64,000 bases of DNA from Sulfuritalea sp. (GTDB lineage: Bacteria > Pseudomonadota > Gammaproteobacteria > Burkholderiales > Rhodocyclaceae): the NCBI RefSeq assembly GCF_017302275.1, contig NZ_JAFLDR010000005.1, positions 1 to 64,000 of the forward strand, in the 5' to 3' direction. Position 1 is the stretch's first letter. Every line of letters starts with the position of its first letter. The notes beneath the pieces were generated by a model. The model was not told the DNA's origin. It was given only the letters and a program-made list of their open reading frames with translations, and made no database searches. The position numbers and the translations under genes are program-made. This document shows positions 1-64,000 of the stretch, piece by piece.

Positions 1-93
1 ATTCTATAAAACGAAACATAGCATTCCGATAACTGGAACACGTGTAACTCTAAACACAAAAAAACAACTTGTCAACAAAAAGTATTACAATAC

Positions 94-108
94 GAGACAT
101 CATGTCTC
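94..108. promoter_or_regulatory. Perfect 6-3-6 inverted repeat upstream of the first IclR gene
   Basis: GAGACA-TCA-TGTCTC is a perfect palindrome centred 36 bases before the IclR start codon, in an AT-rich leader. Its size fits an IclR-family operator, so autoregulation is a reasonable inference. No convincing -35/-10 pair could be aligned next to it. Confidence 0.45.
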
Positions 109-136
109 ACTAATACTGATAAAGGAGCTTAAATCA

Positions 137-958
137 ATGGACAAGAGTGCTCTTAAACTGCTCTCCGAACCCGCCCGAATCGATGGCGAGACACCGGCAT
201 TGCGGTTGTTTGCCTTGCTGGAGGTGATCGCCGGCAAGAACCAGTTCTTCTCGCTGCAAAGCCTTGTGGAGGAAACCGGCCTGCCCAAGCCGACCTTGCA
301 CCGTATGCTCCAGCAACTGGAAAGCGCCGGCATGCTGCAGCGGGAGAGCGATGGCCGCCACTACGGCACCGGCCTGCGGCTGCGCCGCCTCGCGGAAGAC
401 CTGCTGCTCAACAACACGGTACATGGCGCGCGCCATGCGGTACTCCGCAAACTTGTGGAGGAGGTCGGCGAAAGCTGCAACATCACGGCGCTATCAGGTA
501 GCGAAGTGCTCTATCTCGATCGGGTGGAAACTCCCGCGCCGCTGCGCTTCTACTTGCATCCCGGGTCGCGCGTGCCCGCACACTGTTCGGCCAGTGGCAA
601 GCTCTTCCTGAGTCAGATGGCTCCCAGCCAGCGGCGGCGCCTGCTGGAACATGCGCCGCTTGAGCAGTACACGGCGCGCACCCTGATCGACATCGATGCG
701 CTGGAGCACGAGATTGAAAAAGTCAAGCGTGACGGACACGCGGTCGACAATGAGGAGTTCTTACCCGGACTGTTCTGCATCGCCATGCTGGTGCCTCGTA
801 GCGGGGGGCGTTCGAACCTGGGTATCGCCATTCAAGCGCCGGTGATGCGGCTTTCCCCCGACAAGGCGATCCAGTTTCTGCCAGCGCTGCAGCGCGCAGC
901 GACTGCCATTGCCGCCATCGACGCCGAAGCCATTTCAACGGACAGGACAGGGACATGA
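137..958 (+). CDS. IclR-family transcriptional regulator (first paralogue)
   Basis: The 273-residue protein has the IclR layout: an N-terminal winged helix-turn-helix (about residues 25-85, with LPKPTLHRML as recognition helix) and a C-terminal effector-binding domain (about 95-265, with GSRVPAHCSASGKLFLSQ). The start is fixed by AAAGGAG eight bases upstream. Its stop overlaps the cobS-like start by ATGA, so the regulator leads its own operon. It is clearly paralogous to the IclR protein encoded at 5443-6213; both keep LYLDRVET/IYIDRVET and SGKLFLSQM. The effector is unknown; a sulfonate or its breakdown product would fit the neighbours. Confidence 0.93.
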   Translation: MDKSALKLLSEPARIDGETPALRLFALLEVIAGKNQFFSLQSLVEETGLPKPTLHRMLQQLESAGMLQRESDGRHYGTGLRLRRLAEDLLLNNTVHGARHAVLRKLVEEVGESCNITALSGSEVLYLDRVETPAPLRFYLHPGSRVPAHCSASGKLFLSQMAPSQRRRLLEHAPLEQYTARTLIDIDALEHEIEKVKRDGHAVDNEEFLPGLFCIAMLVPRSGGRSNLGIAIQAPVMRLSPDKAIQFLPALQRAATAIAAIDAEAISTDRTGT

Positions 959-1935
959 CGGACCTCAGCCAGTTTCAACCTGACCGGCAGGTATCCGTGC
1001 GCGAGGCATTCGGCATCGATTCCGACATGACAGTTCCGGCTTTCAGCGAACGCGACGATCATGTGCCCGAGGTGGACACGGTCTACCGCTTTAATCCGGA
1101 CGTGACGCTGGCCATCCTTGCCGGTTTCACCCGTAACCGCCGGGTGATGGTGCAGGGGCTGCACGGCACGGGAAAGTCGACTCATCTCGAGCAGGTCGCG
1201 GCGCGTCTCAACTGGCCCTGCGTGCGGGTCAACCTCGACGGCCACATCAGCCGCCTAGATCTTGTCGGCAAGGATGCCATCGTGCTGCGCGACGGCCAGC
1301 AGGTCACCGAATTTCAGGAAGGCATTGTGCCCTGGGCATTGCAACGACCGGTGGCACTGATTTTCGATGAATACGACGCCGGCCGGCCCGACGTGATGTT
1401 TGTCATCCAGCGCATTCTCGAACGCGACGGCAAATTCACCCTGCTCGACCAGAACCGGGTAATTCGCCCGCATCCAAGCTTCCGTCTATTTGCTACGTCG
1501 AATACCGTGGGGCTCGGTAATTTGTCCGGCATGTATCACGGCACGCAGGTGTTGAACCAGGCGCAGATTGACCGCTGGAACATTGTCGCCACGCTGAACT
1601 ACCTGCCGGCAGAAGAAGAGGTCGCGATCGTGCTGGCCCGTGTGCCCGGCAAGAACAACGACCTTGGCCGCAGTCTGATCCGCTCCATGGTTGCGGTGGC
1701 GGAACTGACGCGAAAGGGCTTTGCCACCGGGGATATTTCGCTACTGATGTCGCCGCGCACCGTTATCACCTGGGCAGAGAACTGCGAGATATTCCGCAAT
1801 CCGGCACTGGCCTTTCGGTTGTCCTTCCTCAACAAGTGCGACGAAAGCGAGCGCGCCATCGTCGCCGAGTATTACCAGCGCTGCTTCGGCGAGGAACTCG
1901 ACGAGTCGTGGATGCGAGAGGCGGGGCGACATTGA
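955..1935 (+). CDS. CobS-like AAA+ ATPase (MoxR/CobS group)
   Basis: The 326-residue protein resembles the AAA+ subunit of aerobic cobaltochelatase. It has a Walker A motif GLHGTGKST (about residues 69-77), a Walker B LIFDEYDA and a sensor-like LFATSNTVG. CobS works with the VWA protein CobT to drive cobalt insertion by CobN into hydrogenobyrinic acid a,c-diamide. A CobT-like partner is two genes downstream, but no CobN or other cobalamin gene lies in the window. The job may therefore be a related metal-loading or protein-remodelling task. Translation is coupled to the IclR gene by ATGA. Confidence 0.82.
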   Translation: MTDLSQFQPDRQVSVREAFGIDSDMTVPAFSERDDHVPEVDTVYRFNPDVTLAILAGFTRNRRVMVQGLHGTGKSTHLEQVAARLNWPCVRVNLDGHISRLDLVGKDAIVLRDGQQVTEFQEGIVPWALQRPVALIFDEYDAGRPDVMFVIQRILERDGKFTLLDQNRVIRPHPSFRLFATSNTVGLGNLSGMYHGTQVLNQAQIDRWNIVATLNYLPAEEEVAIVLARVPGKNNDLGRSLIRSMVAVAELTRKGFATGDISLLMSPRTVITWAENCEIFRNPALAFRLSFLNKCDESERAIVAEYYQRCFGEELDESWMREAGRH

Positions 1936-1951
1936 ACTTAAGGATCGCAAT

Positions 1952-1993
1952 ATGCAGTTCGTACGCACCGGACGCGGCCAGGTAGAGCAATGA
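1952..1993 (+). CDS. Possible 13-residue coupling ORF (MQFVRTGRGQVEQ)
   Basis: An ATG preceded by TAAGGA at good spacing opens a 13-codon frame. Its TGA overlaps the TauE start as ATGA. It may be a translated leader that feeds ribosomes into the TauE gene, which otherwise has only a weak Shine-Dalgarno (GGTAGAG). No homology is claimed and the peptide may have no function of its own. Confidence 0.4.
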   Translation: MQFVRTGRGQVEQ

Positions 1994-2736
1994 TCCTGCC
2001 ATCTGCCGACATCTTGGTTAGCCTCGCTCTGATCATCACTATCGCGTTCGCCATTTATGGCCTGACCGGGTTTGGCGCAGTCGTCGCCGGCATGCCGTTC
2101 ATGGTGATCTTCATTCCGCTGCAAACTGCCGTAACGCTGATGCTGGTGTTCTCACTGTTCGCTGGATCGGCGGTAGGTATCAGGCAGCGCCAAGCCGTAG
2201 ACTTCAGGGAGATTTGGCGCTTGCTGCCCTACCTGTTGGTCGGCCTGGTATTGGGAACGAGCATCCTGATTCAAGTGCCGGAGAAATACTTGCTCTTTCT
2301 GCTTGGCATGTTTCTGCTCTGCTACTCAAGCTGGAGTCTGTTTTTTCGCCCTGTCAGCGAACCGATAGCTGTCGGCTGGGCCGCGCCGCTTGGTATTGGC
2401 GGCGGCTTCTTTTCGGCCCTTTTTGGAACGGGCGGTCCGATCTACACCATTTACCTGGTCCGCCGCATTACAGATAAACACGTGTTGCGGGCGACCACCA
2501 GTCTGATGGTCTTGATTTCAGCGATAAGCCGCTTCGTGCTATTTCTGATGACTGGTTTCTTTGCGCGCGACGATGTGTTGCAGCTTGCCCTGTTCCTGCT
2601 GCCATTTGTATTTCTGGGGCTCTTTGTCGGCCACTACTTACATCGCCGCTTTCCCTTGTACCGCATCATGCAAGCCATCTGGCTAATCCTCATGGTGGCA
2701 GGCGTCAATGTCGTCCGTCAGGGGCTGGCGCGATGA
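1990..2736 (+). CDS. TauE/SafE-family sulfite or sulfonate exporter
   Basis: This 248-residue protein is strongly hydrophobic, with about eight membrane segments. It shows the TauE/SafE internal repeat: a GLTGFGAVVAGMP motif near the N-terminus and the matching GIGGGFFSALFGTGGP motif in the second half. Family members export sulfite, sulfoacetate or other anions from organosulfonate breakdown. That fits the sulfoacetate-type genes 3.7 kb downstream, although the link is inferred. The start overlaps the 13-codon ORF and the stop overlaps the 31-codon ORF, each by ATGA. Confidence 0.88.
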   Translation: MILPSADILVSLALIITIAFAIYGLTGFGAVVAGMPFMVIFIPLQTAVTLMLVFSLFAGSAVGIRQRQAVDFREIWRLLPYLLVGLVLGTSILIQVPEKYLLFLLGMFLLCYSSWSLFFRPVSEPIAVGWAAPLGIGGGFFSALFGTGGPIYTIYLVRRITDKHVLRATTSLMVLISAISRFVLFLMTGFFARDDVLQLALFLLPFVFLGLFVGHYLHRRFPLYRIMQAIWLILMVAGVNVVRQGLAR

Positions 2737-2828
2737 AGGCGAACGTCAGGGTCAATATCCCCGTCTCGTCAGCGCCGACTTTTTGTAGCAGTTTGCACTC
2801 GCATCCAATGCCGGGGACCAAGGCATGA
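2733..2828 (+). CDS. Possible 31-residue coupling ORF between tauE-like and cobT-like genes
   Basis: A 31-codon frame starts inside the TauE stop (ATGA) and ends inside the CobT start (ATGA), filling the whole intergenic gap. The peptide starts MKANVRVNIP and ends HPMPGTKA, with one Cys and no membrane segment. The exact fit at both ends suggests real translational coupling rather than chance. Its function is unknown; it could be a coupling device, a small protein or the relic of a larger one. Confidence 0.4.
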   Translation: MKANVRVNIPVSSAPTFCSSLHSHPMPGTKA

Positions 2829-4561
2829 CCGCCAGCGCCCAGCAGCGCGCCAAGAGACAGCAGCGCGTCGAGGAGCTTTGCGCCGCCAGCCTGCGTGCCC
2901 TCACCGGCAGCCCCGACCTGCACTATCGCGGTCGGCAACTACATCTGGGCTCACAGCGCGTTCCGCTGCATGCGCCGCATCTGAAAGTCGACAGCGATGA
3001 GGATGATTTTGCCGAATGTCGCGGCGCGGCTGATGCCACGGCCTTGCGTCTGCTGCACTCCGATCCGGCGGTCCATCGCGAATTCTGTCCCGGCGATGAT
3101 GATCGCATCGCCCGCCTGATGTTCGAATGGCTGGAACAGATGCGCGTCGAAACCCTGGTGCGCGAAGACATGCCCGGCATGCGTCACAACCTGCGGCAAC
3201 GCTTCGAACACTGGTCGCGGAACTTCTATCGTGCAGGCCTGACCGAAGGCACGCTCGGCATCCTGTTGTACACCGCGGCCCAGGTGTGCTGGGCGCGCCT
3301 CAATGCTCAGCGCGTGCTGGAAGAAACCGAGGACTACATCGAAGACACCCGTTTCAAGCTGGCCTCACGGATCGGCACGCCGCTCGCCGGCATGCGCTGC
3401 TGCCGCCATGACCAGCGGCAGTTTGCGCCCCATGCACTGGAGATTTCCCGCCTGATCAGCGAGATGGCCGATGGCGAGCAAGGGGAAGGCGGCCGCGAGG
3501 ACAAGACGGCGACAGATGAGGAGCAGGAAGCCGCCAGCCGCTTTGCGCTGTTGCTCGACTTTGATCAGGGCGAGGGCGATGCACCGGCACTTGCGACCAG
3601 CGGCGAGAGCAAGGTGTTTGCCGATGCCGACCAGACCTATCGGGCGTTTACGACACTCTACGATACCGAAGTCGATGCCAAGTCCCTGGTGCGCGAGGCG
3701 CTGCTGCGCGAATACCGCGAGAAACTGGATCAGCGTGTGGCGGGGCAGGGCGTCAATATTCCGCGGCTGGCGCGCCTGCTGAAAGCCATGCTCGCGAAAC
3801 CCGACGACGACGGCTGGCTTTTCGGCGAAGAGGAAGGGATTATCGATGGCCGGCGGCTGGCCCAGTTGATCAGCTCACCTGCCGAGCACCGAGTGTTCCG
3901 GCAGAACCGCTACGTGCCGGTGGCGGACTGCCTGGTGAGCGTTCTGGTCGATTGCTCCGGCTCAATGAAGGCGCACATCGAAGCGGTGGCAACACTGATC
4001 GACATCCTGCTGCGCGCACTGGAAATGGCCGGCGTGAGCTCCGAACTGCTGGGTTTCACCACGGGCGCGTGGAACGGCGGGCGCGCCTGGAAAGACTGGA
4101 ACCGACAGGGCGAACCCACGCACCCCGGTCGGCTCAACGAAGTCTCTCATATGGTATTCAAGAGCGCCGACCGCAGCTGGCGGCGCTCGCGTAGCGGCGT
4201 CGCAGCCCTGCTCAAGGCCGACCTGTTTCGCGAAGGCATCGACGGCGAGGCGGTGGATTGGGCCTGCAACCGCATGCTGGCAAGAAGCGAGCCGCGCCGC
4301 ATTCTGATCGTGATTTCCGATGGCTGTCCGAATGACGCCGCAACCGGGCGCGCCAACGATGCCTTTTATCTCGACAACCACCTCAAGGACGTGGTGGCGC
4401 GACGCGAGCGCGAAGGCGCGGTGGAAATCATGGGGCTGGGCGTCGGCCTCGACCTCAGCCCCTTTTACCTGAACAGCCTGGCGACCGACATGACGCAGGC
4501 ACTGGACAACGCGCTGCTCTACGAAATCGTGCAGTTGATCGGCAGAAAACACCGACGCTGA
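2825..4561 (+). CDS. CobT-like VWA-domain chelatase subunit
   Basis: The 578-residue protein matches the CobT layout. It has an N-terminal helical region, an acidic stretch (about residues 212-240, rich in D/E) and a C-terminal VWA domain. The VWA domain has a MIDAS motif DCSGS starting at residue 376, followed by a CobT-type segment (LLGFTTGAWNGGRAW) and VISDGCPND. In cobaltochelatase, CobT pairs with CobS as the ATP-driven chaperone of CobN. Here it is separated from cobS by the TauE gene, which is unusual. The length is close to typical CobT (about 600). Without CobN in view, cobalt chelation is only one option. Confidence 0.82.
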   Translation: MTASAQQRAKRQQRVEELCAASLRALTGSPDLHYRGRQLHLGSQRVPLHAPHLKVDSDEDDFAECRGAADATALRLLHSDPAVHREFCPGDDDRIARLMFEWLEQMRVETLVREDMPGMRHNLRQRFEHWSRNFYRAGLTEGTLGILLYTAAQVCWARLNAQRVLEETEDYIEDTRFKLASRIGTPLAGMRCCRHDQRQFAPHALEISRLISEMADGEQGEGGREDKTATDEEQEAASRFALLLDFDQGEGDAPALATSGESKVFADADQTYRAFTTLYDTEVDAKSLVREALLREYREKLDQRVAGQGVNIPRLARLLKAMLAKPDDDGWLFGEEEGIIDGRRLAQLISSPAEHRVFRQNRYVPVADCLVSVLVDCSGSMKAHIEAVATLIDILLRALEMAGVSSELLGFTTGAWNGGRAWKDWNRQGEPTHPGRLNEVSHMVFKSADRSWRRSRSGVAALLKADLFREGIDGEAVDWACNRMLARSEPRRILIVISDGCPNDAATGRANDAFYLDNHLKDVVARREREGAVEIMGLGVGLDLSPFYLNSLATDMTQALDNALLYEIVQLIGRKHRR

Positions 4562-4585
4562 AACATAAACTCGAAAGGATCTGGC

Positions 4586-4936
4586 ATGGCAAAGAAGCGC
4601 ATGGTGGTGCAGTTTGGGCAGGGCCACTCGATACGCCGCGTGGACTACACCGCAGCAGCCGAGCGGGCGGTGCGCGATGCACTGTGGCACAACTCGCTGA
4701 CCGTTGCCGAAGCCTTTGGTTTCCCCAAGTCGGCCATGATCATAGATGTGGAAATCGGCGTGCAGAAGCCCGAGGAAGTCAATGTCGACGAAATCATCAA
4801 GGTCTTCCCGTACGGCCAGCCTTCGGTGCGCGTGGTGCGTGGCGGGCTGGATATTCCCAAACCGCATCGCGAGGGCATCAACATCATTGCCAACGCGGCA
4901 GTCATCGTCTCGTTCGCCATGGAGGCAGAGAAATGA
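4586..4936 (+). CDS. Lin0512-family protein, first copy
   Basis: This small 116-residue protein belongs to the uncharacterised Lin0512 family. Recognisable are an N-terminal strand with a glycine turn (VVQFGQGHSI), the D-Y-T-x-A-A-x-R-A-V-x-D-A-L segment, and IGVQKPEEV. No signal peptide or membrane segment is present. AAAGGA lies seven bases upstream of the ATG. Its stop overlaps the second Lin0512 gene by ATGA, so the pair may form a hetero-oligomer. The molecular function of the family is not known to me. Confidence 0.8.
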   Translation: MAKKRMVVQFGQGHSIRRVDYTAAAERAVRDALWHNSLTVAEAFGFPKSAMIIDVEIGVQKPEEVNVDEIIKVFPYGQPSVRVVRGGLDIPKPHREGINIIANAAVIVSFAMEAEK

Positions 4937-5325
4937 CAAGACCCACGAACTCAAGTGAGGAAAAGCGCGTCATCTTGGAAACTGGTAGCGGCAACGACCT
5001 GTACGGCGAGGACTACACCAAAGCCGCCTGCCGTGCCGTACAGGACGCGCTGCATCACTCATCCATCATCATCTTCCGCAGCCTCGACATCGATCACAAG
5101 ACCATGCGCGTGCAAGTCACCATCGGCGTGCAGGAACCGGACAAGGTCGACACCACCTTAGTGGCCGCGGAACTGCCGCGGGGGTATGCCGAGGTCACCG
5201 CCGTGTTCGGCGGCCTGAATGTGCATGACCCCGAACTGGGTACGACTCATGTCGTTGCTACTGCAGCTGTCGAGGCCTATGTGCCAATCGATGCGGCAGC
5301 GTGGAGGCTTTGCAACGCCGTTTGA
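4933..5325 (+). CDS. Lin0512-family protein, second copy
   Basis: The 130-residue protein is a divergent paralogue of the preceding one. It shares the D-Y-T-K-A-A-x-R-A-V-Q-D-A-L block, IGVQEPDKVD and a C-terminal VVATAAVEAYVPIDAAAW segment. It starts with the ATGA overlap at 4933; the longer frame reading back into the first copy has no support. This is the last gene of the IclR-CobS-TauE-CobT operon and is followed by a probable terminator. A degenerate copy of its 3' end lies at 16310-16426. Confidence 0.8.
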   Translation: MTRPTNSSEEKRVILETGSGNDLYGEDYTKAACRAVQDALHHSSIIIFRSLDIDHKTMRVQVTIGVQEPDKVDTTLVAAELPRGYAEVTAVFGGLNVHDPELGTTHVVATAAVEAYVPIDAAAWRLCNAV

Positions 5326-5348
5326 TCTGGGACCGGTCTGAATTCACG

Positions 5349-5379
5349 GTCGGCGCCGTCCTGCCATCGCCGACTTTTG
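5349..5379 (+). terminator. Probable rho-independent terminator of the first operon
   Basis: GTCGGCG (5349-5355) pairs with CGCCGAC (5368-5374) across a 12-base loop and is followed by TTTTG. It lies between the end of the second Lin0512 gene and the convergent IclR gene. Confidence 0.5.
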
Positions 5380-5442
5380 TGGGGGATCGAAAATGTGCGG
5401 CCGTTGCGACCTGCCGAGGTCGCTCGCAAGCAGGGAGCGATA

Positions 5443-6213
5443 CTATTTCGCCGCGAATGTCGCCGTCATCGCGTCGGCGGCGCGTTGCAGGTTGGGCAAG
5501 AATTCCATTGCGCGGTTCATCGGCAGGCGTGCCACCGGCGCTTGTAGTGCCAAACTGGCGATCATTTTTCCTCGAGCATCCCTTACGGGCACCGCAACAC
5601 CAATCACGCCAGCCTGAAACTCCTCGCTATTCACCCCGACTTGGGTGACGGCGATACGCTCGAGTTGTGATTCGAGCAGGTTAATGTCGGTGATGGTGTT
5701 GTCGGTATAGCGTTTGCAGCTTAGTGATTCGAGCAGCCTGCGCCGCCGCGCCTTGGGCATCTGACTGAGAAACAGTTTGCCGCTTGAGGTGCAGTGCAAA
5801 GGTACACGCGAACCGGGCTTGAGTTCGGCTTTGAGCGACCAGTCGGTCTCGACCCGGTCGATGTAGATGATCTCGTCGCCACTGAGCATGGCGAGATTGC
5901 ACGTTTCGCCGATTTCATCCACCACCCGCCGCAGAATGACGTGGCGTTCAGTGCGCACGGAGTTGTTGGTCATGATTTCGAGGCCGAAGCGCGCCAGACG
6001 GTGCCCGACAGCGTAGGTTTTGCCGGTTGGCTCGCGCTGCACAAGCCCCGCGCCTTCCAGCATCGACAAAATCCGGAAGACGGTGGGTACCGGTAGCCCG
6101 CAACCGTCAACTATTTCAGATAGCGATATGGGGCGGTCCGCACGGACGATGATCTCAGTGATCGCGAATGCTCGAAGTGCGGCGGCTGAAGTCGGTGATG
6201 AAGTTTCGCCCAT
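5443..6213 (-). CDS. IclR-family regulator, SauR-like (second paralogue)
   Basis: The 256-residue protein has the IclR winged helix-turn-helix (LPVPTVFRILSMLEGAG near residues 40-56) and an effector-binding domain carrying GSRVPLHCTSSGKLFLSQM. It is transcribed divergently from the acylating aldehyde dehydrogenase gene across 219 bp. This is the layout of sauR with sauS in sulfoacetate-degrading Cupriavidus. Two AT-rich IclR-box-like sites lie in the shared intergenic region. It is a paralogue of the protein at 137-958, so the two regulators may respond to related signals. Confidence 0.9.
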   Translation of the reverse strand: MGETSSPTSAAALRAFAITEIIVRADRPISLSEIVDGCGLPVPTVFRILSMLEGAGLVQREPTGKTYAVGHRLARFGLEIMTNNSVRTERHVILRRVVDEIGETCNLAMLSGDEIIYIDRVETDWSLKAELKPGSRVPLHCTSSGKLFLSQMPKARRRRLLESLSCKRYTDNTITDINLLESQLERIAVTQVGVNSEEFQAGVIGVAVPVRDARGKMIASLALQAPVARLPMNRAMEFLPNLQRAADAMTATFAAK

Positions 6214-6295
6214 GGAAGTCTTCCTGAATCTGGTTTGAAATCAAGCCCAAGAATACACCATCCCTTACAAAGGCGGTTTCTAATTACGCTATTAA

Positions 6296-6312
6296 TGGAA
6301 AAATATATTTCA
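6296..6312. promoter_or_regulatory. IclR-box-like imperfect palindrome, upstream site
   Basis: TGGAAA-AATAT-ATTTCA resembles the IclR half-site pair TGGAAA/TTTCCA. It sits about 18 bases upstream of the -35 element. It could serve either divergent gene. Confidence 0.4.
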
Positions 6313-6329
6313 TTTACAGATAATTTAGC

Positions 6330-6359
6330 TTGACAAGCCCTTTCGAGTATCTGTATAGT
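6330..6359 (+). promoter_or_regulatory. Sigma-70 promoter of the sauS-like operon
   Basis: A perfect TTGACA -35 element (6330-6335) is followed after 18 bases by TATAGT (6354-6359) with TG just before it. Transcription would start near 6366 and give a leader of about 67 bases. Confidence 0.65.
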
Positions 6360-6366
6360 TAATATA

Positions 6367-6381
6367 TTGAAATTATTTTTA
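6367..6381. promoter_or_regulatory. IclR-box-like site at the predicted transcription start
   Basis: TTGAAATTATTTTTA differs at three positions from the E. coli IclR consensus TGGAAATNATTTCCA. Its place at or just after +1 would suit repression by the divergent IclR protein. Confidence 0.4.
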
Positions 6382-6432
6382 CCGTTTTTAGCGATTTAAG
6401 GTGTGGCGCCATAGCGCCTTTGAGGAGGAATC

Positions 6433-7863
6433 ATGGCAACTGAATCGGTAGCATCAGTCCAAGCAAGCACCGCTCAAATTACCGTTGCCGCGTTAGTCAG
6501 CCGCGCTCGCGTCGCGCAACGTCAATTTGAACAGTGTACTCAGGAGCAAGTCGACGAAGCCGTCCTCGCTGCTGGGTGGGCCATCATGGAACCTGGCCGC
6601 AACCGACACCTCGCGGAGATGGCGGTGCGGGATACCGGGCTCGGCGATGTCGACGACAAGATCACCAAGAATTTCCGCAAGACACTCGGATTGTTGAGGG
6701 ACCTCCAAGGCGTCAGGACGGTAGGTGTCATTGCCGAATACCCGGAACGCGGTCTTGTCGAAATTGCGCGGCCGGTTGGCGTTGTTGCCGCAGTCACACC
6801 GTCGACCAACCCAGCAGCCACACCGGCCAACAAGGTCATCAATGCACTCAAGTGTCGCAACGCGGTAATCATTGCGCCATCGCCGAAGGGACTATCAACG
6901 GCCGTCGCGCTGGTGGGCTATATCCATGCCGAATTGAAGAAGATCGGTTTGCCGGTCGATCTTGTGCAGTGTCTGCCTTCGCCGATCACCAAGGAGTCGA
7001 CGCTGGAACTGATGAAGCAGGCAGATCTGGTGGTCGCCACTGGTTCGCAAAACAACATTCGTACGGCCGCCACTTGCGGAACACCAGCCTTTGGTGTTGG
7101 GGCCGGCAACGTCGCCTCGATTATCGACCTGAGTGCAAACTTGAAGGAGGCGGCTCAAGCCATCGCGGACTCCAAGACCTTTGATAACGCTACCAGTTGC
7201 TCTTCCGAGAACAGTACAGTCATTCTCGACGGCGTCTATGAGAACGCCATCCAGGCTTTGAAAGCGGCTGGCGGAGTACTCTTGTCGGCTGATGAAAAAC
7301 AGCAGTTGCAGGCCGCGATGTGGCCCAACGGAAAGCTGTCCAGTATCGTGACCGCCCAGAAGGCGGCAAAAATCGCTGAAATTGCTGGTCTTGCCGATGC
7401 GCGCTTCGCCAATGCCCGCTTCCTGATGGTCGAGGAAACCGGCACCGGCCCGGAGTATCCCTATTCCGGCGAGAAGCTTTCGCCGGTGCTTACTGTCTAT
7501 CGGGCGAAGGATTTCGACGCGGCCTGTCAGCGCGTCAGCGACATCTATGTCTACCAGGGCGCTGGTCATTCGGTCGGCATTCACTCGCAGGACGACGCCA
7601 ACATCCTGCGACTTGGCCTGGAATTGCCGGTTAGCCGCGTCATTGTCAATCAGGCGCACTGCTTTGCCACCGGCGGTTCGTTTGACAATGGCCTGCCGTT
7701 CTCGCTGTCCATGGGATGCGGCACCTGGGGAGGCAACAACTTCTCCGACAACATGAACTACCGGAACTACATGAACACCACACGCATCGCCAGGACCATT
7801 CCCGTGCGCATGCCGACCGAGAACGAGATCTTCGGCGATTACCTGGCGCGCCACGGCGCCTAG
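6433..7863 (+). CDS. sauS: Acylating aldehyde dehydrogenase, SauS-like (sulfoacetaldehyde dehydrogenase)
   Basis: This 476-residue protein belongs to the CoA-acylating aldehyde dehydrogenase group (EutE/AdhE N-domain/SauS). The catalytic cysteine is in NATSCSSENS (Cys256), and the cofactor-binding region contains VTPSTNPAATPANK. SauS interconverts sulfoacetyl-CoA and sulfoacetaldehyde with NADP(H). A strong GAGGAGGAA site precedes the ATG. The SauS assignment rests mainly on context: divergent IclR regulator, adjacent AMP-forming CoA ligase, and a sulfite-exporter-type gene nearby. An acetaldehyde- or succinate-semialdehyde-type enzyme remains possible. No Xsc is in the window to take the sulfoacetaldehyde further. 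Confidence 0.72.
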   Translation: MATESVASVQASTAQITVAALVSRARVAQRQFEQCTQEQVDEAVLAAGWAIMEPGRNRHLAEMAVRDTGLGDVDDKITKNFRKTLGLLRDLQGVRTVGVIAEYPERGLVEIARPVGVVAAVTPSTNPAATPANKVINALKCRNAVIIAPSPKGLSTAVALVGYIHAELKKIGLPVDLVQCLPSPITKESTLELMKQADLVVATGSQNNIRTAATCGTPAFGVGAGNVASIIDLSANLKEAAQAIADSKTFDNATSCSSENSTVILDGVYENAIQALKAAGGVLLSADEKQQLQAAMWPNGKLSSIVTAQKAAKIAEIAGLADARFANARFLMVEETGTGPEYPYSGEKLSPVLTVYRAKDFDAACQRVSDIYVYQGAGHSVGIHSQDDANILRLGLELPVSRVIVNQAHCFATGGSFDNGLPFSLSMGCGTWGGNNFSDNMNYRNYMNTTRIARTIPVRMPTENEIFGDYLARHGA

Positions 7864-7896
7864 TCCCCTTCCAGTCCGAGAAAAAGAGGCATACGA

Positions 7897-9441
7897 ATGC
7901 AGCGCACGGTACGCAGTTACGTCGATCACCAAGCGGATGTTCGCCCGGCCAAGACGTATTTGATTGCTCCCGAAACGGGAATGACCATGAGCTTTGGCGA
8001 GTTGCAACGCGACTCGCGTCGGCTCGCCCGCGTCTTGCGCGATCGAGGTGCCGCGCAGGGGGACAAGATCGCCATGCTGATGCCCAATGGCTACCAGACC
8101 TGCCGGCTATTCATCGGCATCATGTATGGTGGTTTTTGCGTGACCCCAATCAATTTGCTAGCACAGCCCTCGCAACTCGCTTATGTCATCGAGCATTGTG
8201 ACACCCGTATTATTTTTGTTTCGCCTGATCAGGTCGAGCGGCTGAATCTCGCCCTGACTCAAGTACATCGGGAAGTTGAAGTGATAGTCGTCCATCCCGA
8301 CTGCACAGAATTCATCGAAGAACTGCGTGAGGGCAGTACGATCGACGAAAGTCGGTATGAAGTCGCCGAAATTGATGATGCCTTGATGATGTACACCTCG
8401 GGCACCACCGGCACCCCAAAGGGTGTGTTGCTCAGCAACCGTTCTGTCATCGCCGGTGGAGAGTACGTGTCCTCTGCGCATCAGTTGGGGGAGGATGATA
8501 AGGTGATGGCCGTCCTACCGCTGTATCACATCAACGCACAGATCGTTACTGCCACGGCGCCGCTGGTCCATGGTGGAAGCCTAGTTCTGCCGCAGCGCTT
8601 CAGTGCGGGCAGCTTCTGGGAAACGGTGGTCAAGCATGGTTGCACCTGGATCAACGTGGTACCGACCATCATTGCCTACCTAATCAACGGTTCATCTCCA
8701 AAAGAAAAGGGGCTGGATATTTCCCGGGTCAAGTTTTGCCGTTCCGCATCGGCACCGCTGGCACCCAGCCATCATCGCGCCTTCGAAGACAAGTTCGGCA
8801 TCGGAATCATCGAAACCATGGGGCTGACGGAAACCGCAGCGCCCTGCTTCACCAATCCGCTTGACCCGGCGCGGCGCAAGATCGGCAGCCCGGGACAGGC
8901 TTTCGGCAACGAAGCCAAAGTAGTCGATGACCAGGGAAAAACGCAGCCACCGGGCCAGACCGGCGAGATCATGGTGCGTGGCCCCAACGTCATGAATGGC
9001 TACTACAAGAACCCCACTGAGACTGCCAAGTCGCTGACCGCGGACGGCTGGCTGCATACCGGCGATCTCGGCCATCTCGACGAGGACGGCTTCGTCTTCG
9101 TCACCGGCCGCCTCAAGGAACTGATCATCAAGGGCGGGGAGAATATCGCCCCGCGCGAGATCGACGAGGCCCTGCTCAAGCATCCGGCCCTGCTCGAAGC
9201 CGCCGCCGTAGGCATTCCCGATGACAACTACGGCCAGGAGATCATGGCCTGCGTGGTACTCAAGCCGGACCATTCGTGCACGGAAGAGGAACTGCGGAAA
9301 TACTGCGTGGGTGCGCTGGGCAGTTACAAGACGCCAAGGAAATTTCACTTCGTGCAGGAATTGCCGAAGGGACCTTCGGGCAAGGTGCAAAGGCTCAAAC
9401 TGCTTGACCTGGTCGGTCCGCCAACGCAATCCACTGTGTAG
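7897..9441 (+). CDS. sauT: AMP-forming acyl-CoA ligase, SauT-like (sulfoacetate-CoA ligase)
   Basis: The 514-residue ANL-superfamily enzyme has the phosphate-binding loop YTSGTTGTPKG (about residue 166), GLTETAAP, the hinge GWLHTGDLG and the C-terminal lysine in PKGPSGKVQ. In the proposed pathway it activates sulfoacetate to sulfoacetyl-CoA for the upstream dehydrogenase. It starts 33 bases after sauS with GAGAAAAAGAGG ahead of the ATG and shares its operon. Sequence alone does not fix the acid; other short carboxylates are possible. The substrate-binding residues would need comparison with characterised SauT. Confidence 0.68.
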   Translation: MQRTVRSYVDHQADVRPAKTYLIAPETGMTMSFGELQRDSRRLARVLRDRGAAQGDKIAMLMPNGYQTCRLFIGIMYGGFCVTPINLLAQPSQLAYVIEHCDTRIIFVSPDQVERLNLALTQVHREVEVIVVHPDCTEFIEELREGSTIDESRYEVAEIDDALMMYTSGTTGTPKGVLLSNRSVIAGGEYVSSAHQLGEDDKVMAVLPLYHINAQIVTATAPLVHGGSLVLPQRFSAGSFWETVVKHGCTWINVVPTIIAYLINGSSPKEKGLDISRVKFCRSASAPLAPSHHRAFEDKFGIGIIETMGLTETAAPCFTNPLDPARRKIGSPGQAFGNEAKVVDDQGKTQPPGQTGEIMVRGPNVMNGYYKNPTETAKSLTADGWLHTGDLGHLDEDGFVFVTGRLKELIIKGGENIAPREIDEALLKHPALLEAAAVGIPDDNYGQEIMACVVLKPDHSCTEEELRKYCVGALGSYKTPRKFHFVQELPKGPSGKVQRLKLLDLVGPPTQSTV

Positions 9442-9529
9442 CACCGAGCTTCAGGCAGCATCTCGGAGCGCCGCCGGCGTTCCTGAACAAACAGGTCGCA
9501 AGCAGACCACATACAGGAGGAATACCCGC

Positions 9530-10498
9530 ATGAAGACCCTTTCCAGCTTTGCAAAAAAAGCTCTCATTGGTGCCGTAATTGCAAGCGGCTTGGCCGGCGC
9601 AGTTCAGGCCCAGGAAAAGTATCCGTCGCGTCCGATCGAGATCGTCGTGTCCTTCGGTCCCGGCGGCGGCGCAGATGCCATGGGCCGCAAGCTTTCCCAA
9701 CTGCTCGAACCGGTGCTCAAGGTACCGCTACCTGTGTCCAATATTTCTGGCGCCTCCGGCAATGCCGGCCTGACCAAATTGGTGACTAATCCGGCCGACG
9801 GCTACACGGTCGCCACCCTGATCGCGTTGAGCGTTTCCTCCTGGGCGGCTGGACTGGGAACTGCAAAACCCGATGACTTTACGATAGTTGCCATTACCCA
9901 AAATTCGCCGTCGATGCTGTTCGTGCCGATGGACAGCCCGTTCAAGACCTTCAAGGACCTGCTCAATCACGCCAAGGCCAACCCAGGGGCGGTTAAGGTG
10001 GCTACGTCCGGCTACGGCACCCAGGACGACATTACCCTGATGTACTTCAACTCCCAGGGTTACAAGTTGACCAATGTTCCTTTCGCCAAGCCTGCAGAAC
10101 GCTATGCATCGCCGCTGGGCAAGCACACCGATGCCATCTACGAGGAACCCGGCGACGTCGCCCAGTTCCTCACCGGCAAACAGTTGCGGCCGCTCGTGGT
10201 GTTCGACGATGAGCGCCACGCGTCCTTCCCCGATGTTCCGAACTCGAAGGAACTGGGCTTCAGCATCAGCGATCTGCCTAATTTCCGCACTGTCGCGGTA
10301 CCGTCGAAAACGCCGAAGGACCGCGTCGATATTCTGGCGGCGGCGATTAATAAGGTCATGGAGACTCCCGAGTGGAAAAAGTTCTGCGCCGAGACCTATT
10401 CCTGCGTCACCAAGAGATACGCCCCGGCCGAGGCGGGTGCCTATGTCAAGGAGTTCTATGTCGCTACTCAGAACCATCTGAAAGCCATGAAGAAGTAA
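9530..10498 (+). CDS. Tripartite tricarboxylate transporter, periplasmic binding protein (TctC type)
   Basis: The 322-residue protein has an Ala-rich signal peptide cleaved near AVQA-QEKYPS, then the Bug/TctC fold start YPSRPIEIVVSFGPGGGAD. The ATG at 9530 is chosen because AGGAGGAAT precedes it and it gives a proper signal peptide; the frame upstream overlaps the ligase end. It would capture the organic anion, here proposed to be sulfoacetate, and deliver it to the TctA/TctB permease encoded next. In Cupriavidus sauRSTU the importer is an MFS protein instead. Confidence 0.9.
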   Translation: MKTLSSFAKKALIGAVIASGLAGAVQAQEKYPSRPIEIVVSFGPGGGADAMGRKLSQLLEPVLKVPLPVSNISGASGNAGLTKLVTNPADGYTVATLIALSVSSWAAGLGTAKPDDFTIVAITQNSPSMLFVPMDSPFKTFKDLLNHAKANPGAVKVATSGYGTQDDITLMYFNSQGYKLTNVPFAKPAERYASPLGKHTDAIYEEPGDVAQFLTGKQLRPLVVFDDERHASFPDVPNSKELGFSISDLPNFRTVAVPSKTPKDRVDILAAAINKVMETPEWKKFCAETYSCVTKRYAPAEAGAYVKEFYVATQNHLKAMKK

Positions 10499-10522
10499 CC
10501 CTCTACTTAGGAGGAAACCGAA

Positions 10523-11098
10523 ATGACCTATCACCGCGAACATCTGATCCATGCCATCTTCGCCTTGCTGGTTGCCTTGGCCGCCCTAGTCTTCAGCCAC
10601 TCCGTCGTCGACGACCCGCAGATGGTGCAGAGCATGGCGCGCGGCCTGGCCTCGCCATTGACGTGGCCGAAGCTGATGCTGGCCGGCGTTTCGCTGTGCG
10701 CGTTGGGCTGGGCCATCGAGGAGGGCTGGAAGGCCTACAATGTCCTGCCGCCAGAGCTGAGCAAGGAAGAAGAGGCTCTCGAATTCGGCGACGTCGGTTT
10801 CGAGAAGGACGGCGATGACATTCCACTACTGCCGATAATCCTCGGCCTCTCGCTGGCGATGGCCTATGCCTTCGTGATTCCCTGGGCGGGCTTCACTGCA
10901 GCGACGGTGGTGTTTCTGCTGCTGTGGCTCGTGGTCGGCGGCATCCGCAAACCCCTGCAGCTCTTTTCGGTAACACTGATCGGCACCGTGGTCCTGCTCT
11001 ACGTCTTCGTCAAGCTGGCTTTGATGCCGCTCGACCGTGGCCAGGGCGCTTTTGGCGAATTCACCATCGCGCTGTTTCGTCTGCTCGGCATTTACTAG
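10523..11098 (+). CDS. Tripartite tricarboxylate transporter small membrane subunit (TctB type)
   Basis: The 191-residue protein has about four hydrophobic segments. An acidic, probably cytosolic loop (ELSKEEEALEFGDVGFEKDG, about residues 77-96) separates the first two from the last two. It is somewhat longer than usual TctB proteins because of this loop. AGGAGGAAA precedes the ATG. It forms the small permease subunit with the TctA protein 11 bases downstream. Confidence 0.87.
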   Translation: MTYHREHLIHAIFALLVALAALVFSHSVVDDPQMVQSMARGLASPLTWPKLMLAGVSLCALGWAIEEGWKAYNVLPPELSKEEEALEFGDVGFEKDGDDIPLLPIILGLSLAMAYAFVIPWAGFTAATVVFLLLWLVVGGIRKPLQLFSVTLIGTVVLLYVFVKLALMPLDRGQGAFGEFTIALFRLLGIY

Positions 11099-11109
11099 GA
11101 GTCTTAGCC

Positions 11110-12618
11110 ATGGAAGCATTTTCCCTACTGTTCACCGGGCTGGCGACGGTGCTGCAGCCGAGCCACTTCATGATGATCGTGATCGGGCTGGCGGTGGGCG
11201 TAATCGCCGGCGCGCTGCCAGGGATCTCCTTCGTCAACGCCATGGCCATGGCGCTGCCTTTCACCTACATGATGTCGCCGCTGGACTCGATGTCCTTCCT
11301 TGGCGGTATATATGTCGGCGGTGTGTTCGGCGGATCGATCTCGGCCATCCTGATTAACATCCCCGGCACACCCGCCTCCCTGCCGGCCTGTTGGGACGGT
11401 TATCCGATGACCAAGCAAGGCAAGTCGGGGCGAGCGCTGACCATAGCGATCGCCGCCTCGGCCACCGGAGGCATCTTCAGCGCTCTGATGCTGACATTCG
11501 CCGCCCCCCCCTTCGCCAAATTCGCCCTGAGGTTCGACCAGCCGGAGTTCTTTGCGGCGACCTTCCTCGGCCTGGTCAGCATCATTGCGGTTGCGAAATC
11601 GGCGCCCTGGATCAGTTTCCTGTCGCTCTTCATCGGCCTGGCAATCGGCACTATCGGCGTCGATCCCCTTTATGGCATTCCTCGCCTCACGTTCGGCGTC
11701 AACGATGCGCAAAGCGGCATCAATTTTGTCGTCGTGATGATCGGCTTGTTCGCGCTCGGCGAAGTGGTCGAAATGCTGGCCAAGTCGGAGGCGGTGGCCA
11801 AAATCCAGGGCAAGATCCGTTTCGAACGCCCCAAGTTTGTTGAAATGTGGGCGTTGCGATGGTCGGTCATGCGCGGCACGGCGATCGGCAGCGTGATAGG
11901 CATGATTCCCGGCGCCGGCGCGACGGTCGGCGCGGTCATCGCCTATGGAGTGGAAAAGCAGGCGTCGCCGCGCGGCGCTGAGTTTGGCACCGGGGTTCCG
12001 GACGGCCTGACCGCACCCGAGGCGGCGAAGAACGCCACAACCGGTGCTGCGATGATTCCGCTGCTGACGCTGGGTATTCCCGGCAGTGCGGCGACGGCGA
12101 TCATGATGGCTGCTCTGGTGCTCAAGGGGGTGACTCCCGGTCCCATGTTGTTCAGTATGCAGACCGATCTGGTCTATTCGATCTTTGCGTCCATGCTGCT
12201 CGCCAACATCCTGATGATCATTGCCGGGGTCGTGATCGCGCGCGGCTTTTCGCATTTCATGCGGGTACCGCCGGCGATCCTCAGCGGCTTCATCGTGGTG
12301 CTGAGTGTACTGGGCGCATACGGCGTGCGCAATAACATATTCGACGTCTACGTCTGCATGGTCTTCGGCGTGATCGGCTACCTGATGAAGCGCTACAACT
12401 TTCCGGCTGCGCCGCTGATCCTCGGCGTGATCCTCGGACCATTGGCGGAACGCTATTTCCTGACTTCTCTGGCCAACTACGATAACAACTTGGCGATTTT
12501 CGTGCAGCGCCCGATCAGCGGCACCATCCTCGGAATGTCGGTAGCTTTCATCATCTGGGCGACTCTGCCGAGCCTGATCAAGAAATACCGGCAGCGCAAG
12601 GCGGGTGTGGTGGCATAG
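11110..12618 (+). CDS. Tripartite tricarboxylate transporter large permease (TctA type)
   Basis: The 502-residue permease has about 12 membrane segments. It shows the duplicated TctA signatures: GALPGISFVNAMAMALP with NIPGTPAS in the first half, and GMIPGAGATVGAVIAYG with LGIPGSAATA in the second. The ATG at 11110 begins the normal TctA N-terminus; the longer frame overlapping tctB is not used. It ends the sauS-sauT-tctCBA operon. The substrate is unproven; operon context points to sulfoacetate or another short organic anion. Confidence 0.93.
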   Translation: MEAFSLLFTGLATVLQPSHFMMIVIGLAVGVIAGALPGISFVNAMAMALPFTYMMSPLDSMSFLGGIYVGGVFGGSISAILINIPGTPASLPACWDGYPMTKQGKSGRALTIAIAASATGGIFSALMLTFAAPPFAKFALRFDQPEFFAATFLGLVSIIAVAKSAPWISFLSLFIGLAIGTIGVDPLYGIPRLTFGVNDAQSGINFVVVMIGLFALGEVVEMLAKSEAVAKIQGKIRFERPKFVEMWALRWSVMRGTAIGSVIGMIPGAGATVGAVIAYGVEKQASPRGAEFGTGVPDGLTAPEAAKNATTGAAMIPLLTLGIPGSAATAIMMAALVLKGVTPGPMLFSMQTDLVYSIFASMLLANILMIIAGVVIARGFSHFMRVPPAILSGFIVVLSVLGAYGVRNNIFDVYVCMVFGVIGYLMKRYNFPAAPLILGVILGPLAERYFLTSLANYDNNLAIFVQRPISGTILGMSVAFIIWATLPSLIKKYRQRKAGVVA

Positions 12619-12957
12619 CATGACTGCCATTCAGTGGTTGGTTGCTTTCGCCGGATCAACGGTGAATCTTGACCAATTGCTCGTGCATAGGCATCGGAAT
12701 CGTCGATTAGGTGATGTAGCTGTACGACTTTTCGGGATACCGTTGGTGCTGGGTGCTGTCATGGATCCTTTAGCCAAGTTTCTATTCCTTGGCTCATTGT
12801 CTAAATATGACAATCGCCATATAACAGCCCATTCGCATATTAACTCTGGGGATGGCGATGATTTCGCTGTTCTGGCCCTTGGCTCCTGATGTGAGGAGAA
12901 ACGCATTCGTTCGGCGATACATAGGCCCTGAATCGTGACGATTTTCGAGTGTCGGCT
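12619..12957 (+). other. 339-bp intergenic region before pntA
   Basis: No convincing gene lies here. An open frame at 12605-12889 has no SD, no family resemblance and biased composition. The stretch is AT-richer than its surroundings and holds the candidate pnt promoter described separately. The remainder shows nothing recognisable. Confidence 0.6.
12797..12825 (+). promoter_or_regulatory. Candidate sigma-70 promoter for pntAB
   Basis: TTGTCT (12797-12802) and TATAAC (12820-12825) are separated by 17 bases. The predicted start near 12832 gives a leader of roughly 125 bases before pntA. Confidence 0.45.
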
Positions 12958-14556
12958 ATGCCACTCATAATAGGAATTCCCCGGGAAACCCTGGCCGGCG
13001 AGAAGCGCGTGGCCACCGTACCCGAAGTCGTCGAAAAACTCATCAAGCTGGGTTTCAAGGTCGCCGTCGAATCCGGCGCCGGAGACGCGGCGAATTGCAG
13101 TGACGACAGCTACCGCGCCGCCGGCGCCGAAATTATTGTCGGTGCCCCCGCGCTCTGGGCGACCTGCGACATCGTCTTCAAGATAGGCGTGCCGACCACC
13201 GCGGAAGTTGGCCTCCTGCGCGAAGGCGGCACCCTGATCGGCTTCATCTGGCCGGCGCAAAACCCGGAACTGATGCAGCAGCTCGCCGCGAAAAAGGCCA
13301 CCGTGCTGGCCATCGACTCGCTGCCGCGCACGCTTTCCCGCGCCCAGAAGATGGACGCATTGACTTCCCAAGCCGGCGTCGCCGGCTACCGCGCCGTGAT
13401 CGAGGCTGCCAACGCCTTCGGCCGCTTCTTCAACGGCCAGATCACCGCCGCCGGCAAGGTACCGCCGGCCAAGGTCTTCATCGCCGGCGCCGGCGTTGCG
13501 GGTCTCGCCGCGATCGGCACGGCGGCCAGCCTGGGCGCCATCGTGCGCGCCAACGATACGCGTGCCGAAGTCGCCGACCAGGTGGTGTCGCTGGGCGGCG
13601 AATTTGTCAAGGTCGATTACGAGGAAGAAGGTTCCGGCGGCGGCGGTTACGCCAAGGTCATGAGCGAGGGCTTCCAGCAGGCCCAGCGCGAGATGTACGC
13701 CAAGCAGGCGAGGGAGGTGGACATCATCATCACCACCGCGCTGATTCCCGGCAAGCCCGCGCCGCGGCTGATCACCGCCGAGATGGTGCAGAGCATGAAG
13801 CCCGGCAGCGTGATCGTCGACATGGCGGCCGAACGCGGCGGCAACTGCGAACTGACCGAGGCCGGGAAAACGGTGGTCAAGCACGGCGTGACCATCGTCG
13901 GCTACACCGACCTGGCTTCGCGCCTGGCCAAGCAGTCGTCGACGCTCTACGCCACCAACCTGTTCCGCCTGGCCGAGGAACTGTGCAAGACGAAAAGTGT
14001 AAAAGACGACGGCAGCTTCGACGTCAATATGGAGGATGAGGCCATCCGTGGCCTGACCGTGATCAAGAACGGCGAAGTCACCTGGCCGCCCCCGGCGCCC
14101 AAGGCTTCTGCTGCGCCCGCCGCCAAGCCTGCGGCGGCACCCGTGGTGCAGGCCAAGAAGGGCCACGGCCACGGCGCCGCGAGCGAACCCATGGCCGGCA
14201 ACAAGCTGGCCATCATGTTCGGCGTCGCCGCCGCGCTGTTCTGGTTTGTCGGCGCCAATGCGCCGCAAGCCTTCCTCGCCCACTTCACGGTCTTCGTCCT
14301 GGCCTGCTTCGTCGGCTACATGGTGGTGTGGAACGTGACGCCGGCCCTGCACACGCCGCTGATGAGCGTGACCAACGCCATCTCCAGCATTATCGCCATC
14401 GGCGCCCTGGTGCAGATCGCGCCGCCGCTGGCCGGCGGGGCGCCGCCTGACCAGTGGATACGCTGGCTGGCCGTCGGCGGCATTGCCCTTACCGCCGTCA
14501 ACATGTTCGGCGGTTTCGCCGTGACCCAGCGCATGCTGGACATGTTCCGCAAATAA
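12958..14556 (+). CDS. pntA: NAD(P) transhydrogenase subunit alpha (fused PntAA-PntAB form)
   Basis: The 532-residue protein couples proton movement to hydride transfer between NADH and NADP+. It begins with the alanine-dehydrogenase/PNT NAD-binding domain ([37 protein letters not shown]). An Ala/Pro-rich linker with a GHGHGA stretch follows (about residues 380-415), then a C-terminal domain of about four membrane helices. The ATG at 12958 is preferred to an in-frame GTG nine bases earlier because it gives the family N-terminus. pntB follows after 14 bases. A supply of NADPH for biosynthesis is its usual role. Confidence 0.95.
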
Positions 14557-14570
14557 CCAGGAGACACGAC

Positions 14571-15983
14571 ATGTCTGGAAATCTGGCAACCGTCTCCTAC
14601 ATCGGAGCAACCATCCTCTTCATCCTCAGCCTCGGCGGGCTGTCGAATCCCGAGACCTCACGTCGCGGCAACCTGTTCGGCATGATCGGCATGACCATCG
14701 CGGTGCTGGCCACGGTGTTCGGCCCGCGCGTGACGGCGGCCGGCATCCCCTGGATCGTCGGCTCCATGGTGGTCGGCGGTGCCGTCGGCCTGTATGCGGC
14801 GAAAGTGGTCAAGATGACGCAGATGCCCGAGCTCGTCGCGCTGATGCACAGCCTGGTCGGCCTGGCCGCGTGCCTGGTCGGCTTCGCCAGCTACATCGAC
14901 ACCTCGGCGCCACTCGCCGGCGCCGAAAAGACCATCCACGAACTGGAAATCTACATCGGCATCCTGATCGGCGCGGTGACCTTCTCCGGCTCGCTGATCG
15001 CCTTCGGCAAGCTCTCGGCCAAGATCGGCGGCTCGCCCATGTTGCTGCCGGGGCGTCACTGGATGAACCTGGCGGGCCTGCTGGTGGTGATCTGGTTCGG
15101 CGGCGAGTTCATCAAAGCCCATTCGATCCCCGAGGGCATGACACCGCTGATCGTGATGACCGTGATCGCGCTGCTGTTCGGCATCCACATGGTGATGGCC
15201 ATCGGCGGCGCCGACATGCCGGTGGTGGTCTCGATGCTCAACAGCTACTCCGGCTGGGCGGCGGCGGCGACCGGTTTCATGCTGTCGAACGACCTGCTGA
15301 TCGTGGTCGGCGCGCTGGTCGGGTCAAGCGGCGCGATCCTGTCCTACATCATGTGCCGCGCCATGAACCGCAACTTCATCAGCGTCATCGCCGGCGGCTT
15401 CGGCACCGGCGGCGGCACGCCGGCGCCCAAGGGCGACGCGGCACAACCGGCCGGCGAAGTGGTGCCGATCAGCGCCCTCGAAACCGCCGAACTGCTGAAG
15501 GACGCCAAGAGCGTGATCATCGTTCCCGGCTACGGCATGGCGGTGGCCCAGGCGCAGCACACGGTGTACGAGATCACCAAGCATCTGCGCGAGAAGGGCG
15601 TCAACATCCGCTTCGGCATCCACCCGGTGGCGGGGCGCATGCCCGGCCACATGAACGTGCTGCTGGCCGAGGCCAAGGTGCCCTACGACATCGTGATGGA
15701 AATGGATGAGCTCAACGACGATTTCCCGACCACCGACGTGGCGATGGTGATCGGTGCCAACGACATCGTGAACCCGGCGGCGCAGGACGATCCGACCAGT
15801 CCCATCGCCGGCATGCCGGTGCTGGAAGTGTGGAAGGCCAAGACCTCGATCGTCATGAAGCGCTCCATGGCCTCGGGTTACGCCGGGGTCGACAACCCGC
15901 TGTTCTACAAGGAAAACAACCGCATGCTGTTCGGCGATGCGAAGAAGATGCTGGACGAGGTGCTGGTGGCGCTGAAGGTTTGA
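14571..15983 (+). CDS. pntB: NAD(P) transhydrogenase subunit beta
   Basis: The 470-residue protein has an N-terminal block of about nine membrane helices. The soluble NADP(H)-binding domain III is C-terminal, with [33 protein letters not shown] and [10 protein letters not shown]. Length and domain order are those of normal PntB. The ATG at 14571 follows CAGGAGACACGAC; the frame running back into pntA is a read-through. It forms the membrane transhydrogenase with PntA. Confidence 0.96.
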
Positions 15984-16062
15984 GCAATCCCAATTCAGCG
16001 CGATTGGACCGAGGTACCGCTGGTCTGTAGAGGGCTAAACGTTTCTGTTCCAGAGTCAAATA

Positions 16063-16280
16063 CCACCGGCAAAGCCGGTGGCTTGAATTGATAGCGCCTC
16101 AACGACGCCTTCAGAATCGTTAGCCGCTACGCGGCAGATAGGCTGAGCCATATTCACTCCTCGTCGCTCTTGCATAGATCACTCCGAAGACCCTTGGACT
16201 CTTGCTGAAACGCCATATCAAACCTCTACTCGACCGCCGCATAGGTCAAACCTTTTGGAGTCTCCCGGCAAAGCCGGGGG
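16063..16280. mobile_element. Probable IS200/IS605-derived miniature element (hairpin-ended)
   Basis: Two similar hairpins with AAA loops bound a 218-bp stretch. They are CCACCGGC-AAA-GCCGGTGG at 16063-16081 and CTCCCGGC-AAA-GCCGGGGG at 16262-16280, each followed by GCTT. Subterminal GC hairpins of this kind mark the ends of IS200/IS605 elements and their non-coding derivatives. No transposase frame is visible inside. The exact element ends cannot be set by eye. Confidence 0.5.
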
Positions 16281-16309
16281 CTTACCTCTCTGAGTTAGGC
16301 ACGTCAAAA

Positions 16310-16426
16310 AATGTTATCGATGCTTCAGTTGTCGAGGTTATCGGGCCGATCGATGCGGCAGCACGGAAATCGCGCCAGGGAAGGGTGTTCGTCCCCGTGG
16401 GAGATTCAACCATTGATGTTTCGTGA
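16310..16426 (+). pseudogene. Degenerate 3' remnant of a Lin0512-family gene
   Basis: Translated from 16310 this reads NVIDASVVEVIGPIDAAAR. It aligns with the C-terminal HVVATAAVEAYVPIDAAAW of the Lin0512 protein at 4933-5325. The DNA is also alike over about 45 bases (CAG-TGTCGAGG and ATCGATGCGGCAGC shared). The frame closes at 16424-16426 with an unrelated tail. The rest of the gene is missing; the hairpin-ended element lies immediately upstream, where the 5' part should be. No start codon or SD belongs to it. Confidence 0.55.
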
Positions 16427-16440
16427 GCCACGGTAACGCA

Positions 16441-17226
16441 TCAGCGGCCAATCAAACCACTTGTTGGAGAACTTGGGCAGGCCGTGTAATACTTTCTGGG
16501 CATGCGCCCGGCCAGAAACGCGTCGCGCCCCGCCTCGACCGCCTTCCTCATGGCACCGGCCATCCGCACCGGATCCTGTGCGCCGGCGATCGCGGTATTC
16601 ATCAGCACGCCGTCGCAGCCGAGTTCCATGGCGATGGCCGCATCCGAGGCGGTGCCGACGCCGGCATCGACCAGCACCGGCACTTTCGCCTGCTCGATGA
16701 TCAGCTTGAGGTTCCACGGATTGAGGATGCCCATGCCGGAGCCGATCAGCGAGGCCAGCGGCATGACCGCGACGCAGCCGATGTCCTCCAGCATGCGCGC
16801 CTGGATCGGATCGTCGGCGCAATACACCATGACCTGGAAACCATCCTTGACCAGAGTCGCGGCGGCCTTGAGGGTTTCCGGCATGTTGGGGAACAGCGTG
16901 TGCGGATCGCCCAGCACTTCGAGCTTGCACAGCGCGTGGCCGTCGAGCAGCTCGCGGCCGAGGCGCAGTGTGCGCACCGCTTCCTCGGCGCTGTAGCAGC
17001 CGGCGGTGTTGGGCAGGTAGGTGAACTTCGACGGAGGAAGCGCGTCAACCAGTGAGGGTTGTCCCGGTTCTTGTCCGATGTTGGTCCGGCGAATCGCAAC
17101 AGTGACAATATCGGCGCCGCTGGCCTCGATGGCGTGGCGCGTTTCGTCGAAATCCTTGTACTTGCCAGTGCCGACAAGCAGCCGCGATGAGTAGTTTTTT
17201 CCTGCGATGGTCAGAGTGTCCTGCAT
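16441..17226 (-). CDS. thiG: Thiazole synthase ThiG
   Basis: The 261-residue enzyme forms the thiazole phosphate ring of thiamine from deoxyxylulose phosphate, dehydroglycine and ThiS-thiocarboxylate. Visible are the N-terminal [13 protein letters not shown], the Schiff-base lysine in CKLEVLGD, the phosphate-binding [14 protein letters not shown] and the C-terminal SSPTSGLIG. It lies 20 bases downstream of thiS in a thiC-thiS-thiG operon on the minus strand. Length is typical. Confidence 0.97.
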
Positions 17227-17246
17227 GAATGTCTTCCTGAAAGAAA

Positions 17247-21224
<3,978 letters not shown>

Positions 21225-21240
21225 TAGTTGAGTGGTCATC

Positions 21241-21879
21241 ATGGATATCATCGCCCCACCCCGCCAGCGTCGCAAGGAGGCCCGCCCGGCCGAACTTACC
21301 GCCGCTGCCTTGGAGCTCTTTGTCGAAAAGGGCTTCGCCGGCACCCGCCTGGAAGACGTCGCGGCGCGCGCCGGGGTATCGAAGGGTACGCTGTACCTGT
21401 ACTTCGACAGCAAGGAAGCGCTGTTCAAGGCCGTGGTCCAGGAAGGCATCCTGCCGGTGCTTGAGAAAGGCGCAGGCATGGTCGATAGCTTCACCGGCAG
21501 CAGTGCCGATCTCCTGCGCGGGCTGATCCTCGAATGGTGGACGCGCATCGGCAGCACCTCGCTGGGCGGGGTGCCCAAGCTGATGATCAGCGAAGCCGGC
21601 AACTTCCCCGCGCTGGCGACCTACTACCACGACAACGTGATCACCCGCAGCCGAGAGCTGATGCGCCGCGTTTTGCAGCGGGGCATCGCCACCGGCGAGT
21701 TTCGGACGGTCGATGTCGAGACGGCGATCGACGTGATCTTCGCCCCGGTCCTGCTGCTGCTGATCTGGCGTTATTCCCTGGGCGCGTGCTGCGGCGTTGC
21801 CCACGATCCCGCGGCCTATCTGCAGACCCACCTCGACTTGACCTTGAACGGCCTGGCTGCCGAGGGTAGCGCGCCATGA
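21241..21879 (+). CDS. TetR-family repressor of the RND efflux operon
   Basis: The 212-residue protein has an N-terminal TetR helix-turn-helix (AALELFVEKGFAGTRLEDVA followed by SKGTLYLYF, residues about 20-60) and a C-terminal ligand domain. ATG at 21241 is preferred to GTG at 21232, which begins just beyond the operator. Its stop overlaps the membrane-fusion protein start by ATGA, so repressor and pump are co-transcribed. The inducer is unknown. Confidence 0.92.
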   Translation: MDIIAPPRQRRKEARPAELTAAALELFVEKGFAGTRLEDVAARAGVSKGTLYLYFDSKEALFKAVVQEGILPVLEKGAGMVDSFTGSSADLLRGLILEWWTRIGSTSLGGVPKLMISEAGNFPALATYYHDNVITRSRELMRRVLQRGIATGEFRTVDVETAIDVIFAPVLLLLIWRYSLGACCGVAHDPAAYLQTHLDLTLNGLAAEGSAP

Positions 21880-22934
21880 ACATCTGCCTGCGACGGCGCT
21901 TGTACCCCCTCGGCCTTGCCATTCTTCTGGGGCTTTCCGGCTGCGGGGACAAGCCGGCCGATGCGCCACCGGCGAAATCCGGACCACCGGCGGTCGACGC
22001 GGTCCGCTTCGCCGATCTGGCTTTCCTGCCCGAGCGCGAGGCGCCGGCAACCGCCCAGGGCAAGAACGAAACGCGGCTGGCGGCCGAACTCGCCGCGCGC
22101 ATCGTCGCCATACCTGTCGACAGCGGCGACAAGGTCAAGCCGGGCCAAGTTCTGGTCAAGCTCGATGCCAGGGATGCCGAACTGGCGCTGGCGCGTGCCG
22201 AGGCGGCGCTGGCCCAGGCCAATGCCCGCCTGGCGCAAGCCGAGGCGCAGTCCGCAAGGGCGCGCAGCCTCAAGGAACGGAACTTCATCTCGGCCGAGGC
22301 GCTGACCCTGCGCGAAACCGAACTCGCGGCGGCGCAGGCCGACGTCGCGTCGGCAAAGGCGGCGCGCGACACGGCGCGGCGTACCGTCGAGAAGTGCAAG
22401 CTCGTGGCGCCCTTCGCCGGCATCGTGCGCACACGCAGCGCCCAGGTCGGCGAAATCACCACCCCCGGCGCACCCTTGCTGACCCTGGCCGACACCTCGG
22501 AAATGCAAGTCGTCGCCCAGGTCCAGGCGCGCGATGCGGCAGGCCTCGCGGCAGCGGCCAAGGTCGGCTTCGATGCCGCCGGCACAGGGCACGAGCTCAA
22601 GCCGCTCCGCGTTTCGCCGGCGGTGAATCGCGAAGCGCGGACCGTGGAAGCCCGCTACGCCTTCGTCGCCACGCCGCCGGCGCCGGGTACCGAAGGCCGG
22701 CTGGTCTGGCGCGACCCGACGCCGCACCTGGCCGCCGAGTACATCCTGCGGCGCAACTCGAGTTACGGCGTCTTCGTTCTGGAAGGCAACACCGCGCGCT
22801 TCCTTGCGCTGCCGCAGGCCCAGGAGGGCCGTCCCGCCAGCGCCGACTTTTCGCCTGACGCGCGCATCGTCACCCGCGGCCGCCATGCGCTGCAGGACGG
22901 CATGATCGTAACGCTGCAGGCAGGCGGCAAATGA
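21876..22934 (+). CDS. RND efflux membrane-fusion lipoprotein, first
   Basis: The 352-residue HlyD/AcrA-type adaptor has a lipoprotein signal (LGLSGCGDK). A biotinyl-lipoyl half (IPVDSGDKVKPGQVLVKLD) and an alpha-helical hairpin of Ala/Glu-rich heptads (about residues 95-165) follow. Next come the second lipoyl half (FAGIVRTRSAQVGE) and a beta-barrel. It links the inner-membrane pump to the outer-membrane channel. It overlaps both tetR and the downstream permease by ATGA. Confidence 0.92.
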   Translation: MNICLRRRLYPLGLAILLGLSGCGDKPADAPPAKSGPPAVDAVRFADLAFLPEREAPATAQGKNETRLAAELAARIVAIPVDSGDKVKPGQVLVKLDARDAELALARAEAALAQANARLAQAEAQSARARSLKERNFISAEALTLRETELAAAQADVASAKAARDTARRTVEKCKLVAPFAGIVRTRSAQVGEITTPGAPLLTLADTSEMQVVAQVQARDAAGLAAAAKVGFDAAGTGHELKPLRVSPAVNREARTVEARYAFVATPPAPGTEGRLVWRDPTPHLAAEYILRRNSSYGVFVLEGNTARFLALPQAQEGRPASADFSPDARIVTRGRHALQDGMIVTLQAGGK

Positions 22935-25900
22935 CAGGTTTCTATGCGGGCCTGATCCGCAACCATCCGTTTGCCAACATCGCCTTCGCGGTGGTGCTGG
23001 TGCTCGGCGCGCTGGCCTACCTCGCCATGCCGCGCGAGCAGGATCCGGAGATCAACTTCAACTGGGTGATGGTCACCGCCATCCTGCCCGGCGCCGCGGC
23101 AGAGGATGTCGAGAAGCGCGTCACCAAGCCGCTGGAAGACGCGATCAAGGGCGTGGCCGACGTGCGCTTCGTGATGTCCTCGTCGCGCGAGAACGTGGTC
23201 TCGATCCTGGTGCGCTTCCGCGACATCGACGAACGCAGCTTCGACAAACGCATCAACGACCTGCGCCGCGACATCCAGAACAAGGCCAAGAGCGAGCTGC
23301 CGCCGGAGGCCAAGGACCCCCGCGTGATGGAGATCACCACCTCGAACGGCTTCCCCACGGCCATGGTGCTGGTTACCGGCCAGGCCGCCGACGAGGTGCT
23401 GCGCCTGCGCGCGCGTCAGTTCAAGGAGGATATCGAACGCATAGCTGGCGTCGACCAGGTCTTCCCCACCGGCTTGCGCGACCCTGAACTGCAGGTGGAT
23501 TTCGACCCCATGGCGCTGGCCAACCGCGGCCTGACGGCGGCCGATGTCTCCGACAACATCAACGCCTGGTTCCGCGACACCTTCGCCGGCAAGGTCGAGG
23601 TGCAGGGCGATGCCGAGCGCGCCGCCTGGCTGGTGCGAGTCGTCGGCCAGAGCGCCGATCCGGAGGAACTGGCGCGCATTCCCGTCGCCTCGGCGCGCAG
23701 CCGCGAGCCGGTGCCGCTGGGGCAGATCGCCGAGGTGTCGCGTGGCCGCGCCAAGGCCGGCAGCCTGGCGAGCTACCAGGGCAAGGGCGCGGTGATCCTC
23801 GCCGTGACCAAGAAGAGCCAGACCAACACGCTCAAGCTGGTCGAACAGGTGAATGACTACATCGCCACGCAGAACCCGCGCTTCGCCGCCGAAGGCGTGC
23901 AGATGCAGTTGCTCGACGACCAGACCGTGCCGACGCGCGAGGCGATCACGACCATGGAGCGCAATGCGATCCAGGGCCTGCTGATCGTCCTCGCCATCAC
24001 CTGGCTGTTCCTGGGCACGCGGGTCGCCCTGCTGATCGGGCTGGGGATTCCGTTTTCGCTCGCCGGCACCTTTGCCATCCTCCATGCGCTGGGCTACACG
24101 CTCAACATCTCGGTGCTGCTCGGCGTGGTGATCGCCCTGGGCATGCTGGTCGACGACGCCGTGGTCGTCGTGGAAACCATCTACTACCGCATGCAGCGCG
24201 GCGAACCGGTGCATAGTGCGTCAGTCGGTGCGGTGCGCGAGGTGTTCGCGCCGGTGACGGCCTCGGTACTGACCACCGTTGCCGCCTTCCTGCCGCTGAT
24301 GCTGCTGCCCGGCATTGTCGGCAAGTTCATGTTCGTGATTCCCTTCGTCGTCACGCTGGGGCTGTTGATCAGTCTGATCGAAGCCTACTGGATGCTGCCG
24401 GCGCACATGGCCGTGATTGCGCCCACGGCCGGAGACGGTCATCTCAACAACTGGCGCGACCGCTTCAACCACTTGCTGCGCGTCAAGTATTCCCGTGCGC
24501 TGCTGTGGGTGCTGCGCCGCCCCAAGCGCTCGCTGGTGATCGCCGTCGGCCTGATGCTGGGCGCGGTGGCCGCCGTTGGCGCCGGCATGGTGCGCATCCA
24601 GTTCTTCGCCTTCGATCCGATCCGGCTGTTCTATGTAAACGTGGATATGCCCGCCGGCGCGCCGATCGAGGAAACCCTGGCGAATGCCGAAAAGATCGAG
24701 GCCGCGGTACGCAAGCACCTGAAACCCGACGAGGCCCGCAGCATGTCGTCCTACGCCGGGGTCAAGTTCTCGGATACCGAGCCGCTCTACGGCGAATCCT
24801 ACGGCCAGGTGAATGTATCGCTCAACCCGCGCAACCACAACGGCATAACCGGCCGCGACGTCGATGAAATCGTCGAATCGATGCGCGCCGAGATCGAGGC
24901 CATCCCCACGCCGGGCAAGATCACCTTCACCATGATTTCCGGCGGGCCGCCGCTGGCCAAGCCGATCAAGGCGCGCGTCAGGAATGACGAACCGCAGGAA
25001 CTTCGCGCCGCCGGCGATGCGCTGCTGGCCATCGTCCGCGCCGTTCCCGGCACCCGCGACGTCGCCGACGACGACGTACCCGGCCGGCCGGAACTCGTGC
25101 TGGCGCTGGATCGCGGCGCCTTGCGCGCGGCGGGGCTCGATGCTGCCCGCGTGGCGCGCCTGGTGCGCCTGCATGCCGACGGCGAGATCGTCGCCATGAT
25201 GCGCGACAAGGGCGAGAAGCTGGAACTGCGCGTGCGCGCCCGCCACGGCAGCGGCAAGTCCGCCGGCACCGTGGGCGCCGACATCACGCGTCTGCTCGAC
25301 GATCCCGTCGCCCTGCCCGCGGGCGGAACGACGACCCTGCGCGCCCTGGTGCGCGAGGAGACGCGAATCGGCAAGGGCGTGATCAAGCACTACAACCTGC
25401 GCCGCGCCATCACCGTGGAAGCCGATCTGGAGAAGGCCGTCACCGACACCGTGGCCGCCAACAAGATCATCGCCGCCGAATGGAAGAAGGTCGCCAACCA
25501 GTTCCCCAATACCGACATCGATTTCTCCGGCGAACTCGACGACATCAACGAGAGCCTCGACGCCATGGCCGTGCTGTTCCTGATGGGCGTCGGCCTGATC
25601 TACCTGATCCTCGCCGCGCAGTTCAGGAGCTACTTCCAGCCGCTGCTGATCCTCGTCACCGTGCCGCTGGCCTTCACCGGCGTGGTACTGGGCCTGCTGG
25701 TGGCGTCGATCCCGCTCTCGCTTTACACGCTCTATGGCGTCATCGCCCTGACCGGCATCGCGGTGAATTCCGCCATCGTGCTGATCGACGCCGCCAACGA
25801 CCGGCTGGCTTCGGGCATGAGTGTGCTGCATGCGGCGGTTTATGCGGCGCGCCGCCGCGTGGTGCCGATCATCATCACCTCGGTCACCACCATCGGCGGC

Positions 25901-26062
25901 CTGTTTTCGCTGGCTGTTGGCCTCGGCGGCAAGTCGCTGCTGTGGGGGCCTGTCGCGGCATCCATTGTCTGGGGTCTCGGCTTTTCGACCGTGCTGACCC
26001 TGTTCGTCATGCCGCTCATGTACTGGATGGCCATGCGCCGCTTTTCCGGAGTCAGAGAATGA
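22931..26062 (+). CDS. RND-family efflux permease, first
   Basis: The 1043-residue protein has the RND layout: TM1, a large periplasmic loop, TM2-6, a second loop and TM8-12. The proton-relay Asp pair is in ALGMLVDDAVVVVE of TM4. The N-terminus (LIRNHPFANIAFAVVLVLG) lacks a signal peptide, as usual. Length is that of hydrophobe/amphiphile exporters, although the periplasmic sequence is not close to AcrB by eye. Probable export of hydrophobic compounds; substrate unknown. Its stop overlaps the second fusion-protein gene. Confidence 0.93.
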   Translation: MTGFYAGLIRNHPFANIAFAVVLVLGALAYLAMPREQDPEINFNWVMVTAILPGAAAEDVEKRVTKPLEDAIKGVADVRFVMSSSRENVVSILVRFRDIDERSFDKRINDLRRDIQNKAKSELPPEAKDPRVMEITTSNGFPTAMVLVTGQAADEVLRLRARQFKEDIERIAGVDQVFPTGLRDPELQVDFDPMALANRGLTAADVSDNINAWFRDTFAGKVEVQGDAERAAWLVRVVGQSADPEELARIPVASARSREPVPLGQIAEVSRGRAKAGSLASYQGKGAVILAVTKKSQTNTLKLVEQVNDYIATQNPRFAAEGVQMQLLDDQTVPTREAITTMERNAIQGLLIVLAITWLFLGTRVALLIGLGIPFSLAGTFAILHALGYTLNISVLLGVVIALGMLVDDAVVVVETIYYRMQRGEPVHSASVGAVREVFAPVTASVLTTVAAFLPLMLLPGIVGKFMFVIPFVVTLGLLISLIEAYWMLPAHMAVIAPTAGDGHLNNWRDRFNHLLRVKYSRALLWVLRRPKRSLVIAVGLMLGAVAAVGAGMVRIQFFAFDPIRLFYVNVDMPAGAPIEETLANAEKIEAAVRKHLKPDEARSMSSYAGVKFSDTEPLYGESYGQVNVSLNPRNHNGITGRDVDEIVESMRAEIEAIPTPGKITFTMISGGPPLAKPIKARVRNDEPQELRAAGDALLAIVRAVPGTRDVADDDVPGRPELVLALDRGALRAAGLDAARVARLVRLHADGEIVAMMRDKGEKLELRVRARHGSGKSAGTVGADITRLLDDPVALPAGGTTTLRALVREETRIGKGVIKHYNLRRAITVEADLEKAVTDTVAANKIIAAEWKKVANQFPNTDIDFSGELDDINESLDAMAVLFLMGVGLIYLILAAQFRSYFQPLLILVTVPLAFTGVVLGLLVASIPLSLYTLYGVIALTGIAVNSAIVLIDAANDRLASGMSVLHAAVYAARRRVVPIIITSVTTIGGLFSLAVGLGGKSLLWGPVAASIVWGLGFSTVLTLFVMPLMYWMAMRRFSGVRE

Positions 26063-27132
26063 ACAAAATCCCTTTCGCGGCAACGCTTGCCGCCTTGTTC
26101 CTCGTTGCTTGCAGCGAGCCGCCCGCGCCGGCTGCGCCCCTGAAACTGGTGCGTACCCTGAAAGTCGGCGCTACCATAAACCCAACGGCTGGCACCAGTG
26201 GCGATACGGCGAATTCGGGCACCGAACGCAGCTACAGCGGCGAAGTGCGGGCCCGCATCGAGACCACGCTGGGTTTTCGCATCCCCGGCAAGATCGTCGA
26301 GCGTCGCGCCGACGTCGGGCAGGCGGTGAAGCCCGGCCAGGTGCTGGCGCGGCTCGATCCGGCCGATGCCGCCCTGCAGGCGACACAGGCCGAGGCGCAG
26401 CGTGCCCTGGCGGCGGCCGACCTGGCGCGCACCCGCGATCTCAGGACGAAGAACTTCGTCAGTGCGGCCGCGCTCGATGCGCGCGAGACCGCCTTCAAGG
26501 CCGCCGAGGCGCAGGCGCAACTGGCGAAAAACCAGGCGGCCTACACCACGCTGGTGGCCGACCGCGCCGGCGTCATCGGCCAGGTGCTGGCCGAGCCGGG
26601 GCAGGTGGTCAGCGTCGGCCAGGCGGTGTTTCGCCTCGCACCCGATGGCGAGCGCGAAATCGCGATCAGCATTCCCGAGGGCGAGGTCACCGGCTTCAAG
26701 CTCGGGCAGGCAGCCGAGGTGCGAATCTGGTCGGGGCGCGACAAGCCCATTGCCGGCAGCCTGCGTGAGATCGCCCCCGCTGCCGATCCGGTGACGCGCA
26801 CCTTTGCCGCGCGAATCAGCCTCAAGGATGCCGACCCGCGCCTGCCGCTGGGCATGACGGCCACGGTGCGCTTCACCGGGACGGCGGGCGCCGGCGGGAC
26901 CTTGGTGATTCCGCTGGCCGCGGTCTTCCAGCAGGGCGACCAGCCGGCGGTGTGGAAAGTCGGCGCTGACGGTACGGTAAATCTGCAGCGCGTCAAGGTG
27001 GCGGCCTTGACCGATGCGGGCGCGGTGGTCAGCGAGGGCCTGGCCGGCGGCGAACAGATCGTGGCGGCGGGCGTCAACCTGCTGACCGCGGGCGAGAAGG
27101 TCCGCATTGCCGTCCAGGCCGCCGGCAAATGA
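26059..27132 (+). CDS. RND efflux membrane-fusion lipoprotein, second
   Basis: The 357-residue adaptor begins with a lipoprotein signal (FLVACSEP). It has the same lipoyl-hairpin-lipoyl-barrel order as the first one, for example ADVGQAVKPGQVLARLDPAD and ADRAGVIGQVLAEPGQVV. The two adaptors are only distantly alike, so this is not a fresh duplication. ATGA overlaps couple it to the permeases on both sides. Start at 26059 is set by the overlap and the lipobox. Confidence 0.92.
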   Translation: MNKIPFAATLAALFLVACSEPPAPAAPLKLVRTLKVGATINPTAGTSGDTANSGTERSYSGEVRARIETTLGFRIPGKIVERRADVGQAVKPGQVLARLDPADAALQATQAEAQRALAAADLARTRDLRTKNFVSAAALDARETAFKAAEAQAQLAKNQAAYTTLVADRAGVIGQVLAEPGQVVSVGQAVFRLAPDGEREIAISIPEGEVTGFKLGQAAEVRIWSGRDKPIAGSLREIAPAADPVTRTFAARISLKDADPRLPLGMTATVRFTGTAGAGGTLVIPLAAVFQQGDQPAVWKVGADGTVNLQRVKVAALTDAGAVVSEGLAGGEQIVAAGVNLLTAGEKVRIAVQAAGK

Positions 27133-30100
27133 AGCAGATCAACCTTTCCGAATGGGCGCTCAGGCACCAGTCCATGGTGCTTTACCTGATGATCGTGTTC
27201 ATGGTCGGCGGCGTGATTTCCTTTTTCAGCCTGGGGCGCGCCGAGGACCCGGACTTCACTTTCAAGGTCATGGTGGTGCGCACCCTGTGGCCGGGGGCGA
27301 ATGCGCAGCAGGTCGAGCAGCAACTGACCGAGCGCATCGAAAAGAAGCTGGCCGAGACGCCGTGGGTGGATGTGCTGCGTACGGCATCCAAGCCCGGCGA
27401 ATCGCTGACCATCGTCATCCTCAAGGACTACACGCCGAAGACCGAGGTGCCTGAGGCCTGGCGCCAGGTCAGGAAGAAGCTCGACGACATCCGCCATACC
27501 CTGCCGGCCGGCGTGCAGGGCCCCTTCCCCAACGACGAGTTCGGCGACGTGCAGATCAAGATCTTCGCCCTCACTGCGCGCGACGACAAGACCGGCTACA
27601 CCATGGGCGATTTGCGGCGCGAGGCCGACAAACTGGCGCGTGAACTGCGCCGCGTGCCGGACGTAAAGAAGATCGAACTCATCGGTGTGCAGGACGAGAA
27701 GATCTACATCGACGTCAGCCCCGCCCGCCTTGCCGCCATGGGCCTGGTGCCGAGCCAGGTGTTCGACGCCCTGCAGCGGCAGAACGCCGTGGCGCCCGCG
27801 GGGCAGGTGGAAACCGAGACCGATCGCGTGCGTCTGCGCGTCACCGGGCCTTTCGACAGCGTCGACGCGATCCGCGAAACCCTGCTCGCCGTCGGCGGGC
27901 GTTCCTTCCGCCTCGGCGACATCGCGCGCGTCAGCCGCGGTCTCGTCGATCCGCCGGCACCGCGCATGAGGGTGGCCGGCCGCGACGCCATCGGCATGGG
28001 CGTGGTGATGGCGCGCGGCGGCAATGTCATCGATCTCGGCGAGAACCTGACGAAAACCATGGACCGCCTGAAGCTCGACCTGCCCGTGGGCATGGACGTG
28101 CATGCCGTGTTCGACCAGCCGCAGATCGTCAAGACCTCGCTCAACCTTTTCGTGCGCACACTGGGCGAGGCGATGATCATCGTGCTCGCGGTGTCCTTCC
28201 TCAGCCTCGGCTGGCGCACGGGGACCGTGGTGGCGCTGTCGATCCCGCTGGTGCTGGCGATGACCTTTCTCGCCATGAAGATCTTCGGCATCGACCTGCA
28301 GCGCATTTCATTGGGCGCGCTGGTGATCGCGCTCGGCCTGCTGGTCGACGACGCCATCATCGCCGCCGAAATGATGGTGGTGAAAATGGAGCAGGGCTGG
28401 GACCGCTTCAAGGCGGCGACCTTCGCCTATACCTCGACCGCCTTTCCGATGCTGACCGGCACGCTGATCACGGCCGCCGGCTTCACACCCGTGGGCTTCG
28501 CCAAGTCGGGCGCCGGCGAATACACCATTTCGATCTTCCAGGTGGTGACCATCTCGCTGCTGGTGTCGTGGATCGTCGCCGTGATATTCACGCCCTGGCT
28601 CGGCTACAAGCTTCTCGACCCGGTGAAGCTGCGCGCGATCGCCGAGAAACATGGCGGCGACATCTACGACTCTCCCTTCTACCGGCGCTTCCGCGCCCTG
28701 GTGGTGTGGTGCCTGCGTCATCGCTGGCTGGTGATCGGCGCTACGGTGGCGATGTTCGGCCTGTCGCTGGTGGCCTTCAACAAGGGGGTGCAGAAGCAGT
28801 TCTTTCCCGCCGCCAGCCGGCCGGAGATCATGATCGACATCTGGCTGCCGCAGGGCGCCTCGCTCAAGGCCACCGAGCGCGAGGTCAAGCGCGTCGAGGC
28901 CCTGCTGGCCAATGATGAGCGCATCGCCTCGTGGTCATCGTACATCGGCAACGGCGCGCCGCGCTTCTTCCTTTCGCTCGACCAGCAGCTTTTTGCCGAC
29001 AACTTCGGCCAGATGGTGATCGTCACCAAGGGCCTCAAGGAGCGCGAGGAGGTGAAGAACCGTCTCGAAGCGGCATTCCAGTCTGACGACGGGTCCTGGT
29101 CGCACCTGCGGCTGCGTGTGGTGCGCCTGGAGAACGGGCCGCCGGTGGGCTATCCGGTGCAGTTCCGCGTGCTGGGAGAGGACCTGTTGGCCCTGCGCGA
29201 CAACGCCGAAGGCATCGCCGCCGTGATGCGGGCGCATCCGAACCTGCGAAACGTGAATTTCGACTGGAACGACCGCGTCAAGTCCGTGCGCGTCGAGATC
29301 GACCAGGATCGTGCCCGTGCGCTCGGCGTATCCAGCCAGGACGTGGCGCTGACCCTGCAGGGCTGGCTGGTCGGGGCGACCGTGACCCAGTTCCGCGAGA
29401 ACGACCAGCTGATCGACGTGGTCTGGCGCGCCGACGCCGGACGCCGGGGCGATGCCGATCCGCGCACGCTGTCGCGCCTGCCCGACCTCGACCTGGTCAC
29501 CGCCAACGGCCGCCATGTGCCGCTCGCCCAGGTTGCGCGCCTCGTGCCGGTGCTCGAGGAAGGCCTGATCTGGCGCCGCGACCGGCTGCCGGCGATCACG
29601 GTGCGCGCCGATGCGGTCGGTGCCATGCAGCCGCAGGCGATTTCGGCGCAGATTGATGCGCAGTTGCTCGAACTGCGCGCCAATCTGCCGCCGGGCTTTC
29701 GCATCGAACTCGGCGGATCGACGGAGGAATCGGCCAAGGGCGAGAACTCGATCAAGGCCGTGGTGCCGCTGATGATCGTCGGCGTCATCACCCTGCTGAT
29801 GATCCAGCTGCAGAGCATCAGCCGGACTTTCCTGGTGTTGCTGACCGCACCGCTGGGCCTGATCGGCGTCACCCTGGCGCTGCTGGTGTTCCAGGTGCCC
29901 TATGGCTTCGTCGCCAACCTCGGCGTGATTGCGCTGATGGGCATGATCCTGCGCAACTCGGTGATCCTGGTGGACCAGATCGAGCAGGACGAGCAGGCCG
30001 GCAAGAGCGAGTGGGAGGCCATCGTCGGCTCCACGGTGCGCCGCTTTCGGCCCATCGTGCTGACCGCCGGTGCGGCTATCCTGGCCATGATTCCGCTGAC

Positions 30101-30245
30101 GCGACAGGTGTTCTGGGGGCCGATGGCAGTGGCGATCATGGGCGGGCTGATCGTCGCCACGGTGCTGACCTGCCTCTTCCTGCCGGCGCTGTATGCGGCC
30201 TGGTTCCGGGTCAAGGAACCTGTCGCCGAGTCGGCGGCAGCGTAG
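27129..30245 (+). CDS. RND-family efflux permease, second
   Basis: The 1038-residue permease has the TM4 proton-relay pair in IALGLLVDDAIIAAE and a usual RND topology. It begins directly with MKQINLSEWALRHQSMVLY. It pairs with the second adaptor; with the first pair it forms a double-pump operon under the one TetR protein. The two permeases may form separate complexes or a heteromeric pump of the MdtBC kind. No outer-membrane factor follows directly; a TolC homologue lies 1.2 kb downstream. Confidence 0.93.
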   Translation: MKQINLSEWALRHQSMVLYLMIVFMVGGVISFFSLGRAEDPDFTFKVMVVRTLWPGANAQQVEQQLTERIEKKLAETPWVDVLRTASKPGESLTIVILKDYTPKTEVPEAWRQVRKKLDDIRHTLPAGVQGPFPNDEFGDVQIKIFALTARDDKTGYTMGDLRREADKLARELRRVPDVKKIELIGVQDEKIYIDVSPARLAAMGLVPSQVFDALQRQNAVAPAGQVETETDRVRLRVTGPFDSVDAIRETLLAVGGRSFRLGDIARVSRGLVDPPAPRMRVAGRDAIGMGVVMARGGNVIDLGENLTKTMDRLKLDLPVGMDVHAVFDQPQIVKTSLNLFVRTLGEAMIIVLAVSFLSLGWRTGTVVALSIPLVLAMTFLAMKIFGIDLQRISLGALVIALGLLVDDAIIAAEMMVVKMEQGWDRFKAATFAYTSTAFPMLTGTLITAAGFTPVGFAKSGAGEYTISIFQVVTISLLVSWIVAVIFTPWLGYKLLDPVKLRAIAEKHGGDIYDSPFYRRFRALVVWCLRHRWLVIGATVAMFGLSLVAFNKGVQKQFFPAASRPEIMIDIWLPQGASLKATEREVKRVEALLANDERIASWSSYIGNGAPRFFLSLDQQLFADNFGQMVIVTKGLKEREEVKNRLEAAFQSDDGSWSHLRLRVVRLENGPPVGYPVQFRVLGEDLLALRDNAEGIAAVMRAHPNLRNVNFDWNDRVKSVRVEIDQDRARALGVSSQDVALTLQGWLVGATVTQFRENDQLIDVVWRADAGRRGDADPRTLSRLPDLDLVTANGRHVPLAQVARLVPVLEEGLIWRRDRLPAITVRADAVGAMQPQAISAQIDAQLLELRANLPPGFRIELGGSTEESAKGENSIKAVVPLMIVGVITLLMIQLQSISRTFLVLLTAPLGLIGVTLALLVFQVPYGFVANLGVIALMGMILRNSVILVDQIEQDEQAGKSEWEAIVGSTVRRFRPIVLTAGAAILAMIPLTRQVFWGPMAVAIMGGLIVATVLTCLFLPALYAAWFRVKEPVAESAAA

Positions 30246-30275
30246 AATCCTGCCCTTGTCGGCATCAGTTAAACA

Positions 30276-30289
30276 TTAGAGTATGCTAA
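30276..30289. promoter_or_regulatory. MarR-type palindrome upstream of pcm
   Basis: TTAG-AGTATG-CTAA forms an inverted repeat in the AT-rich 65-base gap before pcm, overlapping a TAATAT that could be a -10 element. Such TTAG/CTAA half-sites are bound by MarR/SlyA-like regulators. No -35 was convincing. Confidence 0.35.
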
Positions 30290-30310
30290 TATAGAGTTCA
30301 GGAGACATCA

Positions 30311-30967
30311 ATGAATTTCGAACAAGCGCGTTTCAACATGATCGAGCAGCAGCTGCGTCCGGGGAAGGTGCTGAATCCGGGCGTGCTCGAGGTGTTGCAC
30401 GTGGTCAAGCGCGAGGAATTCGTGCCACCGGCGTTGCGTCGGCTGGCGTTTGCCGATACCGAAGTGCCGCTCGGCGGCACACAAGGTGCCCGCATGTGCG
30501 CGCCGATCGTCGAAGCCCTGGCGCTGCAGGCGCTGGCCATGGAGAAGCATGAGAACGTGCTCGAGATCGGCACTGGTTCGGGTTACATGGCGGCCCTGCT
30601 GGGGGCCCATGCCGACCATGTCTGGTCGCTGGAGATCGATCCGGAACTGGCGGAGGCGGCACGCGCGAACCTGCGTCGCGCCGGAGTGACCAACGTGGTG
30701 GTGGAAGCCGGCAACGGCCTGTCCGGACTGGCGGCCCATGCGCCCTTCGACGCGATCATGGTGTCCGGGTCGGTGGCCAAGGTACCGCGGGTGTTGCTCG
30801 ACCAGCTCAAGCCGGGTGGCCGGCTGTTTGCCTTCGAGGGCGCTGCGCCTGCCATGGAGGCCGTTCTTTATCGGCGCAACGCAGATGGCTTCAGCCGCGT
30901 GGCCGTGTTCGAAACCGTGGTCGCGCCCCTGCGCGATGCCGAGCCGGCGCCGGCCTTCGTTTTTTGA
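30311..30967 (+). CDS. Protein-L-isoaspartate O-methyltransferase family protein
   Basis: The 218-residue SAM-dependent methyltransferase shows PCMT-family features: MIEQQLRPGKV near the N-terminus, GGTQGARMCAP and the SAM-binding motif VLEIGTGSGYMAALL. PCMT enzymes methylate abnormal isoaspartyl residues for repair. This shorter variant next to a rhodanese and tolC is a common arrangement in betaproteobacteria, and its target there is not established. A clear AGGAGA site precedes the ATG. Confidence 0.88.
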   Translation: MNFEQARFNMIEQQLRPGKVLNPGVLEVLHVVKREEFVPPALRRLAFADTEVPLGGTQGARMCAPIVEALALQALAMEKHENVLEIGTGSGYMAALLGAHADHVWSLEIDPELAEAARANLRRAGVTNVVVEAGNGLSGLAAHAPFDAIMVSGSVAKVPRVLLDQLKPGGRLFAFEGAAPAMEAVLYRRNADGFSRVAVFETVVAPLRDAEPAPAFVF

Positions 30968-30970
30968 TCC

Positions 30971-31294
30971 ATGCGCCAGGTTTCCGCCGCCCAGCTAAGT
31001 CAATGGCTGGCCGACCCGCAACGCAGCAAGCCGCTGCTGCTCGACGTGCGCGAGCCGTGGGAATTTGCCACCTGTCGCATTGATGGCTCGCTCTCGATGC
31101 CCATGCGCGGCATTCCGGCGCGCCACAATGAACTGAATCGCGACGCCGAGATCGTCATGATCTGCCATCACGGTGCACGCAGCTTCCAGGCCGGCATGTA
31201 TCTGGAGCAACTGGGTTTTGGCAGCGTCATCAACCTGCAGGGCGGCGTCGCCGCCTGGGCGCGGGATGTCGATCCGGCCATGCCGACCTACTGA
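30971..31294 (+). CDS. Single-domain rhodanese-like sulfurtransferase
   Basis: The 107-residue protein is one rhodanese domain: LLLDVREPWEF, then the active loop MICHHGARS with the catalytic Cys, and the C-terminal NLQGGVAAWARDVDP. Such proteins carry persulfide sulfur or act in stress response. It starts three bases after pcm and is presumably co-transcribed with it. Confidence 0.92.
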   Translation: MRQVSAAQLSQWLADPQRSKPLLLDVREPWEFATCRIDGSLSMPMRGIPARHNELNRDAEIVMICHHGARSFQAGMYLEQLGFGSVINLQGGVAAWARDVDPAMPTY

Positions 31295-31366
31295 CACTCA
31301 TGGCGCCGAGTTCTATCCTTAGATGATGAAACACGCGAAGGGCGAATTGTCGGCCCGCCCCCCCAT

Positions 31367-31382
31367 CCCCCCTCGCGGGGGG
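31367..31382. other. GC hairpin in the rhodanese-tolC gap
   Basis: CCCCCC-TCGC-GGGGGG is a compact perfect hairpin in the 171-bp gap before tolC. No T-run follows on either strand, so it is not a standard terminator. The rest of the gap holds nothing recognisable. Confidence 0.35.
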
Positions 31383-31465
31383 CTACCAATCGGCTCGCTT
31401 GGCTCGACTAAATCGGGTCGCTTCGAACGAGTCGTTCCACATTGGCATTGAGCCGCGGAGCAAGC

Positions 31466-32782
31466 ATGAGAAATGTCCTTTTCCTGATGATTGCCGGCTG
31501 CCTGTCCTCCGGCCTCGCCCGAGGCGCCGACCTGATGGCGGTATATCGCGACGCACTGGCTTACGATGCCCAGTTTGCCGCGGCGAAGGCCACGGTGGAT
31601 GCCGGCCGCGAAAAGCTGCCTCAGGGCCGTTCGGGTTTGCTGCCGACCATCGGCTTCGGCGCCAGCACGACATGGACCGACAGCGAAACCACCGCGCGCG
31701 TCACCGGCGCCACCACCGCCAACCGCGACTACAACAGCAATGGCTGGGAAGTGAGGCTGACGCAACCGTTGTTCCGCTGGCAGAACTGGGTCGCCTACAA
31801 CCAGGCGGAACTTGCCGTCGCCCAGGCCGAAGCCCAGTTCGGGCTGGCGCGGCAGGACCTGATCGTGCGTTCCGCCCAGGCCTATTTCGACGTGCTGTTG
31901 GCGCAGGATGTGCTCGCAACGGCGAAGGCGCAAAAGGTGGCGATTGCCGAGCAACTGGAATCCGCGAAACGCAACTTCGAGGTCGGCACGGCGACCATCA
32001 CCGACACCCACGAAGCGCAGGCCCGCTACGACCTGACCAGCGCACAGGAGATTGCCGCCCAGAACGACCTGAACGTCAAGCGCCAGGCTCTGCGCGCCGT
32101 GATCGGCAAGGAACCGGAAGGCCTCAAGAATCTGAAGCCGGGCGTGCAGCTTGCGGGTCCGCAGCCGGCCGACATTGCCAAATGGGTCGAGATGGCCGAG
32201 ACGGCGAGCGCGTCGGTGCAGATCTACCAAGCGCTGTATGAGATTGCCGTGCGCGAAATCGAGAAACAGCGCGCCGGACACTACCCGACGCTGGACCTGG
32301 TGGCCACCAACGGCCGCAGCGGTGCCGGGGGTGGCACCACGGGCGGCTTCGACAGCAAGTCGAGCACCGTCGGACTGCAGTTGTCGATCCCGATCTTTGC
32401 CGGTGGCGTCACCGCATCGCGCGACCGCGAAGCGGTCGCCCTGAAGGAAAAGGCGGCAGCCGACCTCGAAAACGCCCGCCGCACCGCCGCGCTCAACGCA
32501 CGCCAGGCCTATCTCGGCGTGAGCTCCGGCCTCGCGCAGGTAAAGGCTTACGAAGCGGCGCTCACCTCTTCGCAGTCGGCCCTCGATTCAAACAAGCTCG
32601 GGTATGAAGTCGGCGTGCGCATCAACATTGACGTACTGAATGCGCAGAGCCAGCTCTTCGATACGCGTCAGAAGCTGGCCAAGGCCAGGCTGGACACCCT
32701 GGGCGCCCTGCTGAAGCTCAAGGCGGCAGCCGGCAGCCTGTCCGAGAACGACGTCGCCGCGATCAACGGCTTGCTCGACTGA
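31466..32782 (+). CDS. tolC: TolC-family outer-membrane efflux channel
   Basis: The 438-residue protein has a signal peptide (LFLMIAGCLSSGLARGA) and two repeats of the outer-membrane efflux domain. Typical helices include DLMAVYRDALAYDAQFAAAKA and the late NIDVLNAQSQLFDTRQKLAKAR. It would form the trimeric exit duct for the RND pumps encoded upstream and for type I secretion. ATG 31466 is chosen for its GGAG site and signal peptide. Its 3' end overlaps the convergent waaA gene by 20 bases. Confidence 0.94.
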   Translation: MRNVLFLMIAGCLSSGLARGADLMAVYRDALAYDAQFAAAKATVDAGREKLPQGRSGLLPTIGFGASTTWTDSETTARVTGATTANRDYNSNGWEVRLTQPLFRWQNWVAYNQAELAVAQAEAQFGLARQDLIVRSAQAYFDVLLAQDVLATAKAQKVAIAEQLESAKRNFEVGTATITDTHEAQARYDLTSAQEIAAQNDLNVKRQALRAVIGKEPEGLKNLKPGVQLAGPQPADIAKWVEMAETASASVQIYQALYEIAVREIEKQRAGHYPTLDLVATNGRSGAGGGTTGGFDSKSSTVGLQLSIPIFAGGVTASRDREAVALKEKAAADLENARRTAALNARQAYLGVSSGLAQVKAYEAALTSSQSALDSNKLGYEVGVRINIDVLNAQSQLFDTRQKLAKARLDTLGALLKLKAAAGSLSENDVAAINGLLD

Positions 32783-34040
32783 GCAAATCCATGGTCCGTG
32801 CCGTGGCGCCGCGATGGCGCTCGGCGAAGCGGCGTCCGGCACTGCCCATTGCCTGCAGAGCCGCATCATCAGCCAGCAGGTCCTTAACCTGGCCCACAAG
32901 ATCGTCGGCATCGACGATCGTCCGCGCCGCACCACAGGTCACGGCCGCGCGTGCCGCATCCGCAAAATTCCGGGTTGATGGTCCAATCAGGATGGGCGTG
33001 CCGCAGGCCGCCGCCTCGATCAGATTCTGGCTGCCGAAATCGAGCAGGCTGCCACCGATGAAGGCGAGGTCCGCCGACACGTAGTAGGCGAACATCTCGC
33101 CCATGCTGTCGCCAACAAGCACATCCGTGTCGCCAGCTACCACCGTGTTTTCACTGCGCAATTGCACGCGGTAGCCGCTTTCGCGGGCAAGCTTCGCCAC
33201 GTCGCCGAAGCGTTGCGGATGGCGCGGCACGATGACCAGTAGCGCCGGAGTTCCATCCGAACGACCGCCGGCGGATCCAAGCTGGCGCCAGGCACGGAGG
33301 ATCAGCGCCTCCTCGCCCTCGCGGGTGCTGGCGGCGAGCCAGGCCTTGCGGCTGCCACGTCGCAGGCGCAGCTCGGCACCCAATTCGAGTTGTTGGGCCG
33401 GCACCGTGATATCGAACTTGAGGTTGCCGGTCACGGTGACGTGACGCGCGCCGAGGGCTTCCAGTCGTCCGCCATCAGCGTTCGACTGTGCGCCAATGGC
33501 GCTCAGTGATCCCAGGGCTTCGCGCGTCAACGCCGCGAATTGCGCGTAGCGGCGCGCGGAACGATCCGATAGCCGGGCATTGACCAGCAGCAGTGGCACC
33601 GATTCCTCGCGGCAGGCGGCGACCAGGTTCGGCCACAGTTCGGTTTCCATGATCAGGCCGAGGCGGGGCCGAAAGTGGCGCAGGAAGCGGCGCATCCCCC
33701 GGGGCGTGTCGTAGGGCAGGTAGATGCGCTCGACGCTGTCGCCGAACAGCGCTTCCGATGTGGCGCGTCCGGTCGGCGTCATGTGGGTGAACAGGATGCG
33801 GTGATCCGGATAGGTTTCGCGCAACGCCGCGACCAGGGGCAGCGCCGCCCGTGTTTCGCCTACCGATACGGCGTGCAGCCAGATCGTAGGCCCGGCGGAC
33901 CCGGACGCAGCACCGTAACGGGCGAAGCGCTCGCCCCAGTGATGCAGGTACTCCGGTTGTCGGCGGGCGCGCCAGAGCAGGTGCGCGACCGCCCAGGGTA
34001 GCAGCGCGAGTATCGCCAGGCTGTAAAGGAAGCGTGCCAT
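32763..34040 (-). CDS. waaA: 3-deoxy-D-manno-octulosonic acid (Kdo) transferase
   Basis: The 425-residue glycosyltransferase adds Kdo to lipid IVA at the inner membrane. It has an N-terminal membrane anchor (FLYSLAILALLPWAVAHLLW), WLHAVSVGETRAALPL, METELWPNLVAACR and the C-terminal FIGGSLLDFGSQNLIEAAACG. Its start overlaps the waaC stop by ATGA. Length is that of normal KdtA. Its stop lies within the tolC coding end. Confidence 0.95.
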   Translation of the reverse strand: MARFLYSLAILALLPWAVAHLLWRARRQPEYLHHWGERFARYGAASGSAGPTIWLHAVSVGETRAALPLVAALRETYPDHRILFTHMTPTGRATSEALFGDSVERIYLPYDTPRGMRRFLRHFRPRLGLIMETELWPNLVAACREESVPLLLVNARLSDRSARRYAQFAALTREALGSLSAIGAQSNADGGRLEALGARHVTVTGNLKFDITVPAQQLELGAELRLRRGSRKAWLAASTREGEEALILRAWRQLGSAGGRSDGTPALLVIVPRHPQRFGDVAKLARESGYRVQLRSENTVVAGDTDVLVGDSMGEMFAYYVSADLAFIGGSLLDFGSQNLIEAAACGTPILIGPSTRNFADAARAAVTCGAARTIVDADDLVGQVKDLLADDAALQAMGSAGRRFAERHRGATARTMDLLSRASR

Positions 34041-35005
34041 CAGATCAGCGGCATGGCCGCCGCCAGCACCGCGTCGACCGGGGGTGGCTCGCCGCGGCGA
34101 CCCAGGTTGATCGCCGGCGCGGCGGCGAGGACGCCCGTCAGCGTCGGGTCGGAGGCCGCAAACAGGGCAAGCGTCGGGCGTCCTAGCGCGGCTGCCAGAT
34201 GCACCAGGCCGGTGTCGACACCGACCACGATGCGCGCGCCGGCGAGCTGCCCGGCAAGTTCGCGCAAGCCCATCGGCGGCAATGCGACAGCATCGGGAAT
34301 CACCTGCGCGAGGCGCTTTGCGCGTTCGCGTTCGGTGCCACTGCCCGACGGCAGGAGACAAGTCAGGCCTCGTCCGTGCAAGGCGTGCCCCAGTGCGATC
34401 CAGGATGCTTCCGGCCACAGCTTGTCGTCGCGCGAGGTCGCGGTCAGCAGCACGGCATGGGGTCCAGCAAGTGTCGGCGTCCCACAGGGACTTCCTTCGG
34501 TCGCCGGCGGCACCGTGATTCCATAAACAGGGGCCGCTGCGACCGCATAACCGGCGGCAAGCGCCGCGAGTTGCCGGTTGCGCGCGACGGCGTGAAGATC
34601 GTTTGGCACCTCGAAGCACGCATCGTAGAGGCGTGCCGAGATCGGCTCTCGCGCCGAGGATGCCGCGTAGCCGCAGCGCCGACCGCGCGCCATGCGGGCA
34701 AGCAGTGCGCTTTTCAGCAGGCCCTGCGTATCGATCACGCTATCGTAGGATTGCATCTGCAGGCCGGCGCGAAACGCACGCAGCTCGCGCCATGTGTTTG
34801 CGTCCAGGAGGGATTTGCGCCAGCGCCGCAGTGCCACCGGGATGCTGTGCCGCACGTCGGGATGGAGGCCGACGATGTCCGTGTAGGCTTCCTCCACCAC
34901 CCAGTCGATCGCCGCGTTCGGAAAATTCGCGCGCAGATCCGTGACCACCGGCAGATTGTGGACCACATCGCCAAGCGAGGATGTCTTGATCAGGAGAATG
35001 CGCAT
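34040..35005 (-). CDS. waaC: Lipopolysaccharide heptosyltransferase I
   Basis: The family-9 glycosyltransferase adds the first heptose to Kdo in the LPS inner core. The start at 35005 gives the standard MRILLIKTSSLGDVVHNLP. An in-frame ATG at 35044 is less likely because a TATAAT on the minus strand (35060-35055) would place transcription about at 35048. The C-terminal half has HAVLLTATSRDDKLWPEASW and GVDTGLVHLAAALG. The linker between the two domains carries the inserted peptide [10 protein letters not shown], encoded by a dispersed repeat. Confidence 0.93.
   Translation of the reverse strand: MRILLIKTSSLGDVVHNLPVVTDLRANFPNAAIDWVVEEAYTDIVGLHPDVRHSIPVALRRWRKSLLDANTWRELRAFRAGLQMQSYDSVIDTQGLLKSALLARMARGRRCGYAASSAREPISARLYDACFEVPNDLHAVARNRQLAALAAGYAVAAAPVYGITVPPATEGSPCGTPTLAGPHAVLLTATSRDDKLWPEASWIALGHALHGRGLTCLLPSGSGTERERAKRLAQVIPDAVALPPMGLRELAGQLAGARIVVGVDTGLVHLAAALGRPTLALFAASDPTLTGVLAAAPAINLGRRGEPPPVDAVLAAAMPLI
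34473..34515 (+). repeat. Dispersed short repeat, copy A, inside waaC
   Basis: The 23-bp core CCCACAGGGACTTCCTTCGG plus TCG (34481-34503) is identical to that of copy C, preceded in both by GTCGGCG. Downstream similarity fades. In waaC it is read on the opposite strand as [11 protein letters not shown], between the two Rossmann-like domains. Confidence 0.85.
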
Positions 35006-35067
35006 CGGTAGGGGCGGGATGATGTCTTGCGCCGTAAAATGCATCCCGCCTGCAATTATAGCCGCCC

Positions 35068-35877
35068 ATGACTCCAGACCATCGAATGCCGCTTACCGCC
35101 GTCCTGATCACCCTCAACGCGGCCGATCGGCTGGAAGATTGCCTTGCCAGCGTGGCGTTCTGCGCCGAAATCGTGGTGGTCGATTCCGGCAGCGATGATG
35201 CGACTGTGGCCATCGCCGAACGCCACGGCGCGCGCGTGATCCGCTCGGAATGGCGCGGTTTCGGCCCGCAGAAGCAGTTCGCCGTGGAGCAGGCGAGCCA
35301 CGACTGGGTGCTGTGCATCGACGCCGACGAGCGGGTGAGCGAGCGCCTGCGCGAGAGTATTTGTGCCGTGTTACCAGCGACCGAAGGCAGTCCCTGTGGG
35401 GCGCCAGCGCGGTGCGTGCCTGCGGGAACTTTTGCGGCCTATCGCTTCCCACGCTGCAACAAGTTCATGGGGCGCTATCTGAAGCATGGTGAAGGCTATC
35501 CCGACTGGTGCCTGCGCCTGTTCGACCGCCGCCGCGCGCGCTGGTCGGATGATCCGGTGCATGAGAAAGTGGTTGCCGGGGGCGAAATCGGCAGTCTCGC
35601 GGGCGACCTGTTGCACGAGTCGGCGGAGTCGCTCGACACCTACCTGGCCAAGCAGAACCGATACAGCACGATTGCGGCCGAGGCGGCACTGGCGCAAGGC
35701 CGGCGGGCGACGCCGGCGCACCTGCTGCTGTCGCCGCTGCTGCGCTTCGCCAAGTTTTATTTCTTCCGGCTGGGCCTGCTGGACGGACTTCCCGGCCTGG
35801 TGCACATCCTCGTCGGCTGCGGCGCCAGCTTCGCCAAATATGCGAAAATGCTGGCTTTTCAGCGGAATTCCCCATGA
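35068..35877 (+). CDS. Family-2 glycosyltransferase, LPS core type (WaaE/KdtX-like)
   Basis: The 269-residue protein has the GT-A start [20 protein letters not shown], a VVVDSGSDD nucleotide-binding loop and the metal-binding [21 protein letters not shown] and a C-terminal hydrophobic stretch follow. WaaE-like enzymes add glucose to LPS core heptose. MPLTAV at 35086 is an alternative start. About 15 extra residues ([10 protein letters not shown] and flanks, near residue 108) come from a dispersed repeat. It is divergent from waaC and overlaps the following epimerase by ATGA. Confidence 0.88.
35365..35406 (-). repeat. Dispersed short repeat, copy B, inside the GT2 gene
   Basis: This copy lies in inverse orientation. 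Core 35378-35400 differs from copies A and C at one base, and with copy C the likeness extends over about 41 bp (GGCGC before, CTGGTNACACGGC after). It is read in frame as [11 protein letters not shown], the same peptide and phase as in waaC. Confidence 0.87.
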
Positions 35878-36881
35878 AAGTCCTGGTCACTGGCGCCGCC
35901 GGGTTTATCGGCATGCATGTCTGCCAGCTATTGCTTGCGCGCGGCGACGAGGTGATCGGCGTAGACAACTTCAACGACTACTACGACATCGCGCTCAAGG
36001 AGGCGCGGCTGGCGCGGCTGACGCGCAGTCCATGCTTCAGGATATCGCGACTCGACATCGCCGACCGGTCCGGCATTGCCGATCTGTTCGCCACTGAACG
36101 CCCGCAGCGCGTCGTCAATCTCGCCGCCCAGGCCGGCGTGCGCTACTCGCTGAAGAATCCGCATGCCTACGTCGATAGCAACGTGGTCGGTTTCGTCAAT
36201 ATTCTCGAAGGTTGCCGCCACAACGGTGTCGAGCATTTCCTGTATGCCAGCAGTTCCAGCATATACGGCGGCAATGAGCGCATGCCCTTTTCGGAACATG
36301 ACAACGTCGATCACCCGGTCAGCCTCTACGCCGCGACCAAGAAGGCCAACGAACTGATGGCGCATACCTATAGCCATCTGTACGCGTTGCCGACCACCGG
36401 ACTGCGCTTCTTCACGGTATATGGACCCTGGGGTCGTCCCGACATGGCTCCGATCCTGTTCGCCCGGGCGATCCTGGAAGGTCGCCCGATCGACGTATTC
36501 AATCACGGCAAGATGCGCCGCGACTTCACCTACATCGACGACATCGCCGAAGGCGTGATCCGGGCGCTGGACCGCGTGCCGCAGGCCGACCCGGGCTTCG
36601 ACCGGTTGTCGCCCGACCCGGCCACCAGTTGGGCGCCCTACCGCATCTTCAACATCGGCAATAACCAGCCGGTGGAACTGATGGCATTCATCGAAGCTCT
36701 CGAGCAGGCCCTGGGAAAGAAGGCGGCGAAGAACTTCCTGCCGATGCAGAATGGCGATGTCCAGGCGACGTATGCAGACGTCGCGGACCTTGCCAGCGCA
36801 ACGGGCTTCAAGCCGCGGACCGAACTGGTCGATGGCGTGCGGCGTTTTGTCGATTGGTACCGGAGCTACACGAATGCCTGA
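35874..36881 (+). CDS. UDP-glucuronate 4-epimerase-type NAD-dependent epimerase
   Basis: The 335-residue short-chain epimerase has [10 protein letters not shown] for NAD binding, the long N-terminal VDNFNDYYD loop, SSSSIYGGN and catalytic YAATK. The loop and the [16 protein letters not shown] segment are typical of UDP-glucuronate epimerases (galacturonate supply). It overlaps the preceding glycosyltransferase and the following manC. Confidence 0.9.
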
Positions 36882-38352
36882 TTCGCAACTTGTTCCTGTT
36901 GTCCTCAGCGGCGGATCGGGCACGCGCCTGTGGCCTGTCTCGCGCGAGAAGCATCCCAAGCAATTGCAGCCCCTGCTGGGCGGCGAGAGCCTGCTGCAGA
37001 ACACCCTGCGCCGCCTGCAAGGCCTGCCGCTGGGCGCGCCCATCGTGGTAAGCAACCAGGACTATCGATTCATCACCGCCGAGCAGTTGCGCCAGCTCGG
37101 GCTGTCGGCATGGACGCTGCTGCTGGAACCGGCCGGGCGCAATACGGCGCCGGCCCTGACGGCGGCGGCGGTATACGCGGCGCGCGCCGGCGCTGACCCG
37201 GTGCTGCTGGCGACGCCGGCCGACCATCATGTGCGCGATCCTGCCGCGTTCCGGGCTGCCGTGCTGCGGGGCCTGTCCGAGGCGGAACGCGGCGCCGTGG
37301 TGACGTTTGGCATCCTTCCCGATCGTCCGGAAACCGGCTATGGCTACATCGAAGTGAAAGTCGGCGCCCCACAGGGACTTCCTTCGGTCGCTGGTGACAC
37401 GGCGCCCGGCGCGGCGATGGACCTGAGGGCCTTCCGCGAGAAGCCTGACGCGGCCACCGCGGCGACCTACGTTGCGGATGGACGCCACTATTGGAATAGC
37501 GGCATCTTCATGTTGCGCGCTTCCGTCTGGCTGAAGGCCATTGGCCATTTCGCGCCGGAAATTCTGACCGCGTGTAACGCGGCGGTTGCGAAGGCCCACG
37601 ACGATGGTGATTTCCTGCGGCTCGATGCCGATGCCTTCGCGGCATCCCCGGCGGATTCGATCGACTATGCGGTGATGGAAAAGCTGCCGACCACCCAAGA
37701 ATTGCGGATTCCCAGTCGGGTGATTCCGCTCGACGTCGGCTGGTCGGATGTCGGCGCCTGGGATGCGCTGTGGGAGGCGATCGACCGCGACGCCGACGGC
37801 AATGCCGTGAAGGGCGACGTCTGGATGGAGGATTCGCACGGCAACCTGGTCATCGCCGAGCATGGCCTGGTCGCCTGCCTCGGCTGCGAAGACATGGTGG
37901 TGGTGGAAACCGCCGACGCCGTATTGATCGCGCCCAAGGCCCGTACCCAGGATGTCCGGCTCATCGTCAGCCGGCTCAAGGCTGCAGGGCGCAGCGAAAC
38001 CGATTTGCATCGCAAGGTGCACCGACCGTGGGGCTGGTTCGACGGAATCGACAGCGGCGAACGCTTCCAGGTCAAGCGCATCGTGGTGCGTCCGGGCGCC
38101 AAACTTTCGCTGCAGATGCACCATCACCGCGCCGAGCACTGGGTGGTGGTCAGTGGCACGGCGAGGGTTACGCGCGGCGACGAGGTGCTGCTCTTGGGTG
38201 AAAACGAATCGACCTTCATTCCGTTGGGCGTCAAGCATCGCCTGGAAAACCCGGGACAGATCCCGCTCGAGATCATCGAGGTGCAATCCGGCAGCTACCT
38301 GGGCGAGGACGACATCGTGCGCTTCGACGACAATTACGGACGCAAACCATGA
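36874..38352 (+). CDS. manC: Mannose-1-phosphate guanylyltransferase / mannose-6-phosphate isomerase
   Basis: The 492-residue bifunctional enzyme makes GDP-mannose. The N-terminal pyrophosphorylase domain has [17 protein letters not shown] and FREKPD, and the C-terminal type II phosphomannose isomerase cupin has [18 protein letters not shown] and [16 protein letters not shown] 36874 overlaps the epimerase end by eight bases. A dispersed repeat adds [14 protein letters not shown] near residue 165, in a surface-loop region of the nucleotidyltransferase domain. GDP-mannose from this enzyme would have fed the damaged gmd gene next door. Confidence 0.94.
37362..37403 (+). repeat. Dispersed short repeat, copy C, inside manC
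   Basis: Core 37368-37390 is identical to copy A over 23 bp. Read on the plus strand here, it encodes [13 protein letters not shown]. The element is thus open in both orientations across the three genes. Confidence 0.87.
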
Positions 38353-38806
38353 ACCAGAAGATCGCGTTGATTACCGGCGTCACCGGCCAGGATGGGGCCT
38401 ATCTTGCCGAATTCCTGCTCGGCAAGGGCTACGAGGTGCACGGCATCAAGCGCCGCACCTCCCTGTTCAACACCGACCGCATCGATCACCTGTATCAGGA
38501 TCCGCACGAGAAGAACCGGAAATTCGTACTGCATCACGGTGACATGACCGACAGTTCCAGCCTGGTGCGCATCATCCAGCAGGTGAAGCCCGACGAAATC
38601 TACAACCTCGCGGCGCAAAGCCATGTCGCCGTGAGTTTCGAGGAGCCCGAATACACCGCCAACTCCGATGCCCTGGGGGCCTTGCGGGTGCTGGAAGCGA
38701 TACGCATCCTCGGCATGGAAAAGAAGACCCGTTTCTACCAGGCCAGCACGTCGGAGCTGTTTGGCCTGGTGCAGGAGACGCCACAGAAGGAGACGACACC
38801 TTTCTA
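38349..38806 (+). pseudogene. gmd: Truncated GDP-mannose 4,6-dehydratase (5' half of gmd)
   Basis: Residues 1-153 are a normal Gmd N-terminus: [50 protein letters not shown] and [10 protein letters not shown]. After TTPFY the match stops abruptly and the DNA continues as the 3' end of a GDP-fucose synthase gene in another frame. The Gmd frame runs on out of register to a stop at 38930. The catalytic Tyr-Lys and C-terminal half are lost, so no active dehydratase can be made. Its start overlaps the manC stop by ATGA. Confidence 0.85.
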
Positions 38807-39106
38807 TTCCTCCAACTCGACGACTTGGCGGATGGCTGCGTCTTCCTCATGGAGAAGGGGGTGGTTGATGGCATCTACAACATCGGTGTCGGCGAGGATG
38901 TCACCATCCTCGAACTTGCCGAGACCGTGATGTCGGTGGTCGGTTTCGCCGGCCGCATCGCTTTCGATGCCAGCAAGCCGGATGGTACGCCGAGGAAGTT
39001 GCTTGACGTGAGCCGCTTGCGCGACATCGGCTGGCAGGCGCGGATTCCGCTGCGCGAAGGCATCGCCATGGCGTATCGGGATTTCATGGCCCGCCATGGC
39101 GGCTGA
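38807..39106 (+). pseudogene. fcl: 3' remnant of GDP-L-fucose synthase (fcl/wcaG)
   Basis: From 38807 the +2 frame reads [18 protein letters not shown], then [31 protein letters not shown] and IPLREGIAMAYRDFMA. This is the last ~100 residues of GDP-4-keto-6-deoxymannose epimerase/reductase. The first two thirds are missing. The junction with gmd suggests one deletion of about 1.3 kb that removed the end of gmd and the start of fcl. A TTG at 38825 is the only nearby start and is unlikely to matter. Confidence 0.82.
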
Positions 39107-39986
39107 AGGCCTTTTAAGAAGGGCGGGCTGGCGAACAAGTTCGCGAATCATGGCGCTTCTGTTGACTCTGGCTGGGTCTGTGGGCCAGTTGTCGGCATTG
39201 GCGGCCGAGCCGGAACCGCCGTCAATACTCCTGGCAGAACGCTACCGCGGGGAGGTCGATGTCGGACAGTACTGGGTCAGCGAAAAACTGGATGGCGTGC
39301 GCGCCGTCTGGGATGGCCGAATCCTTCGCTTTCGCAGCGGCAATCCGGTGCCCGCACCGCAGTGGTTCCTCGACCCGCTGCCTGGGCAACCGCTCGATGG
39401 AGAACTCTGGCTGGGACGGTCCAGTTTCGACCGACTGTCCGCTATCGTCCGCCGTCAGCAGCCGGACGACAGCGAATGGCGGCGGGTGCTCTACATGATC
39501 TTCGAACTGCCGGAGGCTTCCGGCAGCTTCACCGACCGCGTCGAAAAAGTGCGTGTCCTTACCGCCAAGGCCAATTTGCCCTGGCTGCGGGCCGTTCCCC
39601 AGTTCCGATTGCCCGATGACGCCGCGCTGCGCACTAAACTGGATGAGGTTGTCCGTGGTGGCGGTGAAGGTCTCATGCTCCACCGCGCCGATGCTGCCTA
39701 CGAAACCGGGCGCTCCAGTGCCTTGCTCAAGCTGACGCCCTGGCAGGACGCCGAAGCGGTGGTCGTCGCCCACTTGCCCGGCAAGGGCAAGTACGCCGGC
39801 ATGCTTGGCGCCTTGCGGATGGAAATGGGCGACGGTCGTCGCTTTGCCCTTGGTAGTGGGCTGTCAGACGCCCTGCGACGCAACGCGCCGCCGCCGGGTA
39901 CCCTCGTCACCTACCGCTATCGCGAACTTACGCCAAACGGAATGCCGCGCTTTCCGAGATATTTGAGGGTGCGCGATGGGCTCTGA
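39096..39986 (+). CDS. Periplasmic-type minimal ATP-dependent DNA ligase (LigE-like)
   Basis: The 296-residue protein has a signal-peptide-like N-terminus (RR...MALLLTLAGSVGQLSALAAEPE), then a minimal ligase. Motif I is SEKLDGVRAVWDG with the adenylated lysine, followed by LDGELWLGR, GEGLMLH, LLKLTPWQDAEAVVV and a C-terminal OB fold. Such Lig E enzymes seal nicks with ATP outside the cytoplasm and are linked to extracellular DNA or uptake. It starts within the fcl remnant; ATG 39150 is an alternative. No SD is evident at either. Confidence 0.87.
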   Translation: MAAEGLLRRAGWRTSSRIMALLLTLAGSVGQLSALAAEPEPPSILLAERYRGEVDVGQYWVSEKLDGVRAVWDGRILRFRSGNPVPAPQWFLDPLPGQPLDGELWLGRSSFDRLSAIVRRQQPDDSEWRRVLYMIFELPEASGSFTDRVEKVRVLTAKANLPWLRAVPQFRLPDDAALRTKLDEVVRGGGEGLMLHRADAAYETGRSSALLKLTPWQDAEAVVVAHLPGKGKYAGMLGALRMEMGDGRRFALGSGLSDALRRNAPPPGTLVTYRYRELTPNGMPRFPRYLRVRDGL

Positions 39987-40030
39987 TGCACCGAGCGATT
40001 CCGCGACGACAGGTTTACCAGCCTCCTCAC

Positions 40031-40059
40031 TTGTCGCTCGTGCCGTGTCGGGCTAGAAT
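40031..40059 (+). promoter_or_regulatory. Sigma-70 promoter of the MarR-rfaH pair
   Basis: TTGTCG (40031-40036) and TAGAAT (40054-40059) are 17 bases apart. The predicted start near 40066 leaves only about six bases before the ATG at 40072. Confidence 0.6.
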
Positions 40060-40071
40060 CACGTTCAACGA

Positions 40072-40425
40072 ATGAACATGACCTCTCAAACCGTGTCTTC
40101 CGACCCGCATCACTACCGACTGCTGAAGCTTATCGAAGCCAATCCCGGGATCAATCAAAGGGAAATGGCCCAGGCCATGGGTGTGAGCCTGGGGAAGGTA
40201 AATTACTGCGTCAAGGCATTGGTGCAAAAAGGGATTATCAAGATCCACGGATTTCGCAACCATGGCAACAAGCGTGCGTACATGTACTTGCTAACGCCGG
40301 GCGGAATCGAGGCGAAGGCTCGCCTCGCTGTCAGTTACCTGAAACACAAGATGGCGGAATACGAAGCCATTCGCAACGAGATAGAGGAACTCCGGCGCGA
40401 AACCGAACAGGAGGCTTCCGCATGA
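40072..40425 (+). CDS. MarR-family EPS-associated transcriptional regulator
   Basis: The 117-residue protein has a winged helix-turn-helix (about residues 16-75; [20 protein letters not shown] as core) and a charged helical C-terminus. It matches the small MarR-type regulators that often stand at the head of exopolysaccharide clusters. ATG at 40072 or 40078 is possible; neither has an SD, and the promoter position suggests a nearly leaderless mRNA. It overlaps rfaH by ATGA. Confidence 0.88.
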
Positions 40426-41033
40426 TGGGCTTGCGCGAAGGCGGGGTCGCGCAGGCGGGCGCCTGCGTGCATGATGGTCCGGCAAGCCCTGCACCCGGCC
40501 TCGATGTATCGATTGGCGCCGCGTTGGCACTAAATCGGCCTTGGTACGTCGTTCATGTGAAGGCGCGACAGGAAAACGTTGCGAGGGAAAACCTCGCGCG
40601 TCAGGGTTATTCCGTGTATCTGCCACAGATCAAGGCGCTGAAGCGCCTTCGTGGGCGGCATCAGGCACGAATGGAGCCGCTTTTCCCGCGCTACCTTTTT
40701 TTGCAGCCGGGATCACCGGATCAATCGATCGCACCGGTGCGGAGTACTTTGGGCGTGTCGGGAATCGTCCGGTTCGGCCACGATCCCGCGGTGATGCAGT
40801 TGGACACATTGCGCAGCATCCGGGACTTCGAGGTCCGGCAGAATGCGGCCAGTGACGAGGACCTGAGTCCTTTCCGATGTGACGAGCGCGTTCGGGTCGT
40901 CGATGGCCCCCTGGCCGGACTTGAGGGATTGATTACCGATATTGCACGGGATCGGGTTGTTGTCCTGATGCATCTGCTTGGCCACGATACGCGAGTGCGA
41001 ATGAGTCACCATCAGTTGCTTTTGGCCAACTGA
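40422..41033 (+). CDS. rfaH: RfaH/NusG-family transcription antitermination protein
   Basis: The 203-residue protein has a NusG N-terminal domain ([29 protein letters not shown]) and a C-terminal KOW domain ([19 protein letters not shown]). It has an extra ~37 residues ahead of the NGN domain. RfaH specialists bind RNA polymerase paused at ops sites and suppress polarity in long surface-polysaccharide operons. An ops site lies 140 bases after its stop, at the head of the downstream operon, which supports the assignment. Confidence 0.92.
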
Positions 41034-41089
41034 CCAACTGACGGGGTAGGCCGTTGGAGGACGCGGCGCGTCCGATGCAGATCCCCGTT

Positions 41090-41110
41090 GGTGCTGTTTG
41101 AGCAGTCGGC
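41090..41110 (+). repeat. Direct repeat, left copy, in ops leader
   Basis: GGTGCTGTTTGAGCAGTCGG plus C matches the right copy at 41198-41218 in 18 of 21 bases. The repeats flank the ops element at a distance of 108 bases. Confidence 0.6.
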
Positions 41111-41173
41111 ACGCGGAACGAGGCAGGTTGAAGGATTGTGTTGTCAAGTGCTGTGCATCCCGTGCACGGGCAT

Positions 41174-41186
41174 GGCGGTAGCGTGC
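41174..41186 (+). promoter_or_regulatory. ops element (RfaH recruitment and pause site)
   Basis: GGCGGTAGCGTGC contains the full GGCGGTAGCNT core of enterobacterial ops sites. It lies in the untranslated leader of a long polysaccharide operon, directly downstream of rfaH. That is the expected position. Confidence 0.85.
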
Positions 41187-41197
41187 ACGGAAAAGTA

Positions 41198-41218
41198 GGT
41201 GCTGTTTCAAGAGTCGGC
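41198..41218 (+). repeat. Direct repeat, right copy, in ops leader
   Basis: GGTGCTGTTTCAAGAGTCGG plus C is the partner of the repeat at 41090-41110; the three mismatches are clustered in the middle. Confidence 0.6.
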
Positions 41219-41314
41219 GCCGGCAGGACGGCGCCGGAGTCGAATGCCACCAGCCCCAAGCCGCCGGTAGGGCATCTCGGCTTCACGTTTCAGTTTCCCA
41301 TCCTGATATTCGCC

Positions 41315-43081
41315 ATGAGTTCGACCCGACCAATATCCCATCTGCTAAAAAAGCTTTGGCACCACATTGGTTCGCGACGGCGCGCCCAGTTCGGGTGGCT
41401 GCTGCTGCTGATGATTCTTGCATCGTTCGCAGAGGTGTTGAGTATCGGGGCGGTCTTGCCGTTTCTGGGTGTCCTGACTGCTCCGGACAAGGTGTTCTCG
41501 CATCCGGTCGCCCAGCCATTGGTTCAGGCACTCGGCTTTACCCAGCCAGCCGAACTGCTGATGCCACTAACAGCCGTCTTTTGCCTGGCCGCGCTCACGG
41601 CTGGAGCGATGCGACTGATTCTGCTTTGGGCCAGTACGCGTCTTTCCTACGCGACCGGCGCCGACCTTAGCATCAGCATCTATCGCCGCACGCTGTATCA
41701 ACCCTATTCAGTTCACGTCGCCCGCAACAGCAGCGAAATCATCAGCGGCATTTCGGACAAGTCAGGAGTTGTAATCGGGACCATCGTGATGGTTCTCACC
41801 CTCGCGACCACTTTCTTCATCCTTACTTCAATCCTTGTCGCGCTGCTATTGGTGGACCCAGTGGTCGCATTGGCAGCATTCTCTGGATTCGGAGTGATCT
41901 ACATCCTGATCATTCTGTTCGTCCGCAAGCGGTTGCAGAGCAATGGACAGCGCATAGCCCGCGAAGCAACACAGCGGATAAAGGCATTGCAGGAAGGACT
42001 CGGCGGAATTCGGGATGTCTTGATTGACGGAAGTCAGGCTGCCTACTGCAGTATCTATCACAGTTCCGACTACCCACTGCGCTGCGCCCAAGGAAGCAGC
42101 GCCTTCATTAGTGCCAGTCCTCGCTACGGGATGGAAGCGCTGGGAATGCTGCTCATCGCCGCACTCGCGTTTTCGCTTGCCAGCCAACCTGATGGCGTCG
42201 CCAGGGCCGTTCCTGTCCTCGGAGCACTTGCCCTTGGCGCTCAGCGCCTCCTGCCAGTGTTGCAGCAGGCGTACATGGCATTCACCGGGATCCAGGGTGG
42301 TCAGGCCTCCTTGCAGGACGCAATCGACCTGCTCGACCAACCTCTTCCGGACCATGCCGATCAGCCGCTTCCGGCTCCGCTTCCATTCCGCCGGGACATA
42401 GATTTGCGGAGCCTGTCGTTCAGATACGCAGACGATGCACCTTGGGTGCTCAGAGATCTGGATTTGTCGATCAAAAAGGGCAGCCGCGTCGGATTTGTCG
42501 GAACGACAGGCAGTGGAAAAAGCACCTTGCTCGACATCGTAATGGGGCTCTTGCCACCCACCGAAGGCACGCTGGAAATTGACGGACAGGCCATTACGGC
42601 AGCGACCACCCGTGCCTGGCAAGCCCATATTGCGCACGTTCCGCAGGCAATCTACCTTGCCGACAACACAATAGAGGAAAATATTGCTTTCGGAATCCCC
42701 AAGGCAATGATCGACCACCAGCGCATCAGGCATGCCGCCCGTCAGGCACAGATTGCCGAAACCATCGAGGCGTGGCCAGCGCAATATCAGACCTTTGTCG
42801 GCGAGCGGGGCGTCCGGTTGTCGGGCGGGCAGCGCCAGCGCATTGGCATCGCGCGGGCACTGTACAAGCAGGCGGACGTCATCATTTTCGACGAGGCCAC
42901 CAGCGCGCTCGACAGCGAAACCGAAGAGGCGGTCATGCAGGCGATCGAAGGACTCAGCGGTGACCTGACAATACTGATCATCGCCCATCGCCTTACAACC
43001 CTGAAGGGGTGTACCCAGATTGTCCGGGTTGGCGAATGCGCCGATCCGAGCGCCGTGCAGGGTGCGCCCCGGACGACCTGA
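41315..43081 (+). CDS. ABC transporter/flippase with fused membrane and ATPase domains (PglK-like)
   Basis: The 588-residue half-transporter has about six N-terminal membrane helices. A nucleotide-binding domain follows with Walker A GTTGSGKST, signature LSGGQRQRIGIARAL and Walker B VIIFDEATSALD. Similar proteins (PglK) flip lipid-linked oligosaccharides across the inner membrane. As the first gene after the ops leader it probably exports the glycan unit built by the downstream enzymes. ATG 41315 is chosen because the frame upstream is leader sequence. Confidence 0.9.
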   Translation: MSSTRPISHLLKKLWHHIGSRRRAQFGWLLLLMILASFAEVLSIGAVLPFLGVLTAPDKVFSHPVAQPLVQALGFTQPAELLMPLTAVFCLAALTAGAMRLILLWASTRLSYATGADLSISIYRRTLYQPYSVHVARNSSEIISGISDKSGVVIGTIVMVLTLATTFFILTSILVALLLVDPVVALAAFSGFGVIYILIILFVRKRLQSNGQRIAREATQRIKALQEGLGGIRDVLIDGSQAAYCSIYHSSDYPLRCAQGSSAFISASPRYGMEALGMLLIAALAFSLASQPDGVARAVPVLGALALGAQRLLPVLQQAYMAFTGIQGGQASLQDAIDLLDQPLPDHADQPLPAPLPFRRDIDLRSLSFRYADDAPWVLRDLDLSIKKGSRVGFVGTTGSGKSTLLDIVMGLLPPTEGTLEIDGQAITAATTRAWQAHIAHVPQAIYLADNTIEENIAFGIPKAMIDHQRIRHAARQAQIAETIEAWPAQYQTFVGERGVRLSGGQRQRIGIARALYKQADVIIFDEATSALDSETEEAVMQAIEGLSGDLTILIIAHRLTTLKGCTQIVRVGECADPSAVQGAPRTT

Positions 43082-43126
43082 GTTTTCCTTTCAATACGTG
43101 CATTCCAACATTTCCCGGGAAGATCG

Positions 43127-44353
43127 ATGAAAACAACACTCTGCAGGATCGCCGGCACACCCTTGACCACGGTTGTCGATTTCGGACGGCAGCCGCTGGG
43201 AAACGGATTCCTCGAGCCGCACCAGTTTTCCGGAGAGTATTTTTTCCCGATGGAAGCGGGATTCTCGGAGGCCAGCATGATGTTCCAGCTGATCGAACAG
43301 CCCGACCCGGAAAAGATGTTTCATGATCACTACGCGTTCTATTCAAGTACATCGAACTACATGGCAAGGCACTTCAAGGAATTTGCCGATCAGGTGCTGC
43401 GGTCGGGATACCTGGTGAAGGACGATCCATTTGTCGTTGAACTCGGATGCAACGACGGAATCATGCTGAAAAACTTTGCCGCGCAGAATCTACGCCACCT
43501 AGGGATCGAACCCTCGCTAAATGTTGCACGGGAAGCCAACAAGCACGGTGTGCGTACATGTTCCGAATTCTTCACTGAGCAACTTGCTGAATCCATCGTT
43601 GCCGAACATGGTCAGGCTGACGCTTTCCTGGCGGCTAATGTCATGTGCCACATACCGGATATCACCGGCGTCGTAAGAGGCATCAAGAAGCTGCTGAAGC
43701 CAACCGGGGTGGTCATGTTCGAAGATCCCTATCTCGGTGATGTGGTGGCCAAGACGTCCTATGACCAGATCTACGACGAACACGTCTTCCTGTTCTCCGC
43801 CCTGTCCATCCGTTACCTCTTCGGCTTGCATGAAATGGAATTGATCGACGTCCAACCCCAGACGACGCATGGCGGTTCGATGCGCTACGTGCTTGCCCAT
43901 CGGGGGGCATACCCTGTCGGCGATTCGGTGGTTCGCCTGGTAGCCGGGGAGCAGGAACAGGGCCTCGACCGGCTGGCCACCTTCGAAAGCTTCAGGGCAA
44001 GCGTGGAAGAATCCAGAACCAAGCTTGTCTCCTTGCTCCGGGACCTCAAGGCCAGGGGAAAAAAAGTTGCAGGCTATGGCGCAACATCGAAGAGCACCAC
44101 TATCCTGAATTATTGCGGAATCGGCCCGGATCTGATCGCTTACATATCCGATACCACGCCCATCAAGCAGGGGAAATGCACTCCCGGCATGCATATCCCC
44201 GTGGTTCCCTACCAGACCTTCAAGGAAGATCCACCCGACTACGCCGTGCTCTTTGCCTGGAATCATGCCGAGGAGATCATGGCAAAGGAGCGCGACTTCA
44301 TGGCCTCCGGAGGAAAGTGGATCGTTCACGTCCCCGAAGTGCGGGTGCTCTGA
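43127..44353 (+). CDS. Nucleotide-sugar C-methyltransferase (TylC3-like)
   Basis: The 408-residue protein has the architecture of sugar C-3 methyltransferases: N-terminal small domain, SAM-binding VVELGCNDGIMLKNF, the HGGSMRYV loop and a C-terminal Rossmann-like half with GKKVAGYGATSKSTT. The canonical N-terminal zinc-binding cysteines are largely gone: CRIAG in place of CRxCG, and FSEASMMF in place of CxxC-type sequence. It probably methylates a 4-keto-6-deoxyhexose. It ends one base into the next gene. Confidence 0.85.
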   Translation: MKTTLCRIAGTPLTTVVDFGRQPLGNGFLEPHQFSGEYFFPMEAGFSEASMMFQLIEQPDPEKMFHDHYAFYSSTSNYMARHFKEFADQVLRSGYLVKDDPFVVELGCNDGIMLKNFAAQNLRHLGIEPSLNVAREANKHGVRTCSEFFTEQLAESIVAEHGQADAFLAANVMCHIPDITGVVRGIKKLLKPTGVVMFEDPYLGDVVAKTSYDQIYDEHVFLFSALSIRYLFGLHEMELIDVQPQTTHGGSMRYVLAHRGAYPVGDSVVRLVAGEQEQGLDRLATFESFRASVEESRTKLVSLLRDLKARGKKVAGYGATSKSTTILNYCGIGPDLIAYISDTTPIKQGKCTPGMHIPVVPYQTFKEDPPDYAVLFAWNHAEEIMAKERDFMASGGKWIVHVPEVRVL

Positions 44354-45447
44354 TGATACTGTGCGCGAATCCTGCCGCGCAGTTCTTGAGCTACCAGTCT
44401 GAAATCGAGGCTGCGGTGTTGGCGGTGATGCGCGGCAACCGTTACATCCTCGGCAGCGAGGTTACCGCGCTCGAAAGCGAGATTGCCAGTTTCATCGGGA
44501 CTACTTTTGCGGTCGGAGTCGCCAACGGCACCGACGCAATCGAACTGGCCTTGAGGGCGCTGGATATTGGTCCGGGGGACGAGGTGATCACCGTATCGCA
44601 CACCGCCGTTGCGACCGTAGCCGCAATTGAGGCGTGTGGCGCCGTACCGGTCCTGGTGGATGTCGACCCGACCTATTTCACCTTGAACCCGGACCAATTG
44701 CCTGAAGTGCTCACTTCCAGAACGAGAGCAGTGATAGCAGTCCACCTATATGGACAGGCGGCCGACCTTGACGCCATCGGGCATTTCTGCGCCGAGCACG
44801 ATCTGGCCTTGATAGAAGACGCCTCGCAGGCGCACGGTGCTCGGTGGAAGGACCGGCGCGTTGGCAGCATCGGCCGCATTGGATGTTTCAGCTGCTATCC
44901 CACCAAGAACCTTGGCGCCATTGGTGATGCCGGGCTGATCACGACGAGTGACCCCGGGCTCGCAGAAAAGCTACGAATGCTGAGGGAATATGGATGGCGC
45001 GAGCGCTACGTCAGCGAGCTGCCCGGACTGAATACGCGGCTGGACGAACTGCAGGCAGCAATTCTCAGGATCAAGCTGCGGCATCTTGACGCGGACAATT
45101 CCAAGCGGCGGCAGATCGCCGGGCACTACGCAAAGCAACTCACCGGGCTTTCACTTGGACTTCCCGCTGCCAGGGACAATGTCGAGCACGTCTACCACTT
45201 GTTCGTCGCCAGAAGCATGCGACGCGCGGAGCTCATGACCCATTTGGAGTCCAGGGACATACATGCGGGCGTGCATTATCCGGTGCCAGTGCACCTCCAA
45301 CCTGCATACCAGGGAAGGATTCTGACCGCAAAGTCCATGGTGGTATCGGAACGGTTGGCGGCGGAAGTAGTTTCGTTGCCGATTTATCCCGAGCTCTCTC
45401 CGGAAAGCGCCGATCATGTGATCGCTGCTCTGAAGGATTTCCATTGA
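44353..45447 (+). CDS. DegT/DnrJ/EryC1-type sugar aminotransferase
   Basis: The 364-residue PLP enzyme has VANGTDAIELALRAL, an IEDASQAHGA cofactor-binding block and the PLP lysine in CYPTKNLGAIGDAG. The closest type by motif is FdtB/QdtB/DesV, which aminates C-3 of dTDP-3-keto-6-deoxyhexoses. A FdtA-like ketoisomerase gene at 47868 supports that. The start at 44353 follows the upstream TGA by an overlapping base. Confidence 0.9.
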   Translation: MILCANPAAQFLSYQSEIEAAVLAVMRGNRYILGSEVTALESEIASFIGTTFAVGVANGTDAIELALRALDIGPGDEVITVSHTAVATVAAIEACGAVPVLVDVDPTYFTLNPDQLPEVLTSRTRAVIAVHLYGQAADLDAIGHFCAEHDLALIEDASQAHGARWKDRRVGSIGRIGCFSCYPTKNLGAIGDAGLITTSDPGLAEKLRMLREYGWRERYVSELPGLNTRLDELQAAILRIKLRHLDADNSKRRQIAGHYAKQLTGLSLGLPAARDNVEHVYHLFVARSMRRAELMTHLESRDIHAGVHYPVPVHLQPAYQGRILTAKSMVVSERLAAEVVSLPIYPELSPESADHVIAALKDFH

Positions 45448-45980
45448 AAATCATTGCCCGGCCGTTTGCGGGAATCATGGTTCTTGAGCCGAAATGCTTT
45501 AGTGACAACAGGGGCTTCTTCCTGGAGAGCTTTGAACTGGAGCGGTATCGCGCAATTGGAGTCATCGAAAATTTTGTCCAGGACAACCATTCCCGTTCGC
45601 TGAAGAATGTGCTCAGAGGCCTCCACTTTACGCGGATCAAGCCGCAAGCCCAGATCGTCACGGTAATCAGGGGTCGCGTGTTCGATGTCGTGGTGGACGT
45701 CCGGCAGGCATCGTCGACTTTCGGAAAGTGGTTCGGGACGGAACTGGGTGACGCGGGGCCGCGGCAGATCTACATGGCCCCGGGATTTGCCCATGGTTTC
45801 TGTGTGCTTTCCGACTACGCTGACCTTCATTACAAGGTCAGCGAGCGCTACGATCCGACGGACGATGCCGGCCTTTTCTGGAACGATCCCGGGGTTGGAA
45901 TCGAATGGCCGGTCGACGCACCTGTCGTTTCGGACCGTGACAATGCTCATCCACGTATCGGATCCATTGCTCCGGTCTGA
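45444..45980 (+). CDS. dTDP-4-keto-6-deoxyhexose 3,5-epimerase family protein (RmlC-like)
   Basis: The 178-residue cupin has DNRGFFLESF, the catalytic-histidine block LRGLHF and MAPGFAHGFCVLSDYADLHYK. Length is typical of RmlC. RmlC epimerises C-3 and C-5 of dTDP-4-keto-6-deoxyglucose; monofunctional 3- or 5-epimerases share the fold. No rmlA, rmlB or rmlD is in the window, so the product sugar is open. Its start overlaps the aminotransferase stop by ATGA. Confidence 0.88.
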   Translation: MKIIARPFAGIMVLEPKCFSDNRGFFLESFELERYRAIGVIENFVQDNHSRSLKNVLRGLHFTRIKPQAQIVTVIRGRVFDVVVDVRQASSTFGKWFGTELGDAGPRQIYMAPGFAHGFCVLSDYADLHYKVSERYDPTDDAGLFWNDPGVGIEWPVDAPVVSDRDNAHPRIGSIAPV

Positions 45981-46010
45981 ATTCGCAGAGCAGGGAGCCC
46001 CTTTCAAGTT

Positions 46011-46925
46011 ATGAAAAAGTCAATGCTGTGGGATAGCCTGGTCAAGAATCAGTTCGCGAAAATTGACGCATCTTTTTTGTCCGATTTTCGCGAACCCGGC
46101 AATGCAAACAATCGCCTCGCCGCATGGGACCCCTACGACAAGTCGATGCGGTATTTCAAATTTCTGTTCTTTCACCAGATCCAGGCCAAGGATCCGGAAT
46201 TCTTCGCCAACTACGCGAAGATCGGCCCGACCTCGCTGGGCAACCCGGTGGTGCTTACATCGCCATCGGGGCAACCGATCAACCTCGACCATTTTTTTTC
46301 CATCGAGGAATTCACCTTTCTCGACGCAAACCTGAATACAGGCGAACTCCGGCACATTCTGGAGATTGGCGCCGGATTCGGCCGTACGGCGCAGGCTTTG
46401 GTGAATCTGTTTGCAGACCTTGAGGTTTATACCATCGTTGACCTTCCGGAGGTGCTGGCGCTAAGCCGTGCATATCTGGAGCAGGTCCTCGACGAAACGA
46501 AGTTCGCCAAATTGCGTTTCGTGGATGCATTGACGCTCGGATCAGGGCATGACGGTATCCCGACCATCGATCTGGTGATCAACATCGATAGCTTTCAGGA
46601 AATGCCAAGGCAGACCATCGAATTTTATTTCCGGCGCTTCATCGATTCGGCCGGGCATTTCTTCTCCAAGAATGCCATCGGCAAGTACTCGCCGGAATCG
46701 GTTGGTCTCCGAGGGATCGACGAAAGCCAATTGCTGGACGTTTTTTCCCTCGGCCTTTCGACCCAGATGATCGATATCTTCAATCCTGACGATTTGCACC
46801 TGGCAAGGACGCGACACGTCGAGGAGTATCGTCCCAATGCCAGTTTCACCGTCGTTGCGCAGGAACCATTGGGCATCTTTCCCTACTATCACAACGTACT
46901 TTACGCACGGGATCCCACCCAATGA
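46011..46925 (+). CDS. Putative sugar O-methyltransferase
   Basis: The 304-residue protein has a SAM-binding segment ILEIGAGFGRTAQALVNLF. It resembles the putative sugar O-methyltransferase family found in polysaccharide loci, with the typical NLDHFFSIEEF-to-methyltransferase layout and a DLVINIDSFQEM block. The methylated position cannot be told. It overlaps the next epimerase gene by ATGA. Confidence 0.75.
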   Translation: MKKSMLWDSLVKNQFAKIDASFLSDFREPGNANNRLAAWDPYDKSMRYFKFLFFHQIQAKDPEFFANYAKIGPTSLGNPVVLTSPSGQPINLDHFFSIEEFTFLDANLNTGELRHILEIGAGFGRTAQALVNLFADLEVYTIVDLPEVLALSRAYLEQVLDETKFAKLRFVDALTLGSGHDGIPTIDLVINIDSFQEMPRQTIEFYFRRFIDSAGHFFSKNAIGKYSPESVGLRGIDESQLLDVFSLGLSTQMIDIFNPDDLHLARTRHVEEYRPNASFTVVAQEPLGIFPYYHNVLYARDPTQ

Positions 46926-47860
46926 GATTCCTTGTGACGGGCGCCAGCGGGTTCATCGGCTCTGCTCTTTGCGAACGACTGCTTGCGGAGGGTCATTCCC
47001 TGATATGCCTGAGCCGTTCGTTGCATGCAGACACGCCCGGGGTGAACTGGATTCGGCATGATCTGGCGAACGATCCCTGGAATCGACTTCCGCGATTCGA
47101 CATAGATGCAGCGTTTCATCTTGCTGGCCAGACGAGTACCTACAGGGCAAGACAAGACCCCATGGGAGATGCATCCGTGAATGTCCTTGGGCTGCTGGGT
47201 CTGATGGATTACCTCAAGAGCTTACCGAGCAAACCCTTCCTTGTAATTGCAGGGACGGTGACGGAAGTCGGCGTGACGGACCGGATACCGATCAACGAAG
47301 CAATGGCCGATCACCCCGTGACTTTCTATGACATAAGCAAGCTCGCCGCCGAGATGTACTTGATGCAATATGTCCGGGAAGGATGGTTGAGGGGCTGCTC
47401 CCTTCGCCTGGCGAATGTCTTTGGGCGACGTTCCGCTGGTCAGCAAGCAGACAGGGGCATCCTAGACAGGATATTCAGCCAAGCGATGGCGGGTCGGAAG
47501 ATTGCGATCTACGGCGATGGTACTTGCCTCAGGGACTACATTTTCATTGATGACGTTGTATCAGCGTTGATAGCGGCGCCGGCGAACGCTCAAAGGACAG
47601 GTGGCAGGCATTTCTGCATCGGAAGCGGTCGGGGAATCAGCCTGAAGGATGCGTTTGTGCGGGTGATATCGCGGGCGACAGAGCTGACCGGAGTTCGGGC
47701 GTGCCATGAACATGTCGAACCACCGGCCGATCTTTCCCAAATCGAGTTCAGGAACGCCGTCATTGATTCGACGGAATTCACTCGGGCAACCGGGTGGACC
47801 CCGCAATTCAATTTTGAAGCGGGACTCGACGCCGCCTATCGCGACTTACCTGGAGAGTGA
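46922..47860 (+). CDS. NAD-dependent epimerase/dehydratase (sugar SDR), unassigned
   Basis: The 312-residue short-chain enzyme has GASGFIGSALCERLL, AFHLAGQTS and catalytic Tyr-Lys in YDISK. The Thr in AGTVTEVG replaces the usual Ser-Ser motif. It could reduce a 4-keto sugar or act as a 4-epimerase. Nothing in the sequence sets the substrate. It is followed after seven bases by the FdtA-like gene. Confidence 0.82.
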   Translation: MRFLVTGASGFIGSALCERLLAEGHSLICLSRSLHADTPGVNWIRHDLANDPWNRLPRFDIDAAFHLAGQTSTYRARQDPMGDASVNVLGLLGLMDYLKSLPSKPFLVIAGTVTEVGVTDRIPINEAMADHPVTFYDISKLAAEMYLMQYVREGWLRGCSLRLANVFGRRSAGQQADRGILDRIFSQAMAGRKIAIYGDGTCLRDYIFIDDVVSALIAAPANAQRTGGRHFCIGSGRGISLKDAFVRVISRATELTGVRACHEHVEPPADLSQIEFRNAVIDSTEFTRATGWTPQFNFEAGLDAAYRDLPGE

Positions 47861-47867
47861 ATCGAAC

Positions 47868-48263
47868 ATGGATGCAAACCCCATCAGTTTTCCGAAGCAT
47901 GTGGACGAAAATGGAGTTCTCTGCGTCTATGAGGCAGGGCGGCATGTACCCTTCGATATCCGGCGCGTATTCACGGTCTCTGCGAGAGCCGGGGATGTGC
48001 GCGGCGACCATGCGCACAGGAAGTGCTCTCAGCTGCTCGTCTGTTTGTCCGGAGAGATTCGCGTCGTCTGCGACGATGGCCGCAAGGTCAGCCATCATCT
48101 GCTGGACAGCGTGGAACACGGATTGCTTGTACCTCCGGGTATCTGGGCGCGGGAAGACTACATGAGCGATGGCGCGGTGATGATGGTTCTATGCGACCGG
48201 GCATACGAAGAAGAGGACTACATACGTGACTATGACGAATTCAAAGCGATCACAGGATCATAA
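47868..48263 (+). CDS. FdtA/QdtA-like dTDP-4-keto-6-deoxyglucose 3,4-ketoisomerase
   Basis: The 131-residue cupin (WxcM-like) has RRVFTVSARAGDVRGDHAHRK with the paired active-site histidines, LVCLSGEIRVVCDDG and a C-terminal YIRDYDEF. FdtA moves the keto group from C-4 to C-3, giving the substrate for the 3-aminotransferase encoded at 44353. Together they could make a dTDP-3-amino-3,6-dideoxyhexose. The ATG lies seven bases after the previous stop, with GAGAGTGAATCG before it. Confidence 0.85.
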   Translation: MDANPISFPKHVDENGVLCVYEAGRHVPFDIRRVFTVSARAGDVRGDHAHRKCSQLLVCLSGEIRVVCDDGRKVSHHLLDSVEHGLLVPPGIWAREDYMSDGAVMMVLCDRAYEEEDYIRDYDEFKAITGS

Positions 48264-48272
48264 GGACGCGAA

Positions 48273-49046
48273 ATGACAGAAGAAGCGAAAGCAGGCCATC
48301 AGGTCAAGACGATTGTTTCAAGGGAGGAGTTCTTTCGGATCAACGAGAAAGCCGCCAGCGAGATGAGTAGGGACGGATCCCTTCAGGGCAAGGCGCTCGA
48401 GGTTCTGGTCGAGGCCGACCGTCATCGCTGGATTCACCAGAACACATGGTTCGGCGAGCCGATCCTCAATCTTCCGCAGGACATGTTTGCGATCCAGGAG
48501 ATCATCTGGAATACGCGACCCGACTTCATCATCGAAGTCGGGGTTGCGTGGGGTGGCGGCATGCTCTTCGAGGCGGCATTGCTTGAGTTGCTTGGTGGAA
48601 AAAAGGTTGTCGGCATAGATATATTCATTCCGGAGGACCTGCGCCAACGGCTCGCCGGCCATGGCCGGCTGTCGGAGCGTCTCGCATTGATCGAAGGGAG
48701 CAGCACGTCGGAAAAAACGCTGGAGAGGGTAAGGGATCTGCTTGCAGGTTCGGACAAGGTGCTGGTAATTCTTGACTCCGATCACACGCATGAACACGTT
48801 CTAAACGAGCTTCGCACCTATGCGCCATTGGTAGGAAAGGGCCAGTACCTTATCTGCGGGGATACCATCGTCGAGTACATGCCGCCGCAAGTGCATGTTG
48901 TGCGTCCTTGGGGTCCGGGCAACAATCCGGCAACAGCAGTGAAGCAGTTCCTCTCTGAAACCGACCGCTTTGCCGTCGACGAGAGGATCGATCAACGTCT
49001 TCTCTTCTCCTGCCATCCCGGCGGCTATTTGCGGGCGGTGAAGTAA
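48273..49046 (+). CDS. CmcI/rhamnosyl O-methyltransferase family protein
   Basis: The 257-residue protein matches the CmcI-type methyltransferases. It has IHQNTWFGEPILNLPQDM, IEVGVAWGGGML as the SAM-binding loop, VVGIDIFI, and VILDSDHTHEHVLNEL with the metal-binding Asp. Family members methylate sugar hydroxyls or small molecules. In this setting it is probably a sugar O-methyltransferase. It starts nine bases after the ketoisomerase. Confidence 0.83.
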   Translation: MTEEAKAGHQVKTIVSREEFFRINEKAASEMSRDGSLQGKALEVLVEADRHRWIHQNTWFGEPILNLPQDMFAIQEIIWNTRPDFIIEVGVAWGGGMLFEAALLELLGGKKVVGIDIFIPEDLRQRLAGHGRLSERLALIEGSSTSEKTLERVRDLLAGSDKVLVILDSDHTHEHVLNELRTYAPLVGKGQYLICGDTIVEYMPPQVHVVRPWGPGNNPATAVKQFLSETDRFAVDERIDQRLLFSCHPGGYLRAVK

Positions 49047-49090
49047 CACCGGACCATGCCAACAGCCGCCAACGAAATGGGAACTCTCAA

Positions 49091-50026
49091 ATGAAAGTAG
49101 TGGTCACTGGCGCACTCGGGCACATCGGCTCGCGCCTGGTACGTGATTTGCCCTTTTTGCTTCCGGGTTGTGAGGTCGTCATGGTCGACAACATGATGAC
49201 CCAGCGTTATTGCTCGCTCTTCAATCTTCCCACGGAGGGGCGCTACAGGTTCATCGAGGCGGACATTACCAAAATGGACCTCGAGTCCCTGTTGGCGGGT
49301 GTCGATGTCGTCATTCACCTTGCGGCCATTACGGATGCTGCCGGAAGTTTTGATCGAGCAGCGCAGGTGGAAGAGAACAACTTCAGTGCGACAAGGCGGG
49401 TGGCTGAGGCCTGTGTCGGAACCGGAGTTCGTCTCGTCACCCTGTCATCGACAAGTGTCTATGGCACACAGGCCGAGTTGGTCTCTGAGGACTGTTCCGA
49501 AGAAGAATTGAAACCGCAGAGCCCGTACGCGACGACCAAACTGAAGGAGGAAAGACTTGTTCAGCAATTGGTCAAGGAGCGCGGGTTGAAGGCTGGAATC
49601 TACCGGTTTGGAACCATCTTCGGTGTTTCACCCGGAATGCGTTTCCACACAGCGGTGAACAAGTTTTGCTGGCAGGCGGCGATGGGATTGCCGATCACAG
49701 TCTGGAGCACGGCATACGACCAGAAGCGTCCCTACCTTGACCTTGGTGACGCCTGCAGGGCAGTGGCGCATATCGTTCGCAATGATCTGTTTGACGGCAG
49801 GGTCTTCAACGTTCTCACCCTGAACGCCACGGTGCGTGAGGTTGTGGATGCCATACGCGCATTTGTGCCGGCACTTGAGGTCCAGTTCGTAGACAGCAGG
49901 ATCATGAACCAGCTCAGCTACGAAGTCAGCGATGCACGGTTTCGCAGCACCGGTTATATGCCGATCGCGAAGCTTTCGGAATCCTTGAAACAGGAGCTTG
50001 AGCTGCTGTCGCCAAGCCTGAACTGA
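49091..50026 (+). CDS. NAD-dependent epimerase/dehydratase (sugar SDR), unassigned
   Basis: The 311-residue SDR has GALGHIGSRLVRDL, VIHLAAITDAAGSFD, SSTSVYG and catalytic YATTK. It lacks the motifs that would mark RmlB, GalE or WbpP by eye. It may be a 4-ketoreductase or 4-epimerase for one of the sugars of this cluster. No overlap with its neighbours; the gaps are 44 and 13 bases. Confidence 0.83.
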   Translation: MKVVVTGALGHIGSRLVRDLPFLLPGCEVVMVDNMMTQRYCSLFNLPTEGRYRFIEADITKMDLESLLAGVDVVIHLAAITDAAGSFDRAAQVEENNFSATRRVAEACVGTGVRLVTLSSTSVYGTQAELVSEDCSEEELKPQSPYATTKLKEERLVQQLVKERGLKAGIYRFGTIFGVSPGMRFHTAVNKFCWQAAMGLPITVWSTAYDQKRPYLDLGDACRAVAHIVRNDLFDGRVFNVLTLNATVREVVDAIRAFVPALEVQFVDSRIMNQLSYEVSDARFRSTGYMPIAKLSESLKQELELLSPSLN

Positions 50027-50039
50027 CACACGAGACTGG

Positions 50040-51032
50040 ATGAAAAGGCTAACCTTCGTCCTACCATTAAAGGACAGGCCGTACTACTCCAGGATCTGGC
50101 TTGGACACAATATTCGCCAAGAGCATGACTACCTGATCGCCGACGGCAGCATCGCCAACGAGAACGAAGAGCTGTTCCGCGAGGTCAAGCTGCCGAACGT
50201 TACCTATGTGCGATTTCCTCAGGACTTGTCCATCGAACAATACGTTGAAAAGATGGTCCAGGCCGTCGAGCGGGTCCAGACTGCGTATGTCATGACCTGT
50301 GACAACGATGATTTCATCAATTTTCAGGGAATAGCCAGTTGCATCGATGCGCTGGAGAAGAATCCGCATGCGGTCTGTGCCGGCGGGCCAATCTACGGCG
50401 TGAGTCAGGTTGTGTCTGCCGCTTCCGAGCCGCGCTACGGCATGCCGGTAAGGATCATTGATGCGGCAGCACTCAGCGGCATGTCCGGATTCGATGCGTT
50501 GGTGCAGTTGTTCAAGAGCTACAAGTACATGTGGTATTCGGTGTTTCGAACCCCAAGCTACCAAAGAATCTGGTCCGACATCAGGCAACTGCAAATTACC
50601 AACGTCTATCTCGTGGAAATTCTCCAGGCCGAACTGGTTTTTTGCCACGGGCAATACGTCCAGGTGCCAGCCAACCATTACATCCGGTTGGAAAATCCAG
50701 TGACCAGTGCTGCCAGGGAGGAGGCTTCGATGGACGAACGTCATACCCGCAAGATTTTCTTCGATAGTGAGTACAGGGACCAGGTCGAAAAAATGTCGGC
50801 TCATGTGGCCAAGCTGGTAGACGTTGCCTTGAGTCAGTTGTTGCATGAGTTCACCAAATACTTCATTGCAGGAAACGTTCAGAAGACCGATTCGTTTGTT
50901 TCGAGAATGTCCGTACGACTCGGGCGGCTCCACGAAATCATTCCCCGCAGGCTGGGCCTCTCCTTCCCGATCGAATTCGGGATCGGGTTTGTCAATGGTC
51001 TTGGAAAAGTTCGCAGCAGGTTGGGCATATGA
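50040..51032 (+). CDS. Glycosyltransferase, TIGR00180-like
   Basis: The 330-residue protein has a GT-A-type start (RLTFVLPLKDRPYYSRIWL), DYLIADGS, and a metal-binding YVMTCDNDDF block in place of DxD. It resembles the TIGR00180 glycosyltransferase domain family. It is the only recognisable glycosyltransferase in the 41-64 kb operon within this window, so others should lie beyond the window end. It overlaps the next gene by ATGA. Confidence 0.75.
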   Translation: MKRLTFVLPLKDRPYYSRIWLGHNIRQEHDYLIADGSIANENEELFREVKLPNVTYVRFPQDLSIEQYVEKMVQAVERVQTAYVMTCDNDDFINFQGIASCIDALEKNPHAVCAGGPIYGVSQVVSAASEPRYGMPVRIIDAAALSGMSGFDALVQLFKSYKYMWYSVFRTPSYQRIWSDIRQLQITNVYLVEILQAELVFCHGQYVQVPANHYIRLENPVTSAAREEASMDERHTRKIFFDSEYRDQVEKMSAHVAKLVDVALSQLLHEFTKYFIAGNVQKTDSFVSRMSVRLGRLHEIIPRRLGLSFPIEFGIGFVNGLGKVRSRLGI

Positions 51033-51994
51033 CCACTGCGGCTCATGCCGTGCTTGTTTCCGGGGCCGGGCAGCTTGGATCAAGATACCTGCAGGGATTG
51101 GCGAAATGTCGTCTGCCGTTGAGAATCGTGGTTCAGGACAACAGCCGGGATTCCCTTGAGCGCGCGCAACTTCGGTGGAACGAGGTGCTGGATCCCGAGG
51201 TGATTCACGAAGTGTCATACCACTCGTCGATCGAGACGCTGCCGCGCCAGATCGACGTCGCCATCATCGCGACGACCGCGGATTCCCGTCCGCAGGTGGT
51301 CGGGCACATTGCCGCTCACGCCAGTGTGCGCTTCTGGGTGCTGGAAAAAGTGTTGGCCCAGAGCGAATCGGGTCTCGATGAGATCGTCACTCATGTTGGA
51401 GCCGGCTCCAGAGCGTGGGTCAATACCCCCCGCAGAATCATGCCGTGGCATCGCCAAGTTAGGGCTCAACTTGGCCTCGCGCGACCGATGATCATGCGCA
51501 TGGAAGGGGGCGCGTGGGGACTGGCGTGCAACGCAATACATCTTCTTGATTTGCTCGCATGGTGGACGGGAGAAACGCTGCAGGCGGTTGTAACTGATCG
51601 CCTGGAGCCGCGTTGGTTCGAGAGCAAGCGCCGCGGTGTCTGGGAAGTCGCGGGAACCTTGGAAGCGAGGTTTTCCGGAGGGTCGTGCGCCTACTTGAGC
51701 GCCAATCAGGGCAGTGATGCGGTGCGTTTGGAAGTTACGGACGGACGGCAGACCTGGCTTGTCAAGGAAGCCGATGGTGTAGCCACTCGATCCGACGGGC
51801 GTGCGATTCCTGGACGAATGCAGTACCAGAGCGAAATGACGGCTCCCCTGGTCGAATCCCTTCTGGAAGGTCGTGGTTGTGACCTGCCGACGCTGGACGA
51901 GTCCGTCAGTCTTCACCGCGCTTTTGTTCGGAGCATGCTGGAACACTGGAGGCGATCGGCCGATGCCGGCGCAACAGCCGTCCCGATTACCTGA
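51029..51994 (+). CDS. Gfo/Idh/MocA-family oxidoreductase, divergent
   Basis: The 321-residue protein has a Rossmann start GAGQLGSRYLQGLAK and VLEKVLAQ in the position of the family EKP motif, with Val in place of Pro. NAIHLLDLLAWWTGE provides the conserved His. Family members oxidise or reduce sugars with NAD(P). The altered motif leaves activity uncertain. The next gene is of the same superfamily. Confidence 0.78.
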   Translation: MTTAAHAVLVSGAGQLGSRYLQGLAKCRLPLRIVVQDNSRDSLERAQLRWNEVLDPEVIHEVSYHSSIETLPRQIDVAIIATTADSRPQVVGHIAAHASVRFWVLEKVLAQSESGLDEIVTHVGAGSRAWVNTPRRIMPWHRQVRAQLGLARPMIMRMEGGAWGLACNAIHLLDLLAWWTGETLQAVVTDRLEPRWFESKRRGVWEVAGTLEARFSGGSCAYLSANQGSDAVRLEVTDGRQTWLVKEADGVATRSDGRAIPGRMQYQSEMTAPLVESLLEGRGCDLPTLDESVSLHRAFVRSMLEHWRRSADAGATAVPIT

Positions 51995-52012
51995 ATCAAT
52001 GAGACGAACACG

Positions 52013-52972
52013 ATGAGCCTTTGGTTGATTGGCGCCGGCGTGATGGCGCAGGACTATGCCAAGGTATTGAACAGCCTCGGCCTGGATTTCACGGTCGTCG
52101 GGCGAGCTGCCACGTCCGCCGGGAAGTTTGAATCGGCTACGGGACATCCCGTACGGCAAGGTGGGCTAAGCGACGCCCTCCATGCGCTCGATGCCCCCGA
52201 GCAGGCTATTGTCGCCGTTGGCGTCGAGCAGTTGGCGGGTGCCGCCATGGAGTTGATCGAAGCCGGTACCCAGCGCATCCTGGTCGAAAAGCCTGGTGGG
52301 CTGAATGCGGGGCAGGTTGACGCGTTGCGGCAAGCTGCGTCCAGACACGGGGCCGAAGTGTTGATTGCCTACAACCGCCGCTTCTATGCTTCCACAGCCA
52401 TGGCGCGAAAGATGATGGTCGAAGACGGTGGCGCCACCAGTTGCTCTTTCGAGTTTACCGAATGGTCCCATGTGATCGCGCCCTTGACCAAGGCACCGGG
52501 AGTAAAGGAGGCATGGTTCCTTGCCAACTCCACGCATGTGGTCGACCTGGCCTTTCATTTGTGCGGATTTCCTGTCGACTGGAAGGCCTGGCACGGTGGT
52601 TCGCTGAACTGGCATCCATCCGCTGCAAGATTCTGCGGCTCGGGAATTACGGGGCTGGGCGTCTTCTTCAGCTACCAGGCAGACTGGGAAGCGCCAGGGC
52701 GCTGGGCAGTGGAGGTGCTCACGCGCAAGCGGCGCCTCGTCTTTCGGCCCATGGAGCAGTTGCAGGTGATTCCGCTGGGTTCCGTAAAGGCAGAGAACGT
52801 TGAACTCGATGATCGCCTGGACAAGGAATTCAAGCCAGGCTTGTATACGCAGACCAAGGCGTTTCTGGACAGAGACGACCACCTGTTCTGCTCGGCTGAC
52901 GAACAACTCCAGCACTGTGCCATCTATGATCGGATGGCCGGTTACGGCCCGGGGGTTTTGAATGGTTCTTGA
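52013..52972 (+). CDS. Gfo/Idh/MocA-family oxidoreductase
   Basis: The 319-residue protein has a short Rossmann start LWLIGAGVMAQDYAKVL, the EKP motif in LVEKPGGLN and the catalytic-type STHVVDLAFHLCG. It is paired with the preceding superfamily member, and both precede the LegB gene. A sugar substrate is likely but unspecified. The two proteins could act as one heteromeric oxidoreductase. Confidence 0.82.
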   Translation: MSLWLIGAGVMAQDYAKVLNSLGLDFTVVGRAATSAGKFESATGHPVRQGGLSDALHALDAPEQAIVAVGVEQLAGAAMELIEAGTQRILVEKPGGLNAGQVDALRQAASRHGAEVLIAYNRRFYASTAMARKMMVEDGGATSCSFEFTEWSHVIAPLTKAPGVKEAWFLANSTHVVDLAFHLCGFPVDWKAWHGGSLNWHPSAARFCGSGITGLGVFFSYQADWEAPGRWAVEVLTRKRRLVFRPMEQLQVIPLGSVKAENVELDDRLDKEFKPGLYTQTKAFLDRDDHLFCSADEQLQHCAIYDRMAGYGPGVLNGS

Positions 52973-52989
52973 GGAATGACGGCACAAAA

Positions 52990-53988
52990 ATGACCAAGGT
53001 CCTTGTTACCGGCGCCGACGGCTTCATCGGTTCCCACCTGACCGAAGAACTGGTTAGACAGGGACACGAAGTTCGTGCCTTCGTACTTTACAACTCCTTC
53101 AACTCCTGGGGTTGGCTCGACCATTGCGCGCCGGACGTAAAGGGCCGGTTCGAAGTGTTTGCCGGCGATATCCGCGATCCGCATGGCGTCAAGGAGGCTG
53201 TCAGGGGCACCGACGCAGTGCTGCATCTTGCCGCCCTGATTGCCATTCCTTACTCCTATCATTCGCCAGATACCTATGTGGATACGAATATCAAGGGCAC
53301 ACTGAATGTATTGCAGGCAGCCCGCGAGTTTGGCGTCGGAAGGGTGATCCATACCTCGACCAGCGAGGTGTACGGTACGGCGCGCTTTGTGCCAATTACC
53401 GAAGAGCATCCCCTTCAAGGCCAGTCGCCGTACTCGGCGACCAAGATCGCCGCCGACCAGCTGGCCTACTCCTTCTACTCGTCCTTCCAACTGCCGGTGG
53501 TGATCGCCCGCCCCTTCAACACCTATGGCCCTCGCCAGTCCGCCCGTGCGGTGATCCCGACCATCATCACCCAGATCGCCAGCGGAAGGCGCCAAATTCG
53601 GCTTGGTGCCGTATCGCCAACGAGGGATTTCAATTTCGTGGGCGACACGGTCCGCGGATTTGTTGCCGCGCTGAATTCCGATCTCGGCCTCGGCGAAGTG
53701 GTCAATTTCGGCAGCAATTTCGAGATCTCGATAGGCGATACGGCTCAGTTGATTGCGGAAGCCATGAACGCAGAGATCGAGATCGTCACCGACGAAGCCC
53801 GCTTGCGGCCCGAAAATTCCGAAGTTGAACGCCTGTGGGCGGACAACACCAAGGCCAGCCGACTCTTTGGCTGGCAGCCCGGTTATGGCGGCCGCGAAGG
53901 ATTCAAGCGTGGCCTTGCGGAAACCGCGGACTGGTTCGCGCATTCCGGCAAGCTGATGGGGTACAAGGCGGATGTCTACAACGTGTGA
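52990..53988 (+). CDS. legB: Nucleotide-GlcNAc 4,6-dehydratase, LegB-like
   Basis: The 332-residue SDR has VTGADGFIGSHLTEELVRQG, LAALIAIPYSYHSPDTYV, TSTSEVYGTA and catalytic YSATK; ARPFNTYGPRQSARAVIPT is typical of LegB-type dehydratases. LegB starts legionaminic acid synthesis by forming a 4-keto-6-deoxy-HexNAc nucleotide. The PtmE-like gene downstream argues for GDP-GlcNAc as substrate. ATG 52990 is chosen over an upstream in-frame TTG. LegC is coupled by GTGA. Confidence 0.88.
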   Translation: MTKVLVTGADGFIGSHLTEELVRQGHEVRAFVLYNSFNSWGWLDHCAPDVKGRFEVFAGDIRDPHGVKEAVRGTDAVLHLAALIAIPYSYHSPDTYVDTNIKGTLNVLQAAREFGVGRVIHTSTSEVYGTARFVPITEEHPLQGQSPYSATKIAADQLAYSFYSSFQLPVVIARPFNTYGPRQSARAVIPTIITQIASGRRQIRLGAVSPTRDFNFVGDTVRGFVAALNSDLGLGEVVNFGSNFEISIGDTAQLIAEAMNAEIEIVTDEARLRPENSEVERLWADNTKASRLFGWQPGYGGREGFKRGLAETADWFAHSGKLMGYKADVYNV

Positions 53989-55190
53989 GGCCCGTGCCAG
54001 GAACAATCCCCATTGCTGAGCAGGTCGTAAGCGCCCTGCGCGCAGTCGTCGGTGAAGGATCCGCGGCTTTGCACGAGCCCAGTTTCGGGGGAAGCGAGTG
54101 GCTGTATCTCAAGGAGTGCCTGGACTCGACCTTCGTCTCCTCGGTGGGGAAGTTCGTCGACCGCTTCGAGTCGGAACTGGCAAGCTTTACCGGCGCCGGA
54201 CACGCGGTTGCCGTGGTCAATGGGACGGCCGCCCTGCACATTGCGCTGAAGCTGGCCGGTGTGCGGACCGACGATGAGGTTTTGATTCCCGCCCTGACCT
54301 TTGTCGCTACGGCCAATGCAGTCAGCTATTGCGGCGCCACGCCCCATCTGGTCGACAGCGAAGAGTCCACCCTGGGAATGGATGCGGCTCGGCTCCGTGC
54401 ACATCTGGTCAGTCAGACTGAACAGCGGGTCGGCTCATGCGTCAACCGCGCCACCGGGCGGATCATTCGAGCCATGGTCCCCATGCATACCCTCGGCCAT
54501 CCGGTGGATCTTGATGGATTGCTTGCGGTGGCGAAAGACTTCAACATCGCCATGGTCGAAGATGCGGCTGAGTCCCTGGGCAGCTACTACCGCGGCCAAC
54601 ACACCGGGACATTCGGACTGTTGGGCATCCTGAGTTTCAACGGCAACAAGACGATTACCACAGGCGGTGGCGGCGCCATCCTCACCAATGACCCCGAGCT
54701 TGCTCGCCGGGCCAAGCATCTGACCACAACCGCCAAGGTACCCCACCGCTGGGAATTCGTGCATGACGAGTTGGGCTACAACTACCGCATGCCGAACATC
54801 AATGCGGCCTTGGGATGCGCCCAGCTTGAGCAGCTCGCCGATTTCCTCAATAGCAAGCGTGCGCTGTTCGAACGCTATAGGAACGCGTTTGCGACAGTGC
54901 TAGGCGTCCGCGTCGTTGCCGAGCCAGTGAATTGCCACAGCAACTACTGGCTGCAGACGTTGCTCCTCGATGAATCCCTCGTTTTGCAACGTGACGACAT
55001 TCTCGCCGCTACAAACGATGCTGGCCTGATGACCAGGCCGGCCTGGACCCCCATGCATCGACTGACGCCCTTTAGCCGGTGCCCGTCGATGAGTCTGCGG
55101 GGGGTCGAATCGCTGACGAGCCGGTTGATCAATTTGCCAAGCAGTTCATTTCTGTTGAACAGAACAGTCGAACGGGGCGACTTCAAGTGA
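53985..55190 (+). CDS. legC: 4-keto-sugar aminotransferase, LegC-like
   Basis: The 401-residue DegT-family enzyme has HEPSFGGSEWLYLKECLDS, a typical LegC start, VVNGTAALHIALKLAG, VEDAAESLGSYY and the PLP lysine in FNGNKTITTGGGG. It aminates C-4 of the LegB product. A GTG start at 53985 overlaps the legB stop (GTGA) and gives the natural N-terminus; no ATG fits. The stop is again overlapped by a GTG start downstream. Confidence 0.88.
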   Translation: MRPVPGTIPIAEQVVSALRAVVGEGSAALHEPSFGGSEWLYLKECLDSTFVSSVGKFVDRFESELASFTGAGHAVAVVNGTAALHIALKLAGVRTDDEVLIPALTFVATANAVSYCGATPHLVDSEESTLGMDAARLRAHLVSQTEQRVGSCVNRATGRIIRAMVPMHTLGHPVDLDGLLAVAKDFNIAMVEDAAESLGSYYRGQHTGTFGLLGILSFNGNKTITTGGGGAILTNDPELARRAKHLTTTAKVPHRWEFVHDELGYNYRMPNINAALGCAQLEQLADFLNSKRALFERYRNAFATVLGVRVVAEPVNCHSNYWLQTLLLDESLVLQRDDILAATNDAGLMTRPAWTPMHRLTPFSRCPSMSLRGVESLTSRLINLPSSSFLLNRTVERGDFK

Positions 55191-56356
55191 AGCCTATACC
55201 ACGCGTTACGATGAGTGACGGCATTCCGACGATGACGTTCGATGCAATGCCGTTTTGGGAGGGCGTCCAGAAGATGCCGGGTGTCAGGCGGAGCCACCCC
55301 TTTTCCTTGGCTGCGGCGACTGACGGCCCGATTCGGCAAGTCACCGCAGCGCCAATCATTGCGGAAGTCGTGAATGCCTACCAACTCGACGAATACAACT
55401 TCATAACGCCGCCACCGGGTGCCAGCGCTTGGGCCAACTCCCTTGGCGAGCGGAGCATCACGGCCGTAAAGGCCGCGATCGGCGGCATGCGCCCGGCAAA
55501 CATCCTTGAGATCGGCGGAGGAAGTACCTGGGTGGCGAGCCGGCTAAGGGAGTTGTACCAACCGAAATCCTATGTGCTTGTCGATCCGTCCGCGCGGGAC
55601 TCAGCGCATGGGGTAGAAGTCGTTCGCGACTACTTTCCCAACCCGCAACTGGCCGACCGTCGTTTCGACCTTGTCCTCGGTTTCAGCGTGCTGGAACACG
55701 TTCCGGACCCGCTGGATTTCCTGCGCAACATACGGGGACAACTGGCGGGGGGCGGCAAGGTCGTCCTGATCTATCCGGACTGCGAAGCCCAGTTGCGTCG
55801 CGGGGATCTGAATGCGCTACTGCATGAGCATCTGAGCTACTTTACCGCGGCGTCCTCCCGTCGCACCGCGTCCCTGGCTGGATTCGATGTTGTTTCCCTT
55901 CACGGCGGGAATGACCTCTTCACCCTGGTGCTCGGGTCCGGCTCGGGACACACTGTTGCCGTCCAGGCGTATAGCGAGTCGGAGTTGCTTCTACAAAGCG
56001 CCGCCATGTATCGGAATCTCTTGACGAACACCGCCGACAATATCCGGCGCCGCCTGGAGCGTGGAGAACTTGTGGCATTTCACGGCGCCACCCAGGGACT
56101 GAACAGCTTTTTTGCGATGACGGGCCTGGGCAGTCATTCAGGCGTTCGCTTGTATGACGGCGATGTTTCAAAGGAAGGACTTTATCTGCCAGCATGTACA
56201 ACTCCGATCCGATTGCCGATCGACGCGACGTACTCGCAGAACTCGATCCTGGTGATTTCCGCCATGTCGTTCTACGACCCAATCCGGCAATTCGCGATCG
56301 AAAAAGGTGGATTCGATGCTTCGCGCCTGCTGCCGCTAGGCGGCGCCCGAAAATGA
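55187..56356 (+). CDS. SAM-dependent methyltransferase with C-methyltransferase-like C-terminal half
   Basis: The 389-residue protein has the SAM loop NILEIGGGSTWVASRLREL and FSVLEHVPDPLDFLRNI. Its C-terminal half (about 290-385, GELVAFHGATQGLNSFF) resembles the Rossmann-like C-terminal domain of sugar C-methyltransferases. No N-terminal zinc domain is present. GTG 55187 overlaps the legC stop; ATG 55211 is an alternative. Lying directly after legC, it may modify the nonulosonate precursor. Confidence 0.75.
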   Translation: MKPIPRVTMSDGIPTMTFDAMPFWEGVQKMPGVRRSHPFSLAAATDGPIRQVTAAPIIAEVVNAYQLDEYNFITPPPGASAWANSLGERSITAVKAAIGGMRPANILEIGGGSTWVASRLRELYQPKSYVLVDPSARDSAHGVEVVRDYFPNPQLADRRFDLVLGFSVLEHVPDPLDFLRNIRGQLAGGGKVVLIYPDCEAQLRRGDLNALLHEHLSYFTAASSRRTASLAGFDVVSLHGGNDLFTLVLGSGSGHTVAVQAYSESELLLQSAAMYRNLLTNTADNIRRRLERGELVAFHGATQGLNSFFAMTGLGSHSGVRLYDGDVSKEGLYLPACTTPIRLPIDATYSQNSILVISAMSFYDPIRQFAIEKGGFDASRLLPLGGARK

Positions 56357-57093
56357 CCGGGAACTGGAAAGCCGCAGGCAGCAATGGCCTGATCTACAAG
56401 GCAAGAGAGCTCGATCTGGCGAATCTGCCGAAAATTGATTCGCACTTGCATACATCGTGGACCGATGGCGAGGCAACCGTTGACGCCGTATATGAGGCCG
56501 CGGCTGCCTGCGGCCTGGCGACTGTGCTTTACAGCGAACACAGCCGCAAGATGAGCGTCGACTGGTTCCCGTCGTTTGCCGCGCAAGTCAGGGCACTGCC
56601 CCAAACGCCTTGCAAGGCCTATGTGGGCACGGAGGTGAAGGTCGAATCGCGCGATGGAGACATCGACACCATTCCGGCAATCAGCGAGTTGTGCGACTTC
56701 GTGATGGCAAGCGTACATCGCTTTATCGGCTCCGACGGGCGCACCCTGCAGTTCGAGCAAACCGATCCTGATGTCGCGATCGACCTGGAGTACGACCTGA
56801 CTTGGGCGGTATTGGCGAATCCGCAAGTCGACATTCTCGGCCACATGTTCGGCATGAGCTACCGGCGCTTCAAGCGCGTACCTCCGGACGACAGGATCCG
56901 TGCGCTGATTGCACGCGCGGCAGAGTACGTAGTGGCGGTCGAGGTCAATTCCTATTACCACCCGAATGCGTACCAAATGATCGAATGGTGCCGCGAATTC
57001 GATGCTTTCGTCACCTTTGGTTCAAATGCCCACTCCCTGGCGGAAGTCGGTGCAATCACTCGACTCCTGGAACGGCAGGCGAAAAATGCGTAG
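56353..57093 (+). CDS. PHP-domain metal-dependent hydrolase
   Basis: The 246-residue protein shows the PHP motifs: DSHLHTSW, SEHSRK, a Glu in GTEVKV, MASVHRF, ILGHMFG and GSNAHS. The usual SDAH is SNAH here, so one metal-binding Asp is Asn. PHP proteins are phosphatases or phosphodiesterases of the histidinol-phosphatase kind. A phosphatase step on a sugar phosphate is possible. It overlaps genes on both sides. Confidence 0.83.
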   Translation: MTGNWKAAGSNGLIYKARELDLANLPKIDSHLHTSWTDGEATVDAVYEAAAACGLATVLYSEHSRKMSVDWFPSFAAQVRALPQTPCKAYVGTEVKVESRDGDIDTIPAISELCDFVMASVHRFIGSDGRTLQFEQTDPDVAIDLEYDLTWAVLANPQVDILGHMFGMSYRRFKRVPPDDRIRALIARAAEYVVAVEVNSYYHPNAYQMIEWCREFDAFVTFGSNAHSLAEVGAITRLLERQAKNA

Positions 57094-58129
57094 ACAATGT
57101 CGCGTCCTGGTTACGGGTGCGGGCAGCGGTGTCGGCCAGGGCATACACAAAGCCCTCCGTTCGTCCCGCCTGCCGGTGACAATCGTCAGCGCAGACATCG
57201 CACCGCTGAACGCCGCGCTCTATCGTGGGGATGAGGCGATTCTCGTGCCGCGCGTAGAGGCGGCCGGGTCGCTGGAAATCATCATGGAAATCCTGGCCCG
57301 GGAAAAGATCGACGTGGTCATGGTTGGATCGGAATTCGATTTGCTGTTCTTTGCCGAGCACAAGGCGCTGATCGAACGCCAGACTGGCACGCTCGTGATC
57401 GCCGCTCCGGTCGACACAGTTCGGATCGCCGATGACAAGTGGCTGACGGCGGAGTTTCTTCGCGCCAACGGACTTCCCTATGCGGAGGCGTTCTTGCCGG
57501 GCGACATGGCCGATGCGGCCAGGGTGGCGAATGATTGGGGCTATCCCGTGATGCTCAAGACGCGCCGCGGCACTTCGTCGAGGCATGTCCACGTCGTACG
57601 GGATCGGGCGATGCTGGAAGAGTGCTACTCCTCGACCCCCCTGCCGATGCTGCAGCGAGTGATCGACCTGCCGACATCGGAACTGCACAGCGAATACACC
57701 TGCAGCGTATTCAAGACGCTGGATGGACGGATTCTCGGACCCTTTGCGGCGCGCCGCACGGTTCGCGGCGGAACCTCGTGGCATGTCGAAGTCGCCCGCT
57801 TCGGCGAACTGGATGAATTGATGCTGGCGATTGGCGGCGCCATGGACTTCATCGGGTCCTTGAACGTGCAGCTGATGCTGACGGAAGCCGGCCCGGTCCC
57901 GTTCGAAATCAACGCGCGATTTTCCGGCACCACGGCAGTACGCGCCCATTTCGGGTTCAATGAACCCGAAATGGCGTTGCGGAACTATTTCTATCGCGAG
58001 GACATCATCGACCCGGTGATTCGCTCCGGAGTCGCGCTGCGATACCACGAAGAGGTATTTGTCGATGATGTCCGGGCGGACGAACTGCAGCCCGGCATTC
58101 ACAAGGGCTATGTGAATCCATGGTTCTGA
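57086..58129 (+). CDS. ATP-grasp ligase (CarB/PylC-like)
   Basis: The 347-residue protein has an N-terminal Rossmann-like pre-ATP-grasp domain (VTGAGSGVGQGIHKALRSS). The ATP-grasp fold follows, with WGYPVMLKTRRGTSSRHVHVV and the metal-binding FEINARFSGTT. Such enzymes join a carboxylate to an amine or thiol through an acyl phosphate. Placed between legC and legI, where an N-acetyltransferase would be expected, it may attach an acyl or aminoacyl group to the C-4 amine. This role is inferred. Confidence 0.82.
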   Translation: MRRQCRVLVTGAGSGVGQGIHKALRSSRLPVTIVSADIAPLNAALYRGDEAILVPRVEAAGSLEIIMEILAREKIDVVMVGSEFDLLFFAEHKALIERQTGTLVIAAPVDTVRIADDKWLTAEFLRANGLPYAEAFLPGDMADAARVANDWGYPVMLKTRRGTSSRHVHVVRDRAMLEECYSSTPLPMLQRVIDLPTSELHSEYTCSVFKTLDGRILGPFAARRTVRGGTSWHVEVARFGELDELMLAIGGAMDFIGSLNVQLMLTEAGPVPFEINARFSGTTAVRAHFGFNEPEMALRNYFYREDIIDPVIRSGVALRYHEEVFVDDVRADELQPGIHKGYVNPWF

Positions 58130-59064
58130 ACCGGATCGGCCTGACAGGCGCGACGGGAATGCTCGGCCGTCACATACGTGCGGCACTGGAGCACGAAGGC
58201 GCTCAGGTAGCAGCGGTTGGGCGCGGAAGCACGGCGAACGGCGCGGCGGGCACCTGGGATCTGGCGAACTGGCAGGCACCGGAACAGTTCGACGCCATGT
58301 TTCCCGATGTGCAGGCGGTGGTGCATGCAGGCGCGATGGTGCAAACCACGGGGCCTGTCGATCAGGGCCTGATGTTCGACACGAATGTCCGGGCATGCGT
58401 CAATCTGGGTCAATGGGCAATCAGTCGCGGCCTGCCGGTGGTGCACATTTCGAGTGCGGCCGTCTATGAAGACATAGCTTCAGGCCGGTTGCCTGAAGAT
58501 GCGCCAACAGGCTGGAGCGGACTGGGCGGGCTTTACGGCCTTTCGAAACTGCTCGCCGAGGATGCGCTCAGTCGTCTATGCCGGCAGGGACTCAAGCTGG
58601 CCATCATCAGACCATCCTCCCTCTATGGCTTCGGTCTTCCCGAGGCCAAGATGGTCAGTCGATTTCTTGCCAAGGCGAGCGCAGGAGCCGCCATCGAATT
58701 GGTTCCGCCCGTGAATGACAGGATCGATTTCGTCCATGCCGCAGATGTGGCGCTTGCGATACTTGCCATACTGCGCGCAGAAGCCTGGGAAACGTTCAAC
58801 ATCGCTTCCGGTTGCCCGCTCTCGGTAAGGGAACTCGCGGAAGCTTGTATTTCCGTTACAGGTCGGGGGAACATAGTCGTAGATGAAATTCAGGCGGTCC
58901 AACACGATCCGGTCATTCGCTTCGGCCTGGATATCGGGCGCGCGAAACATCGCCTTGGCTGGCAGCCGCAAACGGACATAAGGCAGGGATTGGACATGAT
59001 GCTGCGGCAATGTGTGCACTCAGGCAGTCGCGGACTGCCCCAACGGTCGCGGCAGGAGGGTTGA
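58120..59064 (+). CDS. NAD-dependent epimerase/dehydratase (sugar SDR), unassigned
   Basis: The 314-residue SDR has TGATGMLGRHIRAAL, VVHAGAMVQTTG, SSAAVYED and catalytic YGLSK. It overlaps the ATP-grasp gene by ten bases and ends two bases before the legI ATG. It could be an epimerase or reductase acting on the same intermediate as its neighbours. Alternative assignments cannot be excluded. Confidence 0.8.
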   Translation: MVLNRIGLTGATGMLGRHIRAALEHEGAQVAAVGRGSTANGAAGTWDLANWQAPEQFDAMFPDVQAVVHAGAMVQTTGPVDQGLMFDTNVRACVNLGQWAISRGLPVVHISSAAVYEDIASGRLPEDAPTGWSGLGGLYGLSKLLAEDALSRLCRQGLKLAIIRPSSLYGFGLPEAKMVSRFLAKASAGAAIELVPPVNDRIDFVHAADVALAILAILRAEAWETFNIASGCPLSVRELAEACISVTGRGNIVVDEIQAVQHDPVIRFGLDIGRAKHRLGWQPQTDIRQGLDMMLRQCVHSGSRGLPQRSRQEG

Positions 59065-59066
59065 CG

Positions 59067-60071
59067 ATGGACAGAACTTTCATCATCGCGGAAGCCGGCG
59101 TCAATCACAATGCCGATCTGGGTCTTGCGCGCGGTCTGATCGACGCGGCGGCAGTGGCCGGAGCCGACGCTGTCAAGTTTCAGACGGCAATACCCGAACT
59201 GGTCGTTACCCGCTACGCGCAAAAGGCGGACTATCAGAAAGAGACGTCCCGGGCCGACGAGTCCCAGCTCGAGATGATCCGGAAAATACTTTTTCCGCTG
59301 GAAACCCACCGGGAGCTCAAGGCCTACTGCGAGGAACGCGGCGTCATTTTTTTCTCCACGGCGTTCGATCCCGTCAGCCTGGATTTCCTCGAAACGCTCG
59401 GGCAGCCCTATCACAAGATTCCTTCAGGGGAGATCACCAATCTTCCATATCTGCGCCAGGTCGGCGCCTATCGCAGACCGACCATTCTTTCGACCGGCAT
59501 GTCAACACTCGGCGAAATCGAAGCGGCACTGGAAGTGCTGGAGCAGTCGGGGACAAATCGTGAGCGAATCACCGTACTCCATTGCAACACCGAATATCCG
59601 ACACCGATGACGGATGTCAACCTTCGCGCCATGCAAACCATCAGGGAGGCCTTCGGCGTGCGGGTGGGCTATTCCGACCACACTGCGGGCATCGAGGTGT
59701 CCCTGGCCGCGGTGGCACTCGGCGCCACCATGATAGAGAAGCATTTCACGCTGGACCGCCAGCTTCCCGGGCCCGACCACAAGGCGAGCCTGGAACCTGA
59801 CGAGCTCAACGCCATGGTGTCCGCCATCCGCAATATCGAGTTGGCCATGGGGAACGGAATCAAGCGTCCCAGCTCCAGCGAGTCAAGGAACAAGGATATC
59901 GCCCGCAGGTCGCTTGTGGCTGCGCACCCAATACGCGCCGGAGACGTCTTCAGCGCAGCGAACCTGACCGCCAAGCGTCCGGGGTCCGGCCTGTCCCCCA
60001 TGCGCTGGGACGAGGTGATGGGCCGCAAGGCGCCGCGCGACTTTCTTCCGGACGAGATGATCGAACTATGA
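59067..60071 (+). CDS. legI: Nonulosonic acid synthase, LegI/NeuB family
   Basis: The 334-residue protein condenses phosphoenolpyruvate with a six-carbon amino sugar to give a nine-carbon acid. It has the TIM-barrel start IIAEAGVNHNADLGLARGLI, VKFQTAIPEL, HKIPSGEITNLPYLR, STGMSTLGEIE and the C-terminal antifreeze-like SAF domain (AAHPIRAGDVF). By context it is the legionaminic acid synthase type; NeuB and PseI are the alternatives. GGAGGG precedes the ATG. Confidence 0.92.
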   Translation: MDRTFIIAEAGVNHNADLGLARGLIDAAAVAGADAVKFQTAIPELVVTRYAQKADYQKETSRADESQLEMIRKILFPLETHRELKAYCEERGVIFFSTAFDPVSLDFLETLGQPYHKIPSGEITNLPYLRQVGAYRRPTILSTGMSTLGEIEAALEVLEQSGTNRERITVLHCNTEYPTPMTDVNLRAMQTIREAFGVRVGYSDHTAGIEVSLAAVALGATMIEKHFTLDRQLPGPDHKASLEPDELNAMVSAIRNIELAMGNGIKRPSSSESRNKDIARRSLVAAHPIRAGDVFSAANLTAKRPGSGLSPMRWDEVMGRKAPRDFLPDEMIEL

Positions 60072-61231
60072 CGCGGAAAATCTGCATCGTGACGGGAACC
60101 CGCGCCGAGTTTGGGCAGTTGCGCTGGGTAATGGAGGGCATCCGGGCGAGCCGGGATCTTGAACTGCAGCTGATAGTGACCGGAATGCATCTGTCGCCGG
60201 AATTCGGTCTCACCTATCGCGAGATCGAGCAGGACGGATTCAAGATTGATCGCAAGATAGAAATGCTCCTAAGTTCGGATACGCCGAGCGGCGTGAGCAA
60301 GTCGATTGGGGTGGGACTGATCGGTTTTGGGGATGCGCTGCAGCAGCTGCAACCGGACTTGTTGCTGGTGCTGGGCGACAGGTTTGAAACATTTTCTGCC
60401 GTGATTGCAGCCATGGTCGCTCGTGTTCCCGTGGCACATTTGCACGGAGGGGAGGCGACCGAAGGTGTGATTGATGAAGCAATTCGCCACTCGATAACCA
60501 AGATGTCCCATCTGCATTTCGTTGCTGCGGAAGAATATCGTCGTCGAGTGATACAGCTCGGCGAGCAACCCGAGCGCGTATTCCTGGTGGGGGGCTTGGG
60601 TGTCGACAACATCAAGCGCTTGAAGCTTCTCGACCGTGCGGAACTGGAGGCATCGCTCGGCTTCGAGCTAGGGCCAAAAAACCTGCTCGTCACTTTTCAT
60701 CCGGTGACACTGGAAGTCTCGACCGCCGCCGCGCAAATGGCGGAATTGCTAGCCGTTTTGGCGGAGTTGCAGGACACGCAGCTCATTTTCACCATGCCAA
60801 ATGCCGACACCGACGGGAGGGTCCTGATCGGGATGCTGGAACAGTTCGTTGCGCAGCACGCCAATGCGCACGTCTTCACGTCTCTCGGCCAGTTGCGTTA
60901 CCTGTCCTGCATTGCCCTGGTCGATGGCGTGGTCGGAAATTCTTCCAGCGGCTTGACGGAGGTACCCAGTTTCCGGAAGGGAACCATCAATATCGGTGAT
61001 CGCCAACGTGGTCGGCTTCAGGCCGTGAGCATCATCAACTGCGAACCGATCAGGTCGAGCATCAGCGCCGCCCTGCAAAGACTGTATGCCGCCGATTTTC
61101 AGGCCAGCCTGTGTGAAGCGCGCAATCCTTACGGCGAGGGGGGCGCAAGCAAAAAGGTGGTCGACACCTTGCGCCGCGTTGCGCTTGCAGGCGTGACCAA
61201 GAAGGCCTTTTTCGATCTACCCGCACCTTGA
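60068..61231 (+). CDS. legG: Hydrolysing nucleotide-sugar 2-epimerase, LegG/NeuC family
   Basis: The 387-residue enzyme has VTGTRAEFGQLRWVMEGI, LVLGDRFETFSA, HLHGGEATEGVIDEAIRHSI and VGNSSSGLTEVPSF. It removes the nucleotide and inverts C-2 to give the free 2,4-diamino-6-deoxymannose substrate of LegI. Overlap with legI is ATGA. The order legI-legG-ptmE is as in Campylobacter ptm genes. Confidence 0.92.
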   Translation: MTRKICIVTGTRAEFGQLRWVMEGIRASRDLELQLIVTGMHLSPEFGLTYREIEQDGFKIDRKIEMLLSSDTPSGVSKSIGVGLIGFGDALQQLQPDLLLVLGDRFETFSAVIAAMVARVPVAHLHGGEATEGVIDEAIRHSITKMSHLHFVAAEEYRRRVIQLGEQPERVFLVGGLGVDNIKRLKLLDRAELEASLGFELGPKNLLVTFHPVTLEVSTAAAQMAELLAVLAELQDTQLIFTMPNADTDGRVLIGMLEQFVAQHANAHVFTSLGQLRYLSCIALVDGVVGNSSSGLTEVPSFRKGTINIGDRQRGRLQAVSIINCEPIRSSISAALQRLYAADFQASLCEARNPYGEGGASKKVVDTLRRVALAGVTKKAFFDLPAP

Positions 61232-61246
61232 GTTGAGGCACGACGC

Positions 61247-62323
61247 GTGAATACAGACGAAGAACTCTGGCGGAAGGCCATCCTCCCGTCCAGTGCCACC
61301 ATTCAACAAGCGATACGCAATCTGGACCAGGTTGCGATCAAGATCGTCTTGGTGGCCAATGATGCCGGCGAACTGGAGGGTACGATTTCGGACGGGGATA
61401 TCCGGCGCGGACTGCTCAGGGGGCTGGATATCAATAGTCCGATCGCCAGCATCATCCATCGCAATGCGCTGGTAGTACCGCCCCAGATGGGAAGAGAAAC
61501 GGTAATGCAGATCATGGTGGCCAACAAGATCCAGCAGATTCCAGTTGTCGATGAGCGCCGCCACGTTGTCGGCTTGCATCTCTGGGACCGGATCACCACG
61601 CCGCCGCTGCGCGCCAACCTCATGGTGATCATGGCCGGCGGCATGGGTACGCGGCTTCGCCCGCATACCGAGGACTGCCCCAAACCCCTGCTTCCCGTCG
61701 CGGGCAAGCCGATGCTGGAGCACATCATCGAGCGTGCGAAGCTGGAGGGCTTCAGCCACTTCGTCCTGGCGATCCACTATCTGGGGCACATGATCAAGGA
61801 CTATTTCGGCAACGGCGAACGCCTGCAGGTGCAGATCGACTACCTGTGCGAACGATCACCCTTGGGTACCGCCGGCGCGTTGGGTCTGCTCAGCCCCCGA
61901 CCCGAAGTTCCCTTTGTGGTGACCAACGGCGACGTGATCACCGACATCCGCTATGGCGAACTGCTGGACTTCCATATTCGTCACCAGGCCGCCGCCACGA
62001 TGGCCGTGCGGGTTCACGAGTGGCAGCATCCCTTCGGCGTGGTGCAGACCGAGGGAGTCGATATCGTTGGCTTCGAGGAAAAGCCCATAGCCCGCAGCCA
62101 TATCAATGCGGGAGTCTATGCGCTTGATCCCGAGGCCCTCGCCGTGTTGAGGGAGGACGATCTCTGTGACATGCCGACCCTGTTTGAGCGTCTGCAGGCG
62201 CGGGCGATGCGCACGGTGGCGTATCCGATGCACGAGCCGTGGCTGGACGTGGGAAGGCCTGAAGACTTGAAGCGCGCCATAGCCGAAACGCCGGGCGATA
62301 TGAAAGCGGAACCGGGAACATAG
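61247..62323 (+). CDS. ptmE: CBS-domain sugar nucleotidyltransferase, PtmE-like
   Basis: The 358-residue protein has two N-terminal CBS motifs (about residues 5-120) and a nucleotidyltransferase domain (MVIMAGGMGTRLRPHTEDCPKPLLPV; GFEEKPIARSHINAGVY). This is the form of PtmE, the glucosamine-1-phosphate guanylyltransferase of the Campylobacter legionaminic acid route. Its presence argues for GDP-linked intermediates. It lies 15 bases after legG. Confidence 0.87.
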   Translation: MNTDEELWRKAILPSSATIQQAIRNLDQVAIKIVLVANDAGELEGTISDGDIRRGLLRGLDINSPIASIIHRNALVVPPQMGRETVMQIMVANKIQQIPVVDERRHVVGLHLWDRITTPPLRANLMVIMAGGMGTRLRPHTEDCPKPLLPVAGKPMLEHIIERAKLEGFSHFVLAIHYLGHMIKDYFGNGERLQVQIDYLCERSPLGTAGALGLLSPRPEVPFVVTNGDVITDIRYGELLDFHIRHQAAATMAVRVHEWQHPFGVVQTEGVDIVGFEEKPIARSHINAGVYALDPEALAVLREDDLCDMPTLFERLQARAMRTVAYPMHEPWLDVGRPEDLKRAIAETPGDMKAEPGT

Positions 62324-62336
62324 GAATATCGTCGCC

Positions 62337-63386
62337 ATGAAAGACGCAGAGTCAATTCGCCGCGCCCTCATCGTCGGGCAGGGAAGCATCGGCAAACGGC
62401 ATCTGCGCCTCGCCAGGACCTTGATGCCTGATGTAGATATCCGTGTCCTGCGTCATCGGGACAATGAAGCGATTCCGGAATTTGCAAATGGCAGCTTTTC
62501 ACGCGTGGACGACGCAATCGGTTTTGCTCCACAGCTTGCCGTTATTGCAAATCCGGCCACATTTCATCTGGGGATGGCTCAGCCACTGGCCAAGTCAGGC
62601 ACGCATCTTCTGGTAGAGAAACCGCTTGCAGCGACGCTCGATGGCGTATCCCAGTTGATCGATACCTGTCGTGAACGGGGAGCCGTCCTGATGATCGGCT
62701 ACAACTTGCGATTCTTGCCTTCGTTGCGGCGGTTTCGCGACTTGCTTAGCCAGAATGTAATCGGCAGGGTGCTGTCCGTCCGTTGTGAGGTCGGACAATT
62801 CCTCCCATCTTGGCGTTCCGATACGGATTATCGACAGGGAGTATCGGCGCGCAGTGAACTCGGTGGGGGTGCTTTGCTTGAACTTAGTCACGAAATAGAC
62901 TACTTGCGATGGATTTTCGGTGAGGTCGATTGGGTGCAGGCTGCGCTGAGCAGGCAAAGTACCCTTGAGATCGATGTCGAGGATACGGCTCACCTGGTTC
63001 TGGGTTTTGTACCAGGGGCCGATGGCCGACGACTTGTCGGAACCCTTAGCCTGGACTTTATCCGCCACGACACCACGCGAAGCTGCACGGCTATAGGTGC
63101 GGAAGGTAGCCTGCGTTGGAATGGATTGACCGGTTCGGTCGAGCGATTTGACCCAGGGGCAAGCCAGTGGAGCGAGATTTTCTGTCACCAACACCAGCGG
63201 GACGATAGCTATCTGGAAGAGTGGCAGCATTTCCTTGAATGCATCAAGGAGCGAGAGGCCCCATTGGTTGCGGGTGAGGACGGACTGCGGGCCCTGCAAA
63301 TCATTGAAGCGGCCCGACAAGCCTCAGTTTCCGGAGTACAGATGGATGTTGCAAAAAGACCGTCAGAAAATAGGATTGACGCATGA
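62337..63386 (+). CDS. Gfo/Idh/MocA-family oxidoreductase (nonulosonate cluster, PtmF-like position)
   Basis: The 349-residue protein has VGQGSIGKRHLRLARTL, LVEKPLAATLDG, GYNLRFLPSLRRFRD and LLELSHEIDYLRWIFG. Related oxidoreductases sit between nucleotidyltransferase and CMP-transferase genes in legionaminic and similar clusters, where their reaction is often unproven. It overlaps legF by ATGA. Confidence 0.85.
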   Translation: MKDAESIRRALIVGQGSIGKRHLRLARTLMPDVDIRVLRHRDNEAIPEFANGSFSRVDDAIGFAPQLAVIANPATFHLGMAQPLAKSGTHLLVEKPLAATLDGVSQLIDTCRERGAVLMIGYNLRFLPSLRRFRDLLSQNVIGRVLSVRCEVGQFLPSWRSDTDYRQGVSARSELGGGALLELSHEIDYLRWIFGEVDWVQAALSRQSTLEIDVEDTAHLVLGFVPGADGRRLVGTLSLDFIRHDTTRSCTAIGAEGSLRWNGLTGSVERFDPGASQWSEIFCHQHQRDDSYLEEWQHFLECIKEREAPLVAGEDGLRALQIIEAARQASVSGVQMDVAKRPSENRIDA

Positions 63387-64000
63387 AAGCGATAGCCTTT
63401 GTTTTTGCCCGGGGTGGATCAAAGGGGTTGCCGGGGAAGAATATTCGTTGTTTGGCTGGCAAGCCGCTGATTGCGTGGGCAATAGAAAAAGCCGCAGCCG
63501 TTTCTCGCATCGACCGTGTAATTGTCTCGACGGATTCAGAAGAGATCGCAGATGTTGCACGCACTCACGGTGCGGAAGTGCCGTTCATGCGACCGGCGGA
63601 GCTGGCACAGGACAATACGCCCGAGTGGCAGGTTTGGCGCCACGCTCTGAACTACCTGAAAGAGTCAACGGGCAGCTATCCAGGGGCTCTGGTTTCAGTT
63701 CCCGCCACTGCGCCGTTGAGGGCGGTGGAAGATCTGGAGCGCTGTCTGGATGAGTATGAGAAGGGAGGGGTGGACGCAGTTATTACGGTTACCGATGCCC
63801 ATCGAAGTCCCTACTTCAATATGGTGAAGTTGCAGAATGATGGATGCGTCGGTCTGGTTATCCCTCCTGTCGGATCGGTATTCCGTCGCCAGGACGCTCC
63901 GGTCGTTTTCGATGTTACAACCGTGGCTTATGTGGTCCGGCCGGAGTTTGTGATGACCAAAAATGGAATTTTCGAAGGCCTGATTCGCCATGTGCATGTT
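63383..64000 (+). CDS. legF: CMP-nonulosonate cytidylyltransferase, LegF/NeuA family (3' end outside window)
   Basis: The 206 visible residues begin with the CMP-sialate synthetase signature FVFARGGSKGLPGKNIR, then VIVSTDSEEIADVA and PATAPLRAVEDLERCL. It activates the nonulosonic acid with CTP for transfer. The family is about 230 residues long, so only a short end is missing. The operon clearly continues beyond the window. Confidence 0.92.
   Translation, partial: MKAIAFVFARGGSKGLPGKNIRCLAGKPLIAWAIEKAAAVSRIDRVIVSTDSEEIADVARTHGAEVPFMRPAELAQDNTPEWQVWRHALNYLKESTGSYPGALVSVPATAPLRAVEDLERCLDEYEKGGVDAVITVTDAHRSPYFNMVKLQNDGCVGLVIPPVGSVFRRQDAPVVFDVTTVAYVVRPEFVMTKNGIFEGLIRHVHV

What the first reader, a model, noticed from the sequence alone, without database searches (positions are those of the whole stretch)
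34473..37403. One short dispersed repeat embedded in frame in three neighbouring sugar genes
A 23-bp core (CCCACAGGGACT-T/G-CCTTCGG then TCG) occurs at 34481-34503, 35378-35400 (inverse) and 37368-37390. Copies B and C agree over about 41 bp with two mismatches. All lie inside coding sequence and keep the frame: waaC and the GT2 gene read it as [11 protein letters not shown], manC reads the other strand as [13 protein letters not shown]. Each peptide sits in an inter-domain linker or a loop where relatives should have less sequence. This recalls Rickettsia palindromic elements that insert inside genes, but the sequence is different and not a simple palindrome.
Basis: partly seen in the sequence, partly recalled or inferred. 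Interest (0 to 1): 0.8.

Follow-up and report, generated by a model that had tools for sequence, protein, structure and literature searches.

The report
Portable 24-base insert inside repeats
Three neighbouring sugar-coat genes of a bacterium carry the same tiny 24-base DNA insert, which sits inside an older scattered repeat, adds eight tolerated amino acids to each protein, and also turns up inside unrelated repeats of distant bacteria, so it behaves like one of the smallest mobile DNA pieces known.

Summary
In detail: 23-bp cores at the three stated places. They belong to a genome-wide family of 74 copies at up to 3 mismatches, control 0. The unit is composite. A 25-bp repeat ("E25", AAAAGTCGGCGCTGGCGNNACGGCG; 336 pattern hits here, 13-408 in 31 of 31 genus genomes, 0-4 in 30 others) is split at one position and in one orientation by a 24-bp module ("M24", YCCCACAGGGACTTCCTTCGGTCG): 73 of 73 copies examined. 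In the nearest relative, 16 of 18 informative orthologous sites hold E25 without M24 and 2 hold both, so M24 entered resident E25 copies. M24 also lies in an unrelated hairpin of Pseudoxanthomonas and kin, mostly as the same net 24 bp (17 of 65 hits), and exactly in 47 listed genomes outside E25, sometimes as 24-bp tandem arrays. In genes, 23 of 26 copies use two of six frames. E25 lies beside RAYT-type transposase genes (16 of 24) but is no canonical REP. Best reading: a portable micro-insertion, tolerated in proteins, closest to cyanobacterial SDR modules. How it moves is inferred, not shown.

The parts
34040..35005 (-). waaC (heptosyltransferase I, 321 aa; relatives with E25 alone 312-313 aa)
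   Evidence: Glyco_transf_9; PDB 2gt1; lengths
34469..34517 (+). E25 repeat split by M24, inside waaC (arms 34469-34479 and 34504-34517)
   Evidence: consensus from 73 copies; E25 without M24 in relatives
34480..34503 (+). M24, the 24-bp module, in waaC (antisense; adds TEGSPCGT)
35068..35877 (+). GT2-family glycosyltransferase gene, 269 aa (9 of 16 relatives with a start found: 253-254 aa)
   Evidence: Glycos_transf_2; lengths
35378..35401 (-). M24 in the GT2 gene (the gene reads its complement within [11 protein letters not shown])
35406..35428 (+). second, different insert in the same E25 copy, net 21 bp, seen in similar form in relative L119
36874..38352 (+). manC (mannose-1-phosphate guanylyltransferase/isomerase, 492 aa; relatives 482-484 with E25 or part of it, 479-481 without)
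37356..37404 (+). E25 repeat split by M24, inside manC (arms 37356-37366 and 37391-37404)
37367..37390 (+). M24 in manC (read within [13 protein letters not shown])
26160..26211 (+). another E25 copy, carrying a different 27-bp insert
22827..22851 (-). E25 copy without insert
5354..5378 (-). E25 copy without insert
2759..2783 (-). E25 copy without insert, 2 mismatches
26955..26979 (+). E25 copy without insert, 2 mismatches
41209..41233 (+). E25 copy without insert

Best explanation
M24 (YCCCACAGGGACTTCCTTCGGTCG) is a portable 24-bp insertion module. In this genome it has multiplied by entering copies of an older 25-bp dispersed repeat (E25) at one fixed position and orientation, with a net gain of 24 bp. 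Shown by comparison: the nested structure, precise empty sites, mostly the same 24-bp net insertion in an unrelated hairpin repeat of another bacterial class, and frame selection in genes. Inferred: within one genome it spreads by short single-stranded copying from an occupied repeat into an empty sister repeat, while jumps to a new repeat family are rare. Inferred and weaker: the RAYT-type (Y1/HUH) transposase whose genes lie beside E25 may supply the single-stranded DNA. Because 24 bp is eight codons and all six frames of the consensus are open, insertions into genes add a short loop; only frames and places that the proteins tolerate remain.
For: 74 copies, 36 + and 38 -, control 0. 73 of 73 fetched copies sit inside E25 in the same orientation, 0 reversed. 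Of 37 sites queried against the nearest relative G014, 16 were informative: 14 hold E25 without M24 (11 with a clean 24-bp gap) and 2 hold both; window waaC and GT2 add 2 more without M24. None of these 18 lacks E25. E25 is in 31 of 31 genus genomes, M24 in 9 of 31 and abundant only in G000 (74) and G014 (36). Hairpins CCCCTCTCCCNNNGGGAGAGGGG occur empty (23 bp) and with M24: 17 of 65 hits in five genomes searched, 10 of the 17 exactly 47 bp, the others 45-48. M24 is exact in 47 listed genomes outside E25, loci of 36-39% GC titled Elusimicrobia among them, and in tandem 24-bp arrays. The variable NN of E25, 6 bp from the junction, is unchanged in 8 of 12 orthologous pairs (chance 0.11). 23 of 26 genic copies are in two frames, P 9e-9. 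16 of 24 RAYT-type loci have E25 within 250 bp; 17 copies in 10.8 kb near the genes, 13 in 38.9 kb farther off.
Against: No movement was observed; all is comparison. RAYT dependence is doubtful: five genus genomes show no Y1_Tnp match, among them G018 (99% complete, 204 E25 hits) and G017 (99%, 13 hits). Fixed position and orientation fit copying between repeats, but retention of NN leaves only about 6 bp of matching sequence on the right side, which is very short. Insertion into hairpin apices is not general: tight stems of 8 or more at 8 of 61 outside sites (controls 0.4%), and pairs across the junction are no more than in controls (12.6 against 13.7). M24 has no significant fold. Three of the 14 G014 sites are less clean (21-bp gap at L001; L014 and L038 ambiguous).
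Confidence: 0.6

Rival explanations
1. Free M24 is inserted directly and site-specifically by an unknown enzyme each time, without an E25-borne donor.
For: Found in several unrelated host repeats and in tandem arrays; flanking NN kept in 8 of 12 pairs; left and right junction bases are pyrimidines at 50 and 49 of 50 outside sites.
Against: Inside E25 the orientation never varies (0 of 73 reversed), which a shared donor explains more simply. No enzyme is known; only Y1_Tnp genes were looked for here.
Confidence: 0.25
2. The 49-bp E25+M24 unit transposes as a whole, as REP or RPE elements are thought to do.
For: E25 lies beside RAYT-type genes and is dispersed on both strands.
Against: 0 of 18 informative orthologous sites lack E25; 16 of 18 have E25 without M24. 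The query contained E25 itself, which may favour such sites.
Confidence: 0.06
3. The 49-bp form is ancestral and the 25-bp form arose by precise loss of 24 bp.
For: Precise 24-bp difference.
Against: E25 in 31 of 31 genus genomes, M24 in 9 of 31 and abundant in 2; none of the readable relatives has M24 at the waaC, GT2 or manC site; the same 24 bp is found in unrelated hosts.
Confidence: 0.03
4. M24 is a functional DNA or RNA signal (protein-binding site, uptake or processing signal) kept by selection.
For: Copies are well conserved and enriched between genes: 46 of 73 intergenic where 86% of the examined DNA is coding.
Against: Not found in 22 of 31 genus genomes at up to 3 mismatches, no Rfam match in the window, presence differs between close relatives at most informative sites.
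Confidence: 0.05
5. Assembly or adapter artefact.
For: The same short string in many draft genomes.
Against: Copies diverge (0-3 mismatches), occur in the complete record CP007444, and follow reading-frame selection.
Confidence: 0.01

Closest known systems
Small dispersed repeats (SDR) of cyanobacteria, SDR5 above all (Elhai et al. 2008; paper not held, content recalled; cited in PMC4390886, passages seen)
   Same: Size class (21-27 nt, recalled); [quoted passage not shown]
   Different: Different sequence; several unrelated host repeats; found in Beta- and Gammaproteobacteria and in records titled as other phyla; translated inside conserved proteins with frame selection.
REP / RAYT system (PMC2817692, passages; PMC3116915, passages)
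   Same: E25 is present in tens to hundreds of copies and lies beside RAYT-type genes.
   Different: E25 has no GT(A/G)G head, no significant fold, and in the sample is often inside genes (38 of 58); the RAYT-type genes are not flanked by two inverted copies.
Rickettsia palindromic elements, RPE (PMC2229807 passages; PMC3733652 section 15)
   Same: In-frame insertion in conserved genes, tolerated.
   Different: RPEs are given as 105-146 bp with long stem-loops; here 24 bp in 25 bp and no such fold.
Intragenic GTAG and CGTC REPs (PMC3733652, passages and section 15)
   Same: Short repeats inside open reading frames, repair genes included; here MutL.
   Different: No tagged palindrome; the inserted part is nested.

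Membership tests
SDR-type very small mobile repeats | Repeat of 21-27 nt (recalled) | tested here: met
   Net insertion 24 bp at 11 of 14 G014 sites without M24 and at 10 of 17 occupied hairpins
SDR-type very small mobile repeats | Precise insertion in another repeat, nested copies (partly recalled) | tested here: met
   73 of 73 inside E25; tandem 24-bp arrays
SDR-type very small mobile repeats | Shared secondary structure (recalled for SDR4-6) | tested here: inconclusive
   M24 alone folds no better than shuffles, z 0.32 and -0.07; SDR structures were not at hand
SDR-type very small mobile repeats | Confined to a cyanobacterial group (recalled) | tested here: not met
   titles
REP (for E25) | GT(A/G)G head plus palindrome | tested here: not met
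   consensus; fold z -0.84
REP (for E25) | Associated with a RAYT gene | tested here: met
   16 of 24 loci within 250 bp
REP (for E25) | RAYT gene flanked by two inverted copies | tested here: not met
   17 near copies: 12 downstream, 11 of these in the gene's orientation, 5 upstream
REP (for E25) | Predominantly extragenic | tested here: not met
   38 of 58 sampled copies inside genes, 17 intergenic, 3 at an edge
RPE of Rickettsia | 105-146 bp, long stem-loop | tested here: not met
   49 bp, z 0.01 and -0.54
MITE | Terminal inverted repeats and target duplication | tested here: not met
   net 24 bp, no duplication seen beyond one ambiguous base; ends of M24 are not inverted copies
Known RNA family | Rfam gathering score | tested here: not met
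   0 matches in the window

The most novel reading that the evidence does not exclude
M24 is a true mobile element of 24 bp that moves between unrelated repeat families and between phyla, probably through folded single-stranded DNA. Together with the 27-, 36- and 21-bp inserts found at E25, it belongs to a whole layer of micro-inserts that use dispersed repeats as landing pads and remodel protein linkers eight or twelve residues at a time.
Probability: 0.3. Interest if true: 0.88.

Novelty: new variant of a known kind. Interest (0 to 1): 0.68.

Why it matters
It is far smaller than insertion sequences and MITEs, yet shows precise empty sites, many copies, nested and tandem forms, and occurrence in distant bacteria. 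That makes a long-standing question testable: how can DNA only 24 bp long, with no gene of its own, multiply in genomes? It also shows a quick route by which conserved enzymes (WaaC, ManC, MutL, Tex, CheZ among them) gain short loops, and gives clean with/without pairs for measuring the cost.

Tried and rejected
RAYT copy number as a full explanation: rejected, because five genus genomes with E25 show no Y1_Tnp match. General insertion into hairpin apices: only a minority of outside sites fit. Viral carriage of M24: no exact match in IMG/VR. Rfam: nothing in the window. Sequence or peptide strings in print: one search gave two unrelated papers, none; the listings (titles and starts of abstracts) showed no report of this module and one search listed nothing. 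The library is open-access only, and Elhai 2008 itself is not held. AlphaFold model of ManC: pLDDT 52, not used. One search trained the gene caller with manC out of frame; one search used a corrected set of six genes and returned 24 genic copies; one search used eight checked genes and gave the same counts as for the M24 copies (46, 26, 1), and is the one cited. The 26 genic copies thus depend a little on the training set.
Full report
Observation. The two longer copies match over 41 nt at 95%.

Genome-wide family. The whole genome (G000, 4.41 Mb, 88 contigs, unnamed) holds 74 copies at up to 3 mismatches, 36 on one strand and 38 on the other, against 0 for the reversed control. I fetched 73 of the 74. 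Aligned, they show conservation over 49 bp and then stop: AAAAGTCGGCGC-CCCACAGGGACTTCCTTCGGTCG-CTGGCGNNACGGCG.

Two layers. The outer part exists alone and is much commoner: AAAAGTCGGCGCTGGCGNNACGGCG, here E25. The pattern for it, which also takes in occupied copies, has 336 hits in G000, control 0. Among 61 genomes, all 31 of the genus have 13 to 408 hits; the 30 outside the genus have 0 to 4, about as many as the reversed controls (0 to 3). The inner 24 bp, YCCCACAGGGACTTCCTTCGGTCG, here M24, sits in E25 at one position and in one orientation in 73 of 73 copies, 0 reversed; in one of them, L001, three bases of the right arm are lost. M24 is in 9 of 31 genus genomes at up to 3 mismatches: 74 in G000, 36 in G014, 4 in G006, 3 in G008, one each in five others. 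The genus is not named; three genomes in which M24 also lies in E25 are titled Rhodocyclales or beta proteobacterium.

Empty sites in the window genes. Orthologous regions of relatives were aligned. waaC, 21 relatives: 11 hold a 25-bp E25-like sequence, one a 22-bp one, 8 another insert, one could not be read. manC, 17 readable relatives: 9 hold E25 without M24, 2 part of it, 5 no E25, one another insert. GT2, 18 relatives: 10 have no insert and the rest others. None has M24. Proteins differ accordingly: WaaC 321 aa here, 312-313 aa with E25 alone; ManC 492, 482-484 with E25 or part of it, 479-481 without; GT2 269, 253-254 in 9 of 16 relatives with a start found. The protein alignments show a clean eight-residue insert in WaaC and ManC.

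Empty sites elsewhere. 37 of the 73 sites were queried, in empty form and so with E25 in the query, against the nearest relative G014. I aligned 19 of the 45 hits, from 18 sites; the other 26 hits were short or fell on a repeat and were not aligned. Two sites were set aside (one on another repeat, one partial). Of the 16 left, 14 have E25 without M24: 11 with a clean 24-bp gap, L001 with 21 bp, L014 and L038 less clean; 2 share M24. With waaC and GT2, 16 of 18 have E25 without M24, 2 have both, none lacks E25. So M24 came later than E25 and entered resident copies. The variable NN of E25, six bases from the junction, is unchanged in 8 of 12 pairs where chance gives 0.11 (pairs copied by hand), so the surrounding sequence was not replaced over a long tract.

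Other inserts at the same landing pad. Relatives carry different inserts in E25: a 36-bp hairpin-like module in waaC (L116, L129, L130, L135), present in 27 of 31 genus genomes, absent from G000, G014, G012 and G029, inside E25 in about 15 of 20 fetched loci and elsewhere in the rest; an 84-bp insert in manC of L135; a 27-bp insert in the E25 copy at 26160-26211 of the window. The window's GT2 copy holds M24 and a second insert of net 21 bp, seen in similar form in L119.

Outside E25. One exact scan of the named genome collection gave 92 stretches with M24; the 80 listed loci come from 50 genomes by my count of the titles, in 47 of which M24 is not in E25: Dyella, Rhodanobacter, Pseudoxanthomonas, Stenotrophomonas, Paraburkholderia, Caballeronia, Sterolibacterium MAGs, and MAGs titled Anaerolineae, Elusimicrobia, Omnitrophota, Uhrbacteria among them. 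MAG titles can be wrong, but the two loci titled Elusimicrobia have 36% and 39% GC against 61% in the window, so the setting is really different. There M24 lies in other repeats or hairpins in part of the cases, and in tandem arrays with a 24-bp period (L150, L187, L205, L207, L208). In four of five genomes searched (two Pseudoxanthomonas, a Stenotrophomonas, a Rhodanobacteraceae MAG), a hairpin CCCCTCTCCCNNNGGGAGAGGGG occurs empty at 23 bp and with M24: 17 of 65 hits, 10 of them exactly 47 bp and the others 45, 46 or 48. The usual net insertion, 24 bp, is the same as in E25. Tight stems flank 8 of 61 outside sites (controls 0.4%), and flanks fold better than controls (-33.6 against -29.9 kcal/mol), but pairs across the junction are not more (12.6 against 13.7), so a hairpin apex is a frequent but not a general target. 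In the order, 11 of 399 genomes, G000 included, have M24 at up to 2 mismatches. No exact copy in IMG/VR.

In genes. Of 73 copies, 46 are intergenic, 26 inside genes and 1 at an edge, while 86% of the examined DNA is coding by my own codon-usage caller. Of the 26, 23 use just two of six frames, [15 protein letters not shown] or [15 protein letters not shown] (P 9e-9), although all six frames of the consensus are free of stops (read directly from the consensus). For E25 alone, 38 of 58 sampled copies are in genes, 18 in one frame. Proteins holding 24 of the 26 genic M24 copies (23 proteins) were scanned with Pfam: WaaC and a second heptosyltransferase with two copies, ManC, GT2, MutL, Tex, CheZ, PAPS reductase, a pseudouridine synthase, LemA, a histidine kinase and others; one had no hit. 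Comparing positions with the Pfam ranges, 14 of 23 copies in proteins with a hit lie outside the domain matches, for example in the MutL linker, and 9 inside. In WaaC the peptide falls in the linker between the two domains (alignment to PDB 2gt1), and the model (mean pLDDT 90) drops to 51 in residues 171-180.

Link to transposases. G000 has one Y1_Tnp gene of 239 aa. Of 45 matches listed in the genus, 30 loci were fetched and 24 hold a gene like that of G000. 16 of these 24 have E25 within 250 bp, mostly downstream in the same orientation; 17 copies in 10.8 kb near the genes against 13 in 38.9 kb farther off in the same loci, and 14.5% for random pseudo-genes in a set that overstates the background. 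Against a simple dependence: G001, G007, G012, G017 and G018 have E25 but no Y1_Tnp match, though only G017 and G018 are 99% complete.

How it most likely works. Shown by comparison: nesting, gain after E25, fixed place and orientation, the same 24 bp in unrelated hosts, selection on frame. Inferred: within a genome M24 is copied from an occupied into an empty sister repeat over a very short single-stranded stretch, and rare jumps start new families; the RAYT-type enzyme may supply single strands. I put 0.6 on the portable module with repeat-to-repeat copying, and less on RAYT taking part. Direct insertion by an unknown enzyme is the main rival.

Known relatives. The nearest match is SDR5 of cyanobacteria, a module inserted precisely inside the octamer HIP1 (PMC4390886 passages; the original paper is not held). 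In-frame REPs and RPEs are known (PMC3733652 section 15; PMC2229807 passages). E25 and M24 fail defining features of REP, RPE and MITE. Hence: new variant of a known kind.

Noticed in passing
L116, L118, L129, L130, L135 (waaC site): A 36-bp hairpin-like module (core CTCTGCGTACCTGGAATTCCGCTTCGCGGGC) is in 27 of 31 genus genomes but absent from G000 and G014, the only two rich in M24, as if the two compete for E25; it is also absent from G012 and G029, which have no M24, so this is weak.
   Followed up: partly
window 26160-26211: E25 copy with a different 27-bp insert; G002 has a related insert in the same kind of setting.
   Followed up: no
L135, manC site: An 84-bp insert in E25 that contains CCCTCTCCC hairpin-like sequence.
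   Followed up: no
L293-L372: E25 occurs in at least 120 stretches of IMG/VR contigs (scan stopped at its limit) although M24 has no exact match there; phage carriage and host DNA were not separated.
   Followed up: no
L057: M24 lies in the linker of the mismatch repair protein MutL.
   Followed up: partly
L012: One heptosyltransferase-like gene carries two M24 copies in opposite orientation about 250 bp apart.
   Followed up: no
G015 C83, G028 C30: Two RAYT-type genes on the same strand, about 1.7 kb from start to start.
   Followed up: no
L150, L187, L205, L207, L208: Tandem arrays of M24 with a 24-bp period in records outside the genus.
   Followed up: partly
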